This document shows positions 1-64,000 of a DNA stretch of 64,000 nucleotides, piece after piece (the stretch's first letter is position 1; every line of letters starts with the position of its first letter). The stretch comes from Candidatus Thiothrix anitrata (GTDB lineage: Bacteria; Pseudomonadota; Gammaproteobacteria; Thiotrichales; Thiotrichaceae), in NCBI RefSeq assembly GCF_017901155.1, contig NZ_CP072800.1, forward strand, positions 2,569,283 through 2,633,282, read 5' to 3'. The position numbers were made by a program, and so were the translations under genes. The notes beneath the pieces are model-generated. The model saw only the letters and a program-made list of their open reading frames with translations. It was not told the origin of the DNA and ran no database searches.

Positions 1-151
1 TGGGGAAGCGTTCCGCGATGCGGCGTGTCATTTGCGCTTTGCCGCAACCGAGTTCCAGCACGGTGGCATTTTCCAGTGGTAGGTGCTGGGCGATTAAGTC
101 GAGTTCGTTGCAACGGGTGGTAGACGTCGGGTTCTGGATTTGCATGGGCAT
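1..151 (-). CDS. SAM-dependent methyltransferase, N-terminal part (partial)
   Basis: The reading frame starts at an ATG on the minus strand at 151 and runs off the left edge, so only about 50 residues are visible. They include the class I methyltransferase motif I, VLELGCGKAQMTRRIAE, which binds S-adenosylmethionine and follows a short N-terminal helix (NELDLIAQHLP). A second in-frame ATG lies two codons downstream. The substrate cannot be inferred from this fragment. The gene is divergent from the ychJ-like gene at 221. Confidence 0.75.
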   Translation of the reverse strand, partial: MPMQIQNPTSTTRCNELDLIAQHLPLENATVLELGCGKAQMTRRIAERFP

Positions 152-220
152 GATAGGGTAACGTAACCATGATTCAAAAGCGTATTGTGGCACACACTCC
201 GCTGACAACAAACAGGAGCA

Positions 221-598
221 ATGATGAATAACTGCCCGTGTGGTTCCGAACAAACCTATAACCAATGTTGCCGTCAGTATCACGACGGCAAAACCGCACC
301 CAAAGCAGAAGCGTTAATGCGCTCACGTTACAGTGCGTATGTGCTGCGCAATGGTGCATATTTACACCGCAGTTGGCACAGCAGTACTCGCCCCAACAAA
401 AAAAGTTTGCTGCAATTACCAGCGACCGATTGGTTAGGTTTGGAAATCGTGCGCACCGAGTTGGGCGGGGAACAGGATGAACAGGGTATTGTTGAATTCA
501 TTGCCAGCTACCGTGACGGTGAGCAAATCAGCAGGTTGCATGAAACCAGCCGCTTTGTGAAAGAGAACGGCAAGTGGTATTACCTCGTGGGAGAGTGA
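221..598 (+). CDS. ychJ: YchJ-family protein with SEC-C zinc-binding motif
   Basis: This 125-residue protein begins with the SEC-C signature CPCGSEQTYNQCC (a Cys cluster that binds zinc, also found at the SecA C-terminus), followed by the RSRYSAYVLRNGAYLHRSWH block typical of the YchJ/UPF0225 family, which has an NTF2-like fold. An AGGAG ribosome-binding site lies 2 to 6 bases upstream of two consecutive ATG codons (221 and 224); the second has the better spacing. The biological role of the family is not established. It is 3 bases upstream of the lipoprotein gene at 602, suggesting one transcript. Confidence 0.85.
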   Translation: MMNNCPCGSEQTYNQCCRQYHDGKTAPKAEALMRSRYSAYVLRNGAYLHRSWHSSTRPNKKSLLQLPATDWLGLEIVRTELGGEQDEQGIVEFIASYRDGEQISRLHETSRFVKENGKWYYLVGE

Positions 599-601
599 GT
601 A

Positions 602-1180
602 ATGTTTAATAGAATCAGCGTATTTTTATGTCTGGCGTTCTTGAGTGCGTGCTCCAGCACGCCCACGCAATACCATACCTTATCAATGAATGTCGCTAGT
701 GCGGCAGCAGTAGTCATGACAAACCCAATCAACAGTGTGGGAGTAGGCCCGATTACCTTGCCAACCTTGCTGGATCGAGAGGGGATGGTGATTCGCAAAG
801 ATGCCACTACCTTGGAGGTATCTGATACGCACTTGTGGGGCGGGCAGTTGGAAGATGAATTCCTGCGTACTTTAGCCCAACACTTGCAAGTTCGTTTGCC
901 TGCTACACGGGTGCAAACCGTGCCTTGGGAACTCAGCCAAACACCGCAATACCAAGTGGTGGTGAAACTCGATCAGTTTGATGGTATACTCGGTGGTAAA
1001 GCGTGGTTGCGTGGGGTATGGCAACTTCAGGCAGGCGGTGATGGGGAAATCCTTGCTACTGAGTCGGTGGTGCTGACCCGCCAAACCCCACAAGCGGGGG
1101 TGACGGGGCTGGTCAAAGCGCAAAGCGGTTTGCTGGCGGATTTAGCTAATCAAATTGCACAGGATTTGGCTGCTCGGTAA
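602..1180 (+). CDS. pqiC: PqiC-like ABC-transport auxiliary lipoprotein
   Basis: The 192-residue product has a lipoprotein signal peptide with lipobox LSAC (Cys at about residue 17), so it should be anchored in the outer membrane facing the periplasm. The body matches the PqiC/DUF330 family: a YHTL strand after the Cys, GVGPITLPTLLDREGMVIR, then a region resembling the WGGQLEDEF core. In PqiABC, PqiC forms a ring at the outer membrane that works with MCE proteins in lipid transport. No pqiA or pqiB genes are visible here, so the partner MCE protein must be elsewhere. The assignment to the family is firmer than the exact symbol. Confidence 0.75.
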   Translation: MFNRISVFLCLAFLSACSSTPTQYHTLSMNVASAAAVVMTNPINSVGVGPITLPTLLDREGMVIRKDATTLEVSDTHLWGGQLEDEFLRTLAQHLQVRLPATRVQTVPWELSQTPQYQVVVKLDQFDGILGGKAWLRGVWQLQAGGDGEILATESVVLTRQTPQAGVTGLVKAQSGLLADLANQIAQDLAAR

Positions 1181-1242
1181 ATATTGTCGAATCTATCCTT
1201 GTTTTATGAGGTTTATTTTCACCACACGGGTGTAAATGGTGC

Positions 1243-1271
1243 TTTAGTTGCTGCACTGCATCCGCTACAAT
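1243..1271 (+). promoter_or_regulatory. Possible promoter of the gcv leader
   Basis: A good -10 hexamer TACAAT lies at 1266-1271, about 20 bases before the first riboswitch aptamer. The hexamer 17 bases upstream (TTTAGT) matches the sigma-70 -35 poorly, so this is a tentative call based mainly on position. Confidence 0.35.
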
Positions 1272-1290
1272 CGCCCGCATTCAGTAAACA

Positions 1291-1525
1291 CTGGCAGGAG
1301 AGCGTTGCACACCGCAAGGTTGCCGCAACCGCCGAAGGCGCAATTCCGCCCGGAAACGCTCAGGCAAAAGGACTGGCAGTACTAGATCTGACTCTGGAGA
1401 GCAGTGCGGACGCACTCACCGAAGGGTAGTAACTTGATTGCCTCTTCCTCCCTGCCCCCCTTGCGGGGGAAGGGTCGGGGAAGGGGGGTAAATTGAGGAA
1501 TCTCTCAGGTAAACGGACAGAGGGG
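1291..1525 (+). ncRNA. Tandem glycine riboswitch
   Basis: Two aptamers in series precede gcvT. Aptamer 1 (about 1291-1380) has GGAGAG at 1298, GCCGAAGG at 1331 and the conserved ACGCTCAGGCAAAAGGAC at 1355-1372; its P1 pairs ACTGGCAG with CTGGCAGT with one mismatch. Aptamer 2 (about 1391-1523) has CTCTGGAGAG, CACCGAAGGG and then TCTCTCAGGTAAACGGACAGAG; P1 pairs CTCTG 1392-1396 with CAGAG 1518-1522. The order of conserved blocks matches the Vibrio glycine riboswitch. Aptamer 2 is unusually long because its variable P3b stem (closed by CCTC 1441-1444 with GAGG 1495-1498) carries a G-rich dispersed repeat. It should control the glycine cleavage operon. Confidence 0.93.
1448..1488 (+). repeat. Dispersed G-rich palindromic repeat, copy inside riboswitch aptamer 2
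   Basis: This is a diverged sense-orientation copy of the repeat also found at 3079-3123, 4330-4374 and 15410-15453. A C-rich arm and a GGGG/AAGGG arm flank a TTGC loop. Its 3' half has four G-runs (1465-1469, 1472-1474, 1477-1480, 1483-1488) separated by 2-base loops, a strong G-quadruplex pattern in the RNA strand. It occupies the tip of the P3b stem, which is naturally variable in this riboswitch class. Confidence 0.85.
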
Positions 1526-1557
1526 CGGCAAGCTTAGCGGCTTGCCGCCCTTTTTTT
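1523..1557 (+). terminator. Rho-independent terminator, riboswitch expression platform
   Basis: An 11-bp perfect stem (1523-1533 with 1540-1550), a 6-base loop TTAGCG and seven T residues (1551-1557) form a classic intrinsic terminator between the second aptamer and gcvT. Its 5' arm begins at the base following the aptamer 2 P1 strand. That geometry suggests glycine occupancy affects terminator formation, but no antiterminator pairing was identified. Confidence 0.85.
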
Positions 1558-1583
1558 GTGCCTGTTAAACTGGAAGAATCCTA

Positions 1584-2666
1584 ATGCAACGTACTGCACT
1601 TTACGCCAAGCACCTTGAATCCGGTGCGAAAATGGTCGATTTCGCGGGCTGGGAAATGCCCATTCACTACGGCTCACAACTGCAAGAACACCACCAAGTC
1701 CGCAACGACGCGGGTATGTTTGACGTATCACACATGGTCATCCTCGACCTCGTGGGGGCGCAATCCAAAGCTTTTTTGCACTACCTGCTCGCCAACAATG
1801 TCGATAAACTGAAAGAGTCCGGCAAGGCATTGTATAGCTGCATGTTGACCCCCGAAGGCACGGTGATTGACGATTTGATCGTGTATTTCATCACCGAAAC
1901 CCAATGGCGCATCGTGGTGAACGCTGGCACACGCGACAAAGATATTGCCTGGATGCAGCAGCAAATCGCCAACTTTGATGCCACCCTGACCGAACGTGAC
2001 GACCTTTCCATGATCGCCGCCCAAGGCCCGAATGCACGCGCCAAAGTCATGGGCATTATGCCTGCGAATGAAGTGGCTATCGTCGAACCGCTGAAAACCT
2101 TTTACGGCGCATTCGTCAACGACTGGTTCATTGCCCGCACGGGTTACACTGGCGAAGACGGCTTTGAAATGATGTTCCCCAATGCACAAGCCCACAAAGT
2201 GTGGGATGCATTGTTGGCGGCTGACATTAAGCCGATTGGCTTGGGCGCACGCGACACCTTGCGTCTGGAAGCGGGCATGAATTTGTACGGCACGGACATG
2301 GACGAAACCACGTCCCCGTTGATTTCCGGTTTGAGCTGGACAATCGGCTGGCAGCCAGAAGATCGTAACTTTATTGGGCGCAGCGCGTTGGAAGCACAGA
2401 AAGCCGCAGGTGTGCCGCAAAAATTTGTCGGTCTGGTGCTGGAAGGCAAAGGCGTATTGCGCAGTCATATGAAAGTGGTATGCAATGGTGGTGATGGTGA
2501 AACCACCAGCGGCACATTTTCGCCTACACTCGGCGTAGCGATTGCGCTGGCGCGAGTTCCGGCGAGCTGCGGTGAGACTTGCGAGGTCGATATTCGTGGC
2601 AAATTGCATCCCGCCAAAGTGGTGAAACCTGTGTTCGCCCGCAATGGCAAATCTGTTTTAAATTAA
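1584..2666 (+). CDS. gcvT: Glycine cleavage system T protein (aminomethyltransferase)
   Basis: This 360-residue protein has the family's usual length. It begins [24 protein letters not shown] and continues with [21 protein letters not shown] and the C-terminal [17 protein letters not shown] block. GcvT transfers the methylene group from the aminomethyl-lipoyl arm of GcvH to tetrahydrofolate, releasing ammonia. A GGAAG ribosome-binding site is at 1571. The gene is first in the gcvT-gcvH-gcvP operon, downstream of the glycine riboswitch and its terminator, and should therefore respond to glycine. Nothing abnormal is visible in the protein. Confidence 0.96.
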
Positions 2667-2683
2667 GTTTTTAGGAGTTATTT

Positions 2684-3070
2684 ATGAGCAATATCCCATC
2701 CGATTTGAAATACACCAAATCCCACGAGTGGGTACGTGACAATGGCGACGGTACTGTTACCGTCGGGATCACTGACCACGCGCAAGAGTTGCTGGGTGAC
2801 TTGGTACACGTTGATTTACCAGAAGTGGGCACTGAATTCGGTGCAGAAGACGGTTGTGCGGTTGCCGAATCCGTGAAAGCAGCTTCTGATATTTACGCAC
2901 CTGTGCCGGGCGTAATCGTCGAGGCGAATGAAGCGGTGCAAGATTCACCCGAATTGATCAATTCTGACCCTTACGGCGACGGCTGGCTGTTCACCATGCG
3001 CGTGGATGACGAAGACGCGCTGGGCGAACTGCTGGATGCAGAAAGCTACAAAGCGGAATGTGACGAGTAA
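2684..3070 (+). CDS. gcvH: Glycine cleavage system H protein
   Basis: This 128-residue lipoyl carrier starts [16 protein letters not shown]. The lipoylated lysine is K65 within [15 protein letters not shown], followed by NPDLIN-type sequence ([15 protein letters not shown]). GcvH shuttles the aminomethyl intermediate between GcvP, GcvT and the lipoamide dehydrogenase L protein. A TAGGAG ribosome-binding site lies at about 2672. It sits 17 bases after gcvT. The 70-base spacer before gcvP holds a C-rich copy of the dispersed repeat. Confidence 0.97.
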
Positions 3071-3078
3071 TTTTTAAG

Positions 3079-3123
3079 CCCCCCCATCCCCGACCCTTCC
3101 CCCGCAAGGGGTGAAGGGAGCAA
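3079..3123 (-). repeat. Dispersed G-rich palindromic repeat, copy between gcvH and gcvP
   Basis: This is an antisense copy: the reverse complement matches the copy in gcvP at 4330-4374 almost base for base. In the gcv mRNA it is C-rich and can form a hairpin (CCCTTCCCCCGCAAGGGGTGAAGGG region). The G-quadruplex pattern is on the minus strand. The repeat ends about 18 bases before the gcvP start codon. Confidence 0.88.
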
Positions 3124-3140
3124 GATCAGGTAACGATTAA

Positions 3141-6044
3141 ATGACAACCTTGTACGAACTTGAACAACACGACGATTTTATTGCCCGCCACATCGGTCCC
3201 AACGCGGCAGACACAGCGGCGATGCTGCAAACCGTGGGCGTGGAATCGCTGGATGCGCTGATTGATAGCACCGTGCCTGCGAGCATTCGCCTGCCTGCAC
3301 CGTTGGCAATCGACGGCAGCCGTTCCGAAGCCGAAACGTTGGCTTACCTCAAGCAACTGGCGCGGCAAAATGTTGTTGCCAAGTCGTACATCGGCATGGG
3401 CTATTACGATACGGTTGTGCCGCCGGTCATTTTGCGTAATGTCTTGGAAAACCCCGGTTGGTACACCGCGTATACGCCGTATCAGCCGGAAATTTCCCAA
3501 GGGCGGCTGGAAGGCTTGCTCAATTACCAGCAAATGGTCACGGATTTGACGGGCATGGACATTGCCAATGCCTCGTTGTTGGATGAAGCGACGGCGGCAG
3601 CGGAAGCGATGACGCTGTGCAAGCGTTCCAATAAGCTCAAATCGGATAAATTTTTTGTGGGTGCGGACGTGCATCCGCAAACCATCGACGTACTGAAAAC
3701 ACGGGCGGAACATTTTGGTTTTGAATTGGTGATCGGCAACCCGTATAGCGAGTTGGCGGGGCAGGAAGTGTTTGGTGTATTGCTGCAATACCCTAGCACC
3801 ACGGGCGAAGTCGTTGATATTGAAGCCTTGATCAATCAGGCGCACGCGCAAAAAGCCTTGGTATGTGTAGCTTCCGATCTGATGGCGTTGGTGATGCTGA
3901 AAGCTCCCGGCGAAATGGGTGCGGATGTGGTGGTCGGTAACTCGCAACGTTTCGGTGTGCCAATGGGTTTCGGTGGGCCTCATGCAGCGTTTTTTGCGGT
4001 GAAGGATGCGTTTAAGCGCACCATGCCGGGGCGCGTGATTGGGGTTTCGATTGATAGTCATGGCAAGCAAGCCTTGCGCATGGCGATGCAGACCCGTGAA
4101 CAGCATATCCGTCGTGAAAAGGCGACTTCCAATATTTGTACGGCGCAGGCGTTGCTGGCGAATATGGCGGGTTTCTACGCGGTGTATCACGGCGCGGAAG
4201 GCTTGAAGACGATTGCGGGGCGGATTCATCGGCTGATGAATATTCTGGCGAAGGGTTTGCAGCAGAAGGGTGTCCAACTGTTGAATGACACTTGGTTTGA
4301 TACGCTGACGGTCGTCAAATCTTCCTCTCTTGCTCCCTTCACCCCTTGCGGGGGAAGGGTTGGGGATGGGGGGGATTCTTCATCCTGCATCAATTTCCGC
4401 CATTTCACCAACGGCAATATCGGTATCAGTATTGACGAGCGCAAAACCCGCACTGACATTGCTGAGTTGTTTGATGTGTTGTTGGGCGCAGGGCATGGGT
4501 TGGATGTGGATGCGCTGGAGGCTGCGGTTGTTGCAGAAGGTTTCAGCGGGATTCCATCCGGTTATCAGCGTACCAGCGATTTCCTGACGCATCCGGTATT
4601 CAATTCGCACCATTCTGAATCGGAGATGTTGCGTTACCTCAAACGCTTGGAGAATAAGGATTTCTCGTTGGCGCATGGCATGATTCCGCTGGGTTCTTGC
4701 ACCATGAAGTTGAATGCGACGACGGAAATGATTCCGGTGACTTGGAACGAGTTTGCCAATATTCACCCGTTTGCGCCGCAGGGGCAGACCGTGGGTTATC
4801 GCGCCATGATCAAGGAGTTGGAAGATTGGTTGGTGGAAATCACTGGCTATGATGCGATTTCGATGCAGCCGAATTCGGGGGCGCAGGGCGAATACGCAGG
4901 GCTGGTGGCGATCCGTCGCTATCAGGCGAGTATTGGGCAGGGGCATCGGGATGTGTGTTTGATTCCGAGTTCGGCGCATGGCACGAATCCGGCGTCGGCG
5001 GCGATGGTGAGCCTGAAGGTGGTGGTGGTCGAGTGCGACGCGAACGGTAACGTGGACGTGGCGGATTTGCGTGCCAAGGCGGAAAAACACGCGGCGAATT
5101 TATCGTGCTTGATGGTGACTTATCCGTCTACGCACGGGGTGTTTGAGCAGGACATCGTGGAAATTTGCGACATCGTGCATCAGTTCGGTGGGCAGGTGTA
5201 CATGGATGGCGCGAACATGAACGCGCAAGTGGGCTTGTCGAAACCGGGCAAGATGGGGTCGGATGTGTCGCATTTGAACTTGCACAAGACCTTTGCGATT
5301 CCGCACGGTGGCGGTGGCCCTGGCATGGGGCCGATTGGAGTGAAGGCGCATTTAGCTCCGTTTTTGTCCAGCCATGCGGTGACGCCGCCGGATGGGGTTG
5401 CGCTGGGGAATAGTGCGGTGTCGGCTGCTCCTTATGGGAGTGGGGCGATTTTGCCGATTTCGTGGGCGTACATTAAGTTGATGGGCGCGGCGGGTTTGCA
5501 GCGGGCGACGGAGATGGCGATTTTGAACGCCAATTACATCATGCAACGCTTGGCTGAGCATTATCCGGTGCTGTTCCGGGGGGCGAACGGGCGGGTGGCG
5601 CATGAATGTATCATCGACATTCGTCCGTTGAAGGCGGCTTCGGGGATTGATGAGTCGGACATCGCTAAACGCTTGATGGATTACGGTTTTCACGCGCCTA
5701 CCATGTCGTTTCCGGTGGCGGGTACGCTGATGATCGAGCCGACCGAATCCGAGCCGAAAGAAGAGCTTGACCGTTTTTGCGATGCGATGATTGCGATTCG
5801 GGAAGAGATTCGCAAGGTGCAGGAGGGCGTGTGGCCTGCGGACAATAATCCGCTGGTGAATGCGCCGCATACGCTGGATGATTTGGTGAATGCTTGGGAG
5901 CGCCCTTACAGCCAGACCGAGGCGGTGTTCCCGCAGGGTGTTAGCCCGACGGCGAAGTATTGGCCTACCGTGAACCGGATTGATAATGTGTATGGGGATC
6001 GGAATTTGGTGTGTTCTTGTCCGAGTGTGGATAGTTATCGGTAA
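3141..6044 (+). CDS. gcvP: Glycine dehydrogenase (decarboxylating), P protein
   Basis: The 967-residue single-chain P protein decarboxylates glycine with pyridoxal phosphate and passes the aminomethyl group to GcvH. It starts with the usual FIARHIGP block; the N half has [19 protein letters not shown], and the C half has [21 protein letters not shown] and the PLP site [18 protein letters not shown] with Lys716. Residues about 397-412 are encoded by a copy of the dispersed G-rich repeat and read [15 protein letters not shown], lying between FDTLTVVK and [17 protein letters not shown]. In typical GcvP this interval is a short helix, so the repeat has replaced or displaced it while keeping the frame. 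Whether enzyme activity is unaffected cannot be told from sequence. Confidence 0.96.
4330..4374 (+). repeat. Dispersed G-rich palindromic repeat, in-frame copy inside gcvP
   Basis: This 45-bp copy lies wholly within the gcvP reading frame. Its reverse complement is nearly identical to the copies at 3079-3123 and 15410-15453. The sense strand has four G-runs with 2-base loops between 4350 and 4374, a G-quadruplex pattern, and the C-rich arm can pair back to it around a TTGC loop. Confidence 0.9.
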
Positions 6045-6088
6045 GGATGATTGGCGAAGGGTGTGTATTGCCCTTCGCCATTAAATGG

Positions 6089-6337
6089 TTATTTAACTTT
6101 GCAAGAGAATGCACGGTTTTTAAAAAATTTTCTCTTGGCTTCTAATTCGTTGTATTCATTTGCTGAATATCCTGCCCGCATTCTACTTTCGTAATAGTCC
6201 GCTTGTTCTGTGTAGCAAGTACAGCGTTCTTCGGCTTTTTTTCTTTGGCATGGATCGGGTATTGTTCCAGCAATGAGTTCACTTGTTGTGATTGTTAGTG
6301 CTAAAAGCAAAAGTTTTAAAGTGGTTTTGTTGTTCAT
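6089..6337 (-). CDS. Small secreted protein of unknown function
   Basis: An 82-residue protein begins at the ATG at 6337 with a Lys-containing N-terminus and a hydrophobic stretch (LKLLLLALTITTSELIAG), a likely signal peptide cleaved after AG. The mature part is charged and has four Cys (CQRKK, CTCY, FSCK), likely forming disulfides in the periplasm. I do not recognise the family. It is convergent with gcvP (44 bases apart) and divergent from the HNH module. No clear ribosome-binding site is visible. Confidence 0.5.
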   Translation of the reverse strand: MNNKTTLKLLLLALTITTSELIAGTIPDPCQRKKAEERCTCYTEQADYYESRMRAGYSANEYNELEAKRKFFKNRAFSCKVK

Positions 6338-6450
6338 CAATTATTCACTTTTGGGGTTGTAATGGGATTTTAAATATCCCCGACGTGGTGGAAGGATGCA
6401 ACGTTAATCAAGACGAATGGTTTATCGGAAATAATACTGTTATTCTGTTT

Positions 6451-6467
6451 CCTAATACCTTATTAGG
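6451..6467 (+). promoter_or_regulatory. Perfect inverted repeat, candidate operator of the HNH module
   Basis: CCTAATA-CCT-TATTAGG is a perfect 7-3-7 palindrome placed 7 bases before the GGAGG ribosome-binding site of the gene at 6485. A -10-like TATTCT is about 5 bases upstream. The position would suit an autorepressor site overlapping the transcription start; no binding protein is proven. Confidence 0.45.
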
Positions 6468-6484
6468 TTATGCGGAGGTTTATC

Positions 6485-6718
6485 ATGGAACGTGCTTACG
6501 AAGAAGTCATTGATTTCATTGCTGGTGGCACGACACCCGGCAAAATTATTGCATTCCGCCCGTCCGAAGCATCCAAGGCGCGGGTGAGTGAACTAATCTA
6601 CAAATCCAAAAATGCCAGTATTTCTTCCGAAGAGAAGAATGAGCTTAACCACTACATGCAATTGGAACACTTGATGCGCTTGGCAAAAGCCCGCGCCCAG
6701 CGGTATGTGGTGCAATGA
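6485..6718 (+). CDS. Small conserved partner of HNH nuclease, function unknown
   Basis: The 77-residue product begins MERAYEEVIDFIAGG and continues IAFRPSEASKARVSELIYKSKN, then HYMQLEHLMRLAKARAQRYV. It is rich in charged helices with no membrane segment. Start 6485 is chosen because GGAGG at 6474-6478 is 6 bases upstream; an in-frame ATG at 6470 precedes that site. I recall similar small proteins paired with HNH nucleases in many bacteria, including cyanobacteria, but know of no assigned function. The stop codon overlaps the next start (ATGA), so the two proteins are translationally coupled, as in toxin-antitoxin or nuclease-immunity pairs. That functional comparison is inference. Confidence 0.8.
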   Translation: MERAYEEVIDFIAGGTTPGKIIAFRPSEASKARVSELIYKSKNASISSEEKNELNHYMQLEHLMRLAKARAQRYVVQ

Positions 6719-7140
6719 GTTCGACTTACATCAGTGCAGACTTGCGCCGCTTGGTCACAGCGCGGGCAGGTAATACCTGTGAATATTGCCGGATTCATGA
6801 GGACGATACATTTTTTGGTTGTCACATTGACCATGTAATCAGTGAAAAGCACGGCGGCTTGACGACTGAGGAGAATTTAGCCGTTGCTTGTTCTCTCTGT
6901 AACTTGTACAAGGGCAGTGACGTTGGTTCTGTGACAACAGCCGGTGTTTTCACGCGCTTTTTTCATCCGCGCACAGACGATTGGCATGAGCATTTTGTAT
7001 TGGTGGGGGCGGTGCTGGAAGCCCGTACAGCAATTGGCGAAGTCACCGCTCGTATCCTTCAATTCAATACACCTGAGCGTATCTTGGAACGGCAAGAATT
7101 GATTGATGTAGGGCGATATTCTGTCGATGCTAAACGCTGA
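6715..7140 (+). CDS. HNH endonuclease
   Basis: The 141-residue protein carries a compact HNH nuclease domain: CEYC (residues 24-27), then HIDHVISEKHGG with the catalytic His-Asp-His region, ENLAVACSLCNLYKG with the second Cys pair, and the HNH Asn in the ENL segment. The C-terminal 60 residues (FFHPRTDDWHEHFVL, FNTPERILERQELI) match a common tail of this small-HNH group. It overlaps the preceding small gene by 4 bases. The target could be DNA in defence, restriction or a toxin role; nothing in the sequence decides. Confidence 0.85.
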   Translation: MSSTYISADLRRLVTARAGNTCEYCRIHEDDTFFGCHIDHVISEKHGGLTTEENLAVACSLCNLYKGSDVGSVTTAGVFTRFFHPRTDDWHEHFVLVGAVLEARTAIGEVTARILQFNTPERILERQELIDVGRYSVDAKR

Positions 7141-7211
7141 GGTGATCTGCACGTCACGGTGTTGTCTGCTGGAAATGTTTGCTGTAACCTTTCGAGTAAT
7201 ACCCTTTAAGG

Positions 7212-7835
7212 TCACAACCGATAATCCTCCAACGCATCCCGCTCCTGCTGCGAACACCCCCAAAACCTACCCGCTTCCGGCTTTTTCAGCACCGATTCCA
7301 GCACATCCAATACCTCTTCCCCAGCATCCAGCCGCTTTTCTTCCTCACGCACGAAGAGTGCCGCAAATTTGCCAGACATATCCTCACCCGCCCGCAACCG
7401 GCGTGCATGGTCAATCACCGACAAGCTGCGATTAATGCAACCGCGCAAGCGGGCTTTTTCATCCTGAGCGTTACGCAAAAATTCAATCCAGCGCAGCGTG
7501 ACGCGGGCAGTATCGCTCCACAAGTCTTTCAACTCACAGACGCGGCGTTCGATGGCTTCACGTTCCCATGCGCCATCCATGACCTCGTATTCGGTGAAAA
7601 TGCCATGCACCAGCACCACAAACACCGTGTAACGGGCAGCAATCTTGTCATCCTCATAGGAATGTCTGCCGTCGGCATCCAGTTCTACCGCGTCGAAATA
7701 AATACCAATGCCGCCCGGCGCACCGCAAACCGCATCACCGGGGTGATAGCACCCCAACATGTTTTCAAAGCGTTTGGTTTGCAACTCAATTTCGCGGTCG
7801 TTGATCTTGACCATCAGTGAGTCGAACATGCCCAT
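7212..7835 (-). CDS. Hypothetical protein, MGMFDSL-type N-terminus
   Basis: A 207-residue soluble protein begins MGMFDSLMVKINDREIELQTK, similar in style to small phage or accessory proteins that begin MGMFD and have an N-terminal beta domain. A beta-rich middle (IGIYFDAVELDADGRHSY, YTVFVVLVHGIFTEYEV) is followed by a long charged helical C-terminal half. I do not recognise a function and see no signal peptide or catalytic motif. It is divergent from aprM, so the 220-base gap at 7836-8057 probably holds promoters for both. Confidence 0.65.
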   Translation of the reverse strand: MGMFDSLMVKINDREIELQTKRFENMLGCYHPGDAVCGAPGGIGIYFDAVELDADGRHSYEDDKIAARYTVFVVLVHGIFTEYEVMDGAWEREAIERRVCELKDLWSDTARVTLRWIEFLRNAQDEKARLRGCINRSLSVIDHARRLRAGEDMSGKFAALFVREEEKRLDAGEEVLDVLESVLKKPEAGRFWGCSQQERDALEDYRL

Positions 7836-8057
7836 GTGTCAGTCCTTTTGGTAGTGTGGATACGGCAAGCATAGCGCACCTGCACGGGTGCAGCTTCAGG
7901 TGGCGTTTATTTTGGAATCAATTTGCGTTTGCCTGTGCTATATTTTCATTAAATTGGCTATGATAAAATTTACTTATGCCTGCCAATAATTCTATGTATT
8001 GAAATGCGCGTACAAATGCCCCACAATCTAACTTTAAACCAAGTTACGGAGGAGACA

Positions 8058-8888
8058 ATGACAAATCCCTTTGTCGAACTGTCGGGATTTATTACCCCGG
8101 CCATTATGCAGGCGTATGTCGTGCTGATGTTCTTGCTCGTTATCGGCGGAACTATTCTCGACGTTATGCATAAGAAAAGTGCCCAATACTTTTTCGAGAA
8201 CTCGAAAAAAGCACAAAAAAACGCGAAGCGTACACTTTCAGGCGGTGAAAAAAACGGTCTGTTACTGAAAACAGTTGCTAATGAAGTACTGACATCTTCA
8301 GAGTTTGCTAACCCTCAGCGTCGCATGTCGCACCTGTTGACCATGTATGGCTTCATCATGTTTGTTGCCACTACTGCTATTTTGATCTTCGCTTATCCAA
8401 CTGACGCTGACGCTGGTATTGTTCCCGTGTTGTGGCATTTGGGTGCCTTGATGCTGTGCTTGGGTGGTTACTGGTTCTGGTTCTTCATTCGTGTGGATGT
8501 GTCCGCAGAAGGTAACCCTTGGTATCGTCTGGTTCGCGCTGATCTGTTTATCGTTTCACTGTTGGCAATGGCAACGTTCGCACTGCTGTGGTCACTGTCA
8601 GGGGCTGGCGTACTGAAAGATTTGTTCTTCGTTTTGTTTATTGCTGCTAGCACTACATTGTTCAGCACAGTGCTTTGGTCTAAGTTTGCGCACATGTTCT
8701 TCAAACCAGCAGCTGCTTTCCAGAAGAAGGTTGCCCATGCTGATGGTTCTAGCGAAAACCTGCCAGCTGACTACGATCTTTCTGATCCAGCTGTACATGC
8801 GAAATTCCCGGATATCCCTGAATATATGGGTAAGAACCCACCTAATATGGGATTGGGTATCAAGCGTGAATCACCGCACCATTACTAA
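8058..8888 (+). CDS. aprM: AprM, membrane anchor of adenylylsulfate reductase
   Basis: The ATG at 8058 is preferred over one at 8004 because GGAGG precedes it at 8048-8053. The 276-residue protein has about five hydrophobic segments (for example AYVVLMFLLVIGGTILDV, LTMYGFIMFVATTAILIF, VLWHLGALMLCLGGYWFWFF, LFIVSLLAMATFALLW, LFFVLFIAASTTLF) and a hydrophilic C-terminal tail. It lies immediately upstream of aprB and aprA, the layout seen in sulfur oxidisers that use AprM instead of the QmoABC complex. AprM is thought to link AprBA to the quinone pool during oxidation of sulfite to adenylylsulfate. Identification rests on context plus membrane topology. Confidence 0.9.
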   Translation: MTNPFVELSGFITPAIMQAYVVLMFLLVIGGTILDVMHKKSAQYFFENSKKAQKNAKRTLSGGEKNGLLLKTVANEVLTSSEFANPQRRMSHLLTMYGFIMFVATTAILIFAYPTDADAGIVPVLWHLGALMLCLGGYWFWFFIRVDVSAEGNPWYRLVRADLFIVSLLAMATFALLWSLSGAGVLKDLFFVLFIAASTTLFSTVLWSKFAHMFFKPAAAFQKKVAHADGSSENLPADYDLSDPAVHAKFPDIPEYMGKNPPNMGLGIKRESPHHY

Positions 8889-8926
8889 TACTGTGTTAGC
8901 CGAATAAGATCGGGAGAAATAATTTT

Positions 8927-9409
8927 ATGCCTACCTTTGTATACATGACACGCTGCGATGGCTGTGGACATTGTGTTGACATTTGTCCGTCTGACATCAT
9001 GCATATTGATAAAGTGACACGTCGCGCTTACAACATTGAACCTAACATGTGCTGGGAATGCTTCTCTTGCGTTAAAGCTTGTCCACATCATGCAATTGAT
9101 GTTCGTGGTTATGCTGACTTTGCACCGCTGGGTCATTCAGTACGGGTGCACCGTGATGAAGAGAAGGGTGTTATCGCTTGGCGCATCAAGTTCCGTAACG
9201 GCGAAAAAGATATGGATCTGCTCGCGCCGATTACTACTAAGCCATGGGGTAAGCACATTCCGCAATTGCGTGATGCTGCTGCACCTAGCCAAGAAATGCG
9301 TAACAGCCAGTTGCTGTTTAATGAACCCAAGTATATCCGCCTCGATGAGGGTGGTCTCCATACACTTGAATCCAATGGCCTGAAATTCAAAGCAGGGGTG
9401 TACTACTAA
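8927..9409 (+). CDS. aprB: Adenylylsulfate reductase beta subunit
   Basis: This 160-residue iron-sulfur subunit has two ferredoxin-type 4Fe-4S motifs: C10, C13, C16, C20 in RCDGCGHCVDICP and C42, C45, C48, C52 in MCWECFSCVKACP. The C-terminal tail after residue 100 (LLAPITTKPWGKHIPQL and onward) wraps the alpha subunit in known AprBA structures. It passes electrons between the AprA flavin and the membrane partner. The stop overlaps the aprA start by one base (TAATG), so the subunits are coupled. Confidence 0.96.
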   Translation: MPTFVYMTRCDGCGHCVDICPSDIMHIDKVTRRAYNIEPNMCWECFSCVKACPHHAIDVRGYADFAPLGHSVRVHRDEEKGVIAWRIKFRNGEKDMDLLAPITTKPWGKHIPQLRDAAAPSQEMRNSQLLFNEPKYIRLDEGGLHTLESNGLKFKAGVYY

Positions 9410-11277
9410 TGGCTTACAAAACAGTTGTAGAAGATAACATTGACGTATTGGTCGTTGGTGCTGGTCTTGGTGGTACTGGTGCTGCTTGGGAAGCTCGGTA
9501 TTGGGGGCAGGACAAAAAGATCATCATTGCTGAGAAAGCGAATATCGACCGTTCTGGTGCGGTAGCTCAGGGTTTGTATGCAATCAACTGCTACATGGGT
9601 ACCCGTTTCGGTGAAAACAACCCTGAAGACCACGTTCGCTATGCACGTATGGACTTGATGGGTATGGTGCGTGAAGACTTGCTGTTTGACATGGCGCGTC
9701 ACGTTGACTCAGCAGTTCACCAGTTTGAAGAATGGGGTATGCCGATCATGCGCAACCCTAAGACTGGTTCTTATCTGCGTGAAGGTCGCTGGCAGATCAT
9801 GATTCACGGTGAATCTTATAAGCCACTCGTTGCTGAAGCTGCTAAGAAGTCAGCAGACAAAGTTTACAACCGTATCTGCGTTACTCACCTGTTGATGGAC
9901 GACAGCAAAGCGAATCGTGTTGCTGGTGCTGTTGGTTTCAACGTGCGTACTGGTGATTACCACGTATTCAAGTCTAAGACTGTAATCGTTGGTGCAGGTG
10001 GCGCATCCAACATCTTCAAACCACGTTCTGTGGGTGAAGGTGCAGGTCGTGTTTGGTACGCACCTTGGTCTTCTGGTTCTGCTTACGGCCTGATGATCCA
10101 AGCGGGCGCGAAAATGACCCAGATGGAAAACCGTATCGTATTGGCACGTTTCAAAGACGGTTACGGCCCAGTTGGTGCATACTTCCTGCACTTGAAAACC
10201 TACACGCAAAACTGCAATGGCGAAGAATATGAGTCCAAGTGGTTTCCGGCGTTGTCTGAGATGGTTGGTAAAGCCTACTTGGATACCGAAGGTCAGCATT
10301 TGTCCCATAAGCCAATTCCGACCTGTTTGCGTAACCACGCGTTCATCAACGAAGTGAATGCTGGTCGTGGCCCGATCCACATGGTAACGATGGAAGCTTT
10401 CCAAGACCCGCATCTGGAAGAGATCGGCTGGCACAACTTCCTCGGTATGACCGTTGGTCAGGCAGTATTGTGGGCGGCAACTGACGTTAATCCGAAGTTT
10501 GAAAACCCTGAACTGACAACCTCTGAACCGTATGTTATGGGTTCACACGCAACAGGTTGTGGTGCTTGGTGTTCAGGCCCTGAAGACCTTTCTCCACCAG
10601 AGTACTACTGGGGTTACAACCGTATGACTACGGTTGAAGGTCTGTTCGGTGCAGGTGACGCAGTTGGGGGCACACCTCATGCATTCTCATCAGGTTCATT
10701 TACTGAAGGTCGTTTGGCAGCTAAAGCAGCTTGCAAATACATCGACGACGGTAAAGCGGCAGGTATCCGTGTTTCTGACGAGCAGATTGCCCGTCGTAAG
10801 CAGGAAATCTACAAGCCGATGGAGCATTACAAAGTCTATCGCAATGAAATCACTGCTGGTTCAGTTAACCCGAACTACATCAATCCACGCCAAGGTTTGG
10901 ATCGTTTGCAGAAGCTGATGGATGAATACTGCGCAGGCGTGACCGTTAGCTACATGACCAATGAAAAGCTGTTACACATCGGTCTGAAGAAGCTCAAGAT
11001 CATGGAAGAAGACCTTGAGAAAGTTGCTGCGGAAGACATCCATGAACTGCTGCGTGCATGGGAACTGAAGCATCGTCATCTTACTTCTGAATCGGTTATG
11101 CAACACACCTTGTTCCGTAAAGAAACTCGTTGGCCGGGTTACTACTACCGTGGTGATGCGATGAAACTCGATGATGAAAACTGGCATGTACTGACAGTTT
11201 CCCGTCGTGACCCGCAAACCGGTGAATATACGATGGAAAAGGCACCGTGCTACCATATCGTTGGTAAAGACGATTAA
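9409..11277 (+). CDS. aprA: Adenylylsulfate reductase alpha subunit
   Basis: The 622-residue flavoprotein belongs to the fumarate reductase/succinate dehydrogenase superfamily. The FAD dinucleotide-binding motif is DVLVVGAGLGGTGAAWEA (residues 12-29); later landmarks are RSGAVAQGLYAINCYMG, SYKPLVAEAAKK, GEGAGRVWYAPWSSGSAYGL and the family tail EKAPCYHIVGKDD. In sulfur oxidisers it forms adenylylsulfate from sulfite and AMP in the cytoplasm. Adjacent aprM and aprB complete the enzyme. No sat gene for the following ATP-sulfurylase step is in the window. Confidence 0.97.
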   Translation: MAYKTVVEDNIDVLVVGAGLGGTGAAWEARYWGQDKKIIIAEKANIDRSGAVAQGLYAINCYMGTRFGENNPEDHVRYARMDLMGMVREDLLFDMARHVDSAVHQFEEWGMPIMRNPKTGSYLREGRWQIMIHGESYKPLVAEAAKKSADKVYNRICVTHLLMDDSKANRVAGAVGFNVRTGDYHVFKSKTVIVGAGGASNIFKPRSVGEGAGRVWYAPWSSGSAYGLMIQAGAKMTQMENRIVLARFKDGYGPVGAYFLHLKTYTQNCNGEEYESKWFPALSEMVGKAYLDTEGQHLSHKPIPTCLRNHAFINEVNAGRGPIHMVTMEAFQDPHLEEIGWHNFLGMTVGQAVLWAATDVNPKFENPELTTSEPYVMGSHATGCGAWCSGPEDLSPPEYYWGYNRMTTVEGLFGAGDAVGGTPHAFSSGSFTEGRLAAKAACKYIDDGKAAGIRVSDEQIARRKQEIYKPMEHYKVYRNEITAGSVNPNYINPRQGLDRLQKLMDEYCAGVTVSYMTNEKLLHIGLKKLKIMEEDLEKVAAEDIHELLRAWELKHRHLTSESVMQHTLFRKETRWPGYYYRGDAMKLDDENWHVLTVSRRDPQTGEYTMEKAPCYHIVGKDD

Positions 11278-11289
11278 GTGTGACACTTC

Positions 11290-11323
11290 ACCCACCCCTC
11301 TCTCTTAAAAAGGGGGAGGGGGA
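11290..11323 (+). repeat. Short C-rich/G-rich palindrome after aprA
   Basis: A CCCACCCCTCTCTC arm and a GGGGGAGGGGG arm around a TTAAAAA centre form an imperfect palindrome just after the aprA stop. It resembles the second repeat type at 14857 and 17582 and could end or process the apr transcript. Confidence 0.6.
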
Positions 11324-11335
11324 ACAGGAACGGCA

Positions 11336-11686
11336 ATGAACATTATTGAACATACGGATGATGAAATTCTGGCGGTTGCACACCCCATGTGGAACGACTT
11401 GATTGAGTTTTCCAACAAAGGGCAGTATGGCAAATTCATCAGGAAGTTTTCCTATGATCTGCTGCTGGGCTTGAATGAGGTGGAGCTGGGCAAGCAGTTC
11501 GCCAAAAGTGAGTTGGCACGCAATCTTTCTGATAAGTGGGACTACTTTGGTATTATTCGTCGTGGTGAACATGTTACCGTTCTTTACCGTATCAGAAGTA
11601 CGGTCAAGGAAGGTGAATGGCTGGGGCGTTTAGTTCTAGGTTATGAAAAAGGCGAAATACGGATATTTGCTGCCTCCATTTTCTGA
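11336..11686 (+). CDS. Hypothetical protein in the apr cluster
   Basis: A 116-residue soluble protein begins MNIIEHTDDEILAVAHPMWNDLIEFSNKGQYGKFIRKFS and ends in a strand-rich half (VTVLYRIRSTVKEGEWLGRLVLGYEKGEIRIFAAS). The helix-then-sheet pattern is reminiscent of NTF2-like folds, but this is only a guess from predicted structure. It lies 58 bases after aprA and 10 bases before the FKBP-like gene, suggesting co-transcription with the apr genes. I do not recognise the family. Confidence 0.7.
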   Translation: MNIIEHTDDEILAVAHPMWNDLIEFSNKGQYGKFIRKFSYDLLLGLNEVELGKQFAKSELARNLSDKWDYFGIIRRGEHVTVLYRIRSTVKEGEWLGRLVLGYEKGEIRIFAASIF

Positions 11687-11696
11687 TAGTTGCGGG

Positions 11697-12224
11697 ATGG
11701 ATTTTATGCAAGAGATTGTCGAAGCCAACAAGTATGTTGAATTGACCTACAAGGTTATAGACCAGCGGTCAGGTCAGGTATTGACGATGGTGGAGTTTCC
11801 TTTGGGCTATGTCCATGGGGTTAACACCATTTTGTCACCACCGGTTATGACAGCACTGGAAGGCAAGTCCGTGGGCGATGTCATTGAAGTGCCGATTGAC
11901 TGTAATGAAATTTACGGCCCTAGGGATGAATCGTTGGTCATTACTGATCTCATTCAAAATGTCCCCAAGGAATACCGTGAAGTTGGTACCGCCATCCTGA
12001 TGGAAAATGATCGGGGTCAAACTAAAAGCTTTTTGGTGACTAGAATTGATGCTAAAAGTATCACCATTGACGGTAATAACCCGTTGTGTGGTAGAGAAGT
12101 AATTTTCAAACTTGAGATAACCACTGTACGCGATGCAACCGATGAGGAGATTGTGGTAGGTGGTAAAGTCGAAGCAGGCCCGATCGTTGATGCAGGGCTT
12201 AGCATTCATGAAGTGACGCAATAA
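11697..12224 (+). CDS. FKBP/SlyD-like peptidyl-prolyl isomerase
   Basis: Starting at the ATG at 11697 gives 175 residues; an ATG three codons later and one upstream at 11643 inside the previous gene are alternatives. The N-terminal YVELTYKVIDQRSGQVL, FPLGYVHGVNTILSPPVMTALEGKSVGDVIEVPI and YGPRDESLV blocks match SlyD-like FKBP proteins, with the GKSVGD-type turn where an IF chaperone domain can be inserted. These act as prolyl isomerases and chaperones, often in metalloprotein maturation. The position after aprBA suggests help in folding or cofactor loading of the reductase; that is inference. The C-terminal GGKVEAGP region has no His-rich tail. Confidence 0.75.
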   Translation: MDFMQEIVEANKYVELTYKVIDQRSGQVLTMVEFPLGYVHGVNTILSPPVMTALEGKSVGDVIEVPIDCNEIYGPRDESLVITDLIQNVPKEYREVGTAILMENDRGQTKSFLVTRIDAKSITIDGNNPLCGREVIFKLEITTVRDATDEEIVVGGKVEAGPIVDAGLSIHEVTQ

Positions 12225-12241
12225 ATTGATGAGGTAATGAT

Positions 12242-12403
12242 ATGAGTGGACCAGCTAAAGCTCGGCCTAAAGTTCCAGAAGGTCGTTCACGTTATTTGCT
12301 GACTCGCCAAAAAGCACCGACTGAAACGGGCTATGTTGGTTACGAAACTATTTGGGAAGCTTTCCACAAAGAAGTTCCGTACACAACGCCTAAGAAGCCG
12401 TAA
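12242..12403 (+). CDS. 53-residue conserved-looking small protein at the end of the apr cluster
   Basis: A short frame starting at 12242 has a GAGG ribosome-binding site 7 bases upstream (12231-12234). It encodes 53 residues, beginning MSGPAKARPKVPEGRSRYL, with TGYVGYETIWEAFHKEVPY near the end; basic, no membrane segment. It lies 17 bases after the FKBP-like gene and is followed by a strong hairpin, so it looks like the last gene of the transcript. I do not recognise it. Codon use and spacing look like a real gene rather than chance. Confidence 0.65.
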   Translation: MSGPAKARPKVPEGRSRYLLTRQKAPTETGYVGYETIWEAFHKEVPYTTPKKP

Positions 12404-12414
12404 TTGGCAAACCT

Positions 12415-12444
12415 AACCGCGTGACTGTTGCAGCTCACGCGGTT
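12415..12444 (+). terminator. Hairpin between convergent genes
   Basis: A perfect 10-bp stem (AACCGCGTGA with TCACGCGGTT) and a 10-base loop follow the 53-residue gene and precede the 3' end of the convergent gene at 12465. The T-rich tail is weak, so it may be a bidirectional or Rho-assisted terminator. Confidence 0.6.
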
Positions 12445-12464
12445 ATCTCCTTCCAGATACTTCC

Positions 12465-12734
12465 CTAGTGATTATCAAACGGGTCTTCTGACAGCAAATT
12501 CATAAGATAAGGGGCGTAAGTCAATACTGCACCTTGCATCTCGTATTGTTTGAAGGCACGGGTGAATTGATTTAAATAACTACCATTCTGCGGCTCTTGC
12601 TGCAAGGCTTCCAACGCTGAGAGCAGTGCTTCTGTTTCGGGCGTTTTATCAAGGTACATCCTCAATAATCTCACCGATGTTTCGATTTGATCAGCGTCAA
12701 TAGCTTGATCTGTGTCCATGTGCGGGTCTGACAT
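12465..12734 (-). CDS. Hypothetical acidic helical protein
   Basis: Start 12734 (MSDPHMDTDQ) is chosen over 12755 because GAGGAG lies 6 to 7 bases upstream of it. The 89-residue product is acidic and helical (IETSVRLLRMYLDKTPETEALLSALEALQQE, FTRAFKQYEMQGAVL), a little like a TPR or four-helix protein. No signal peptide or known motif is visible. It is convergent with the apr cluster. Confidence 0.6.
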   Translation of the reverse strand: MSDPHMDTDQAIDADQIETSVRLLRMYLDKTPETEALLSALEALQQEPQNGSYLNQFTRAFKQYEMQGAVLTYAPYLMNLLSEDPFDNH

Positions 12735-12930
12735 GAAGGTCTCCTCAATCATCAAATAAAAGTAGTGGGCAATGGTAACACTCTTTTAATTTCCCTATGC
12801 CAAGTCTGCTTGAAATAGCAGCCGGTGGTCGTGTATCAAGCGTTTGCGTGTAAATCTATTTGATAAAACGCAATGAATATTGAGTGGCAATCCGTGATAG
12901 TGCAGTGGTACTGCATAAGGATGCTGCAAA

Positions 12931-13629
12931 ATGAATGCTCAAAAGTCTCACATGGGAGAGTTCCATTGTCTGATCCGGCAATTGGGGATTCTTACAGAAT
13001 TAGATGCCGTTACTGAAGAAAACTTACATAATATTGAGGCGGAACACCTGAATTTTAGTGCCGGTTCGAGTGTTTATGAAACAGGCTTACCAGCAGCTGC
13101 GGTCTATGTACTGGTTAGCGGTTACGTCAAACTGGTCAAAACAACTTTACTGGGCAAGTCACAGATTATTCGTATCGTTAAAGCTGGGGAGGTTTTTGGT
13201 TTTGATGGTTTGGTTGCAGAACATTATAACCACAGCGCAGCAACCATGGGCGATGCACAAGTGTGCCGAATTCCTGTCGCGGCGTTAGAAGACTTGGGTG
13301 AACATCGGGCGGAAGTGGAACGCCAAATCATGGTGCGTTGTATTAAAGAGTTGCAACGTGCTGATGGACGCTTGTTAGAGTTAGGAGCAAAACGTTCCGA
13401 TGAACGCCTAGCTTCTTTTTTGTTAGATTGGTGTCAGCTAATGCCAGCAGATGCTTGGATTCCGCTAGTGTTGTCGCGTTTGGAGATTGCCCAGTTTTTA
13501 GGGCTGACCATTGAAACAGTGAGCCGTTTGTTTGCTTCTTGGAAGCGCGAAGGTATTCTTAAGGAAAAAAAACAAGCTATTCGTGTCATGGATTGGCAGC
13601 GTCTGAAGTTATTGGCAGAGTCTCATTAG
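12931..13629 (+). CDS. Crp/Fnr-family transcriptional regulator
   Basis: The 232-residue protein has an N-terminal cyclic-nucleotide-binding fold (FSAGSSVYETGLPAAAVYVLVSGYVKLVK, AGEVFGFDGLVAEHY) and a C-terminal winged helix with LEIAQFLGLTIETVSRLFASWKREGIL, where ETVSR is the DNA-recognition helix typical of the Crp/Fnr family. Only one Cys lies near the N-terminus, so the Fnr type 4Fe-4S cluster is not supported, and the family ligand is unknown. It is a single gene after a 175-base gap. The upstream TTGAT-N4-CGCAA near 12860 is only a partial Fnr-like box. Confidence 0.9.
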   Translation: MNAQKSHMGEFHCLIRQLGILTELDAVTEENLHNIEAEHLNFSAGSSVYETGLPAAAVYVLVSGYVKLVKTTLLGKSQIIRIVKAGEVFGFDGLVAEHYNHSAATMGDAQVCRIPVAALEDLGEHRAEVERQIMVRCIKELQRADGRLLELGAKRSDERLASFLLDWCQLMPADAWIPLVLSRLEIAQFLGLTIETVSRLFASWKREGILKEKKQAIRVMDWQRLKLLAESH

Positions 13630-13771
13630 AGAGTTTGTCACAATAGTTACGATTCCTGACTATCTCGCTAGGTAATTACCATCCCTGAATAGGTACTTAT
13701 TTCGAGTGACGCTTTTAATAGTGTAGAATCGCGCCCACATTGATTGAAGCTCATTTGAGGAGAACCCCGAC

Positions 13772-14851
13772 ATGACACGCGAACAGGTTGAAGCCGTCCT
13801 AAAAGGCATTAAAGACCGTTATCTGGATCAGGACATTGTGAGCCTGCACCAAGTAAAAGACATTACCACCGAGGCTGGCAAAGTTGCCGTGCGGGTGGTG
13901 CAAGGTTATCCGGCTGGTAGTTACCGTGATGAATTAGCGGATGAAATCAACGCGGCATTGGCGGCGGCTGGTGTAAGCGATGCTCAAGTGAGTGTTGAGA
14001 CGCAAGTGTCGGCGCATTCTGTGCAAAAAAGTTTGAAGCGTAAAAACGGCATTAAAAACATTATTGCAGTGGCTTCTGGTAAAGGCGGCGTAGGTAAATC
14101 CACCACTGCGGTGAACCTCGCGCTGGCACTGTCAGCCGATGGCGCAAGCGTCGGTATGTTAGATGCGGACATTTACGGCCCCAGCCAACCACGTATGTTA
14201 GGCATCAGTGGTCAGCCGGAATCCAGCGATGGTAAAAGCTTAGAGCCGATGCAAAACCACGGCATCAAAGCCATGTCGATTGGTTTCCTGATCGAAGAAG
14301 ACACTCCGATGATTTGGCGCGGCCCGATGGTCACACAAGCCTTGGAACAATTGCTCGGCGACACCAACTGGGGTGATTTGGATTACCTCGTAATCGACTT
14401 ACCACCCGGCACAGGCGACATCCAGTTGACGCTTTCCCAGAAAATCCCGGTTTCCGGCGCGATTATCGTTACCACACCGCAAGACATTGCCTTGTTGGAT
14501 GCGCGTAAAGGTCTGAAAATGTTTGAAAAAGTCGAAGTGCCTATCTTGGGTATCGTCGAAAACATGAGTATGCACATTTGCAGCAACTGCGGCACGGTTG
14601 AACACATCTTCGGCGAAGGTGGCGGTCAACGCATGGCAGAACAATACGGCGTGAACTACCTCGGTGGCCTGCCACTCGACATTAAAATCCGTGAGCAAGT
14701 CGACAACGGCAACCCTACCGTGGTGTCTGACCCGGATGGTACTGTGGCGCAAATCTACAAAGACATTTCCCGTAAAGCTTCAGCGCGTCTAGCGCAAAAA
14801 GCCAAGGATTACAGCACCAAGTTCCCGACGATTAAGATTATGAACGTCTGA
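13772..14851 (+). CDS. mrp: Mrp/ApbC iron-sulfur carrier ATPase
   Basis: The 359-residue protein has an N-terminal MIP18/DUF59 domain (residues about 1-80, TREQVEAVLKGIKD), then a deviant Walker A GKGGVGKSTTAVN near residue 107, DADIYGPSQPRMLG, and a C-terminal CSNC pair (MHICSNCG) that holds a transferable 4Fe-4S cluster. It delivers iron-sulfur clusters to apo-proteins in the cytosol. An AGGAG ribosome-binding site is at 13758. A TAGAAT -10-like hexamer at about 13724 is a possible promoter. Confidence 0.95.
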   Translation: MTREQVEAVLKGIKDRYLDQDIVSLHQVKDITTEAGKVAVRVVQGYPAGSYRDELADEINAALAAAGVSDAQVSVETQVSAHSVQKSLKRKNGIKNIIAVASGKGGVGKSTTAVNLALALSADGASVGMLDADIYGPSQPRMLGISGQPESSDGKSLEPMQNHGIKAMSIGFLIEEDTPMIWRGPMVTQALEQLLGDTNWGDLDYLVIDLPPGTGDIQLTLSQKIPVSGAIIVTTPQDIALLDARKGLKMFEKVEVPILGIVENMSMHICSNCGTVEHIFGEGGGQRMAEQYGVNYLGGLPLDIKIREQVDNGNPTVVSDPDGTVAQIYKDISRKASARLAQKAKDYSTKFPTIKIMNV

Positions 14852-14856
14852 AGAAA

Positions 14857-14900
14857 CCCCTCACCCCCCAGCCCCCTCTCCCTCAAGGGGCGAGGGGGAG
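14857..14900 (-). repeat. Second-type palindromic G-rich repeat after mrp
   Basis: The core CCCTCACCCCCCAGCCCCC and TCTCCC arm are followed by a GGGGCGAGGGGGAG arm. The minus strand carries four G-runs fitting a G-quadruplex pattern. The reverse complement of the repeat at 17582-17629 has the same left arm, so the two are copies of one family. Confidence 0.8.
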
Positions 14901-14906
14901 TAAGAG

Positions 14907-14930
14907 AAAGCGGCTATGCCGCTTTTCTTG
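14907..14930 (+). terminator. Rho-independent terminator of mrp
   Basis: AAAGCGGC pairs with GCCGCTTT around a 3-base loop TAT and runs into TTCTT. It follows the G-rich repeat and ends the mrp transcript. Confidence 0.75.
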
Positions 14931-15013
14931 CGAATAACTGCTTGAAAATCGCTATAAATTCCGCAGATGTCTTGCTACACTTTCGGGCAACCCACTACCC
15001 GATGAGACTTGCA

Positions 15014-15391
15014 ATGAGTGATATTACCCCTTGGATCGAACACCTTACCCACCCATTGGTATTGGTTGGTTTCGCCATATTTACGCTGGCAGGCTTAGTC
15101 AAGCTGTTCAAACCCGAAAAACTGACTGGTAAAGCCACCGAAGGGCTGTTCCACAAAGGCTTGAATTTCGTGTTTGTGTTAGGTTTGCTGATTGTTATCG
15201 GCGGTTTTGCCAAAAGCATCGTGCAGCAACAGGCCGCCGCTCCACAATCCGCCATCATCCAGCACAGCGAAGGCAAGCAAAGCCCTAACAGTGTCGGCGC
15301 GGGTGTCGCAGCGGAACGAATTGAACAAGGCAGCAAGGGTGATCAAAGCCCGAACAGCGTTGGCAATGCAACGGTATCCGTACAGAAGTGA
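15014..15391 (+). CDS. Two-helix membrane protein with SPNSVG repeats
   Basis: Start 15014 (MSDITPWIEHLTHPL) has GAGA 7 bases upstream; 15002 is an alternative. The 125-residue protein has two membrane segments (LVLVGFAIFTLAGLVKLF and FVFVLGLLIVIGGFAKSIV). Its C-terminal tail contains the repeated motif KQSPNSVGAG and DQSPNSVGNA. The next gene encodes a related motif, FSPNQVAGRD, near its N-terminus. I recall such SPN-x-V motifs in diverse bacterial membrane and signalling proteins but know no function. The two genes are probably one operon, separated by a dispersed repeat. Confidence 0.7.
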   Translation: MSDITPWIEHLTHPLVLVGFAIFTLAGLVKLFKPEKLTGKATEGLFHKGLNFVFVLGLLIVIGGFAKSIVQQQAAAPQSAIIQHSEGKQSPNSVGAGVAAERIEQGSKGDQSPNSVGNATVSVQK

Positions 15392-15409
15392 AGACGCTGC
15401 GCGTCTTTA

Positions 15410-15453
15410 CCCCCCCATCCCCAGCCCTTCCCCCGCAAGGGGTGAAGGGAGCA
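15410..15453 (-). repeat. Dispersed G-rich palindromic repeat before the TPR lipoprotein gene
   Basis: The reverse complement matches the gcvP-internal copy almost perfectly (CTCCCTTCACCCCTTGCGGG arm and the following G-run block). It is in the same C-rich-in-message orientation as the copy before gcvP and also ends about 20 bases before a start codon. Confidence 0.88.
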
Positions 15454-15475
15454 AGAAACCCCGTTGAGGTTTGTT

Positions 15476-17560
15476 ATGCGTCGTTTAGTGTTCGTCAGTG
15501 TATTGTTGCTCGCTGCCTGTGGTGACAAACAAGAAGTCAGCCAAAACAGTGGCGGGGATTTTTCGCCCAATCAGGTGGCAGGGCGGGATGCTATCCAGAA
15601 CGTCAATGTCCAGAATGCTACGATCAATATGCCGCCCGAAATGCTGGAAAAGTTAGCGCAAGCATTAAAAGCGCAAGGTGTTCCGGCAGATCAACTGAAT
15701 GCTCAGTTGGAAGAACTCAAGCGCAAATACGCCGACTTGGAACAACGCTTAGGCGAATACGCCAAAACCGACGAACTCGCTCAACAAGCCCGCAAAGAAC
15801 TCGACTTAGGCAACCTCGACCAAGCCGAAACACTGCTGCAACAAGCCTACGACAAAGACTATCAACTTTCGCGCCAACGCCTTGCGCAACGCGCCTTTGA
15901 CCTCGCCGAAGTCGCTGAACTGCGCCTCGACCACGACAAAGCCCTCACCCGCTACCGCGAAGTCACCCAACTCCAACCCGATAATGTCACCGCGTGGTGG
16001 AATCTTGCTGAAATCGCCCAAAAGCTCGGCAACACCACCCAAGCCCTCGATGCATGGCGCGGGATGCAACAAGCCGCCAAAACCCAACAACAGGAACGCG
16101 AGCTTGCCGTTGCGATTTCGGGTGAAGCTGACATCCTGAAAGCCAACGGTGATGGTAAAACCGCGCAGGAAAAATTCCTCCAAGCCCATGAAGCCCTGAA
16201 AAAAGCTGCTACCGCCGAACCTGATAATACTGACCGTCAGCGCGACCTGTCGGTGAGCTATGATCGAATCGGCGACCTGTACAAGGCGAACGGCGACACG
16301 CCCGCCGCGCTGAAGGCGTATCAGGATTTGCTGTTGATAGCCCAGAAGCTGGTAGAACTCGACCCGAAGCAGGCAGAATGGCAGCGCGACCTGTCGGTGA
16401 GCTATGATCGAATCGGCGACCTGTACAAGGCGAACGGCGACACGCCCGCCGCGCTGAAGGCGTATCAGGATTCGCTGACGATCCGAAACAAGCTGGTAGA
16501 ACTCGACCCGAAGCAGGCAGAATGGCAGCGCGACCTGTCGGTGAGCTACAACAAGGTAGGCGACCTTTACAAGGCGAACGGCGATACGCCCTCCGCGCTG
16601 AAGGCGTATCAGGATTCGCTGACGATCCGAAACAAGCTGGTAGAACTCGACCCGAAGCAGGCAGAATGGCAGCGCGACCTGTCGGTGAGCTATGAGCGAA
16701 TCGGCGACCTGTACAAGGCGAACGGCGACACGCCCGCCGCGCTGAAGGCGTATCAGGATTCGCTGACGATCCGAAACAAGCTGGTAGAACTCAACCCGAA
16801 GCAGGCAGAATGGCAGCGCGACCTGTCGGTGAGCTACAACAAGGTAGGCGACCTTTACAAGGCGAACGGCGACACGCCCGCCGCGCTGAAGGCGTATCAG
16901 GATTCGCTGTCGATAGCCCAGAAGCTGGTGGAACTCGACCCGAAGCAGGTTCAGTGGCAATACGATCTTGGGATTAGTTACGAACGGGTTGGAGATATGT
17001 ATCTGGCAAGTGGTGACACAAAAGTCGCGTTGGAAAACTATCAGAAACGCCACGATATTATCCAGAAGCTGGTAGAACTCGACCCGAAGCAGGCAGAATG
17101 GCAGCGCGACCTGTCGGTGAGCTACGAGAAGCTGGGTGATATGTACGTAGCGAACGGCGACACGCCCGCCGCGCTGAAGGCGTATCAGGATTCGCTGACG
17201 ATCCGAAACAAGCTGGTAGAACTCAACCCGAAGCAGGCAGAATGGCAGCGCGACCTGTCGGTGAGCTACAACAAGGTAGGCGACCTTTACAAGGCGAACG
17301 GCGACACGCCCGCCGCGCTGAAGGCGTATCAGGATTCGCTGGCGATCAGAAACAAGTTGGTTGAACTCGACCCGAAGCAGGCAGAATGGCAAACCGACAT
17401 CGTGGTGAGCTATTTCAAACTCTCGGAAGTTGAACCCGCCAAGAAAACCCAATACCTGCAAGACGCGCTGAAAATCCTGCAAACCCTCCACACCGAAAAC
17501 CGCCTAAGCAAAGACAAACAAGCCTGGATTGAAACCATCCAAGGCAAGTTAGGCAAATAA
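15476..17560 (+). CDS. TPR lipoprotein with eight 48-residue repeats
   Basis: Start 15476 is preferred over TTG 15464 because GAGG at 15466 sits 6 bases upstream. The 694-residue product has a lipoprotein signal ending LAAC, then FSPNQVAGRDAIQNVNVQNATIN, a coiled-coil-like segment (LEELKRKYADLEQRL), conventional TPRs and finally eight 48-residue repeats of the type WQRDLSVSYNKVGDLYKANGD plus TPAALKAYQDSLTIRNKLVELDP. Most repeats are nearly identical in DNA as well as protein; the sixth is diverged. It should sit in the periplasm or on the outer membrane as a protein-binding scaffold. Partners are unknown; the upstream SPN-motif protein is the best candidate. Confidence 0.85.
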   Translation: MRRLVFVSVLLLAACGDKQEVSQNSGGDFSPNQVAGRDAIQNVNVQNATINMPPEMLEKLAQALKAQGVPADQLNAQLEELKRKYADLEQRLGEYAKTDELAQQARKELDLGNLDQAETLLQQAYDKDYQLSRQRLAQRAFDLAEVAELRLDHDKALTRYREVTQLQPDNVTAWWNLAEIAQKLGNTTQALDAWRGMQQAAKTQQQERELAVAISGEADILKANGDGKTAQEKFLQAHEALKKAATAEPDNTDRQRDLSVSYDRIGDLYKANGDTPAALKAYQDLLLIAQKLVELDPKQAEWQRDLSVSYDRIGDLYKANGDTPAALKAYQDSLTIRNKLVELDPKQAEWQRDLSVSYNKVGDLYKANGDTPSALKAYQDSLTIRNKLVELDPKQAEWQRDLSVSYERIGDLYKANGDTPAALKAYQDSLTIRNKLVELNPKQAEWQRDLSVSYNKVGDLYKANGDTPAALKAYQDSLSIAQKLVELDPKQVQWQYDLGISYERVGDMYLASGDTKVALENYQKRHDIIQKLVELDPKQAEWQRDLSVSYEKLGDMYVANGDTPAALKAYQDSLTIRNKLVELNPKQAEWQRDLSVSYNKVGDLYKANGDTPAALKAYQDSLAIRNKLVELDPKQAEWQTDIVVSYFKLSEVEPAKKTQYLQDALKILQTLHTENRLSKDKQAWIETIQGKLGK
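16238..17389 (+). repeat. Tandem 144-bp repeats within the TPR lipoprotein gene
   Basis: Eight units of exactly 144 bp begin at 16238, 16382, 16526, 16670, 16814, 16958, 17102 and 17246. Unit six is clearly diverged; the others differ at only a few positions. The near-identity at synonymous sites indicates recent duplication or gene conversion, and the copy number is likely unstable. Confidence 0.92.
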
Positions 17561-17581
17561 AATTGCTTTCCCTCTCCTTCT

Positions 17582-17629
17582 TCCTCCCCCTCTACCGCTT
17601 CGCGGGAGAGGGGGCTGGGGGGTGAGGGT
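17582..17629 (+). repeat. Second-type palindromic G-rich repeat after the TPR gene
   Basis: TCCTCCCCCTCTACCGC and a GGGAGAGGGGGCTGGGGGG block form a palindrome around CTTCGC. Four G-runs on the plus strand fit a G-quadruplex pattern. The reverse complement shares its core with the copy at 14857-14900. Confidence 0.8.
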
Positions 17630-17690
17630 CTTCTTACCACCGCCGTTTTGTTTTAGTATTCGCTATCGCCCTTAACACAAAGAAAAACCC

Positions 17691-18134
17691 ATGCTGAAAC
17701 GAATATCCCTATTGCTATCCACTTCCCTGTTGCTGCAAGCGTGCAGCAGCGTCCCCGGCGTGATTGAACAGCCCAAAGTCTCGATTCAAAACATCCAAGT
17801 GCAAGAGATTTCCCTCACCCAAGGCACGGCAGTTGTCACCCTGAATGTCAGCAACCCGAATGCCTTCCCGATTCCGTTGCAGGGCATTGAATACGGTTTA
17901 ACCCTCAACGGGCGGCAAGTCGCCAGCGGTGATCAAACCGAAAATGTCACGCTCGGCGCACGTCAGGATGTGCCGGTTAAGATTCCGGTAAAACTCGATT
18001 TCGCCGAAATTTTACGCCTCGCACCCGACGCTATCCGCTCACGCACCGTGGCGTATAACCTCAGTGGTGCGGTGCGTTTACCGTTTGTTAAAGTACCGTT
18101 TCAGCGTCAAGGTGGCGTAGGGGTGAAAGGATGA
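17691..18134 (+). CDS. LEA type 2 (WHy-domain) lipoprotein
   Basis: The 147-residue protein has a lipobox LQAC (Cys at residue 18) and a single LEA14/WHy domain: [51 protein letters not shown], then [15 protein letters not shown]. Bacterial members are linked to desiccation or stress tolerance, but the exact role is unknown. It overlaps dcd by 4 bases (ATGA), so the two are co-translated. Confidence 0.85.
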
Positions 18135-18697
18135 GCATTAAATCCGACCATTGGATTCGCCGCATGGCAGCCGAACACAATATGATCGAACCGTTTGAAA
18201 CAGGGCAGGTGCGCACTGCCAACGGCGAAAGAATCGTTTCTTACGGCACGTCGAGCTACGGTTATGATGTGCGTTGCGCCAACGAGTTTAAGATTTTTAC
18301 CAATATCAACAGCACCATTGTTGACCCGAAAAACTTTGACGAAAAAAGCTTTGTCGATTTTAAGGGTGACGTGTGCATTATCCCGCCGAATTCGTTTGCA
18401 TTAGCACGCACCGTTGAATATTTCCGCATTCCGCGCAGCACGCTGGTGGTGTGTTTGGGGAAATCGACGTATGCCCGTTGCGGCATTATTGTGAATGTAA
18501 CCCCACTGGAACCAGAGTGGGAAGGTCATGTCACCTTGGAATTCTCCAATACCACCACCTTGCCTGCGAAAATTTACGCGAATGAAGGTGTGGCGCAAAT
18601 GCTGTTTTTTGAGTCTGACGAAGTGTGTTCAACCTCGTATAAAGATCGCGGCGGCAAATACCAAGGGCAAACCGGTGTTACCTTACCGAAAACCTGA
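18131..18697 (+). CDS. dcd: dCTP deaminase
   Basis: The 188-residue enzyme converts dCTP to dUTP, feeding thymidylate synthesis. Visible family blocks are [30 protein letters not shown], the catalytic region [41 protein letters not shown] and the tail [14 protein letters not shown]. Glu in [14 protein letters not shown] is the catalytic acid region. Length is normal for the family. Confidence 0.96.
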
Positions 18698-18727
18698 TGC
18701 CGCAAGACTGACAACAAGGAGTGTGTA

Positions 18728-19927
18728 ATGAAATCGCTGGCAACCATTGGTGCGTTTAGCCTAGCGCGTTTACCGCGTATTGAGTTTGGGGTAGGTGCGC
18801 TCGATAAATTGCCTGCGATTGCGGCGCAATACGGTAAGCGTTTGCTGATTGTGACCGGGGCGAGTTCGTTTACCGCATCACCTGCGGGGGAAAGGGTGTT
18901 GGGCGCATTGCACGCTGCCGGTTTTACTTGGGAATTGTGCCGGGTGACTGAAGAGCCTTCACCGCAATGGGTGGATGCAACCGTGGCGCAGTACCGTGAT
19001 CAGGCGTTTGATGCGGTGGTGGGTATCGGTGGCGGTAGCCCGTTGGACGCGGCGAAAGCGGTGGCAGGTTTGCTCAAGCCCGCTAATTCGGTGATGGATC
19101 ATCTGGAAGGTGTCGGCCCTGAATTGCCTTATCGCGGCACGGCGACACCGTTTATTGCCGTGCCAACGACTGCCGGAACGGGGTCGGAAGCCACTAAAAA
19201 TGCGGTGCTGTCGGTGCAGGGTGTCAACGGTTTTAAGAAATCGTTTCGCGATGAGCAATTAATGGCGGAATACGCGCTGGTTGATCCGAGTTTGCTGGCA
19301 ACCTGTCCGCCTGCACAAATTGCTGCTAATGGCATGGATGCGTTTACCCAATTGATGGAAGCTTATGTGTCCACCCGTGCGAATCCGCTGACTGACGCGC
19401 TGGCATTGTCGGGGATGACAGCGGTACGCGATAGTTTGCTGACACTTTACGCTGATCCGACGGATGCGCAGGCACAAGCGGGCATGGCTTACGCGGCGTT
19501 GCTGTCTGGGATTTGTTTGGCGCAAACCGGATTGGGTTCGGTGCATGGGATTGTCGCGCCACTAGGGGCGTTTCACCCCGTACCGCATGGGGTCGGTTGC
19601 GGAATGTTAGTCGCAGCGGCAACTCGCATGAATATTGACTGCCTCGAAGCCCGCGAGCCAGGTCATCCGGCCTTAGCAAAATACGCACAAATCGGTAAGT
19701 TATTTCGGGGGCGCAGTCACGTTGATGAGATTGGGGCGCGGGTATTTTTAGTGCATACCCTGACAACTTGGGCGCGGCAACTGAATTTACCGTCTTTAAG
19801 TGATTTCGGGGTAACAACTGCTGCGATTCCGCATCTGGTGACCAATTCACGCGGGTCAAGCATGAAAACCAACCCGGTGGAATTGACCGATGCGGAAATC
19901 GCTGAAGTGATTACTGCGTGTTTGTAG
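18728..19927 (+). CDS. Iron-containing alcohol dehydrogenase family protein
   Basis: The 399-residue protein has the Fe-ADH fold: IEFGVGALDKLPAIAAQYGKRLLIVTG at the N-terminus, GIGGGSPLDAAKAVAG for NAD(P), VPTTAGTGSEATKNAV, and the metal-binding histidines in GSVHGIVAPLGAFHPVPHG. Substrate specificity cannot be predicted. The 3' end overlaps the convergent gene at 19911 by 17 bases. An AAGGAG ribosome-binding site is at 18716. Confidence 0.9.
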   Translation: MKSLATIGAFSLARLPRIEFGVGALDKLPAIAAQYGKRLLIVTGASSFTASPAGERVLGALHAAGFTWELCRVTEEPSPQWVDATVAQYRDQAFDAVVGIGGGSPLDAAKAVAGLLKPANSVMDHLEGVGPELPYRGTATPFIAVPTTAGTGSEATKNAVLSVQGVNGFKKSFRDEQLMAEYALVDPSLLATCPPAQIAANGMDAFTQLMEAYVSTRANPLTDALALSGMTAVRDSLLTLYADPTDAQAQAGMAYAALLSGICLAQTGLGSVHGIVAPLGAFHPVPHGVGCGMLVAAATRMNIDCLEAREPGHPALAKYAQIGKLFRGRSHVDEIGARVFLVHTLTTWARQLNLPSLSDFGVTTAAIPHLVTNSRGSSMKTNPVELTDAEIAEVITACL

Positions 19928-20747
19928 CAGGTGCGTTGGTCGGAGGCGCGGGCGGCGGAGTCATGCTCGGTTCAAATACGCTGAAACCTTCTGGAATCGC
20001 GAAATCCGCATCGTTGAGTGCATCTTTGGCGAGTGCGTTCAGCTCACTGCGTGGGCCGTCAGGAATTGCTTGAATTCGTACCGCTAAACCTTCCTTGTGG
20101 ACTGACGCAGAACCATCGCTGGGTGGAGAGATACCTTGTGCTTTCGCAGATTCAGCGGTAATGCCATCCATGTATTCAAACATGGTGAGCAACATGGTGT
20201 GGTCGGCGGCATCCATCGCATCGCTTCCGGCAACGCACACATCGCGTATTGGTTTGCCGTCGATACTAATGCTGGAAATTTGGCAAGCAATACCTTGAAC
20301 TGTGTCCTTACGATCGGTTTTCTCCATTTTAATCGGCGGAGCAGGGGCTTTTATGGCTTCTTCGGCTTGTTTCATGCGTTCTTCAGCGACTTTGCGCTGA
20401 TCTTCCGGCATTGCCGCGATTTGCTTTTTCATTTCCTCTTTGAATTGATTCTGCATTTCCACCACTTTTACCATGCGTTCACGCATTTTTTCAGGGGTGG
20501 TTTCAATGTACTGTTTAGTTTTGGTATTGACTGTGAACAGAGCCTTTTTAGTGTTGTCGTACAGGGTGTAAATGCCGCTGTCCGCTTCTTCCATGCGCAC
20601 TTTGTCGCCATTGACTTGGATAATGGTTTTACGCTCCTGCGGCCCAAAACCGGAGTCGGTGTAGGTGAGTTTGGTATCCGCCAACAGTGGTGCAGAAAGG
20701 CTTAAAGTCAGTGTGCTAATCAGCAGTGTGAGTGTATGACGGTGCAT
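19911..20747 (-). CDS. DUF4412-like periplasmic protein
   Basis: The 278-residue protein starts with a signal peptide (HTLTLLISTLTLSLSAPLLA) and has a beta-rich N-terminal part (KLTYTDSGFGPQERKTIIQVNGDKVRMEEADSGIYTLYD) resembling DUF4412 lipoprotein-fold proteins that may bind lipids. A charged coiled-coil linker (MVKVVEMQNQFKEEMKKQIAAM) follows, then a Cys-containing domain (IACQISSISIDGKPIRDVCVAG) and a Pro-rich tail. Two Cys may form a disulfide. Role unknown. Confidence 0.65.
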   Translation of the reverse strand: MHRHTLTLLISTLTLSLSAPLLADTKLTYTDSGFGPQERKTIIQVNGDKVRMEEADSGIYTLYDNTKKALFTVNTKTKQYIETTPEKMRERMVKVVEMQNQFKEEMKKQIAAMPEDQRKVAEERMKQAEEAIKAPAPPIKMEKTDRKDTVQGIACQISSISIDGKPIRDVCVAGSDAMDAADHTMLLTMFEYMDGITAESAKAQGISPPSDGSASVHKEGLAVRIQAIPDGPRSELNALAKDALNDADFAIPEGFSVFEPSMTPPPAPPTNAPATNTQ

Positions 20748-22350
20748 TATTATCTCCTAAGCTATTGAGTTGAGCTTGTATCGTTGCAATCGGTAAAGCG
20801 TGATTAGATCGAACTGTTACACAAGGTTCATGATCCTGCAATGGTTTATAGTGTGCTAATTGTTGATGCAGTACCGCAACATCGGCATCAGATGCATCAT
20901 TATTGGCTGATTGGCGGGTGCGAATATTATGTTCGAGCTGTTCGACACTCGCGCTGAAATGCAGGATGAGAAAGCTGGCATGATGTGCCGCCGCGAGTGT
21001 CTGAAAACGTTGGCGTTGTGTAGCATCTAAAAAAGTTGCGTCCACCACCACGCAATAACCTTGATCTAACGCCAGCGCACTGCATTGCGCTAGGCGGTCG
21101 TAAGTGCGTGTACTCATGTTGGGGCTGTAAATACCTTGATCTAGTCCTGTGCTACTGCGTTCGGTGGCTGACATTGCGTTTAAGCGTTTGCGTTCCACAT
21201 CGGAGCGTAGGTGAATAAAACCCAGCTCGTCCCCTAATTGACGGCAACCCCAAGATTTACCGGAACCGCTTAAACCGTGACTAATGATTAATGATGGGCG
21301 GGTGCGCTGGGTGTAACGTTGGGCTAAATCCAGATACGCGTTGCAAGTTTTGACACTTGCAGCGCGTTCTTCGGCTACGGTTTGTTGCGGTAAACGCAAG
21401 GCATTAACTTTGGCTCGTACCAATGCACGGTACACGCAATAAAAACTAAAAACCGCTAATAAACCGTAATCACCACTGGCTTCGAGGTAGGCGTTCAACG
21501 CACGGTTGGCGTATTGCGGGGCGTTACGCGAGTGTAAATCCATGCATAAAAACGCGATTTCACTGGCGGTATCAATCCAACGCAAACTGTCATTAAATTC
21601 AATGCCGTCAAAAATTGTGATTTCCCCGTCAATCAAGGCTATATTCCCAAGGTGCATATCACCGTGACACGCCCGAATCCGCCCTTCGTGTTTACGTTGG
21701 GTTAAGACGGGTTGTAGTGCTTGCCAAGTTTGTTGTGTCCACTGTTCAAGTGTTTGCAGGTGGTCTTGTAACGCGGAATCGGTTAAATATTGGCGTAACG
21801 GCACAAAATTATGCAGCATGGGTTCCAATACGCTGGCAGATTTCCCCCACGGCGTTTCGCTGGCAGCGGGTTCGCAGTTCCGGTGGAACTGCGCAATTTG
21901 CAGTGCCAAAGCGTTGATGTGGGTAAGCGATAGGGAACCTACACTTAATAAATGGTCTAACTGTTGCTGGGTGTCAAACTGGCGCATTTTTACCGCATAT
22001 TCAACCACATCAGGATCGGTTACGTCGGGTGTTGCGGCTTCGTGCAGGCTGTATGTGCCATTTTTATAGGCAATAGCAACCACCCCAAGGTATAAATCGG
22101 GAGCAAGACGACGATTTAGGCGTAATTCTTCTTCACAGAAATGTTTCCTGTCGGCCAATTGTGTAAAATCCAGAAAACCAAAATTGACTGGCTTCTTTAT
22201 CTTGTAAGCAAACTCGCCGGTCAGGAAAACACTCGATATGTGCGTGTGAATAGATTGAATATGGGTATTTGCTGGATGCGGATAGAATGCAGGATTTTGC
22301 ATGGCCTCCAGCAGGGTGTCAGGTGTATGGGAAAGCATAATGTGTCTCAT
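20716..22350 (-). CDS. Two-domain kinase-like protein (APH-type plus P-loop)
   Basis: The 544-residue protein has an N-terminal aminoglycoside-phosphotransferase-like kinase domain with CHGDMHLGNIALIDGEITIFDGIEF (catalytic and metal Asp residues, residues about 230-255) and a C-terminal P-loop domain beginning ISHGLSGSGKSWGCRQLGDELG (Walker A), then VVVDATFLD. This fusion is widespread and usually described only as an AAA-family or gluconate-kinase-like protein. It overlaps the 5' end of the DUF4412-like gene by 32 bases. The natural substrate is unknown. Confidence 0.85.
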   Translation of the reverse strand: MRHIMLSHTPDTLLEAMQNPAFYPHPANTHIQSIHTHISSVFLTGEFAYKIKKPVNFGFLDFTQLADRKHFCEEELRLNRRLAPDLYLGVVAIAYKNGTYSLHEAATPDVTDPDVVEYAVKMRQFDTQQQLDHLLSVGSLSLTHINALALQIAQFHRNCEPAASETPWGKSASVLEPMLHNFVPLRQYLTDSALQDHLQTLEQWTQQTWQALQPVLTQRKHEGRIRACHGDMHLGNIALIDGEITIFDGIEFNDSLRWIDTASEIAFLCMDLHSRNAPQYANRALNAYLEASGDYGLLAVFSFYCVYRALVRAKVNALRLPQQTVAEERAASVKTCNAYLDLAQRYTQRTRPSLIISHGLSGSGKSWGCRQLGDELGFIHLRSDVERKRLNAMSATERSSTGLDQGIYSPNMSTRTYDRLAQCSALALDQGYCVVVDATFLDATQRQRFQTLAAAHHASFLILHFSASVEQLEHNIRTRQSANNDASDADVAVLHQQLAHYKPLQDHEPCVTVRSNHALPIATIQAQLNSLGDNNAPSYTHTAD

Positions 22351-22400
22351 TGTTGCGCAAAAACAGTAACCCTAAAACGTAAGCATAGCAGGAAACGAAC

Positions 22401-24815
22401 TTGAGTCAGGAAGCAGGTCAGGAAACACAACAGGACGCACTCTGGAAACGCTTTTTTAGGGCAGTGTGGTTTATTCTCGCACTGTTTGGTCGTACTTTCC
22501 GCATCCTGTTTTTGGTGGCACTTATTTTGGGTGTATTGGTATTTGTGGCTTATACCATGCAACTTGATGATGAAGTGCGTTCGCAATTTGAAGGTAAACG
22601 TTGGGAGTTACCCGCACGTGTGTTTGCGCGTCCTTTGGATATGTACGAAGGCCAGCAATTGTATGCGGATCATTTAGAGCAGGAAATGAAACTCTTGGGT
22701 TATCGGGAAATCGTGGAACCAACCCAGACTGGTCAATATCGCCGCAAAGGTGATCAGTTCATGATCAATACCCGTGGCTTCCAATTTGCTGGCGATAAAG
22801 AACCGGCTCGCAGCATTAAAGTGAAGATCAGTGGCGGAAAAATTGCCTCATTAGGTTTTTCGGACGGTAAAGCTCCGCTGAATTTAATGCGTTTAGAGCC
22901 TGTGTTAATCGGGAACTTTTATCCGCGCAAAAACGAAGACCGGGTGCTGATCAAGCAATCTGAAGTATCGCCGCTATTGATTCGTGGTCTATTGGCGGTC
23001 GAAGATAAAAAATTCTATGAACATCAGGGCGTTAATCCAATGGCCATTGGGCGGGCAGTGATTGCCAATCTAAAGGCCGGGTATACGGTGCAGGGTGGTA
23101 GTACCTTAACCCAACAGCTTGTCAAAAACTTTTATCTTACTAACGAGCGTAGTTGGGAGCGTAAGATGAAAGAAGCGATGATGGCGTTTTTATTGGAGTT
23201 GCATTATGACAAACGTGAAATTCTGGAAGCTTATTTGAATGAAATTCACTTGGGGCAGGATGGTGATCGTGCGATTCATGGTTTTGGTTTGGCTTCACAA
23301 TTTTACTTTAATCGTCAAGTAGGTGAGTTGAAAATTGAGCAAATGGCCTTGCTAATCGCATTAGCCAAAGGTGCGGGTTATTATGATCCACGGCGATTCC
23401 CTGAGCGTGCATTAGCACGGCGTAATCTGGTGTTGCAAGTGATGCAACAAGAAGGCGTTATTAGTCCGCAGGAGTTAGCAGAAGCTAGCCAGCGTCCGTT
23501 GGGTGTGGAAGATAAAAAACCGTCAGGCGCATCGCCGTTTCCAGCATATTTGGATATGGTGCGCAGCCAATTGCAGCGTGATTACAAAGAAGAAGATATT
23601 CGCGGTGCGGGTTTGATGATTTTCACATCAATGGATCCGATTACCCAGTTAACCGCTGAAACTATTTTGCAAAAACGGGTAGCGCAATTAGAGCGTTCGC
23701 AAGGCATTAAAAAGGGTAAGCTCAACGGTGCTCTGATTATCAGCAATGTACAAGGTGGGGAGGTCGTCGCATTAGTGGGGAGCCGCGATGTACGTTACGC
23801 GGGGTATAACCGTGCATTAACCGCACAACGTCAAATTGGTTCCTTAGTAAAACCAGCAATTTATCTCGCTGCTTTCGAGAAAAAGAACAAATACAATCTT
23901 GGCACACGTATCAGTGACGGACCGGTTACGGTCAAGATTGATAAGCGTAAATATTGGCAACCGGGTAACTATGATCATCGTCACATGGGCTATATCACAG
24001 TATTGAAAGCACTTACCTTGTCGCGTAATACACCAGCGGTTCGCATTGGGGTGGATGTCGGTTTAGATAATGTTATCAATATGTTACATGCTCTTGGTAT
24101 TAATAAGAAAATTCCTGAATATCCATCAATTTTATTGGGTGCACTGGAAATGTCACCAATGGATGTTCAACAAATGTACCAAACCATTGCCGCAGGTGGT
24201 TCGTATTCCCCGTTAAAAGCTATTCGCAGCGTTATGAATTTACAAGGAAAAGTCTTAACACGTTATCCACTGACGGTTCAACAGGTTGCCAGTCCTGAAG
24301 CGGTGGATTTATTGCATTATGGTATGCACCGCATCACCGTGGATGGAACCGCCAAAGAATTATCCCGTGTGCTACCATCTTGGAAAAAAGTTGCTGGTAA
24401 AACCGGTACAACCAATGATAAAAAAGACAGTTGGTTTGCGGGCTTTTCCGGGCAGCACGTCGCGACTGTGTGGGTTGGGCGTGATGACAACAAACCCACT
24501 AATATGACTGGAGGAACTGGGGCATTAAGAGTGTGGGCGGATCTATTTAGGGTGTTGCCAACGAAGCCTTTGAATGCGGGTGGTTCATCGCGTTTGGTGT
24601 GGGTTGATATTGATCCTACTAGCGGGTTGCGGGCAAATCCGGCTTGTGGTTCTGCCGTACCTACGCCGTTTATTCGTGGTTCACAACCGCAGAAAACCCA
24701 CTTCTGTGCGCCAGTTGCGCCTCCTGTTGAAGAGGGTGCGGCTGTCCCCGTGCCTGCTGCTGCACCGAAGCCAGCAGCAGGTAATTCCAATTGGCTTGAC
24801 AACTTAATGCAGTAA
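22401..24815 (+). CDS. mrcB: Penicillin-binding protein 1B, bifunctional murein synthase
   Basis: The 804-residue class A PBP has a cytoplasmic N-terminus, one transmembrane anchor (FRILFLVALILGVLVFVAYTM), the UB2H-like segment, a GT51 transglycosylase domain (VEDKKFYEHQGVNPMAIGRA, GGSTLTQQLVKNFYLT) and a transpeptidase domain with SxxK (IGSLVKPA), SRN (LTLSRNTPAVR) and KTGTT. It polymerises and crosslinks peptidoglycan in the periplasm. The start is TTG at 22401 with AGGA at 22390; no better start is seen before the membrane anchor. It is divergent from the kinase-like gene at 22350. Confidence 0.94.
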   Translation: MSQEAGQETQQDALWKRFFRAVWFILALFGRTFRILFLVALILGVLVFVAYTMQLDDEVRSQFEGKRWELPARVFARPLDMYEGQQLYADHLEQEMKLLGYREIVEPTQTGQYRRKGDQFMINTRGFQFAGDKEPARSIKVKISGGKIASLGFSDGKAPLNLMRLEPVLIGNFYPRKNEDRVLIKQSEVSPLLIRGLLAVEDKKFYEHQGVNPMAIGRAVIANLKAGYTVQGGSTLTQQLVKNFYLTNERSWERKMKEAMMAFLLELHYDKREILEAYLNEIHLGQDGDRAIHGFGLASQFYFNRQVGELKIEQMALLIALAKGAGYYDPRRFPERALARRNLVLQVMQQEGVISPQELAEASQRPLGVEDKKPSGASPFPAYLDMVRSQLQRDYKEEDIRGAGLMIFTSMDPITQLTAETILQKRVAQLERSQGIKKGKLNGALIISNVQGGEVVALVGSRDVRYAGYNRALTAQRQIGSLVKPAIYLAAFEKKNKYNLGTRISDGPVTVKIDKRKYWQPGNYDHRHMGYITVLKALTLSRNTPAVRIGVDVGLDNVINMLHALGINKKIPEYPSILLGALEMSPMDVQQMYQTIAAGGSYSPLKAIRSVMNLQGKVLTRYPLTVQQVASPEAVDLLHYGMHRITVDGTAKELSRVLPSWKKVAGKTGTTNDKKDSWFAGFSGQHVATVWVGRDDNKPTNMTGGTGALRVWADLFRVLPTKPLNAGGSSRLVWVDIDPTSGLRANPACGSAVPTPFIRGSQPQKTHFCAPVAPPVEEGAAVPVPAAAPKPAAGNSNWLDNLMQ

Positions 24816-25327
24816 TGATAATGAAAATAATCCTAGTTTCCAATGCTGTGCGTGCGCTATTGACATTAGGCGCAGCGGCTGTGCTGTCGGCTTGTGCGCC
24901 AACTCCCCATGTTGTACCCGGTGCAGTTTATAACCGTTATCCACCTGCGGGCATAATAAAACCACCACCGGTTAAGCCTTCTGTGCCTGCACAGCGTCCG
25001 TTGATACCATCACCCATAACGTTGCCTTTACCGCAAGAAAAGGCTCCTGCCGTGGAGTCGATTCCGTTGGAAGCACCACGATCATTGCCACCTAAGCAGT
25101 ACGTGTCTTCCTCTGCGGTACGTTCCTTACGTCAACAAGCACAAACTGAAACTGGACAGGGTAATGTCGCGGATGCGGTAGCCACTATTGAGCGTGCGTT
25201 GCGAATTGAGCCTGAAAACCCGGATTTGTGGTTGGTTCTCAGCGATTTATATAAACAACAGGGCAATGCGCAACAAGCAGCAAGTATGGCGGCAAAAGCG
25301 CAGTATTATCAGGAGTTACTCCATTAA
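24815..25327 (+). CDS. TPR lipoprotein, possible PBP1B partner
   Basis: The 170-residue product has a lipoprotein signal (LSAC lipobox), a Pro-rich linker (about residues 30-85) and a C-terminal TPR pair (AVATIERALRIEPENPDLWLVLSDLYKQQGNAQQAASMAAKAQ). A Pro-rich spacer and TPR recall LpoB/YraP-class outer-membrane regulators, and the gene overlaps mrcB by a base, so a role in activating PBP1B is plausible but inferred. An ATG at 24821 is an alternative start. Confidence 0.75.
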   Translation: MIMKIILVSNAVRALLTLGAAAVLSACAPTPHVVPGAVYNRYPPAGIIKPPPVKPSVPAQRPLIPSPITLPLPQEKAPAVESIPLEAPRSLPPKQYVSSSAVRSLRQQAQTETGQGNVADAVATIERALRIEPENPDLWLVLSDLYKQQGNAQQAASMAAKAQYYQELLH

Positions 25328-27296
25328 AGCATCGTCCGCCAGCACACCGGAATTGCCTGTTAGTGATTTGCTAGGGGAGTCGGGGCCATTTGCGCAACTG
25401 ATTGAAGGTTTTCAACCGCGTCCGCAGCAGCAGGCTATGTTGCAAGCGGTGCTGGAAGCCTTGCAAACACAGGCTACTGCCGTGATTGAGGCGGGTACGG
25501 GTGTGGGTAAAACTTTTGCTTACCTTGCTCCGGCGTTGCTGTGCGACGAGCGCGTGATTATCTCCACGGGCAGTAAAACCCTGCAAGATCAGCTTTACCA
25601 CAAAGATTTGCCATTGGTACGTAAGGCATTAAAAAGCAGCAGCAAGACCGCTTTGTTAAAAGGGCGTGCCAATTATTTGTGTTTACATCGCTTAAAGATC
25701 ACCCAATCCGAAGGGCGTTTGCCTGATAAAAAAAGCGTGGTGTGGCTACGACGTATCGGTGACTGGTCGGGCTTAACTCGTACCGGCGATGCTGCGGAAT
25801 TATCCTCCGTGCCACGTGATGCCGAGATTTGGCAACGAGTAACGTCGACCACCGAAAATTGCATTGGCGCGGAATGCAGCGATTACCAAGAATGTTTTGT
25901 GGTCAAAGCGCGGCGTGCTGCGCAAGAAGCCGACATTGTGGTAGTCAATCATCATTTATTTTTCGCCGATTTAGCGATTAAAGAAGAAGGTTTCGGCGAA
26001 TTATTGCCGTTGGCGAATGTGGTGGTGTTGGACGAAGCGCATCAGTTGCCGGAAATTGCTTCCAGCTTTTTCAGCGATACCTTCAGTAGCCGCAAGTTGC
26101 AGGATTGGAAGCGTGACACCTTGCTCGAAGTATTGGCGAATGCGTCCGATATGCCGGATTTACGCGACCAATTGGATGTGCTGGAAAAAGCGGTGCTGGA
26201 TTTGCGTTTGGCAATGGATACACCGGGGCAGCGTGCGCCTTGGGCACGTATTTGCCACAAACCCGCGATTGTTGAGCATGTGGGATTATTGACCACCAGC
26301 ATGGAACAATTAGCCGTATTGCTGGAACTCGCGTCATCACGCAGCAAAGGGCTGCAAACCTGTTACGAGCGTTTACTGGAACAACAAGCGTGTTTACAAC
26401 GCCTGCAAAATCCGCCTGCCGATACGGTGCAATGGTTTGAAACCTTTACCCGTGGTTTTGCCTTGACCAGTACGCCGCTGGATGTTGCGGTGCCGTTTAA
26501 AAAGTGCATGGAGGAATTGCCGTGCAGTTGGGTAATGACTTCGGCAACCTTGGCGGTGGGGCAATCGTTCGAGCATTTTAATCAGCGCATGGGGTTGGAT
26601 AATGCCACCACGTTGCAGCTCGATAGTCCTTTCGATTATTGGCGTAACGCTTTGTTATATTTGCCTTCCCGGTTGCCAGAGCCGCAAGACAGCGGATTTA
26701 TCAGCGCGTTGGTCGATGCGGCAGTTCCGGTCATTGAAGCCTGTGGTGGGCGCACGTTTATGCTGTTTACCAGTTACCGGGCATTGAATGAAGCGGCGGA
26801 ACTCTTGCAGGATCGCGTTGATTTTCCGTTGTTGATTCAGGGTGAATCGACCCCGCGTGATATGATCGACCGCTTCCGGGAGCTAGGTAATGCGGTATTG
26901 CTGGGAACAGCGAGTTTTTGGGAAGGTGTCGACGTGCGTGGTGATGCATTGAGCTGCGTGATTATCGACAAATTGCCGTTTGCCGCGCCTACCGATCCGG
27001 TGATGGAAGCACGTTTGGAGTCGATTCGACAACGCGGCGGTAATCCGTTCGGTGAATACCAGATTCCTCAGGCGGTCATTACCTTGAAACAAGGGGTAGG
27101 GCGGTTGATTCGGGATCAAACTGATCGCGGGGTTTTAATGATTTGCGACACGCGGTTGCGTACCCGCAGCTACGGCAAAGTGTTTCTCGACAGTTTGCCG
27201 CGTATGCCGCGTACCCAAAAGCTGGAAATCGTTGAACGTTTTTTTGAGAATAAGATGCTGCCTTTGCGAGAGCCTGATGAAACTGTTAGCACTTGA
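25323..27296 (+). CDS. yoaA: DinG/YoaA-type ATP-dependent helicase
   Basis: The XPD-type iron-sulfur helicase has Walker A EAGTGVGKTFAY, cluster cysteines in NYLCLH and NCIGAECSDYQEC, DEAH box LDEAHQLPE and late motifs GTASFWEGVDVRGDAL and QGVGRLIRD. It unwinds DNA in repair. The open frame extends up to 25188 but homologous sequence starts only near LPVSDLLGESGPFA. There is no ATG in that stretch; an ATT at 25323 lies 7 bases after AGGAG, overlapping the stop of the lipoprotein. TTG 25352, ATG 25269 and TTG 25188 are alternatives. Start uncertain, function firm. Confidence 0.85.
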   Translation: MKASSASTPELPVSDLLGESGPFAQLIEGFQPRPQQQAMLQAVLEALQTQATAVIEAGTGVGKTFAYLAPALLCDERVIISTGSKTLQDQLYHKDLPLVRKALKSSSKTALLKGRANYLCLHRLKITQSEGRLPDKKSVVWLRRIGDWSGLTRTGDAAELSSVPRDAEIWQRVTSTTENCIGAECSDYQECFVVKARRAAQEADIVVVNHHLFFADLAIKEEGFGELLPLANVVVLDEAHQLPEIASSFFSDTFSSRKLQDWKRDTLLEVLANASDMPDLRDQLDVLEKAVLDLRLAMDTPGQRAPWARICHKPAIVEHVGLLTTSMEQLAVLLELASSRSKGLQTCYERLLEQQACLQRLQNPPADTVQWFETFTRGFALTSTPLDVAVPFKKCMEELPCSWVMTSATLAVGQSFEHFNQRMGLDNATTLQLDSPFDYWRNALLYLPSRLPEPQDSGFISALVDAAVPVIEACGGRTFMLFTSYRALNEAAELLQDRVDFPLLIQGESTPRDMIDRFRELGNAVLLGTASFWEGVDVRGDALSCVIIDKLPFAAPTDPVMEARLESIRQRGGNPFGEYQIPQAVITLKQGVGRLIRDQTDRGVLMICDTRLRTRSYGKVFLDSLPRMPRTQKLEIVERFFENKMLPLREPDETVST

Positions 27297-27972
27297 TACT
27301 TCCACCGAAGCCTGTTCCGTCGCGGTTTATAGCGATGGCGTGACGTTTAGCGCGTTTGAATTAACCCCGCGTGAGCATACCCATAAAATTTTACCGATGA
27401 TTGAGCAGGTATTGGCGCAAGCAGCATTGCGCCTGTCTGAGGTTGATGCGCTGGTGGTAGGGCGTGGGCCGGGGGCATTTACCGGGATTCGGATTGGCAT
27501 TGGGGTGGCGCAAGGGTTGGCATTGGCGGCGGATAAACCGGTTATTCCGGTGTCGACTTTAGCGGCATTGGTGCAGCAAGCGTATCAGCAATATGGCGCG
27601 ACGCGGGTATTGGCGGCACTGGATGCCCGCATGAACGAGGTTTATTGGGGGCAATACACCGTGCAAAATGGCCTGGTGCAATTGCAAGGTGAGGAACAAG
27701 TGTGCGCTGCTGAGCATACGCCCTTACCCGAAACGGCTGGCTGGTTTGCGGTAGGGCATGGTTGGTCGGCGTATGCGGAAACGTTACAAGCGCGTTTCAG
27801 TGGCAAGCTGGAAGGTGAGAATACCGAATTGTTGCCTGCTGCGGAATTTATGTTGCCATTGGCAGTTGCGGCTTGGCAACGCGGTGAAGCGGTTGCGCCG
27901 GAATTGGCGCAGCCGGTGTATTTGCGTAACAAAATTGCCCTAACTACGCAGGAACGGTTGGCGCGTCAGTGA
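27277..27972 (+). CDS. tsaB: tRNA threonylcarbamoyladenosine biosynthesis protein TsaB
   Basis: Start 27277 (MKLLALDTSTEACSVAV) is chosen because family members begin here; the frame is open further upstream inside the helicase gene. The 231-residue protein has the ASKHA fold with DTSTEACSVA and GRGPGAFTGIRIGIGVAQGLA. TsaB partners TsaD and TsaE to make t6A37 in tRNAs that read ANN codons. It overlaps the helicase by 20 bases and epmB by 4. Confidence 0.94.
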   Translation: MKLLALDTSTEACSVAVYSDGVTFSAFELTPREHTHKILPMIEQVLAQAALRLSEVDALVVGRGPGAFTGIRIGIGVAQGLALAADKPVIPVSTLAALVQQAYQQYGATRVLAALDARMNEVYWGQYTVQNGLVQLQGEEQVCAAEHTPLPETAGWFAVGHGWSAYAETLQARFSGKLEGENTELLPAAEFMLPLAVAAWQRGEAVAPELAQPVYLRNKIALTTQERLARQ

Positions 27973-28952
27973 GCAGCACGGTAGCAGTATGGCAGCGTGA
28001 ACTGGCGGGTGCGGTGCGTGATCCTGCGACTTTGGTGCGCTTGTTGAATTTGCCGCAAGACGCGGTAAGTGTGCAAGCGGCACAACAATTTCGCTTATTA
28101 GTTCCACACAGTTATTTAGCGCGGATGAAGTCGGGGGATTGGCACGACCCGTTATTGCGGCAGGTGTTACCGCTGGACGAGGAATTACGCGTTATTGAAG
28201 GCTTTAATCACGATCCAGTCGGTGATCAAAACGCGCTGGTGGCTGATGGTGTTTTGCACAAATACCAAGGGCGGGTGCTGTTGGTAACGACGGGCGCGTG
28301 CGCGGTGCATTGCCGCTATTGTTTCCGGCGGCATTTTCCTTACAGCGAATCCAATCCGGTTAAAGGCGAGTGGGAAAGTGCGTTGGCGTATTTGCGCAAG
28401 CATACCGATGTGCGCGAAGTTATTTTGAGTGGCGGTGATCCGTTAACTTTATCCGATGAGCGTTTAGTTTCATTTTTCAGTCAATTACAGCATATTTCTC
28501 ATGTGATAAGGGTGCGTTTTCACACGCGCTTGCCGGTGGTGTTGCCTTCACGCATTGATGCCGGATTTCAACAGCTTTTGGCGCAATTACCGCAGCAAAA
28601 AATGATAGTGATTCACGCTAATCACGCTCAAGAATTAGCTGCAACGGATGTACACGACGCATTAGCTGCATTGCGTACCAGCGGCGTGACTTTGTTAAAT
28701 CAAGCGGTATTGTTGCGCGGAGTGAATGATACGGTAGACGCGCAAGCTGATTTGAGCGAAAGCCTGTTCGCGCTAGGGGTGATACCGTATTACCTGCATT
28801 TGTTGGATCGGGTCGCAGGTGCAGCGCATTTTGAAGTTACCCAAGCGCAAGCTGTGCAATTAATGGCGGAATTACGTCAACGTTTACCCGGCTTTCTTGT
28901 GCCGAAACTGGTGCGCGAGGTCGCAGGTGAAAAGGCGAAAATGCCAGTTTGA
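27969..28952 (+). CDS. epmB: EF-P beta-lysylation protein EpmB (lysine 2,3-aminomutase)
   Basis: The 327-residue radical SAM enzyme has the cluster motif CAVHCRYCFRRHFPY, then LSGGDPLTLSDERL and NHAQEL. It isomerises L-lysine to (R)-beta-lysine, which EpmA attaches to elongation factor P. The GTG start at 27969 overlaps tsaB. EpmA and efp are not in this window. Length fits EpmB rather than the longer catabolic lysine 2,3-aminomutases. Confidence 0.93.
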   Translation: MSSTVAVWQRELAGAVRDPATLVRLLNLPQDAVSVQAAQQFRLLVPHSYLARMKSGDWHDPLLRQVLPLDEELRVIEGFNHDPVGDQNALVADGVLHKYQGRVLLVTTGACAVHCRYCFRRHFPYSESNPVKGEWESALAYLRKHTDVREVILSGGDPLTLSDERLVSFFSQLQHISHVIRVRFHTRLPVVLPSRIDAGFQQLLAQLPQQKMIVIHANHAQELAATDVHDALAALRTSGVTLLNQAVLLRGVNDTVDAQADLSESLFALGVIPYYLHLLDRVAGAAHFEVTQAQAVQLMAELRQRLPGFLVPKLVREVAGEKAKMPV

Positions 28953-28971
28953 AAACAGGTTGCCAGCGAGT

Positions 28972-29715
28972 TTATGAGGATTTACTAACGGTACGCGTAT
29001 CCAGTTGATGGATCGTGAGCGTTGGGTGGATTTGTAGCAGTGTTAATTTTCCTAATCCTGTGTCTTCAAGCAGTGCAGCACCCGTGTCAATATAGTGGAT
29101 ATTAGCCACTCGAAGGACGTGTGGCGTAGGTGAGTGCCCAAACACCACGTGATCAATACCTTGGATCGGATCTGCCGTGCCCAAAGTATGTATTCTGCGG
29201 AAACGGTTACGTGACCACAACGCACATTCCTTAGATTCTGAGTTACGGTGAATATTCTGTACGAATTGTTGCCAACTCATGGTATTCGGTATGTCGGCGT
29301 GGACAATGCCTACCCGCCCGTTTCCGGTTGCTACTTCAAAGGCTATCGCTAATTCAGCAATGGCTTGCCGAATTTCTTGCTGTTGTTCGAGGGGCGTGTG
29401 TTTCCACCAATCACCACCGTTGTAACTCGTCCAGCTTTTGTATAGATTGACATCGTTTGCTGAATCCAAGAGTATTTTTTCGTGATTGCCCATGATGGAA
29501 TGGAACCATGGGTAGTTTAGGAATTCGGTAACACGTTGAGATTCGGCACCTCTGTCGATTAAATCACCCACTGCGAATACCCGGTCTGTTGTAGCTTGGA
29601 ATCCAGCTTGCTGTAACAGTTGTTCTAATGCAGTAAATGAGCCGTGAATATCACCCACGACAAAATCTTTGCCCAGCCGGTTTTTCGCGAAAAATTTAAA
29701 TGGGGTATAGGGCAT
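28972..29715 (-). CDS. PP2A/ApaH-type metallophosphoesterase
   Basis: The 247-residue protein shows the calcineurin-like triad GDIHG (residues 22-26), GDLIDRG (50-56) and GNHEK (76-80), with later metal ligands VHADIP and FGHSP. It resembles bacterial PrpA/PrpB and diadenosine tetraphosphatase-like serine/threonine phosphatases. The substrate is not determinable. It is convergent with epmB, 19 bases away. Confidence 0.88.
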   Translation of the reverse strand: MPYTPFKFFAKNRLGKDFVVGDIHGSFTALEQLLQQAGFQATTDRVFAVGDLIDRGAESQRVTEFLNYPWFHSIMGNHEKILLDSANDVNLYKSWTSYNGGDWWKHTPLEQQQEIRQAIAELAIAFEVATGNGRVGIVHADIPNTMSWQQFVQNIHRNSESKECALWSRNRFRRIHTLGTADPIQGIDHVVFGHSPTPHVLRVANIHYIDTGAALLEDTGLGKLTLLQIHPTLTIHQLDTRTVSKSS

Positions 29716-29796
29716 GATTTCAGCAGCCAGTTACAGTTAAGGTTAAGACTAACAATAAAGCACAGGCATTTGAACGCTAAATTTTACCCGTAGCCT

Positions 29797-30168
29797 TTAG
29801 TGCTTGAATGCGTAGCGTAACAGGCACAACCAGCCGATGATAAAAGCTGTTCCCCCGAACGGTGTGATCATGGCGATAGCAGTAATATCGGTGATGGCAT
29901 AAACGTACAGACTTCCTGAGAACAAGAGCACGCCGCTACTGAAAGCATAACCGGCAGCAGCTAACCAGTGATTTTGTTGGCGTTCCCACAATAAACCGAC
30001 GACTAGCAAGGTTACACCGTGATAAAACTGGTACTCCACACCCGTGTGAAAGCGTTTTAGCATGTGTGGATCTAATGATTTTTCCAACCCATGCGCACCA
30101 AATGCACCTAAAATAACCGCAAGCATTCCCAGCAGGGTCGCAATTATAAGAAAATGGTTACTTCGCAT
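29797..30168 (-). CDS. DUF423 family membrane protein
   Basis: The 123-residue protein has four hydrophobic segments (FLIIATLLGMLAVILGAFGA, EYQFYHGVTLLVVGLLW, LFSGSLYVYAI, MITPFGGTAFIIGWLCL). The signature GAFGAHGL and the ITPFGGTAFIIGW end identify the YgdD/DUF423 family of unknown function. It lies between two minus-strand genes. Confidence 0.88.
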   Translation of the reverse strand: MRSNHFLIIATLLGMLAVILGAFGAHGLEKSLDPHMLKRFHTGVEYQFYHGVTLLVVGLLWERQQNHWLAAAGYAFSSGVLLFSGSLYVYAITDITAIAMITPFGGTAFIIGWLCLLRYAFKH

Positions 30169-30186
30169 TATTGAATCCTATTGAAT

Positions 30187-30294
30187 ATGAATACCCACGA
30201 AAAACGTCAAATATACCGAGTTATTTTACGCATCATGGCTTGGGGCGGTCTGCTATTTTTACTGATGGTATTATTGCGAAGTTGCCTTGCCTAA
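30187..30294 (+). CDS. Candidate 35-residue single-helix membrane protein
   Basis: A short plus-strand frame in the gap between DUF423 and rsmJ encodes a basic N-terminus (NTHEKRQIYRVILR) and one membrane helix (MAWGGLLFLLMVLLRSCL). The charge pattern matches known small membrane proteins. It overlaps the end of rsmJ by 24 bases on the opposite strand, and no ribosome-binding site is clear, so it could be chance. Confidence 0.35.
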   Translation: MNTHEKRQIYRVILRIMAWGGLLFLLMVLLRSCLA

Positions 30295-30978
30295 ATACAC
30301 ATCATAGCGCACTGCTTTGCCACTGATGACAAACGCGGGTTTGCGGTTTGCCAATTCAGGGGCGTGGCGGGGGCGTTTGACGGTAACGCGGTGTTTGGCA
30401 TATTGACAGGCAATATCCAGCAAGTCATCGTCATCGTGATCATCACCGACGACTTCGTGGAAAAAACGCATTTCTTTTTGCACCAGTGCGGATTTTTGGC
30501 GTTCCGGGAACATGGGATCGAGATAAATCACATCAGCAGGTTCGTGCGTGCAACATTGCGCCAGTCCGGTGTGCGCGTCGATGTGATGTAAGGTCATGCG
30601 TTGGGCAATGCTACGCACCGTTTCATCGTCACTGGCTTGGGCACGTTTAAGACCGTCGTCTAATAGTGCATGGACAATGGGGGAGCGTTCCAGCAAGGTG
30701 ACGCGGCAACCCAAGGTGGCGAGTACGAACGATTCGCGCCCTAATCCGGCAGTCGCATCAATCACGTGCGGATTTTTGAGCTTGTGTAAGCCAACGGCTT
30801 TGGCAATGTCTTGGCTTTTGCCGCCACCGAATAACCGCCGATGCTGAGCTTTGCCTTCGAGGAAATCGACGTATACCGCGCCTATTTTCGGATCAAGCGC
30901 GTCGTGCAGTTCCAAACGCTGTGGTGTTTGGATGAGTTGGTAACGTGACACAGGATTTATTTGCCGCCACCCATGCAC
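30271..30978 (-). CDS. rsmJ: 16S rRNA (guanine1516-N2)-methyltransferase
   Basis: The 235-residue protein has the RsmJ landmarks VDFLEGKAQHRRLFGGGKSQDIAKAVG, VIDATAGLGRESFVLATLGC (SAM motif I), DPMFPERQKSALVQKEMRFF and the VKRP block. It methylates 16S rRNA G1516. The start is unclear: ATG 30978 lies inside bolA, and GTG 30951 just after its stop is an alternative. Either way the N-terminus is slightly shorter than E. coli RsmJ. Confidence 0.92.
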   Translation of the reverse strand: MHGWRQINPVSRYQLIQTPQRLELHDALDPKIGAVYVDFLEGKAQHRRLFGGGKSQDIAKAVGLHKLKNPHVIDATAGLGRESFVLATLGCRVTLLERSPIVHALLDDGLKRAQASDDETVRSIAQRMTLHHIDAHTGLAQCCTHEPADVIYLDPMFPERQKSALVQKEMRFFHEVVGDDHDDDDLLDIACQYAKHRVTVKRPRHAPELANRKPAFVISGKAVRYDVYLGKATSQ

Positions 30979-31268
30979 AACGGTGAGTCGGCGACTTTAC
31001 CCGCCCGCTCAAAGTATTCGTCCGGTGTGAGGGTGTGTAACGCAAGGGCATGGATTTTGCCATTGAGTTCTTCCGCCAAAATGCCATTAATCAGGCGATG
31101 ACGTGCAATCAGCATTTTTCCATTGAATTGGCTGCTGACTAAGGTCACTTTAAAGTGCGATTCGGAGCCGGGCGCGACATTGTGCATATGGCTTTCGTTG
31201 AGGACTTCGAGGAAGTCGGGCTGCATGGCATTTTGAAGTTTTTGTTCAATTTGTGCTTGAATAGTCAT
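30957..31268 (-). CDS. bolA: BolA family protein
   Basis: The 103-residue protein has the BolA core SHMHNVAPGSESHFKVTLVSSQFNGKMLIARHRLINGILAEELNGKIHALAL, including the invariant FxGxxLxxRHRxV-type motif. BolA proteins partner monothiol glutaredoxins in iron-sulfur handling and regulate morphology genes. It ends with a Cys (SPLCMGGGK). The stop overlaps the rsmJ frame. Confidence 0.93.
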   Translation of the reverse strand: MTIQAQIEQKLQNAMQPDFLEVLNESHMHNVAPGSESHFKVTLVSSQFNGKMLIARHRLINGILAEELNGKIHALALHTLTPDEYFERAGKVADSPLCMGGGK

Positions 31269-31366
31269 GGCCTGCTACTTATCTGGTTGGATTAACGATG
31301 ATTAACTTGAAACCATGAGAATAGGGCGCGTATATTTCGCCCTACACTCATCTATGGCTAGCTAAC

Positions 31367-32338
31367 ATGAACCAAAAAGAAAATTTTGACAAGTTATCCC
31401 AGTATTTGCAGAGCAAAATCATTGGTCAAAAATCCCTGATTAATCGTTTGATGATTGCTTTGTTAGCGGATGGGCATTTATTGGTTGAGGGTGCGCCGGG
31501 TTTGGCAAAAACTCGTGCTATTCAAATGCTTGCACAGGGAATCGAAGGTGATTTCCATCGGGTGCAATTCACCCCAGATTTATTACCGGCAGATATTACG
31601 GGCACGGAAGTGTTCCATCCGAACGATGGCTCTTTCCACTTTCAGAAAGGCCCGTTGTTCCATAATTTGATTTTGGCGGATGAAATCAACCGCGCTCCGG
31701 CGAAAGTGCAATCGGCGTTATTGGAAGCAATGGCGGAACGTCAGATTACCGTAGCGGGTACTACTTGGAAATTACCAGAGCCGTTTTTGGTAATGGCTAC
31801 TCAAAACCCGATTGAGCAAGAAGGTACGTATCATTTGCCAGAAGCGCAACTTGATCGTTTTTTAATGCACGTAGTGGTGGATTACCCGACACCAGCCGAA
31901 GAGAAAGTGATTTTGCATTTAGGGCGGCGTGAGGCTATGCAACAGGCCAAACGCGAGACAGAGAAGATGGAGCCTTTAGTTAGTCGTGAAGATGTGCGCT
32001 TGGCACGTCAGGATGTGTTGGGTGTTTACATGTCCGACAAGGTTGAAACTTATTTGTTGCAATTGGTATTGGCGAGCCGCAACCCGGAACGTTACGGTAA
32101 ATCTTTGGTGGGTAGTATTGCTTACGGTGCAAGTCCGCGAGCGACCTTGGCTTTAGATCGTTGTGCGCGTGCCTATGCGTGGTTGGCTGATCGCGATTTC
32201 GTGACACCGGAAGACGTGCAAGCGGTTGCCCATGATGTATTGCGCCACCGTTTGTTACTGACGTTTGAAGCGGAAGCTGATGGCATGACGGCAAATCATG
32301 TGGTTGATGAATTATTGGCATTGGTAGCGGTTCCCTGA
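31367..32338 (+). CDS. MoxR family AAA+ ATPase
   Basis: The 323-residue protein has Walker A EGAPGLAKT (residues 40-48), GTEVFHPNDGSFHFQKGPLF, Walker B LADEINRAPAKVQSALLEAM, and sensor ATQNPIEQEGTYHLPEAQLDRF. MoxR ATPases act as chaperones that work with VWA-domain partners. The next five genes encode such partners in an unbroken overlap chain, so this is the first gene of a MoxR/Bat operon. Confidence 0.93.
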   Translation: MNQKENFDKLSQYLQSKIIGQKSLINRLMIALLADGHLLVEGAPGLAKTRAIQMLAQGIEGDFHRVQFTPDLLPADITGTEVFHPNDGSFHFQKGPLFHNLILADEINRAPAKVQSALLEAMAERQITVAGTTWKLPEPFLVMATQNPIEQEGTYHLPEAQLDRFLMHVVVDYPTPAEEKVILHLGRREAMQQAKRETEKMEPLVSREDVRLARQDVLGVYMSDKVETYLLQLVLASRNPERYGKSLVGSIAYGASPRATLALDRCARAYAWLADRDFVTPEDVQAVAHDVLRHRLLLTFEAEADGMTANHVVDELLALVAVP

Positions 32339-33294
32339 TGGCGATGCGATCAGCACCGCAGGCAGGGCGTATGGGGCAGCAAGGGGATGGCATTGTGTTC
32401 AGTTCCTTGCAGTCGTTGCTGCATTTGCAGGGGCAGGTGCGCACACTGGCTTTGGCGAAACGCCATATTAAGGCGCGGCACGCTGGGTTGCATCGCTCAG
32501 TGCATAAGGGGAGGGGAATGGACTTTGCGGAGTCGCGCATGTACCAACCCGGCGATGACATCCGCACGATTGACTGGCGAGTGACGGCGCGTAGTGGGCG
32601 TGTGCATACCAAAGTGTTTGAAGAAGAGCGCGAAAAGCCGGTGTTGTTATGGATGGATTTGCGCCCTTCGATGTTTTTTGCGACACGCGGACGTTTTAAA
32701 TCGGTGGTTGCAGCGGAAATCGCCGGACTGTTGTTGTGGAAAACCCTCAATGATGGTGATCGCGTCGGCGGTATTTTGCAAAATAGTAGCCACGTTGAGT
32801 TAAAACCCTCGCGCAGTCGCTCGGCTGCATTGCATTTGTTGCGTGAGTTGAGCGAAATGACACGTCGGGGAGCTATGGCAGTCAATCCTATGCCTAGTGA
32901 AGATTTGCAAAGTAGCTGGACACGCTTGCGGCGTGTAGCGCAGGCGGGCAGTCAGGTATTTGTGGTGAGTGATTTTCGTCAGGCAACGCCACTTGCTTTG
33001 CGTCAGTTGGCAATGATTAGCCGTCATTCTCAGGTGACGTTGATTGTGATTCATGATCCGTTTGAAGAGAGCTTGCCAACGCAAGGCAATGTGCGCTTGA
33101 CGGACGGTGGTAAACGCAAGTTATGGGTCAATTTGGGGCTGAGCTTGTGGCGTAACCGTTACCATGAGCGTGCCCAGCAATCGCGTAAGGCATTACTCGA
33201 TTTTAGCCGCAGTTATCGCCTCGCTTTGATTGAATTATCCACGGCGGATGACAGCAATACGTGCTTGTTGAAATTATCACGGGGGTTGCGATGA
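32338..33294 (+). CDS. DUF58 domain protein
   Basis: The 318-residue protein carries the DUF58 signature (GMDFAESRMYQPGDDIRTIDWRVTARSGRVHTKVFEEEREKPVLLWMDLRPSM), a VWA-like region. It starts by overlapping the MoxR stop (ATG at 32338). In MoxR/Bat operons the DUF58 protein is assumed to recruit MoxR to its substrates. No membrane segment is evident. Confidence 0.9.
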   Translation: MAMRSAPQAGRMGQQGDGIVFSSLQSLLHLQGQVRTLALAKRHIKARHAGLHRSVHKGRGMDFAESRMYQPGDDIRTIDWRVTARSGRVHTKVFEEEREKPVLLWMDLRPSMFFATRGRFKSVVAAEIAGLLLWKTLNDGDRVGGILQNSSHVELKPSRSRSAALHLLRELSEMTRRGAMAVNPMPSEDLQSSWTRLRRVAQAGSQVFVVSDFRQATPLALRQLAMISRHSQVTLIVIHDPFEESLPTQGNVRLTDGGKRKLWVNLGLSLWRNRYHERAQQSRKALLDFSRSYRLALIELSTADDSNTCLLKLSRGLR

Positions 33295-33770
33295 ACCCGG
33301 ATAGCCTGCCATTACGCGATATTCATTTGCCCGCACCGCTTGGCTGGTGGCCGTTAGCTCCCGGTTGGTGGATTGTGGGAGCTTTGTTGTTGGCGTTGTT
33401 AATTGCCGGGTTGATTTGGTTATGGAAACGTCAACAACACCAACCGCAGGGTACGACACTGGCCTTGGATCAATTGGCGCAGTTGCAACGCCAGTATGCG
33501 CAGCAACCAGCGGCATTGCTACGGGAGTTGTCGATTTTGTTACGGCGGGTGGCGATTAGCCAATACGGACGTGAGCGGGTTTCTGGATTAACCGGTAATG
33601 CCTGGGTGGAGTTTCTTGATCAGCAAGCAGGCAAACCCTTATTTGCGCCGCACTTTACTACTTTGCTGACCGAGCAACCGTATCGCCCAGATGAGCCAGT
33701 GGAAACAGCCGCGCTGATTCAGGCCATTCGCACTTGGATTAATCTGCAACAGGGGAAACGCCATGTATGA
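33291..33770 (+). CDS. DUF4381 membrane protein
   Basis: Start 33291 overlaps the DUF58 stop (ATGA). The 159-residue protein begins NPDSLPLRDIHLPAPLGWWPLAPGW, followed by one membrane helix (WIVGALLLALLIAGLIWLW) and a cytoplasmic helical domain. This fits the DUF4381 component of aerotolerance-type Bat operons; function is unknown. It overlaps the next gene by 8 bases. Confidence 0.88.
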   Translation: MNPDSLPLRDIHLPAPLGWWPLAPGWWIVGALLLALLIAGLIWLWKRQQHQPQGTTLALDQLAQLQRQYAQQPAALLRELSILLRRVAISQYGRERVSGLTGNAWVEFLDQQAGKPLFAPHFTTLLTEQPYRPDEPVETAALIQAIRTWINLQQGKRHV

Positions 33771-34746
33771 TTTTCTCTGGTGGTGGATGTTTTTATTACT
33801 GCCTGTGCCTTGGTTGGTACGTCTGATTTTAAAGCCTACTCAACGTCAGGCGGGGAGGGCATTGAAAGTGCCTTTTCTTGAAGATTTTCAACAAGGGAAG
33901 CTGGCTTTTACACGTTCTTGGTACAGTTTGTTGGCGTTGTTGTTGGGGGTGTTGGCTTGGTTAATGTTGCTGACAGCGGCGGCGCGTCCGGTATGGGTTG
34001 GCGATAGTGTGTCACTGCCGATGGAGGGGCGTGATTTGATGATGGCTGTCGATTTGTCGGGCAGTATGCAGGAGCAGGATTTCATTTTAAATCGTCAGGT
34101 CGTTGACCGCTTGGCAGCCACTAAAGCGGTGGCAGGGGAGTTTATCCGTAAGCGTTCAGGGGATCGGATTGGTTTGGTGTTGTTTGGTGATCAGGCTTAT
34201 TTGCAGGCTCCGCTGACTTTTGATCGTCACACCGTCTTACAATTGCTTAATGAAGCGGCACTTGGCTTGGCAGGTGAACGCACCGCGATTGGCGATGCGA
34301 TTGGATTGGCATTAAAACGTTTGCAGAATAGCCCCGAAAAAAACCGGGTGCTGATCCTGATGACTGATGGTGCGAATACCGCAGGCAGCGTTAGCCCGTT
34401 GGAAGCAGCGGATATGGCGGCGGCGGCAGGTTTGAAAATTTACACCGTGGGAATCGGTTCGGAAAGTGATGCGGCTCGTAGTTTGTTTGGGTTTCAGTTA
34501 ATGAATCCAAATGCCGATTTGGACGAGCGTTCCTTGCGGGCGATTGCGGATAAAACGGGTGGGCAGTATTTCCGGGCGCGTGATACGGAAGAGTTTCACA
34601 AGATTTACGCTGAATTGGATCGCCTAGAACCGTTGGAGCAGGACGCGCAACAATGGCGGCCTCAGCAAGAATTATTCCGCTGGCCTTTGTTGGCAGCGTT
34701 TGTATTGGTGTTGTTGACCGCTGTATTGCGGATAGACCCGGAGTAG
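33763..34746 (+). CDS. batA: BatA-like VWA membrane protein
   Basis: The 327-residue protein has N-terminal and C-terminal membrane helices framing a von Willebrand A domain with the metal-ion site DLSGSMQEQD (MIDAS, residues about 94-98) and later TDGANTAG. It resembles BatA. VWA domains bind partner proteins through the metal ion, likely under the action of the MoxR ATPase. Confidence 0.9.
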   Translation: MYDFLWWWMFLLLPVPWLVRLILKPTQRQAGRALKVPFLEDFQQGKLAFTRSWYSLLALLLGVLAWLMLLTAAARPVWVGDSVSLPMEGRDLMMAVDLSGSMQEQDFILNRQVVDRLAATKAVAGEFIRKRSGDRIGLVLFGDQAYLQAPLTFDRHTVLQLLNEAALGLAGERTAIGDAIGLALKRLQNSPEKNRVLILMTDGANTAGSVSPLEAADMAAAAGLKIYTVGIGSESDAARSLFGFQLMNPNADLDERSLRAIADKTGGQYFRARDTEEFHKIYAELDRLEPLEQDAQQWRPQQELFRWPLLAAFVLVLLTAVLRIDPE

Positions 34747-34747
34747 C

Positions 34748-36541
34748 TTGGTGGATAATTTGCATTTTATGCACCCCCATTGGTTGTGGCTGACATTGTT
34801 GATCCCGTTATTATGGGGGGCACGATGGTTGCGTCATGCCCGCAAGGGGGCGTGGGAACAGCTTATCGATAAACAACTGATGCCGTTTGTATTGAGTGGC
34901 AAAGACAGCACGGTAAGCGTGGGCGTGTTGGCCTTGGTGTCACTTGGTTTGTTGGTGGCAACGTTGGCAATGGCGGGGCCTGCGTGGGAAAAGCGTGAAG
35001 TACCGGTGTTCCGTAATCAACAGGCGTTAGTGATCGCTATGGATTTTTCCACGTCCATGTACGCAACCGATGAAACACCGAATCGTTTAACCTTGGCGCG
35101 TTTTAAGCTGCTGGATATTCTTAAGAGCCGTCAGGACGGACAAACCGGTTTGGTGGTATTCGCAGGGGATGCCTTTATGGTATCGCCATTGACCGATGAT
35201 ATTGCCACGATTGAAGAGCAAGCGAAGAACCTTTCCCCGGAGATTATGCCCGCGCAAGGGAGTTTATTGGCTCCGGCGATTCAGCGGGCAATGGCATTAT
35301 TGCAGCAAGCGGAAATGGCTAAAGGCCATATTTTATTGATTACTGATGGTGCGAGTGACCCTGATTACGCTCGTGTTGCGGCACAGCAGGCACGGACTGC
35401 GGGTTATCAAGTTTCATTATTGACGGTGGGAAGTAAGGATGGAGCGCCCATCGCGCAACCAAAAGGTGGCTTTTTAGTCGATAGCCTCGGCAAAACAGTG
35501 GTGGCAAAGGTTAATGCAGCGGAGTTGGAGGCTATTGCGCAGGCAGGTGGCGGAGTATTTACCCAAGCGGCTTTGGGCGATGCGGATGTAACTTCGTTGG
35601 GGGCGCAGTGGCTGGCGGAAACCAGTCAAAAACTTACCGAAGGTCAGGGGCGGCAACTGGATACTTGGGTTAATGAGGGTTATTGGTTGGTGTTGCTGTT
35701 ATTGCCGCTTGCTGCTTTGGCATTTCGGCGCGGTTGGTTGGGTACGGTGCTAATCGCCTTGGTGATCTTGCCCCAGACGCAAACCGCACAGGCGTTTACT
35801 TGGCAGGACTTGTGGAAAACCCCAGATCAGCAGGCTTACGAAGTTTTGCAGCAAGGGCAGGCCGCAGAAGCCGCTAATTTGTTCCGTGACCCGGATTGGC
35901 AAGCCGCCGCAGCGTATAAAAATCAGGATTATGCAACGGCAGCAAAGCGTTACAGTCAAAGTAATAATATTAGCGGGCAATATAATTATGCCAATACGTT
36001 GGCAATGCAAAATAAACTGCCTGATGCTGTCAAAAGTTACGAACAAGTGCTTCAACAACAACCAGATCATGCGGATGCGCAATACAACCTGAAACTGGTC
36101 AAAGAGCGTTTAGAACAACAACAGCAAGCGCAGCAGCAAGACCAAAACGGGGAAAACGAACAACAGCAGCAAGCGTCCAGCGATCAATCACAACAAGCAC
36201 CCCAAAATGGTGAGTCGCAAACGCCGCAACCTACTGATGCGGAGCAACAACAGCAAGCCGCGCAGGATGCCGAACAAAAGGCACAGGAAGAAGCAGCGCG
36301 AAAAGCTGAACAAGCCCAACAAGAACAAGAGGACGAGTCCGCTAAAACGGAAGATAAAGAAAAAACTGCTGAAAATGTGCCAGCACCAGCGTCTGAAAAT
36401 GACCCGCAGCAGCGCGAACAGCAACAAGCAACGGAACAATGGTTGCGGCGTATTCCTGATGATCCCGCCGGTTTATGGCGGCGGAAATTTCAATACCAAT
36501 ATCAGCAGCGCGGCACACAGGCAAGGGGGGAGGAATGGTAA
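34748..36541 (+). CDS. batB: BatB-type VWA protein fused to TPR (BatB/BatC)
   Basis: The 597-residue protein combines a BatB-like VWA domain (MIDAS DFSTSMYATD, then ITDGASDPDYA), a membrane segment near residue 310-340, a TPR region (AAAYKNQDYATAAKRYSQSNNISGQYNYANTLAMQNKLPDAVKSYEQVLQQQPDHADAQYN) and a long Gln/Glu-rich low-complexity tail. In Bacteroides BatB and BatC are separate; here they are fused. GTG 34748 and ATG 34769 are possible starts. Confidence 0.88.
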   Translation: MVDNLHFMHPHWLWLTLLIPLLWGARWLRHARKGAWEQLIDKQLMPFVLSGKDSTVSVGVLALVSLGLLVATLAMAGPAWEKREVPVFRNQQALVIAMDFSTSMYATDETPNRLTLARFKLLDILKSRQDGQTGLVVFAGDAFMVSPLTDDIATIEEQAKNLSPEIMPAQGSLLAPAIQRAMALLQQAEMAKGHILLITDGASDPDYARVAAQQARTAGYQVSLLTVGSKDGAPIAQPKGGFLVDSLGKTVVAKVNAAELEAIAQAGGGVFTQAALGDADVTSLGAQWLAETSQKLTEGQGRQLDTWVNEGYWLVLLLLPLAALAFRRGWLGTVLIALVILPQTQTAQAFTWQDLWKTPDQQAYEVLQQGQAAEAANLFRDPDWQAAAAYKNQDYATAAKRYSQSNNISGQYNYANTLAMQNKLPDAVKSYEQVLQQQPDHADAQYNLKLVKERLEQQQQAQQQDQNGENEQQQQASSDQSQQAPQNGESQTPQPTDAEQQQQAAQDAEQKAQEEAARKAEQAQQEQEDESAKTEDKEKTAENVPAPASENDPQQREQQQATEQWLRRIPDDPAGLWRRKFQYQYQQRGTQARGEEW

Positions 36542-38271
36542 GGTTTTGGTTGTTGGTAGCATGTTGGTTTTTGCCTTTATGGGTGCAAGCAGCCACGATT
36601 ACATCGGAATTTGATCGTAACCCCGTAGCACTGGGTGATCCGCTGATATTGCGTTTTACCGCTGATGGCGTGGTTGGGGCGGAACCGGATTTTACTCCCT
36701 TGAGTAAGGATTTCGAGATTCAGGGGCGTTCCCAAAGCAATAGTTTCAGCATGGTTAACGGTGTCAGTAGCGTGCAGACAGTGTGGGAGTTAACGGTATT
36801 CCCGCGTGTTACCGGGAATGTGCAAGTCCCGCCAATTGCCTTCGGGATTGATCAAAGCCAGCCTCTGGTTTTACAGGTTTTGGATCAACCAGCGCAGAAT
36901 ACCAATGCAGGCGCAGGTGCGATTGGTGCGGATATTTTTGTGGAGTTGAGTGCTGAACCGCAGCAGCCTTATGTGCAACAACAGATCATTGTTACTCAAC
37001 GCTTGTTGCATCTCGCGCCGCTACAACCGCAGGCCAGTTTAACTCATCCCAGTATTGAAGGTGGTAAAGGTAATATTCAGCAATTGGGTAAAACCCGCAA
37101 TACCACATTGATGCGTGATGGGCGGAATTATCAAGTGATTGAGCGGCGTTACGCCCTTTATCCGCAACAAAGCGGCGATTTGGTGTTAGGGCGTACTACC
37201 TTTGAGGGTAGTCTGGCTACTGGGAACTCACAGTTTGATCCTTTCGGGGTGGCAGGGCCGCGAGTGCGGCGTTTTTCAGAACCTTTTACTTTGAAAATTC
37301 AAACGCAACCTGCTGGTTATACGGGACAACATTGGCTACCTGCAAAAAGTATTAGCTTAAATGCACATTGGGATAAACCAGCTGATAAATTAAAGGCAGG
37401 TGAGCCGAACGGGTTAACATTGGCTATTGTGGCCGATGGTTTGGCTGCCGAGCAGTTGCCTAAGTTGGAGTTGTCAATACCGATTGGTGTCAAAGCATAT
37501 ACGGATCAGCCAGAGTTTCGTAATGAAAGTAATGCGCAGGGTATTGTCGGGGTTCGCCAAGAAAAGTGGGTGTTGGTCGCTCCGTACAATGGTGATTATG
37601 CATTGCCAGAACTTAAGTTGGATTGGTGGAATAGCACCACAGGCAAACAAGAAACTGCTATGCTCAACGCGGTTACTTTGCGCGTCAGTGGTGGCGAAGC
37701 CGCTCCAGCAGGACAGCTACCGCCAGCATCGCAACAACCAGCCGTGTCGCTTACGGAGGAAGCCGCGGTACCATCCGTTAAGCCTCAAGCGTTGGCAGAT
37801 TCATTGCTTCCTTCCAATTGGTCAGTGAATAAGAAAATCATTATGGCGTTGCTATTTTTATGGGTGCTGTTAACGACTGCATGGTTGTATTGGCAATGGA
37901 AACATCGAAAATCCGCTACGACAATCGCTAAGTCTGAAAATACGGTACTACCCCCGCGCAATCCGAAAATCGCACTGCAAGCTTTGGCAACTGCGTGTAA
38001 AAGTAATCAGCCGCAAGCCGCCCACGATGCGCTGATGAATTGGATTGAGGTGGGTTTGAATTTGCGTCCTGCTTTAATTTCACGCTTACGTGAGCAGGCT
38101 AGCCCACTGTTACAGGCAGAGATTGATGCTTTGGGTGCAGCGTTATACGGGCGTGGTAATGGGGCATGGCAGGGTGCGGGACTCTGGAAAGCGATAACAA
38201 CTTTCCAGCCAGCGGCACAGAAATCAGCCAAACCCACCACAGGATTGGCTGAACTTTATCCGAAGCAATAG
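36538..38271 (+). CDS. batD: BatD family protein
   Basis: Start 36538 follows GGGGGAGG directly and overlaps the previous stop. The 577-residue protein has a signal peptide (WLLVACWFLPLWVQA), an extracytoplasmic beta-rich region (EFDRNPVALGDPLILRF and FTPLSKDFEIQGRSQSN, typical of BatD), one membrane helix (KIIMALLFLWVLLTTAWLYW) and a short cytoplasmic tail. It is the last gene of the MoxR/Bat operon. Confidence 0.9.
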   Translation, partial: VRFWLLVACWFLPLWVQAATITSEFDRNPVALGDPLILRFTADGVVGAEPDFTPLSKDFEIQGRSQSNSFSMVNGVSSVQTVWELTVFPRVTGNVQVPPIAFGIDQSQPLVLQVLDQPAQNTNAGAGAIGADIFVELSAEPQQPYVQQQIIVTQRLLHLAPLQPQASLTHPSIEGGKGNIQQLGKTRNTTLMRDGRNYQVIERRYALYPQQSGDLVLGRTTFEGSLATGNSQFDPFGVAGPRVRRFSEPFTLKIQTQPAGYTGQHWLPAKSISLNAHWDKPADKLKAGEPNGLTLAIVADGLAAEQLPKLELSIPIGVKAYTDQPEFRNESNAQGIVGVRQEKWVLVAPYNGDYALPELKLDWWNSTTGKQETAMLNAVTLRVSGGEAAPAGQLPPASQQPAVSLTEEAAVPSVKPQALADSLLPSNWSVNKKIIMALLFLWVLLTTAWLYWQWKHRKSATTIAKSENTVLPPRNPKIALQALATACKSNQPQAAHDALMNWIEVGLNLRPALISRLREQASPLLQAEIDALGAALYGRGNGAWQGAGLWKAITTFQPAAQKSAKPTTGLAELYPKQ

Positions 38272-38277
38272 CTAAGG

Positions 38278-38667
38278 TTAAGCTAGTTCAACTTTGGGAG
38301 CGGGAACCCAGCCGGTTTGACGGTGTTCGACCACGACAGTGGTGTAGATGCCGCCACGCACATTCCACACCCCAATTAAGCGCATAAAGCGTGGTTCAGT
38401 CGCCGCCACTAAATCTTCGAGGATTTTATTGGTGACCGCCTCATGGAATGCGCCTTCTTCGCGGTAGCTCCACATGTATAATTTGAGGGATTTCAACTCG
38501 ACACACTTTTCATCTGCCACGTATTCAATCTTGAATTGGGCAAAGTCGGGTTGCCCTGTTTTCGGACAGATACAGGTGAATTCCGGCACGTCGATACGAA
38601 TGGTGTAATCACGTTGCGGATTAGGATTGGGGAAAGTGTCGAGTTCTTTGCTTGGCTGGGTGGACAT
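38278..38667 (-). CDS. queF: NADPH-dependent 7-cyano-7-deazaguanine reductase
   Basis: The 129-residue short-form QueF reduces preQ0 to preQ1 in queuosine synthesis. The catalytic Cys lies in [14 protein letters not shown], and the QueF motif is [20 protein letters not shown]. Length fits the unimodular, cytosolic class rather than the longer E. coli form. It is convergent with batD, 6 bases away. Confidence 0.93.
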
Positions 38668-38753
38668 AAACGCTCCTTTGTTACCCGATAGACAGTTGGG
38701 CGGCGATTATAGTAGCCTCTGCCCTCCTTGGTACAATAGTTTGGTTATTATTA

Positions 38754-39410
38754 ATGAGTATTAGCGCAATTCCCGTTTTGACCATTGATGGCCCGGCTGG
38801 TGCTGGCAAAGGTTCGATTGCTGGTATGTTGGCTGAAACCCTAGGCTGGCATTTGCTCGATAGTGGTGCGATTTATCGTGTGGCGGCTTTGGCGGCGTTA
38901 CGTCGTGGTATGGATTTACAGGATGAAGTGGCGATTGCAGCACTCATTCCCCAGCTCGTTATTGAGTTTAAACACGGGGATGCTTGGCTTAATGGTGAGT
39001 GTGTCAGTAGCGACATCCGTAACGAAGCTTGTGCGAGCGCAACCTCACAAATCGCGGCCTTGCCCGCTGTTCGCAGTGAATTATTGGCTTTGCAACGAAG
39101 CTTTTGTAAAGCACCGGGATTAATTGCTGACGGGCGTGATATGGGAACCGTGGTGTTTCCTGATGCGCCCTATAAATTTTACCTGACGGCTAGTGCGGAA
39201 ATTCGTGCAGAACGTCGCCTGAAACAGTTGAGCGAACAGGGACTTAGTGCTAGACTCCACGACCTGATTCAAGACATTAATGTGCGTGACGAGCGCGACT
39301 CCAATCGCCCGGTAGCCCCGTTAAAACCAGCCGATGATGCCGTTTTAGTGGATACTAGCCCACTAACGCAAGCTGAAGTGTTTGCTGAAGTGTTACGGTA
39401 TATCCGTTAA
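38754..39410 (+). CDS. cmk: Cytidylate kinase
   Basis: The 218-residue kinase phosphorylates CMP and dCMP. P-loop DGPAGAGKGSIAGMLAE (residues 11-27), LDSGAIYRVAALAAL, DGRDMGTVVFPDAPYKFYLTAS and RDERDSNRPVAPLKPADDA are all present. It precedes rpsA, as in many gammaproteobacteria. A TACAAT -10-like hexamer is at 38732. Confidence 0.95.
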   Translation: MSISAIPVLTIDGPAGAGKGSIAGMLAETLGWHLLDSGAIYRVAALAALRRGMDLQDEVAIAALIPQLVIEFKHGDAWLNGECVSSDIRNEACASATSQIAALPAVRSELLALQRSFCKAPGLIADGRDMGTVVFPDAPYKFYLTASAEIRAERRLKQLSEQGLSARLHDLIQDINVRDERDSNRPVAPLKPADDAVLVDTSPLTQAEVFAEVLRYIR

Positions 39411-39440
39411 GCATTTGTTTGAATTCACCAACTTGAAGGT

Positions 39441-39467
39441 AGCCCTGACAGGAGTCCGGGCTTTTTG
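39441..39467 (+). terminator. Hairpin with T-run in the cmk-rpsA gap
   Basis: AGCCC pairs with GGGCT across a 12-base loop and is followed by TTTTT. It may end the cmk transcript or act in the rpsA leader, where control by S1 itself is known in E. coli. The stem is short. Confidence 0.45.
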
Positions 39468-39530
39468 CGTTTTACCCGTCATCGCAGGATGCAGTGGCGA
39501 TTAATTTTGTTATTACAGGTATTTTTTTCC

Positions 39531-41198
39531 ATGACTGAAAGTTTTGCCGAACTGTTTGAAGAGAGCCTTTCATATACCCAAATGCAACCGGGCGCTCTGC
39601 TGAATGCAACAGTTCTTGAAGTACGTTCCGATTTCGTTATCGTCAGTGCTGGCCTCAAATCCGAAGGTGTTATCCCTGCTGAACAGTTCAAAAATGAACG
39701 CGGTGAGTTGACCGTTAAAGTCGGTGATTTGGTTGAAGTTGCACTGGATACCGTAGAAGATGGTTTTGGTGAAACCAAACTGTCTCGCGAAAAAGCACGT
39801 CGTTTACGCGCTTGGGAAATCTTGGAAGAAGCATTTAACAACGACGAAATCATTACTGGTATTATTACTGGCAAGGTTAAAGGCGGTTTCGTTGTTGAAC
39901 TCAGCGATATTCGTGCATTCTTGCCGGGTTCACTGGTTGATGTACGTCCAGTTCGTGATACTTCTTATCTGGAAGGCAAAGAGCTGGAATTCAAACTGAT
40001 CAAGTTGGATCAAAAGCGTAATAACGTTGTGGTTTCACGCCGTGCGGTTGTGGAAGAAGAATACAGCGCGGAACGCGAAGCACTGATGGAAAACCTGCAA
40101 GAAGGTCAGGTCATCAAAGGCGTAGTCAAGAACCTCACCGATTACGGTGCGTTCCTTGATCTCGGCGGCATCGACGGTCTGTTGCACATCACCGATATGG
40201 CTTGGAAGCGCGTTAAGCATCCTTCTGAAGTGGTTAATATCGGTGACGAAATTGACGTTAGAGTCCTCAAGTTTGATCGCGATAAGAACCGCGTATCCTT
40301 GGGTCTTAAGCAATTGGGTGAAGATCCTTGGCAAGATCTGGTTCGCCGTTACCCGTCTGGCACCCGTATCTTCGGTAAGGTTAGTAACCTGACTGACTAC
40401 GGTTGTTTCGTAGAAATCGAAGACGGTGTTGAAGGTCTGGTACACGTTTCTGAAATGGATTGGACTAACAAAAACGTTAACCCTGCTAAGGTTGTAACCT
40501 TGGGTGACGAAGTTGAAGTCATGATTCTCGACATCGACGCTGATCGTCGCCGTATTTCTTTGGGTATGAAGCAGTGCCAAGCTAACCCTTGGGATGAATT
40601 CGCTGGTACTCGCAACAAAGGTGATCGCGTTTCCGGTAAGATCAAGTCAATCACTGACTTCGGTATCTTCATCGGTTTGGATGGTGGCATTGACGGTTTG
40701 GTTCATTTGTCTGACATTTCTTGGAATGTGCCGGGTGAAGAAGCAGTCCGTAGCTACAAGAAAGGCGATGAAGTGGAAGCTGTTGTGTTGGCAGTTGACC
40801 CAGAGCGTGAGCGCATTTCTCTCGGCATCAAGCAGATGGAACAAGACCCGTTCTCCAATTTCGTGGCTGCCCACTCTAAAGGCAGTGTCGTGAAAGGAAC
40901 TGTGGTTGAAGTTACTCCTAAAGCCGCAAAAATCGACTTGGGTGAAGGCATCGAAGGCATTTTGCGTGCTTCCGAGTTGTCACGTGATCGCGTTGAAGAT
41001 GCACGTACCTTACTGAAAGAAGGTGATACCGTTGAAGCGAAATTTATGGGTGTTGACCGTAAGACTCGCTCAATCAATCTGTCTATCAAGGCTAAGGATG
41101 ATGAGGATGAGTCACGTCTGATGCGTGAATACACAGGGCGTTCTACCGGTGCAGGTACGTCACTGGGTGACATCTTTAAGGAACAAATGGGCGAGTAA
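39531..41198 (+). CDS. rpsA: 30S ribosomal protein S1
   Basis: Start 39531 ([21 protein letters not shown]) gives 555 residues, the usual length; the frame is open further upstream. Six S1 domains are recognisable, from [19 protein letters not shown] to [83 protein letters not shown] and [20 protein letters not shown]. It helps the 30S subunit bind structured mRNAs. Confidence 0.96.
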
Positions 41199-41221
41199 CT
41201 TCGCTTTCAGGATGGCGAGTT

Positions 41222-41245
41222 GGCCAAGGATGGCCTATAGTTTTT
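41222..41245 (+). terminator. Possible rpsA terminator
   Basis: GGCCA pairs with TGGCC around a 4-base loop and is followed five bases later by a TTTTT run. The stem is short, so efficiency is uncertain. Confidence 0.4.
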
Positions 41246-41337
41246 GTGTTGCAGAAACTTCTCTGTAACACTACCCGAAACCCGAATATCTGCAACATGT
41301 TACCGGCAACCCCGACGCTTGTTCAGGAGTGGAAAGG

Positions 41338-41643
41338 ATGACCAAATCTGAAATCATTGATATTCTGTCGCGCAAGCAAAGCCATCTCAGCAGCCGTGAT
41401 GTGGAATCATCGGTTAAGTTGTTGTTGGATAAAATGAGCGACACCTTGTCCGAAGGCGGGCGCATTGAAGTACGAGGCTTCGGTAGTTTTTCGTTACATC
41501 ATCGTGCGGCACGTAAAGGGCGCAACCCTAAAACAGGTGACCAAGTGCAGTTGCCTCCTAAACACGTTCCGCACTTCAAACCAGGCAAAGAGCTGCGTGA
41601 ACGGGTGAATGAGTCACGTGAGCAATACCCTATTCAGGAGTGA
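41338..41643 (+). CDS. ihfB: Integration host factor subunit beta
   Basis: The 101-residue DNA-bending protein begins [13 protein letters not shown] and has [31 protein letters not shown], with the Pro-containing loop that intercalates DNA. Start 41338 is chosen because AGGAG is 8 bases upstream; GTG 41329 would add three residues. Location after rpsA is standard. Confidence 0.95.
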
Positions 41644-41675
41644 GCCTGCGGGTGTATTTGCCGAAACACAAACTT

Positions 41676-41702
41676 AAAGGGAGGCGTGTTGCCTCCTTTT
41701 TT
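41676..41702 (+). terminator. Rho-independent terminator of ihfB
   Basis: GGAGGC (41680-41685) pairs with GCCTCC (41691-41696) across a GTGTT loop, followed by six T residues. The tail falls just before the lapB start at 41717, so lapB may have its own promoter or rely on readthrough. Confidence 0.75.
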
Positions 41703-41716
41703 ATGCCTGAAATACT

Positions 41717-42865
41717 ATGCTAGAAATTCTATTTTTATTGCTGCCGCTTGCTTTCTATTCAGGTTGGCGGTCGGCACGCAACCGTTACAAAGAGCGCCAA
41801 GAAAAACGTAAGCAAATTTCCGTACATTTTGTTCGTGGTATCAATTATTTACTGAGTGAACAGCCGGATAAGGCCTTGGATGTCTTTTTAAATTATCCAG
41901 AAATTGATGAATATACTGCGGATACTTTTCTGTTATTAGGGAATTTGTTCCGTAATCGGGGGGAAATTAATCGTGCTTTAAGAGTGCATCAAAACTTGGT
42001 GGCACGCCCCGATTTAAGCAAGGTGCAACGTACATCTGCCATGCTCGCCTTGGGCGAAGATTTTTTTGCGGCCGGAATTTTAGACCGGGCAGAGAGTGTT
42101 TTCACTGAATTGCTTAAGGATGATCCAAAACGTGCGGATGCCTGTGAACCACTGCGTAATATTTATGAGCAATTACACGAATGGGATAAGGCTATTGAAA
42201 TCAGCCATTGTGCCCAAAAGCGCGGTAAGACCGATCATGGACGTTTGATTGCACACTATTATTGCGAATTAGCAGTGCAGGATTTGCAAAAAAATAATTT
42301 GTTTAAAGTCGAGGAAAGCCTCAAAAAAGCGACAAAAGCCTACCCTGATTCTTCGCGGGTTTTGGTATTGGCTGGTGAGCTTGCTTATGCACGGGGACAA
42401 CCGCAAGAAGCGATGCAAATTTACCAAGCTGCGATTAGCAAAGATAGCCGTTTGTTGGGAATGTTATTTAATAAGTTGCTTAATGATTTTCCGCAGCAAG
42501 AGTCTTTGGAGAATTTATATCAGTTTATTCATCAGCACTTTACCCAGTCACAAGATACTCGCTTATTTGCTTATTTACTGCAATTGGCAAGAAAGCTCGG
42601 CAAGCTGAAGGAGATGCACGCTCATGTTGATACGCATTTATTGAAAGGCAAGCTCACCTTAAATACTTTGGCTCACTCGACCGAGGTCTTAGTGTCGGTG
42701 TGGCAAGAGAGCAATACCTGTGATATGGCGCAAGTGCAAACGGCTTTGCAGCGATTAGCGAAAAGTCAACCAGAGTTTCAGTGCGGGCATTGTGGGTATA
42801 AAATGCACGATTACTTATGGCGTTGTCCAGCCTGCCATCAGTGGGATACTGTTGCCAATGTTTAA
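41717..42865 (+). CDS. lapB: Lipopolysaccharide assembly protein LapB (YciM)
   Basis: The 382-residue protein has an N-terminal membrane anchor (LEILFLLLPLAFYSGW), tandem TPRs through residue about 330, and a C-terminal rubredoxin-like metal site (CGHCGYKM and CPACHQW). It regulates LpxC proteolysis with FtsH and so balances LPS synthesis. In E. coli it follows lapA, but here no lapA lies between ihfB and lapB. Confidence 0.94.
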   Translation: MLEILFLLLPLAFYSGWRSARNRYKERQEKRKQISVHFVRGINYLLSEQPDKALDVFLNYPEIDEYTADTFLLLGNLFRNRGEINRALRVHQNLVARPDLSKVQRTSAMLALGEDFFAAGILDRAESVFTELLKDDPKRADACEPLRNIYEQLHEWDKAIEISHCAQKRGKTDHGRLIAHYYCELAVQDLQKNNLFKVEESLKKATKAYPDSSRVLVLAGELAYARGQPQEAMQIYQAAISKDSRLLGMLFNKLLNDFPQQESLENLYQFIHQHFTQSQDTRLFAYLLQLARKLGKLKEMHAHVDTHLLKGKLTLNTLAHSTEVLVSVWQESNTCDMAQVQTALQRLAKSQPEFQCGHCGYKMHDYLWRCPACHQWDTVANV

Positions 42866-42886
42866 TCTCAAGAGGAAGTTTCATTT

Positions 42887-43573
42887 ATGTCGAGCCGTTT
42901 GATTATTGCACTTGATTTCCCGACTGCTGAGCAAGCATTAGCCTTTGTAAAACCGCTTAATCCTAACCAATGTAAATTGAAAGTGGGCTTTGAGTTGTTT
43001 GTTGCAGCAGGGCCTGACTTTGTGAGGGCATTGGTGCAACAGGGGTTTGCCGTATTTCTTGACCTTAAGTTTCATGATATTCCGAATACGGTGGCTTCTG
43101 CCTGTAAAGCGGCAGCTCAGCTTGGTGTTTGGATGATTAATGTACATGCATCAGGTGGTACGAAGATGCTGCAAGCTGCGCAACAAGCGTTACAAGGCTT
43201 TGAAAATCCTCCGAAACTGATTGCGGTGACGGTTTTGACATCAATGGATAAAATACAGCTAGAAGGAACCGGCGTTGCTGCCGATCCAGAACAGCAAGTG
43301 TTGCATTTGGCGCAGTTGGCTGCGGCTAGTGGGTTAGATGGAGTGGTCTGTTCGGCACAGGAAGCTAGTGTATTACGCAATAGATTAGGCGATGATTTTT
43401 TACTGGTTACGCCGGGTATTCGTCCAGAAGGTAGCGATCAGGGTGATCAATCACGAGTCATGACACCAGCACAAGCACGTGAGGCTGGTGTTAGCTATAT
43501 TGTGGTAGGTCGACCGATTACACAAGCGGTTGATCCGTTAGCGGTCATTGCCCAAATTAACGCAGTACTGTAA
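42887..43573 (+). CDS. pyrF: Orotidine 5'-phosphate decarboxylase
   Basis: The 228-residue enzyme makes UMP from OMP. Catalytic residues lie in [11 protein letters not shown] (Lys and Asp charge network), with LIIALDFP at the start and [21 protein letters not shown] near the phosphate site. It sits 21 bases after lapB, as in E. coli. Confidence 0.96.
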
Positions 43574-43579
43574 CCCGGA

Positions 43580-44224
43580 TCATTCCGGCCTATTTTTCAA
43601 AAATAGTTGGGCTTCTTTTTGCATTGCACCGCGTGAAAAAATCAGTTTCCAGCGATTACCACCCGCTTGCCGCCATAATAAGGCGGCACGCACCCCGGCA
43701 AGTAATAATGCGCGGATTTTAGATGCATTTTCTGGGTTGGCGAGATAGTTTTGGTCGCCTTTAATCATGATGCGCGGCCCTAGTTTACTAATGTTTTCGC
43801 TGTAAATTTCCGCTAGTCGTGCGATCATGTTGGAATGGTTTATATCAAAAAAATCAAGCTGTTGCTGCGCTTTTTCAATGTTGGCGAGTAATTGCTTGAA
43901 CATATCAGAGTCGTTATACAGCTTTTTTTCTAAATACAATAAACTGATAGCATAGCGGGTAGCTTCAATATTTTTGGGTGTGCCGTCAGGGGCTAAGCCG
44001 CTTGAGCCTAATTGATGCATCAATACCCGAAATCCGGTTTGAAGACGATGTGTGCCGCCATACAATGATTCGGCTGAATTTGCGCCATCGTGCAGCACAC
44101 TACGAATGCAACTTTCGAGTAATTCACTGTCAACATGGCCACGAGTGGCTATTTGTACAACGCCTTCGACACATTGAAACAGTCCGGCGAGAGCGATAGT
44201 ACGATTTCGGTTATTAGCTTCCAC
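43580..44224 (-). CDS. hflD: HflD family protein
   Basis: The 214-residue protein is largely helical and matches HflD (high frequency lysogenisation), with RTIALAGLFQCVEGVVQIA at the start and VRAALLWRQAGGNRWKLIFSRG near the end. HflD is a membrane-associated protein that binds lambda CII in E. coli; its cellular job is unclear. It sits next to mnmA, the usual order. Confidence 0.9.
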   Translation of the reverse strand: MEANNRNRTIALAGLFQCVEGVVQIATRGHVDSELLESCIRSVLHDGANSAESLYGGTHRLQTGFRVLMHQLGSSGLAPDGTPKNIEATRYAISLLYLEKKLYNDSDMFKQLLANIEKAQQQLDFFDINHSNMIARLAEIYSENISKLGPRIMIKGDQNYLANPENASKIRALLLAGVRAALLWRQAGGNRWKLIFSRGAMQKEAQLFLKNRPE

Positions 44225-44290
44225 AGGGTTCTATCAGTTAATGGTTACAAAGAGTGGCCACAGGATAAGGTCTGTACAGAATAATTCAAG

Positions 44291-45403
44291 TTAACCTTGT
44301 GCCGTCGGGCAGTGTTTTTTCATGCTGTCGATAATGCCGCCGCCAAGACATATATCTGTTTGGTAAAAAACAATGGATTGTCCGGGTGTAATAGCACGTT
44401 GCGCCTGCGGAAAGCAGACCTCGGCAATGTCATCATTAATCATTCGTACCTGACAATTTTCCTCGGTCTGACGATAGCGTATTTTTGCTTTACATTCAAA
44501 TAGTTGTGATGGTGGTTTGGCTGTTACCCAATGGAGTTGCGAAGCCACCAGAAATTGCTTCATCAATAATTCGTGCTGATGGCCTTGGGTGACAATTAAG
44601 CGATTATTTTGAATGTCTTTATCTACTACAAACCAAGGTGTTTCCTCAGCATTTTTGCGTCCGCCTATGCCTAAGCCTTGGCGTTGTCCTAAGGTGTAAT
44701 ACATCAAGCCGTGATGTTTACCGACAATTTCGCCGTGCGGGGTTGCTATTTCACCGGGTTGTGCGGGCAAAAAACGTTGTAAAAAGTCACGGAATTTACG
44801 CTCACCGATAAAGCAAATACCGGTACTGTCTTTTTTTCGTGCGGTGGTAAATCCTGCTATGTCGGCTAATTCACGAACTCGGCTTTTTTCTAGTTCACCT
44901 ACCGGAAACAGGCTTCGTTGTAATTGATGCTGTTGTAACGTGTATAAAAAATAAGTCTGGTCTTTATTCGCATCGATTCCTTTACACATGAGTACTGTAC
45001 CATCAGGGGAGCGTGTAATGCGGGCATAGTGCCCTGTGGCGATATAGTCTGCACCTAAGGCTAAAGCAACATCGAGAAATGCTTTAAATTTAATTTCCTT
45101 GTTGCACATAATGTCAGGGTTGGGGGTGCGTCCAGCTTGATATTCTTCAAGGAAATAGGTGAATACCCGTTCCCAGTATTCACTGGAGAAATTGCGTGTG
45201 TGTAGAATAATCCCTAACTGATCAGCAACCGCTTGCGCATCAGCAAGATCAACAGCCGCAGAGCAATAGTCTTCGGTATCGTCTTCTTCCCAGTTCTTCA
45301 TGAACAAACCTTCGACATGATAGCCTTGTTCGAGTAACAACAAGGCTGCCACGGAAGAATCGACACCGCCGGACATGCCGACAATTACACGTTGTTTAGT
45401 CAT
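44291..45403 (-). CDS. mnmA: tRNA 2-thiouridylase MnmA
   Basis: Start 45403 ([26 protein letters not shown]) is chosen because family members begin there. The 370-residue protein has the PP-loop SGGVDSS, catalytic Cys in [12 protein letters not shown] and the second Cys in [10 protein letters not shown]. It makes 2-thiouridine at position 34 in tRNAs for Lys, Glu and Gln. Its start abuts the nudJ stop. Confidence 0.95.
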
Positions 45404-45404
45404 T

Positions 45405-45863
45405 TTAGTCTTGCGATGTAAAATATTGCAGGCTATCCAGAGGATAGCGTATCCCGGATTCATAACAGTCGAGTGATCGCCCTACCAGTTCACTGCGCCA
45501 AATACGTGGTTGTTGTTGACGGATTTGCTCTCGTGTTAACCAATGCACCGCCGTAATATCAGGATCAATACTATAATCGGAAACATGTTCCAAGAGGCGA
45601 CCAGTAAAGGTAAAACGCAGGTAAACGCGGTCTGGGTCGGTACGATTCATGTGGAAGATGCCCAGTAACGCCGTTGGTTCAAAACGCCAGCCGGTTTCTT
45701 CAAGGGTTTCACGACGCACGGCATCTAGCAGGCTCTCGCCGTATTCCATGTGGCCTGCTGGTTGATTAATTGTCAATTCGCCATAATGTAATTCTTCTAC
45801 CATTAAAAAACGGTTGTCTTGCTCAATAACGCTGGCAACGGTGACGCGTGGTTTCCAGACCAT
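45405..45863 (-). CDS. nudJ: NUDIX hydrolase NudJ
   Basis: The 152-residue protein has a complete NUDIX box, [23 protein letters not shown], and the N-terminal [22 protein letters not shown]. NudJ hydrolyses nucleotide and thiamine pyrophosphate derivatives. It lies directly upstream of mnmA with a one-base gap, a common pairing. Confidence 0.93.
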
Positions 45864-46051
45864 AAATCACTGTCCTCAAAAACTAAAACGGGCATTTTAC
45901 ACCAGATTCATGGTGGGAGTTATGCATAAAAGTCAGTTGTTGACTTGTAAAGTGAGGAAATAAGCCCAAATTGACTGGGATAGTGACAGCAGCTTATAAA
46001 AGCGTTTATAACTGCTGCATCGGCAGTGTAACGGGGTTAGGTAAACGAGTA

Positions 46052-46384
46052 ATGGCACAGAAACATAAAGATTCTCACGATGATAGCCGCGATTCTGGCG
46101 TAGCGGTGCAAGAATCCCGCCCAGAGGTGAAAGAACCACCGCGCTTTAAAGTTATACTGTTGAACGACGATTTCACTCCGATGGACTTTGTGGTTGAGGT
46201 TCTGCAAGTGTTCTTTGGAATGGATCGTGAAGGTGCCACACGTGTTATGCTGAGTGTCCATACGAAAGGCAAAGGCATTTGTGGCGTATATACTCGTGAT
46301 GTAGCGGAAACCAAGGTGGCACACGTCAACCGGTTTGCACGGGAGCATCAACACCCTTTGCTGTGTACGATGGAAGAGGCATAA
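46052..46384 (+). CDS. clpS: ClpS adaptor
   Basis: Start 46052 ([11 protein letters not shown]) gives 110 residues with a flexible N-terminal tail and the core [60 protein letters not shown]. The DDFTPM segment contains the N-end-rule binding pocket residues. ClpS delivers substrates to ClpA, encoded 4 bases downstream. Confidence 0.95.
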
Positions 46385-46388
46385 GCTT

Positions 46389-48677
46389 ATGTTGAGCGCG
46401 GAAGTAGAATATTCAATTAACACGCTGTTTCGTGACGCACGGGACAGTCATCATGAGTTTGTAACGGTAGAGCATTTGCTGTTGGCAATGCTGGATAACC
46501 CCAGTGCTGCGGATGCGCTGCGTGCCTGCAATGTCGATATTCCGTATTTGCGGCGTGAGTTGGAGCAATTCATTGCGGAAAATACTCCATTAATTCCAAT
46601 CGGTGATGAACAACGTGATGTGCAGCCTACACTGGGGTTTCAACGTGTTATCCATCGCGCAGTTTATAGTGCGCAATCTTCGCGTAAGGGTGAGGTCACA
46701 GGTGATGCTATTTTAGCAGCTATCTTTGGTGAGCCGGATTCTCATGCAGTTTATTATTTGTCACGTCATCGGGTCAGTCGCTTGGATATTGTGCATTACA
46801 TTGCGCACGGCATCCGTAAAGACGGGGCGGAGGGATTTGCCAACGATAAGAAAGAAGAGAATACTGCCTCGCCAGCCGCAACCGATAATTCAGTTGATGC
46901 GGAAGATAATACTAAGCCACTGGATAAATATGCCAGCAACCTCAATGAAATGGCGTTGGAAGGCAAAATTGATCCGCTGATTGGGCGCGATGCCGAAATT
47001 GAACGTACTGTGCAGGTGTTATGCCGCCGCCGTAAAAATAATCCACTGTTAGTCGGTGAAGCAGGGGTTGGTAAAACCGCAATTGCCGAAGGTTTAGCCA
47101 AGCGTATTGTCGATGGTGAAGTGCCGGAGATTTTGAGTGACGCGGTTATTTATTCCTTAGATTTAGGATCGTTGCTTGCTGGAACCAAATACCGTGGTGA
47201 CTTTGAAAAGCGTCTGAAGGCGGTATTGAAACAGCTTAAGAGTGAGCCGCATTCGATTCTTTTTATTGATGAAATACATACGATTATCGGTGCGGGGGCA
47301 ACCTCAGGTGGCACTATGGATGCTTCCAATCTGATCAAGCCAGTGTTGTCGAGTGGTGATTTGAAGTGTATTGGTTCGACCACCTTTCAGGAATATCACA
47401 GCGTGTTTGAGAAAGACCGGGCATTGGCGCGGCGTTTCCAGAAAATTGATATTAATGAGCCGAGCGTCGATGAAACTATTGAAATTCTCAAGGGCTTGAA
47501 AGCACGTTTTGAAGTGCATCATAACGTGCGCTACACCTTGCCAGCACTTAAGGCTGCCGCCGAGTTGGCTGCAAAATACATCAATGATCGTCATTTGCCG
47601 GATAAAGCGATTGATGTGATTGACGAGGCAGGTGCGAATCGTCAATTACAACCCGCAGCGTCGCGAAAAAAGACTATTTCCGTGCATGATATTGAAGAAA
47701 TTGTCGCAAAAATTGCGCGGATTCCACCGAAATCTGTTTCCAGTTCTGATATGCAGGTATTACGTACTTTAGAGCGTGATCTGAAAATGGTTATCTTTGG
47801 GCAGGATCAGGCGATTAGTCAGCTTACTACTGCCATTAAAATGGCGCGTTCGGGTTTGCGTGATGATAACAAACCGATTGGATCATTTTTGTTTGCAGGG
47901 CCTACTGGTGTCGGTAAAACCGAAGTTTCCAAGCAGTTGGCACAACGTTTAGGCATTGAATTGTTACGCTTTGATATGTCCGAGTACATGGAACGTCATA
48001 CAGTTTCGCGTTTAATAGGTGCGCCGCCGGGGTATGTTGGATATGACGAAGGTGGTTTGTTAACCGATGCAGTTAATAAGCACCCACACGCCGTATTGTT
48101 GTTGGATGAAATTGAAAAAGCTCACCCTGATGTGTTTAATCTGTTATTGCAAGTCATGGATCACGGTACATTGACCGATGCTAACGGGCGCAAGGTAGAT
48201 TTCCGTAACATTATTTTGATCATGACTAGTAATGCTGGCGCGGAAAATATGAGCCGTAAGAGTTTAGGGTTTACTACACAAGATCATACTACGGACTCTT
48301 CCGAGGCGATTAATCGTACCTTTAGCCCAGAGTTCCGTAACCGCTTGGATGGCATTATTGGGTTTAATGCATTGACACCTAGCGTGGTTGCTTCGGTGGT
48401 GGATAAGTTTGTGATTCGCTTGGAAGCGCAACTTGAGCCGAAAAAGGTGATTTTGGTTGTCGATGAAGTCGCTCGCCATTGGTTGGCGCAGAAAGGTTAT
48501 GATCGTTTGATGGGGGCACGTCCGATGGAGCGCGTGATTCAGGAGCACATCAAAAAGCCATTGGCTGATGCGATTCTCTTTGGTGAGTTGAGTCAGGGCG
48601 GCAGAGTAGAAATCTCTGCGGACGATGACGGCTTAACTATCGAGATGCAAGGCACTACTGAGGCGTTACCCGCCTGA
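46389..48677 (+). CDS. clpA: ClpA, ATP-dependent Clp protease ATPase subunit
   Basis: Start 46389 ([31 protein letters not shown]) gives 762 residues with an N-domain, first AAA module (Walker [23 protein letters not shown]) and second AAA module ([47 protein letters not shown]). ClpA unfolds substrates for ClpP. It is coupled with clpS. Confidence 0.96.
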
Positions 48678-48703
48678 TTACCTGCACCAAGAAGTATGGC
48701 AAT

Positions 48704-48726
48704 CAATGCGCCCAATGGGCGCATTG
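48704..48726 (+). terminator. Bidirectional terminator between clpA and infA
   Basis: A perfect 10-bp stem (CAATGCGCCC with GGGCGCATTG) with a 3-base loop lies between convergent clpA and infA. T-rich sequence follows on the plus strand (TTATTTATT). Confidence 0.75.
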
Positions 48727-48945
48727 TTATTTATTGCGGTAGCTGATGCGGCCTTTGGTAAGGTCGTAAGGGGTGAGCTGTACCGTTACACGGTCACCAG
48801 TGAGGATGCGAATGTAGTTTTTACGCATACGACCGGAAATATGGGCGTTCACGACGTGACCGTTATCCAATTCTACGCGGAATGTGGTGTTGGGCAGGGT
48901 TTCAAGTACCGTGCCTTCCATTTCAATGTAATCTTCCTTTGCCAT
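48727..48945 (-). CDS. infA: Translation initiation factor IF-1
   Basis: The 72-residue protein is an S1-like OB fold, [32 protein letters not shown] and then [31 protein letters not shown]. The length and sequence are those of IF-1. It is convergent with clpA, a common order. Confidence 0.97.
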
Positions 48946-49168
48946 AATCTCTTTAAATACTGGGAAATACTAAACGGCGTATTATCCTTGCCGCACGCCA
49001 GATGACAAGCTCTTTTTATGCGAAGTTGGTGTATTTAAGCTGCTGAAGTGATTATTTTCGGGTTTACTTGGTTTTCATAAGCCGCGCTTTTGATTACGAT
49101 AGAGGGATTTGTTGCCAGAGCCTATATCGCTTGGCCTAGATAACGTTCATTTTTCGCTGGAGTAGGTA

Positions 49169-50119
49169 ATGATGACAATCGCAGGGGTTTTTCCGGGGCA
49201 AGGCTCGCAGTCATTGGGAATGTTGGCTGATTTAGATAAACAATTCAAACAAGTGCGTGAAACTTTTCAAGTGGCTTCCGATGTTTTAGGGCGTGATTTG
49301 TGGGATATGGCGCAACAAGGCCCAGAAGCGGCGTTGAATAGTACCGAGAATACGCAGCCCTTAATGTTGGCAGCAGGTGTGGCAGTATGGCGCGTTTGGT
49401 TGGGCGAGGGTGGCTGTGTACCGGTCGCATTGGCTGGTCATAGTTTGGGTGAATATTCCGCGCTGGTAGCGGCTGGTGTACTGGATTTTGCCGATGCAGT
49501 TGCCTTGGTTGCGGAACGCGCCCGTCTTATGCAGAATGCAGTAGCAGATGGTGCAGGCGCTATGGCTGCTATTTTAGGCTTGGAAGATCCACAAATTATC
49601 GAAGCGTGTGCACAGGCAGCGCAAGGCGATGTGGTCGAGGCAGTGAATTTTAACTCACCGGGACAAGTGGTGATTGCCGGTAGTGCGGCTGCGGTGGATC
49701 GTGCAATTCAAACAGCAACCGCGATGGGTGCCAAAAAAGCGATTAAATTGTCGGTCAGCGTGCCTTCGCATTGCGCGTTGATGCAACCAGCCGCTACAGC
49801 ATTAGCTGTACGTTTAGGACAGACTGCGTTTACACCGGCAAGCGTACCGGTTTTACATAATGTTGATGCAGCCGCTCGTAACAGTGTTACTGAGATGGCA
49901 CAAGCGTTAGAACAGCAGTTGTATCGTCCGGTACGCTGGGTTGATACCGTGATGGCATTGAAAACAACTTATGCGGCTGATGCGATGGTTGAATTTGGTC
50001 CCGGTAAGGTTTTGGCAGGTTTGAATCGCCGTATCGACCGTAAAATGGGTGCGGTTTGCATCCACGACAGCGCGACATTGGCAGAAGCATTAAAATTGTG
50101 TGAAAAGGCGGGAGCATAA
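49169..50119 (+). CDS. fabD: Malonyl-CoA-ACP transacylase
   Basis: The 316-residue enzyme transfers malonyl from CoA to ACP. PGQGSQSLGML opens it, the catalytic Ser is in GHSLGEYSALVAAG, and the His is in SVPSHCALM. GGAG is 8 bases before the ATG pair. It is first in the fab cluster; plsX and fabH, its usual upstream neighbours, are not present. Confidence 0.95.
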   Translation: MMTIAGVFPGQGSQSLGMLADLDKQFKQVRETFQVASDVLGRDLWDMAQQGPEAALNSTENTQPLMLAAGVAVWRVWLGEGGCVPVALAGHSLGEYSALVAAGVLDFADAVALVAERARLMQNAVADGAGAMAAILGLEDPQIIEACAQAAQGDVVEAVNFNSPGQVVIAGSAAAVDRAIQTATAMGAKKAIKLSVSVPSHCALMQPAATALAVRLGQTAFTPASVPVLHNVDAAARNSVTEMAQALEQQLYRPVRWVDTVMALKTTYAADAMVEFGPGKVLAGLNRRIDRKMGAVCIHDSATLAEALKLCEKAGA

Positions 50120-50874
50120 TGAATTCATTAATCAGTTTGCAGGGTGAAGTGGTCTTGGTTAGCGGTGCAAGCCGTGGCATCGGGCGCAGTATTGCAGAAA
50201 TGTTGGGCAGCGCAGGCGCAACCGTTGTTGGTACAGCTACCAGTGAAAAAGGCGCGGAAGCCATTACTGCCTATTTGCGTGATGCAGGCATTGCTGGCAA
50301 GGGCATGGTGTTAAATGTTGCTGATAAGGCATCCATTGAAACCGTGGTGAAAGCGGTAGGCGACGAGTTTGGCGGCATTAGCGTTTTGGTCAATAACGCG
50401 GGTATCACACGCGATAACTTGCTGATGCGCATGAAGGACGATGAGTGGGATGATATTATCAGCACTAACCTCACTTCTGTTTATCGCATGAGTAAGGCAT
50501 GTTTGCGTGGTATGACCAAGGCTAAAAAAGGGCGTATTATCTCGATTTCTTCTGTTGTTGGGTCATCCGGTAATGCAGGCCAAACCAACTATGCCGCAGC
50601 AAAAGCAGGTTTGGTGGGTTTTAGTAAATCCTTGGCGAGAGAAATTGGTTCACGTAATGTGACGGTCAACGTGGTTGCTCCAGGCTTCATTGATACAGAC
50701 ATGACGCGAGAGTTATCGGAAGACCAGCGTAATAATCTGTTGCAGGGCATTCCATTAGGTCGGTTGGGTCAACCCGCAGAAATTGCCGGGGCAGTTCTAT
50801 TTTTAGCATCACCTTTGGGTGCTTACGTGACAGGCGAAACAATTCATGTGAATGGTGGGATGTATATGGCATAA
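50119..50874 (+). CDS. fabG: 3-oxoacyl-ACP reductase
   Basis: The 251-residue short-chain dehydrogenase has the NADPH motif SGASRGIGRSIAE, NNAGITRDNLLMRM, the active-site YAAAKAG and the C-terminal VNGGMYM. It reduces 3-oxoacyl-ACP. TAATG overlap with fabD couples translation. Confidence 0.95.
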   Translation: MNSLISLQGEVVLVSGASRGIGRSIAEMLGSAGATVVGTATSEKGAEAITAYLRDAGIAGKGMVLNVADKASIETVVKAVGDEFGGISVLVNNAGITRDNLLMRMKDDEWDDIISTNLTSVYRMSKACLRGMTKAKKGRIISISSVVGSSGNAGQTNYAAAKAGLVGFSKSLAREIGSRNVTVNVVAPGFIDTDMTRELSEDQRNNLLQGIPLGRLGQPAEIAGAVLFLASPLGAYVTGETIHVNGGMYMA

Positions 50875-50879
50875 ACCTG

Positions 50880-50909
50880 CTGGCATGATGCACAGGTTTT
50901 AAATACAAT
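50880..50909 (+). promoter_or_regulatory. Probable acpP promoter
   Basis: CTGGCA (50880-50885, 4 of 6 consensus) and TACAAT (50904-50909, 5 of 6) are 18 bases apart in the gap before acpP, whose product is needed in large amounts. Confidence 0.45.
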
Positions 50910-50955
50910 AGTCTACCGTTGCTGAGCATTTTTTATTAACGAGGAACAAAAAACC

Positions 50956-51192
50956 ATGAGCGATATTGAATCACGCGTCAAAGCCATCGTAGTTGAACAG
51001 CTGGGCGTTAGCGAAGACGAAGTAACTAATACATCTTCCTTCATCGACGATCTGGGCGCGGACTCACTGGATACCGTTGAGCTGGTTATGGCATTGGAAG
51101 AGGAGTTTGGTGCAGAAATTCCTGATGAAGAAGCTGAAAAAATCACTACAGTGCAAGCTGCAATTGATTTTATCAAAGCGTATCAGGCTTAA
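50956..51192 (+). CDS. acpP: Acyl carrier protein
   Basis: The 78-residue acidic protein has the phosphopantetheine attachment site [10 protein letters not shown] (Ser37) and the usual start [19 protein letters not shown]. It carries growing acyl chains. GAGG is 10 bases upstream. Confidence 0.97.
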
Positions 51193-51201
51193 TTTTGCCT
51201 A

Positions 51202-51235
51202 AAAACCGCAGTCTAAACTGGCTGCGGTTTTCCTT
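51202..51235 (+). terminator. Attenuator-type terminator after acpP
   Basis: A perfect 10-bp stem (AAAACCGCAG with CTGCGGTTTT) is followed by TTCCTTTT. It would reduce transcription into fabF relative to acpP. Confidence 0.8.
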
Positions 51236-51261
51236 TTAAGACGTAAGATGGGGGCATTCAT

Positions 51262-52506
51262 TTGTCTAAGCGACGTGTAGTAGTGACAGGATTGGGGATT
51301 GTTTCACCTGTCGGTTCTAAGCTGGAAAAAGCTTGGGATAATATTAAAGCAGGCCGTAGCGGGATTGCCCGTATCAATCCTGATCTTTTCGATACCACTG
51401 GCTTCAGCGTGCAAATTGCCGGGAACGTTAAAGATTTCAACGCGGATGAATATATCAAGCCTAAAGATCAGAAAAAAATGGATACCTTTATCCATTATGG
51501 TATCGGTGCAGGCGTTGAGGCAATCCGTGATTCAGGTTTGGAAGTAACCGAAGAAAATGCTGAGCGTATCGGGGTATTGATGGGGTCTGGCATCGGTGGT
51601 TTGGATACCATTGAGCGTAACTACACAGCTTTTCTGAATAGTGGGGCGCGTAAAATTTCCCCATTCTTTGTGCCCGCAAGTATTATCAACATGGTGGCCG
51701 GAAACTTATCCATCATGTACGGCCTGAAGGGGCCGAATATGTCGATTGTGTCAGCGTGCGCGACAGCTACACACAGTATCGGTGATGCCGCACGTATGAT
51801 TGTTTACGGTGATGCGGATGTGATGGTGGCTGGCGGTGCAGAAATGGGTTCCACTCCATTAGGTATTGGCGGTTTCGCAGCAGCACGAGCATTGTCGACC
51901 CGTAATGATGACCCTGAAGCGGCTAGCCGTCCGTGGGATACTGACCGTGATGGTTTCGTTTTAGGCGATGGTGCTGGTGTCTTGGTACTTGAGGAGTATG
52001 AATTTGCCAAAAAACGTGGCGCACGCATTTACTGTGAATTGGTGGGTTATGGTATGAGCAGTGATGCTTACCACATGACTACACCTTCTGAAGGTGGCGA
52101 AGGTGCTGCGCGTTGCATGGTTAATGCGATGAACGATGCAGGTCTTAATGCGAGTGAAGTGGATTACGTGAATGCGCACGGAACTTCTACTCCAGCAGGT
52201 GATAAAGCTGAAACAATGGCTGTAAAACGTGCATTAGGTGGTCATGCTTACAAAGTGGCGGTTAGCTCCACTAAGTCAATGACTGGACACTTGTTAGGTG
52301 CTGCTGGTGGGATTGAGGCTGTATTTAGTGTTATGGCGATTCATGATCAAGTTTTGCCGCCGACTATCAACTTGAATACACCAGACCCTGCGTGTGACCT
52401 TGATTACGTGCCAAACGTTGCCCGTGAAACCAGTGTCAATGTTGCTATGAGCAACTCTTTTGGTTTCGGTGGTACCAACGGGACTTTGATTTTCAAGAAA
52501 ATCTAA
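51262..52506 (+). CDS. fabF: Beta-ketoacyl-ACP synthase II
   Basis: The 414-residue condensing enzyme has the catalytic Cys in [14 protein letters not shown], His in [15 protein letters not shown] and the second His in [14 protein letters not shown]. It starts at TTG 51262 ([17 protein letters not shown]), with GGGGG upstream at 51250. It extends acyl-ACPs by two carbons. Confidence 0.95.
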
Positions 52507-53838
52507 TTGCTTACCCAACGCTTTAAGGGCGAGTATGATTTACTCGCCCTGCATCAACAACACCCGCACCGTTATCCTTTTCTGCTGGAAAGCGTCGTTA
52601 CTTCCCCTCAGGCACGTTACAGCGTGTTGTTTGCTTACCCACAGCAGTCATTGCGGATTAATGCGTTAACCGAAACGAATTTTTGTGCGCAATTGGATGC
52701 TGCTTGGCACAACACGGCTCTTCAACAAAGCATCACAGATACTCACGACTTACCATTTCGTGGCGGATGGTTTTTATATCTTGGTTATGAATTGGCGGGG
52801 CAGCTAGAACCGAGCTTACGTTTATTCCCTTCTAATGATGGTTTGCCGATTGCCTTAGCGGTGCGCATTCCTGCCGCAATTATTATCGATCATCATCAAC
52901 AGGAAACCATTGCACTCATTGAGGATGAATACGCTGCATTATTTGCTGATTTACTCGACTCGGTTAAAACATGTGGGGCAGAGCGCAGTAATTTGACAGC
53001 CGTTGAGGTGCGTATCAGTGAGAACTCGCCAGAACACTTTGAAAGTGGGGTGGAGCGTATTCGTGAGTACATTGCGGCAGGTGATGTATTTCAGGTGAAT
53101 TTATCGCGTGGCTGGCATGGTGAATTGCAATCTACGCATAGTGCTGCTGATTTATACGCAGTATTACGCCAGAAAAATCCCGCACCGTTTGCATGTTTTG
53201 CCAATTTTGACGATTTTGCGATTATCAGCTCTTCACCGGAACGTTTGGTACGCGTGCAACAAGGCTGGGTAGATACTCGACCGATTGCTGGAACGCGTCC
53301 GCGTGGTGAGAATGAAGCTCATGATCAGGCTTTGTTAGAGGAGTTAATTGCACACCCCAAAGAACGCGCTGAACATATCATGCTGATTGATTTGGAGCGT
53401 AATGATTTAGGGCGCATTTGTGATTACGGTACGGTAACAGTCGATGAGTTAATGGTGGTTGAAAGCTATCAGCACGTTCATCACATTGTCTCCAATGTGC
53501 GCGGTAAATTACGTCAAGGTATTACGCCGGGAGCAGTGATTCGTGCGGTTTTTCCGGGAGGGACGATAACAGGCTGTCCCAAAGTGCGTTGCATGGAAAT
53601 CATTGCTGAATTGGAACAAGTGCCACGTGGCGCGTATACCGGTTCTGTCGGCTATTTGAACCATAATGGCGACATGGACTTGAATATTTTAATCCGAACC
53701 ATGACATTGAGCGGCAACCAGCTTGCGTTCCGCACTGGTGCGGGTATTGTGATTGATTCAGTTGCTCCCAACGAATTGCGTGAAACTCGTCATAAAGCAC
53801 GTGGTTTATTGCGAGCATTGGCACATGATTTGGGTTAA
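52507..53838 (+). CDS. pabB: Aminodeoxychorismate synthase component I
   Basis: The 443-residue chorismate-utilising enzyme has VFQVNLSRGW, SSSPERLVRVQQG, DLERNDLGRI, FPGGTITGCPKVRCMEII and GAYTGSVGYL. It makes 4-amino-4-deoxychorismate for folate. The active-site motif reads PIAGTRPRG; many PabB proteins have Lys where Ala is here, the Ala form being more like anthranilate synthase, but pabC directly downstream supports PabB. The TTG start follows the fabF stop at once. Confidence 0.88.
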   Translation: MLTQRFKGEYDLLALHQQHPHRYPFLLESVVTSPQARYSVLFAYPQQSLRINALTETNFCAQLDAAWHNTALQQSITDTHDLPFRGGWFLYLGYELAGQLEPSLRLFPSNDGLPIALAVRIPAAIIIDHHQQETIALIEDEYAALFADLLDSVKTCGAERSNLTAVEVRISENSPEHFESGVERIREYIAAGDVFQVNLSRGWHGELQSTHSAADLYAVLRQKNPAPFACFANFDDFAIISSSPERLVRVQQGWVDTRPIAGTRPRGENEAHDQALLEELIAHPKERAEHIMLIDLERNDLGRICDYGTVTVDELMVVESYQHVHHIVSNVRGKLRQGITPGAVIRAVFPGGTITGCPKVRCMEIIAELEQVPRGAYTGSVGYLNHNGDMDLNILIRTMTLSGNQLAFRTGAGIVIDSVAPNELRETRHKARGLLRALAHDLG

Positions 53839-54634
53839 TGGCGTATTCAGTGATACGTTACCTATCACTGATCGTGGCTTGCTCTACGGTGACGGAGTTT
53901 GGGAAACCCTTGCGATTCTGGATGGGCGACCGTTGCGCCTGAACTGGCATCTGGAACGTTTGCAGCAAGGTTTGCAAGCACTAGCAATACCTTCGCCGGA
54001 TATGACGCAATGGCTCACGGAAATCCTGAAAGCTTGTCGGGGTAGGGATAGTGCAGTGTTAAAACTGATTGTCACTCGCGGACAAGGAATGCGCGGCTAT
54101 AATCCACGTGACTGCTGCAATCCGACCCGCATTGTGCAAGTAACACCAAGAAACACGTATCCGGCGAGTTATGTGCAGCAGGGTATTCGGTTAGCCTTGT
54201 GTGAGACGCGCTTGGCACAACAGCCCCGTTTGGCGGGTTTTAAACACTTGAATCGCTTGGAACAGGTGTTGGCGCGTGCCGAATTCGATAGCGATTTTCA
54301 AGAAGGTTTAGTGCGTGATACCGCAGGTAATGTGATTGAAGGTACGATGAGTAATGTGTTTTTAATACAAGCAGATAGCAGTGTGGTTACACCCGCATTA
54401 AGTCAATGCGGGGTTGCAGGGGTTATGCGTCGTGTGGTATTGCAAGCCTTGCACGAATGGGGTATTCCCTGTCGTATTGGCTCGCTGTCTTTGGATGACA
54501 TGCATTCGTCTCAGGCGATTTTTATGACAAACTCACTCATAGGTATTTGGCCGGTGCGTGAATTTATGGGGAAAACTTACCCTGTTGTACCACTAATAAG
54601 CGCATTACATGCAAAGGTTAATGTAAATACATGA
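53825..54634 (+). CDS. pabC: Aminodeoxychorismate lyase
   Basis: Start 53825 (MIWVNGVFSDTLPITDRGLLYGDGVWETL) gives 269 residues. The class IV PLP fold has the catalytic Lys in FKHLNRLEQVLARAE and EGTMSNVFLI. It releases pyruvate to make p-aminobenzoate. It overlaps pabB by 14 bases and mltG by 4. Confidence 0.94.
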   Translation: MIWVNGVFSDTLPITDRGLLYGDGVWETLAILDGRPLRLNWHLERLQQGLQALAIPSPDMTQWLTEILKACRGRDSAVLKLIVTRGQGMRGYNPRDCCNPTRIVQVTPRNTYPASYVQQGIRLALCETRLAQQPRLAGFKHLNRLEQVLARAEFDSDFQEGLVRDTAGNVIEGTMSNVFLIQADSSVVTPALSQCGVAGVMRRVVLQALHEWGIPCRIGSLSLDDMHSSQAIFMTNSLIGIWPVREFMGKTYPVVPLISALHAKVNVNT

Positions 54635-55671
54635 AACTATTGTTGAAATTATTGAGTTTCCTGTTGGTTACTGTGGTGATTACCGGAGGTTTTTTACTGT
54701 GGTATCAATATGATAACTTTTTAAAAACACCTGTTTCAATTAATCAGAACAATGCTGTTTTCGAGGTGAAGCCGGGGAGTAATATCCGTCAAGTCGGAGC
54801 ACAACTCCAAAAAGCGGGCATTATAGAACACACTTATCTATTTTTTGCTCATGCACGGATCAGTGGCTTGGCAGACAAACTTAAAGCAGGGGAGTACAAG
54901 CTGGAAGCCGAAATGCGCCCTGATGATCTTCTCAAGCATTTTGTTTCTGGTAAGACCTTGCAGTACTCCTTGAGTTTAATTGAGGGTAAAACTTTCAAAG
55001 ACCTGAAAGCACTCATCCGTCAGCATCCCAACCTCGAACAGACGCTGACAGATGCAGACTATGCGAGCATTATGGAAAAATTGGGCGCACCCGCAGGAAC
55101 ACATCCCGAAGGGTGGTTTTATCCTGATACTTACCTTTTTCCGCGCAAAACGACCGATTTGGAGTTTTTACGGCGCAGCTACCAAGACATGCAGCGGTAT
55201 TTACAACAGGCTTGGGATAATCGTGAACCTAATCCATACCTGAAAACCCCCTACGACGCGCTGATTTTGGCCTCTATTGTCGAGAAAGAAACCGGTTTGC
55301 CACAAGAGCGTCCTTTGGTGGCAAGTGTGTTTTTGAACCGCTTGGAAAAGAAGATGTTATTGCAAACAGATCCAACGGTTATTTATGGTATTGGCGATAA
55401 ATACGATGGCAATATCCGCAAAGTTGACCTACAAACAGATACGCCTTACAACACGTATACACGGGCAGGTTTACCACCAACGCCGATTGCAATGCCAGGA
55501 AAGGCTGCGATTGATGCGGTAATGCATCCTGCCACCAGTGCTATGTTCTATTTTGTGGCGACAACTCCGGGCGGCGCATCTAAATTTTCGGCAACCTTGG
55601 AAGAACATAATCAAGCCGTAAGAGAATATATTTTGAATCGCAAAACAGCTTCGGAGCCAAAACAACCATGA
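54631..55671 (+). CDS. mltG: Endolytic murein transglycosylase
   Basis: The 346-residue protein has an N-terminal membrane anchor (LLSFLLVTVVITGGFLLWY), a LysM-like region and the YceG catalytic domain with ASIVEKETGLPQERPLVASVFLNRLEKKM, LQTDPTVIYG and PYNTYTRAGLPPTPIAMPG. It cuts nascent glycan strands and so sets chain length. Confidence 0.95.
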   Translation: MKLLLKLLSFLLVTVVITGGFLLWYQYDNFLKTPVSINQNNAVFEVKPGSNIRQVGAQLQKAGIIEHTYLFFAHARISGLADKLKAGEYKLEAEMRPDDLLKHFVSGKTLQYSLSLIEGKTFKDLKALIRQHPNLEQTLTDADYASIMEKLGAPAGTHPEGWFYPDTYLFPRKTTDLEFLRRSYQDMQRYLQQAWDNREPNPYLKTPYDALILASIVEKETGLPQERPLVASVFLNRLEKKMLLQTDPTVIYGIGDKYDGNIRKVDLQTDTPYNTYTRAGLPPTPIAMPGKAAIDAVMHPATSAMFYFVATTPGGASKFSATLEEHNQAVREYILNRKTASEPKQP

Positions 55672-56306
55672 AACCCGGCAAGTTCATTACACTCGAAGGC
55701 GGCGAAGGGGCAGGGAAGAGCACTAACGCCCAATGGATTGCAGATTATTTGCAGGCTCAAGGCAAAACAGTACTGGTCACCCGCGAACCGGGCGGCACAG
55801 AAGTGGCTGAAGCCATTCGCGGGGTATTGCTCTCGCCGGAGTTGCCGGATATGAATGCGGACACTGAGCTGTTACTCATGTTTGCAGCTCGTAATGAACA
55901 CTTGCGCAAGAAAATTTTACCTGCCTTAGCACAGGGAATATGGGTGATTTGCGACCGTTTCACCGATGCAACCTATGCTTATCAAGGCTATGGACGTGGT
56001 ATTTCGTTAGAGCGCATTGCTGCATTAGAAAACTGGGTGCAAGGTGCGTTACGCCCTGATTACGTTATCTTGTTTGATCTGGATGTGGAAACCGGGATGG
56101 CGCGGGCACAAGCACGTGGGCAAGCAGATCGTTTTGAACAAGAACATACCGCGTTTTTTACACGTATTCGTGCAGGCTACCAAGCGCGTGCCGCAGCGAT
56201 GCCAGCGCATTACCCACAGATTGATGCAGCACAGCCTCTGGAGGCCGTCAGAGCGCAATTACAAGCATTGCTGGAGCGCATGTTACAGGCAGATCAGCCC
56301 ACATGA
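55668..56306 (+). CDS. tmk: Thymidylate kinase
   Basis: The 212-residue kinase has P-loop LEGGEGAGKSTNAQWIADYL, TREPGGTEVAEAIR and the DRFTDATYAYQGYGRG site. It phosphorylates dTMP. It overlaps mltG and holB by 4 bases each, the standard order. Confidence 0.96.
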   Translation: MKPGKFITLEGGEGAGKSTNAQWIADYLQAQGKTVLVTREPGGTEVAEAIRGVLLSPELPDMNADTELLLMFAARNEHLRKKILPALAQGIWVICDRFTDATYAYQGYGRGISLERIAALENWVQGALRPDYVILFDLDVETGMARAQARGQADRFEQEHTAFFTRIRAGYQARAAAMPAHYPQIDAAQPLEAVRAQLQALLERMLQADQPT

Positions 56307-57256
56307 TTTACCCTTGGCAAACTGCACTTTGGACAACATTGCAACGCGCCCGCGAAGGGGATCATTTACCCCACGCGTTGCTGTTCCAAGGTGAGGATGG
56401 TTGCGGCAATGAGGCATTCGTGCAGGATTTAGCGCAAAGTTTGTTGTGCTTAAATCCCACTGCCGCAGGCCATGCTTGCCAGCAATGTCGTAGTTGCCAT
56501 GTGCTTGCTTCGCAAGCGCACCCTGATTTCATGCCAGTGATGCTGCACGAAGATCGCCAAGCCATCTTGGTGGATCAAATTCGTGAGCTAAACCACTTTC
56601 TTGGTTTGAGTCGTAGTTATAGCCCACGCCGCGTGGTGATTATTTCACCGGCAGAGCGCATGAATATTAATGCTGCCAACAGTTTGCTGAAATCCTTGGA
56701 AGAACCGGCGGCGGATACCCACATTTTACTGTTGAGCGCACATCCCGGTAGTTTATTGCCGACGATTCGCAGCCGCTGTCAGCAAATGCGCTTACCTGTT
56801 CCCCATGACGATGAAGCACTGCAATGGTTGCAACAGCAAACCTTACAGCACCCGCCAGAAGCGTTATTGCTAGCAGCGCGAGGTAAACCCCTAACCGCGT
56901 TTGATCTAGACTCCAGCGAAACCCTTAAACATTACAAGGAATGGTTACGCCATATTAGTGAATGCGCCCAAGGGCAGGGGAGCATTATTGCTAAATCAGC
57001 ACAATGGGAGAAGTTCGATAAAACGTTATTGCTAGATTGGCAGCTTGATGCAGTGAGTAGCCTTTTAAAGCAATCACTTATTGCCAATAGCACGATATTA
57101 TCCAGTGAATTACAATCGCTCGGAAGTGCAATAAATAAACAGCGTCTATGGGAAATTCATACAAAACTATTAACCATGAAAGCTTTAGTCTCCCACCCGC
57201 TCAATCCTCGTTTGTTTATTGAAGACATGTTAATGTTGTGGCAGGCAAGGTATTGA
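56303..57256 (+). CDS. holB: DNA polymerase III subunit delta'
   Basis: The 317-residue clamp-loader subunit has a degenerate P-loop (FQGEDGCGNEAF, typical of delta', which does not hydrolyse ATP), a zinc cluster (CQQCRSC with an upstream Cys) and the SRC-type motif IRSRCQQM with NAANSLLKSLEEPAADTHILL. It completes the polymerase III clamp loader. Confidence 0.94.
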   Translation: MIYPWQTALWTTLQRAREGDHLPHALLFQGEDGCGNEAFVQDLAQSLLCLNPTAAGHACQQCRSCHVLASQAHPDFMPVMLHEDRQAILVDQIRELNHFLGLSRSYSPRRVVIISPAERMNINAANSLLKSLEEPAADTHILLLSAHPGSLLPTIRSRCQQMRLPVPHDDEALQWLQQQTLQHPPEALLLAARGKPLTAFDLDSSETLKHYKEWLRHISECAQGQGSIIAKSAQWEKFDKTLLLDWQLDAVSSLLKQSLIANSTILSSELQSLGSAINKQRLWEIHTKLLTMKALVSHPLNPRLFIEDMLMLWQARY

Positions 57257-57311
57257 TAATATAATAGAAAAGGTTATTTTTTATTCACCACATGAGGATT
57301 AATAAATACGC

Positions 57312-57680
57312 ATGGAAAAGCCCGGAAGTGGCAGTTTAGGCAGTAATGTTAACCGCAATCTTTCGTTAACCGTCACTGATAAGCACTCGCTACATGCTGC
57401 TTACATGCCGTTTATTAAAAATGGCGGTATTTTTGTGCCTACGCACGAACGCTTCTCGCTGCATGATGATGTGGTACTACAGCTGCGTTTGATCGAAGAA
57501 GGTAAACGTCTGCTGATTCCTGGAAAAGTTGTCTGGATTACCGGTGTCAAAAGTCAGCGCGGGACACCAGCTGGTGTTGGTTTACAATTCACAGGTGAAC
57601 AACAAGCTCGCATCCGCCAGTTTCTGGAAGAGGTCATGGGCGATCTCGTCAAGCAACCCGCACAGAATCCTACTTACTAA
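57312..57680 (+). CDS. pilZ: PilZ domain protein, type IV pilus assembly
   Basis: The 122-residue PilZ protein (FIKNGGIFVPTHERFSLHDDVVLQLRLIEEGKRLLIPGKVVWIT) lacks the N-terminal RxxxR and the D/NxSxxG motifs that bind cyclic di-GMP, as does the founding PilZ of Pseudomonas. It follows holB in the same order as Pseudomonas holB-pilZ. Its role is in type IV pilus biogenesis. Confidence 0.9.
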   Translation: MEKPGSGSLGSNVNRNLSLTVTDKHSLHAAYMPFIKNGGIFVPTHERFSLHDDVVLQLRLIEEGKRLLIPGKVVWITGVKSQRGTPAGVGLQFTGEQQARIRQFLEEVMGDLVKQPAQNPTY

Positions 57681-57714
57681 CATATTTACGGGTCTACCTA
57701 GCTCTCTCTATCCT

Positions 57715-57744
57715 TGATTTCGTATAATACATATCGCGGTCAAC
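57715..57744 (+). other. Left attachment junction: XerC arm and centre, degenerate XerD arm
   Basis: The repeat is followed by TCGCGGTCAAC where a XerD arm would be (consensus TTATGTTAAAT). The XerC arm ATTTCGTATAA and centre TACATA match the right junction exactly. This asymmetry is expected when an element whose attP lacks a XerD arm has integrated into dif. Confidence 0.8.
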
Positions 57745-57812
57745 CAATTTAATAAATAAATCACTATTTTCGGTGTAAATTAATTTAAAAAATAACTTAC
57801 CCCGTCAACTAT

Positions 57813-57842
57813 CGTTCATCGGATTTTTAAATCCGTTGAACG
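57813..57842 (+). repeat. Inverted repeat in the element leader
   Basis: CGTTCA-T-CGGATTT and AAATCCG-T-TGAACG form a 13-pair stem with one T-T mismatch and a tight centre. Confidence 0.65.
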
Positions 57843-57930
57843 GTGGTTGTTACCACTACCAGTAACCCGCAACCAACGGGCGCGGCTTGCTAATCTAATC
57901 ACGGCTCACTAAAGAGATAACCTAGCAACA

Positions 57931-57956
57931 GGGATGCAGCACACCTGCTGCATCCC
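57931..57956 (+). repeat. Perfect hairpin with tetraloop in the element leader
   Basis: GGGATGCAGCA pairs perfectly with TGCTGCATCCC around loop CACC. No T-run follows, so it is a candidate origin or packaging hairpin rather than a terminator. Confidence 0.75.
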
Positions 57957-58129
57957 TTGACCGTCTGGCGAAGACTCCCCGAAGGGTCGCCGAAGGCATT
58001 CCCCGCTTAGTCCACGGTCGTGGATTAGTCCAAGGTCTTGAACCGGTAACGTTAGTTACTTAAGTAAAGGCATTTACCTAATTGACTGGATAGAACAGTA
58101 TCTAATGATCAAGAATTATGCACACCCTG

Positions 58130-58175
58130 CCCGACCCGCCCAACGTGAGGCAGGGCGGGGAAGGGTGGGGTGTGC
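58130..58175 (+). repeat. G/C-rich imperfect palindrome in the element leader
   Basis: GCACACC pairs with GGTGTGC at the ends, with a CCCGCCC/GGGCGGG inner portion around AACGTGAGG. It is related in style, but not clearly in sequence, to the dispersed G-rich repeats. Confidence 0.6.
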
Positions 58176-58541
58176 CTCTTCTTGTCATAAGGTACAAAAT
58201 AGGCCGGATGGTCTGCGATAGCCAATAATTGATAAAAAATAGCTGGCTTAGATTAAAATTCAATCAATGAAACACCTTTTGTCGGTGGTGCTATTGCTAA
58301 TGAACGTTTGCTGAATTAACTTCGGGATACGCTGAATAGCTCGCCACGGGAACTCCCAAAGTTAAACCCTGAACGGGGTAGGTTGATTACCTAGTGCAAA
58401 GCGCGAAGCCATCGAAAGGCAATAGAGCGAAAGCGTAGAAAATGATCGAATGATCTTTGCAAGAGTAGACGGATAGATTCCGAGCGTCCTACTAGCATCA
58501 CATCTCTTGGGTGTGTGATGTTCCAAGCGGTTAGCAAAAGT

Positions 58542-58572
58542 AAGGCCAAGTTACTGGAAATAACTCGGCCTT
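58542..58572 (+). repeat. Hairpin 40 bases before the Rep gene
   Basis: AAGGCC-A-AGTTA pairs with TAACT-C-GGCCTT around CTGGAAA. It may be the double-strand origin or a leader regulating Rep translation. A second small stem-loop (CTCTT/AAGAG) lies between it and the start. Confidence 0.6.
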
Positions 58573-58611
58573 GGTATGCCCAAGGCTCTTACACTACAAG
58601 AGGCTTAGACG

Positions 58612-59643
58612 ATGAGTAATATACCCGCTGCGGGGCTTACCCGCAATCCGTCCAACGATGAAAGGCTAACAGACAACCTGTCGGGGGTGTTGTCGGTTAG
58701 CCAGATCAAACCAAAGAAGCAGCTCGATGAAGAGAAGGAACTCGATCTTTGGTTGCAGCAGTTACAGCGTGAACGCCTTAATGAATCCGCCTTCCTTGAC
58801 GCTGCCAAGCAACTTGGCGGCACTTTCTCCAATTACCCAAGGGCTGACGCTTCCGAAACTATTACGTTGAAGATTGGCGTTCAAGATGTTGTTGTGAAGC
58901 ATACGACGATTAACGGCGCGATTCAGAACCATGCAGGGGGAGGGAAGCGCGGCAAGATTACAAAGCTCTCTAGGGCTTCCGTGCGGCGCATGAAGCTGAC
59001 GGCGCGTAACGTCCCTGAAGGCTCTTTTGAGGCGTTTCTGACACTAACCTACCCGCAAGACTTCCCGACCAATGGAAAGAAGGTTAAGCGCGATTTGGCT
59101 GCTATGCGCAAGTGGCTGAAGCGTCGACAGATCGGCGGCTTTTGGTTTTTGGAGTTTCAGAAACGCGGTGCTCCACATTATCACCTGTTCCTGTCGAATT
59201 ACCCGCTGGGAGGCGTTGCAGCAGTTTCTAAAGCGTGGTTTAAGATCGTCGGTTCTCAAGACCCCAAGCACCTCGATTGGCACATGGGCAGACTTTCAGG
59301 CCGTCCCTGCCTTGAGTATATGCGTAAACCTCATGCAGCCAGTTTCTACGCTACCAAGTACGCATCAAAGCAAGAACAAAAGAACGTGCCCGAAGGCTAT
59401 AGTGACGTTGGGCGGTTTTGGGGTATTTTTGGCGGTATGCGTCCCGTCTGGCGTTTCGTGGTTGGTCGCGGTTCGCATTGCGTTGAATCCACCAAACGGC
59501 TGGTGAATAACTTCCGTTGTAAGTTCGATAAACGCGCTTTGCATGGTCATTGGATGCTTACCACGTTTATCAGTACCGTGATGTGGGGCGGGGTAGAAGA
59601 ATTGAACGACATTATGTCATTTGTCAAATGGACACCGTTCTAA
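58612..59643 (+). CDS. Rolling-circle replication initiator (HUH endonuclease, G2P-like)
   Basis: The 343-residue protein has the three Rep motifs in order: motif 1 FLTLTYP (142-148), the HUH motif APHYHLFLS with His189 and His191, and a tyrosine motif YATKYASK with Tyr246 and Tyr250. The two tyrosines spaced four apart, with Lys between, are like the phiX174 gpA and filamentous-phage G2P family and differ from single-tyrosine plasmid Reps. It should nick an origin in the element and start single-strand synthesis. AGAGG lies 8 bases before the ATG. The N-terminal 130 residues are not recognised. The frame is intact. Confidence 0.9.
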   Translation: MSNIPAAGLTRNPSNDERLTDNLSGVLSVSQIKPKKQLDEEKELDLWLQQLQRERLNESAFLDAAKQLGGTFSNYPRADASETITLKIGVQDVVVKHTTINGAIQNHAGGGKRGKITKLSRASVRRMKLTARNVPEGSFEAFLTLTYPQDFPTNGKKVKRDLAAMRKWLKRRQIGGFWFLEFQKRGAPHYHLFLSNYPLGGVAAVSKAWFKIVGSQDPKHLDWHMGRLSGRPCLEYMRKPHAASFYATKYASKQEQKNVPEGYSDVGRFWGIFGGMRPVWRFVVGRGSHCVESTKRLVNNFRCKFDKRALHGHWMLTTFISTVMWGGVEELNDIMSFVKWTPF

Positions 59644-59993
59644 TGAAAGGCCAAGGGTTTTGGAAGGATTGCGACACGATACCGTTTGAGTATGCAGTAC
59701 ACCTAGCGCAACACAATGAGCGCACATTGTCGCGTTTGTTTGGGGTTCACAAAGACCAACGCAAAGAACTACGTTACCACCAACGGTGGCGGCGTTTTGC
59801 AGGTGCTATCAACCTTGATAAGCCTGAATCGTGGTTGTGGGCGTGTTCTGCCGGTGCTGCCAAGTACACGGATGAACAACGGGGCAATCCTGCCGCCGGT
59901 TGGTGTGGTGCTATGAACTTGCTGAACGGCAAAGACACCGCCTTAGTGTATGACGATGAAGAAAACACCGTTACCACGCGCAAGGTGATTTGA
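59643..59993 (+). CDS. Small element gene of unknown function, coupled to rep
   Basis: The ATG at 59643 overlaps the rep stop (TAATG). The 116-residue product begins MKGQGFWKDCDTIPFEYAVHLAQHNERTL, with a helical basic middle (GVHKDQRKELRYHQRWRRFAGAI) that may bind DNA, and ends LVYDDEENTVTTRKVI. I do not recognise the family. By position it may be a replication accessory or ssDNA-binding protein; that is a guess. Confidence 0.7.
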   Translation: MKGQGFWKDCDTIPFEYAVHLAQHNERTLSRLFGVHKDQRKELRYHQRWRRFAGAINLDKPESWLWACSAGAAKYTDEQRGNPAAGWCGAMNLLNGKDTALVYDDEENTVTTRKVI

Positions 59994-60018
59994 ATGTTGT
60001 AACACCTTTCAACCGGCG

Positions 60019-60073
60019 GCGGCGAATAGTTGCGCACGGCGTAACCTGTGGAGCGGTGCGCAACTATCGCCGC
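60019..60073 (+). repeat. Long stem-loop at the end of the element genes
   Basis: About 18 base pairs (GCGGCG-A-ATAGTTGCGCAC with GTGCGCAACTATCGCCGC, one bulged A) close an 18-base loop at 60038-60055. It separates the convergent gene at 59643 and the ORF at 60064 and overlaps the end of the latter. It lacks a T-run. Candidates are a bidirectional terminator, ssDNA origin or packaging signal. Confidence 0.8.
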
Positions 60074-60363
60074 GCTGTAGGTAGTTTTACTGCGATCTCT
60101 TCACCGTGCCAGCGTATCACGACCTCTGGCGACTCTTGCAGGGCATTAAGCCGTTTTTTCAGTTCGTGTTTCAGGCTGTATATCTGCAAGGGGCTTGCCG
60201 TCAGTTCATGCGCTAATTCTTGCGTGAAAATAGAAGTTCTTACCATGCTAGGGCTGTAGCGGTTTCCTTCAGGATCAACCAAAAAGCCTTCCCAAAAACT
60301 CCAACCTTTCCAACTACTTGGAATATGTGATTTCGTATAATACATATTATGTCTATTTGACAT
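60064..60363 (-). CDS. Possible XafT/DUF3653-like Xer activator or repressor
   Basis: A 99-codon minus-strand frame encodes SSWKGWSFWEGFLVDPEGNRYSP followed by a helical basic part (RTSIFTQELAHELTASPLQIYSLKHELKKRLNAL) that looks like a helix-turn-helix. The W-G-W-F and PEGNRYSP block resembles my memory of DUF3653, the domain of XafT, the Xer activator of the V. cholerae TLC satellite phage. The start (ATG 60363, or 60345) lies inside the right attachment site, so integration changes the upstream sequence. No ribosome-binding site is clear. RstR-like repression is the alternative. Confidence 0.6.
   Translation of the reverse strand: MSNRHNMYYTKSHIPSSWKGWSFWEGFLVDPEGNRYSPSMVRTSIFTQELAHELTASPLQIYSLKHELKKRLNALQESPEVVIRWHGEEIAVKLPTARR
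60330..60357 (+). other. dif-like XerCD site at the right junction
   Basis: ATTTCGTATAA (XerC arm), TACATA (centre) and TTATGTCTATT (XerD arm) match the gammaproteobacterial dif consensus, as I recall it, at about 22 of 28 positions. The inner halves TATAA and TTATG form the expected inverted repeat. If so, it is the working chromosome dimer-resolution site, rebuilt by integration of the element, and marks the replication terminus. Confidence 0.75.
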
Positions 60364-60422
60364 AATAATAGTGTTATGTAGTCTTTACGCTCATAGAATA
60401 TTAAGGGTAAATACGGGGTTGT

Positions 60423-60851
60423 TCAGTTTGGTTGGCGTTGGCAGATGGCTGAATCATCAGGGGTTTCAACATTGCGCACAATGGTTTCAATAAACGCATT
60501 AAACTCATCCATTGTGATAACGCTTAACATGCGATTCATCACGTCAGGATTAATTTGAGCAACTGTTTGTCGCCCTCCCGCTAGTTGCAGATAGATTCCG
60601 GCGGTACTTTTTGCATCTTCATCCACTAAACCTGCTTCAAGTAAGGCTTGATCTTCTGTATTGAGTACTTCATAAAGCTCATCAAGGCTATCCCATAATG
60701 CGTCATCCACACCGTCAGCGATTTTGAGCAAAGTCGCGCCCTGCATAGATTCGATTTCACGCACGTATACAAGGTCGTTTTCCTGTAATGCAGCAGCAAA
60801 CTTATCAGCAATCGCTGGGGTAAAAAACAGGTATTCCAATAATTCATTCAT
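60423..60851 (-). CDS. Hypothetical acidic protein
   Basis: The 142-residue protein (MNELLEYLFFTPAIADKFAAALQENDLVYVREIES) is acidic and mixed helix-strand with no signal peptide, membrane segment or known motif. It lies 13 bases after the short-chain dehydrogenase gene on the same strand, so the two are likely co-transcribed. I do not recognise the family. Confidence 0.7.
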   Translation of the reverse strand: MNELLEYLFFTPAIADKFAAALQENDLVYVREIESMQGATLLKIADGVDDALWDSLDELYEVLNTEDQALLEAGLVDEDAKSTAGIYLQLAGGRQTVAQINPDVMNRMLSVITMDEFNAFIETIVRNVETPDDSAICQRQPN

Positions 60852-60864
60852 AATTCACCAACAT

Positions 60865-61704
60865 CTACTGGGTTTCCTCTGATGAAATTTTAAGTAATAC
60901 GCGATCCAACCACTTTGTCGGTAATAAACGACGTAACGCCCAAAACAAATGTGCCGGAAATGTCACTGGATAACGTATTTTGGGATTGGAACTCTCCAAT
61001 GCATGTATGACTTTGGTCAGTACAGCTTCCGGTGGCAGCGTAAACGGTGCTGCTGACCCTACTTTTTCAAGACGGCGAATCGTGCCTTCATAGGATGAAC
61101 GATGCGGGCTACGTTCAATGTTGACATGTTGCTTGAGTGCTTGCAAAGCATTGGCACGAAAACGGCTCTCAATCGGGCCAGGCTCAATTAAACAAACCCT
61201 GATGTCAGTATTGACCAACTCTAAGCGCAGTGTATCAGCAATGCCTTCTATGGCGTATTTGCTGGCATTGTAAGCTCCGCGATACGGTAACGCCACGTAA
61301 CCCAGCAACGAGCTATTATAAATAATACGCCCTTCATTACGCTGCCGAAATAAGGGTAGCAACATATTAGTGAGTTGATGCCATCCGAAGACATTGGTGG
61401 CGAACTGCTTTTCCAATGCTTCCCGTGATAAATCTTCCAATGCACCAGCTTGTCCATAAGCACCATTGTGAAAAACCGCATATAGCTCACTGTTTGTGCG
61501 TAGCATGAGTTCGTAAACGGCATCCTGCACACTTTCTGGGTCTGCCAAGTCTAATTGCAAGGTCTTAAACCCTTCCCTTTCCAGCTTTTCGACATCTTCT
61601 GGCTTGCGGGCTGAGGCAAATACTTGGTAGCCGCGCTCACGCAAGCCTTTAGCCACACAATAGCCAATACCGCTAGAACATCCTGTAATCAATACATTAC
61701 GCAT
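60865..61704 (-). CDS. Short-chain dehydrogenase/reductase
   Basis: The 279-residue SDR has the cofactor motif TGCSSGIGYCVAKGL (residues 7-21), the HNGAYGQ equivalent of NNAG, catalytic Ser in NSSLLGY and YNASKYAIEG (Tyr and Lys). The C-terminal hydrophobic/basic tail (FPAHLFWALRRLLP) is common in this SDR subgroup and may contact membrane. The substrate is unknown. Confidence 0.88.
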   Translation of the reverse strand: MRNVLITGCSSGIGYCVAKGLRERGYQVFASARKPEDVEKLEREGFKTLQLDLADPESVQDAVYELMLRTNSELYAVFHNGAYGQAGALEDLSREALEKQFATNVFGWHQLTNMLLPLFRQRNEGRIIYNSSLLGYVALPYRGAYNASKYAIEGIADTLRLELVNTDIRVCLIEPGPIESRFRANALQALKQHVNIERSPHRSSYEGTIRRLEKVGSAAPFTLPPEAVLTKVIHALESSNPKIRYPVTFPAHLFWALRRLLPTKWLDRVLLKISSEETQ

Positions 61705-61831
61705 CGTTGTTATCGCTTCCTGTGACCACGAAAACCCACAATGTAACGTGATTCATTGAATTCAGGCAATCACATCCTTATTATTAGGTACTAATATTGA
61801 TTGATGCTTTGTTTTCTCAGGAGAAATTTCC

Positions 61832-62092
61832 ATGCCGATTTATGCTTATCAGTGCGCATCTTGTGGTCACGAGTTAGAAGCCTTACAGAAAATGGCAGAC
61901 GCACCATTAACCGATTGTCCCGCTTGCCAGCAACCCGCATTAAGCAAAAAAGTAACGGCAGCAGCATTCCGTTTAAGTGGTGGTGGTTGGTACGAAACGG
62001 ACTTTAAAGCCGGTAACAAGAAAAACGTCGCTACCGCCGATGCAGCCCCTTCTGCGGCGTGCGGTACGGGTGCTTGTCCTGCTTGCCAATAA
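61832..62092 (+). CDS. FmdB-family zinc-ribbon protein
   Basis: The 86-residue protein has two Cys pairs, YQCASCGHELE and DCPACQQPAL, forming the FmdB zinc ribbon, a Gly-rich middle and a Cys-rich tail (CGTGACPACQ). Such genes usually lie just upstream of aspS. Regulatory roles claimed for FmdB are weak; the family is poorly defined. Confidence 0.88.
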   Translation: MPIYAYQCASCGHELEALQKMADAPLTDCPACQQPALSKKVTAAAFRLSGGGWYETDFKAGNKKNVATADAAPSAACGTGACPACQ

Positions 62093-62111
62093 CGCACTTC
62101 CCTGCCCTCAT

Positions 62112-62130
62112 GCCCGGTTTTTCACCGGGC
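62112..62130 (+). terminator. Hairpin after the FmdB-family gene
   Basis: GCCCGGT pairs with ACCGGGC around a T-rich 5-base loop. No clear T-run follows. Confidence 0.5.
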
Positions 62131-62247
62131 CATGTCAAATTGTCTACCATTCATCTGAAACCCTCCTTCGCTCATTGCTTGCTGTGAATACAACACCTTA
62201 AAATCAACGAAGGTAGCTTCCACAACAAATAAAAGAGGATTCGGGCT

Positions 62248-62799
62248 ATGAAAAAACAACTATTAATTGCAGCTCTTGCTGCATTGCAAAGTCCTACTAT
62301 CTTGGCAGACGGTTTCTTTGGCACATCTGAAAGCAGCTCGGAGAGTGGATTTTATGGTGGTGGCGGCATAGGTCAAACAAGCTTGGAATGCGACGGTTGT
62401 AATACAACAAATTGGAAACTATTTGGTGGTTATAAAGTATCCAAAAATGTTTCCATAGAAGGTGGTTACTACAACATTATCGATGCAAAAAAAGAGATTG
62501 CTCCTGGAGCTGACGCAGATGTCGCTGTAACGGGTTTGGGGTTGGCTGGAATTGCTTCATTTCCTGTTTCCGATGACGTAGAAATATTCGGTAAGGTTGG
62601 TGTTATGAAGTGGGATATTGAAGCGAAAGTTACAGGTGTTCCAACATCGATAAACTCTGATGGTACCGATTTATTAGTAGGAGCAGGCGGGATGTACAAA
62701 ATGGATGAAAACTGGGGTGTTCGTGGTGAATACGAACGTATTGGTGGTGATATAAAAGCCAATATGTACTCTGTTGGTGCGGTTTTCTCAACACTCTAA
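62248..62799 (+). CDS. Outer-membrane beta-barrel protein
   Basis: The 183-residue protein has a signal peptide (QLLIAALAALQSPTILA) and amphipathic strands ending in aromatic residues (GFYGGGGIGQ, WKLFGGYKVSKNVSIEGGYYNI, VEIFGKVGVMKWDIEAKV, LLVGAGGMYKMDENWGVRGEYERIG, MYSVGAVFSTL). This is an OmpA-like eight-stranded barrel. A CDGC pair may be disulfide-bonded. It lies between fmdB and aspS, which are normally adjacent. Confidence 0.82.
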   Translation: MKKQLLIAALAALQSPTILADGFFGTSESSSESGFYGGGGIGQTSLECDGCNTTNWKLFGGYKVSKNVSIEGGYYNIIDAKKEIAPGADADVAVTGLGLAGIASFPVSDDVEIFGKVGVMKWDIEAKVTGVPTSINSDGTDLLVGAGGMYKMDENWGVRGEYERIGGDIKANMYSVGAVFSTL

Positions 62800-62810
62800 A
62801 CCGATTACTG

Positions 62811-62844
62811 GGCATGGCAGCATTATCTTGTCATGCCCTTGGTT
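62811..62844 (+). terminator. Hairpin after the beta-barrel gene
   Basis: GGGCATG pairs with CATGCCC across a loop, followed by TTGGTTTTC. It probably ends the barrel-gene transcript. Confidence 0.6.
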
Positions 62845-62957
62845 TTCTTCGCTGATTCACGCTTGCACACTCGCTTATCAAAGCTTAACATTCCCGCCTT
62901 TACAAAATAAGTCTCCTAGCTTAAGTGCCTAGAAGTAGATCGAAATAGGAATTAGCG

Positions 62958-64000
62958 ATGCGTAGCCATTATTGCGGGCAGGTGGATGAAGCCCTGCTAG
63001 ACCAGCAAGTGACTTTGTGCGGATGGGTAAACCGTCGGCGTGACCACGGCGGTGTTATTTTTATCGACTTACGTGACCGTGAAGGTTTAGTGCAAGTGGT
63101 ATTTGACCCCGATCGTGCTGAAGTTTTTCAAACAGCCGAGCGCGTGCGTAATGAATACGTGCTGCAAGTCGTGGCAAAAGTGCGTCGCCGCCCTGCCGGA
63201 ACTGAAAACGCTAATTTACGCAGCGGTCAAGTCGAACTGTTGGGCTTGGAATTAAAGGTGCTGAACGAAGCCGTTACCCCGCCCTTCCAGTTAGACGAAG
63301 AAAACGTTGGTGAAGAAACCCGTTTAACTTACCGCTATATTGATTTGCGCCGTCCTGAAATGCAAAAGCGGATGCAAACTCGTGCGAAAGTTACCGGCTT
63401 TTTGCGGCGTTTCCTCGAAGATCACGGCTTTTTAGACATTGAAACTCCGATGTTGACCAAAGCGACCCCTGAAGGTGCGCGTGATTATCTCGTGCCTAGT
63501 CGCACCCATCCGGGATCATTCTTCGCCCTGCCCCAGTCACCACAGTTGTTTAAGCAATTGCTGATGATGTCAGGCATGGATCGTTACTACCAGTTTGCAC
63601 GTTGCTTCCGTGACGAAGATTTGCGCGCAGATCGTCAGCCTGAATTCACCCAGTTGGATATTGAAACGTCCTTTATGGATGACAATGCCATTATGGGCTT
63701 GATGGAAGAAATGATGCGAGCAACGTTCAAGGAAACTTTGGGCGTTGAATTACCTAACCCGTTACCTCGGATGGCTTACTCAGAAGCCATGCATCGCTTT
63801 GGTTCTGACAAGCCGGATATGCGGATTCCATTGGAATTCATCGAAGTCAGTGACTTGATGGAAAACGTCGAGTTCAAGGTGTTTTCCGCGCCTGCTAAAG
63901 ACCCTGACAGCCGCGTAGTAGCGATGCGTTTACCGCAAGGTGGCGAACTGTCCCGTAAAGAAATCGACGATTACACCGCGTTTGTAGGGCGTTACGGTGC
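62958..64000 (+). CDS. aspS: Aspartyl-tRNA synthetase, N-terminal part (partial)
   Basis: The gene starts at 62958 with AGGA 11 bases upstream and runs off the right edge (about 347 residues visible). The OB-fold anticodon domain ([32 protein letters not shown]), bacterial class II motif 1 region, [42 protein letters not shown] and [18 protein letters not shown] are present. It charges tRNA-Asp. Confidence 0.95.

Follow-up and report, generated by a model that had tools for sequence, protein, structure and literature searches.

The gcvTHP operon of Candidatus Thiothrix anitrata is preceded by a tandem glycine riboswitch and an intrinsic terminator (1285-1557), and a G-rich dispersed repeat lies within the P3b stem of the second aptamer. 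This raises the question of whether the repeat has been given a role in the riboswitch or is only tolerated there. The window, that is, the whole 64,000-nt stretch of DNA analysed (2569283-2633282 of a single-contig genome of 3.55 Mb, G000), was compared with 15 congeners, including Thiothrix caldifontis, T. lacustris, and T. fructosivorans, giving a set of 16 genus genomes. Positions refer to the window and are collected in the table below.

Both aptamers and the terminator are retained in 16 out of 16 genomes of the genus, and their position upstream of gcvTHP points to a putative glycine-dependent control of gcvT. Rfam detects the first aptamer only, as the second scores below the family thresholds, probably because of its long P3b; a search with permissive thresholds at the insert and aptamer 2 returned just weak microRNA and leader matches below their own cut-offs. 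Aptamer 2 was recognised from its conserved core GGAGAG...CACCGAAGGGTAGTAAC...GGAATCTCTCAGG...GGACAGAG in the alignment with the 15 congeners. The insert in P3b would thus account for automatic annotation missing the second aptamer.

Features of the gcv leader and operon, with the copies of the dispersed repeat (repeat A) in the operon
Feature	Position	Strand	Basis or detail
Glycine riboswitch aptamer 1 (RF00504)	1285..1385	+	Rfam 62.4 bits, E 1.5e-10, cut-off 32
CCGCCC in aptamer-1 P3b loop, predicted pseudoknot strand	1346..1351	+	invariant within genus
Glycine riboswitch aptamer 2	1392..1522 (approx.)	+	P1 1392-1396/1518-1522; P2 1403-1407/1412-1416; conserved in 16 congeners
Aptamer-2 P3b with insert	1433..1497	+	basal stem 1433-1439 pairs with 1491-1497
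Repeat A in aptamer-2 P3b tip, triplex-motif layout	1442..1488 (47 nt)	+	aligned copies
Parts of repeat A: pyrimidine arm, loop, purine arm, TC, second purine arm	1450-1459 (pyrimidine), 1465-1474 (purine), 1477-1488 (second purine)		
Intrinsic terminator	1523..1557	+	stem 1523-1533/1540-1550 (11 bp) and T7
GGGCGG, first six bases of terminator stem, pseudoknot partner of 1346-1351	1523-1528	+	
gcvT (aminomethyltransferase), regulated gene	1584..2666	+	translation, operon context
gcvH	2684..3070	+	translation
Repeat A, second copy, between gcvH and gcvP	3079..3125	-	
gcvP (GDC-P, PF02347)	3141..6044	+	translation
Repeat A, third copy, in frame within gcvP	4327..4373	+	

The ends of repeat A were set by alignment with the copy in gcvP. 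In it, a C-rich pyrimidine arm is followed by a short loop and the purine arm GGGGGAAGGG; TC, replaced by TT or CT in other copies, then links this arm to the second purine arm, GGGGAAGGGGGG. A 24-nt core of the repeat occurs four times in the window (0.00 expected from shuffles), and a 28-nt core has 42 copies in the genome (24 on the + and 18 on the - strand) with none for the reversed control. Some copies form inverted pairs ~70-80 bp apart. Further copies of the G/C-rich repeat, two of them diverged, are located at 14858-14904, 15410-15456, and 17581-17627 of the window. A tandem array of 144-nt units also lies at 16198-17505, with eight overlapping 300-nt matches that are 69-100% alike.

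About one third of the 30 copies examined fall inside long reading frames (loci L001, L006, L009, L013, L016, L021, L023, L024, and L028, near position 1500). Among the genes with such apparent in-frame inserts are dnaX, polA, and those of an AcrB-type transporter, an HrpA-like helicase, and hydantoinase. The idea that repeat A recurs within other structured RNAs was rejected, since none of the 30 copies lies in another Rfam family; one SRP RNA is found >1 kb from its repeat copy.

The layout of repeat A, pyrimidine/purine/Hoogsteen-purine, is that of the BoxC/TM intrastrand triplex repeats (PMC4666352). Both are dispersed and G/C-rich, both have a loop between the pyrimidine arm and the first purine arm and a short linker before the second purine arm, and both occur as single copies and as inverted pairs. 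They differ in their arms, which are GGGGGAAGGG and GGGGAWGGGG in repeat A and GGGAGAGGG and GGGTGAGGG in BoxC/TM, and the BoxC/TM consensus CCCTCTCCC..GGGAGAGGGTTAGGGTGAGGG is not matched by repeat A. In addition, copies of repeat A are found within a riboswitch and, in frame, within genes; no riboswitch setting is described in PMC4666352 (Holder et al. 2015), and the word riboswitch is absent from its main text. Judged by its layout, repeat A is a BoxC/TM-like dispersed repeat, which may form a triplex as single-stranded DNA. Mobilisation as a RAYT-dependent REP was rejected, as the genome gave no match to Y1_Tnp (PF01797) and the control genomes were positive. Visual inspection revealed no target-site duplication.

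The comparison within the genus shows that the tip of aptamer-2 P3b is filled in different ways. Nine of the 16 genomes have a short plain stem-loop and seven carry an insert. Repeat A is found in G000, G003, and G012, a BoxC-type repeat close to the BoxC/TM consensus in G014, and a short palindromic repeat (CCTGAGCGTAGTCGAAGG) in G005 and G010. In the case of G006, the tip holds a long two-armed version of this palindromic repeat, which is unrelated to repeat A. With these four different inserts, the length of P3b ranges from ~30 to 95 nt. Each kind of insert is also dispersed in the genome that carries it; most of the genus has multiple copies of repeat A and of the palindromic repeat, and the BoxC-type repeat is scarce (four copies in G014). 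The basal pairing of P3b is preserved in all 16 genomes although its letters change. These results agree with the preliminary description in that the repeat is dispersed, the second aptamer is otherwise complete (by its aligned core), and the P3b stem is tolerant, other species filling the same tip with different inserts or with nothing.

Outside the genus, the aptamer 2 of other gammaproteobacteria is almost devoid of P3b, and a more distant gammaproteobacterium (G073, locus L115) has its own 189-nt P3b insert, with one partial second copy in that genome. Both observations indicate that the tip of aptamer-2 P3b is dispensable.

On the contrary, aptamer-1 P3b is hardly changed across the genus while the aptamer-2 tip varies. 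Its CCGCCC tract is complementary to GGGCGG at the start of the terminator stem. Both tracts are invariant in the genus and are complementary at 5 or 6 of 6 positions in nearly all of 47 loci. The covariation of this pseudoknot is not significant (213 of 2000 shuffles), since the tracts hardly vary, although a few compensatory changes exist. According to Torgerson et al. (cited in PMC13104608), 66% of gcvT-type glycine riboswitches have a pseudoknot of this kind. The pairing of aptamer-1 P3b with the 5′ arm of the terminator would explain why aptamer 2 alone is permissive. Glycine would stabilise the aptamers and the pseudoknot, thus withholding the 5′ arm from the terminator, and the tip of aptamer-2 P3b would have no partner elsewhere in the switch.

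A similar tolerance is seen in the same operon. One loop of GcvP holds in-frame repeats in 10 out of 16 Thiothrix genomes (loci L082-L096 and the third copy in the window), namely, repeat A forward, repeat A reversed, or a palindromic repeat. The solved GcvP structure 9uz6 has a shorter segment at this loop, which appears to be a tolerant site used by the repeats.

The history of the inserts was followed on the rpoBC tree; the gcvT tree was poorly resolved and was set aside. G000 (repeat A) stands beside its sister G010 (palindromic repeat), and G003 and G012 (repeat A) stand with the plain G007. Over the 64 nt of P3b with repeat A, G000, G003, and G012 are 100% identical, against 82-87% for rpoBC and 90-92% for gcvT. 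The identity profile climbs to 98-100% over the riboswitch and the start of gcvT, and the sequence upstream in G000 is unrelated. By identity comparison the gcv alleles look mosaic. The simplest inference is that the identity of this insert would derive from recombination between species through conserved flanks, the alternative being selection on the insert.

These observations are probably accounted for by a recurrent and largely neutral insertion at the permissive tip of aptamer-2 P3b, which spread partly by recombination between species. Several unrelated palindromic repeats would have settled independently at the tip, and the insert alleles would then have moved between Thiothrix species through the conserved flanks. 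Despite the presence of repeat A, the switch retains its basal P3b pairing, binding core, pseudoknot tracts, and terminator. The RNA of the repeat would fold as a long hairpin that prolongs P3b and points away from both the glycine pocket and the aptamer-aptamer interface, so that glycine sensing and antitermination would continue and the insert would be neutral for switching. The lack of a Y1/RAYT transposase in the genome, as a mobilising enzyme for the repeats, and of a visible target-site duplication counts against this explanation, and selection could equally have kept the 64-nt P3b perfectly identical in three species. The genus offers a natural experiment, showing which parts of a riboswitch may vary freely.

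One alternative is that the insertion is targeted, that is, a mobilising machinery would prefer the tips of existing hairpins and P3b would be a true hotspot. At least three distinct types of insert at a site of ~10 nt and the second multi-insert site in gcvP are in its favor. A rough estimate places the chance that at least three different repeats would enter one 10-nt tip by random insertion far below 1 in 1000, with the caveat that the site was picked post hoc and that selection purges insertions elsewhere. In a genome-wide comparison, the sequences flanking 31 copies seem to pair slightly better than they do after re-dealing, the observed mean being reached by 28 of 500 shuffles. However, the share of copies within long open frames and the lack of a transposase candidate make targeting unlikely. 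Equally doubtful is the extended form, in which palindromic repeats are delivered preferentially to hairpin tips and the riboswitch stem and the GcvP loop serve as a docking site for exchange between species.

The insert may instead have been recruited, its long P3b hairpin tuning co-transcriptional folding, pausing, or RNA stability, with the sequence under selection. This would agree with the 64 nt shared by three species, as plain tips differ even between the near-identical G001 and G009 (98% in rpoBC). On the other hand, sister and near species live without repeat A, the short palindromic insert is identical in G005 and G010 as well, and mosaic gcv alleles with recombination through conserved flanks explain the identity. 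Recruitment is therefore rather improbable, and neutral insertion at a permissive tip is preferred.

The preliminary description had proposed that the G-rich half forms an RNA G-quadruplex, which would compete with aptamer 2 or tie the switch to potassium. The four G-runs with 2-nt loops on which it was based are present (1465-1469, 1472-1474, 1477-1480, and 1483-1488; loops AA, TC, and AA), while the start of the repeat, given as 1448, lies 6 nt earlier, at 1442. In isolation the G-rich half has a G4Hunter score of 2.8 and a predicted quadruplex of -16.7 kcal/mol. BoxC/TM DNA oligonucleotides form a triplex, with a quadruplex excluded by NMR (PMC4666352). Purine-motif triplexes, according to work cited in PMC4666352, cannot form in RNA, which leaves quadruplex or hairpin as the options for the transcript. 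The unconstrained 293-nt leader has a quadruplex state 1.1 kcal/mol below the fold without it in the model, a difference of little weight since neither fold contains the native aptamers.

When the whole stem is considered, the same Gs pair with the C-rich arm. The P3b stem with the insert (70 nt) is predicted at -34.6 kcal/mol, a value unchanged when quadruplexes are allowed in the ViennaRNA model, and the best P3b fold with a quadruplex and a free C-arm reaches -21.5 kcal/mol, that is, ~13 kcal/mol worse than the hairpin. The G4Hunter score of the whole insert falls to 0.64. The C-rich arm is transcribed first, so the hairpin should be favored further. These predictions argue against a quadruplex as the working structure, and the G-rich run is more likely a long P3b hairpin than a regulatory G-quadruplex. 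A G-rich transcript is also not required, as repeat A is used in both orientations within the gcv operon. With the G-runs paired to the C-rich half and the congeners carrying a non-G4 palindrome or nothing, the proposed link to potassium is not supported, and a quadruplex acting on the switch is very improbable, though a minor quadruplex state may exist. Thus, the G-runs of BoxC-like repeats should not readily be taken for regulatory quadruplexes.

Related cases are known from other bacteria. Palindromic elements of Rickettsia occupy protein genes as well as tmRNA and RNase P RNA (Ogata 2002, as cited in PMC2229807). As in Thiothrix, such repeats are tolerated there within structured RNAs that are conserved and, in frame, within proteins, but in Thiothrix, a different host, the RNA concerned is a metabolite-sensing riboswitch and one site is shared by several types of repeat. 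To our knowledge, the Rickettsia elements are unrelated in sequence to the Thiothrix repeats. Upstream of trp in Streptococcus pneumoniae, two T boxes are combined with a BOX element (PMC3049150), likewise a dispersed repeat that is part of a riboswitch leader in which regulation apparently persists; the BOX element lies between two riboswitches, whereas the Thiothrix repeat lies within an aptamer stem. The gcvT tandem glycine riboswitch of Neisseria gonorrhoeae retains its glycine response with an aptamer-2 P3 loop of 73 nt (PMC13104608). Its extended, genus-variable aptamer-2 P3 resembles that of Thiothrix, but its control is translational, with no terminator, and the Thiothrix switch has one. 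The long P3 of N. gonorrhoeae is not called an insertion, a word absent from the text of PMC13104608.

In the literature searched, which covered few subscription papers, no account was found of a riboswitch aptamer stem that holds a dispersed repeat. Given the precedents in tmRNA, RNase P RNA, and between T boxes, this case is a new variation on a known theme, in which a metabolite aptamer houses a dispersed bacterial repeat.

A different position is occupied in a Thiotrichaceae relative (G031, locus L031), where an element of ~170 nt lies between the two aptamers (about 1590-1740) and has the inverted ends TAAGGAAACTCTGATTAAGTC and GACTTGATCAGAGTTTCCTTA.
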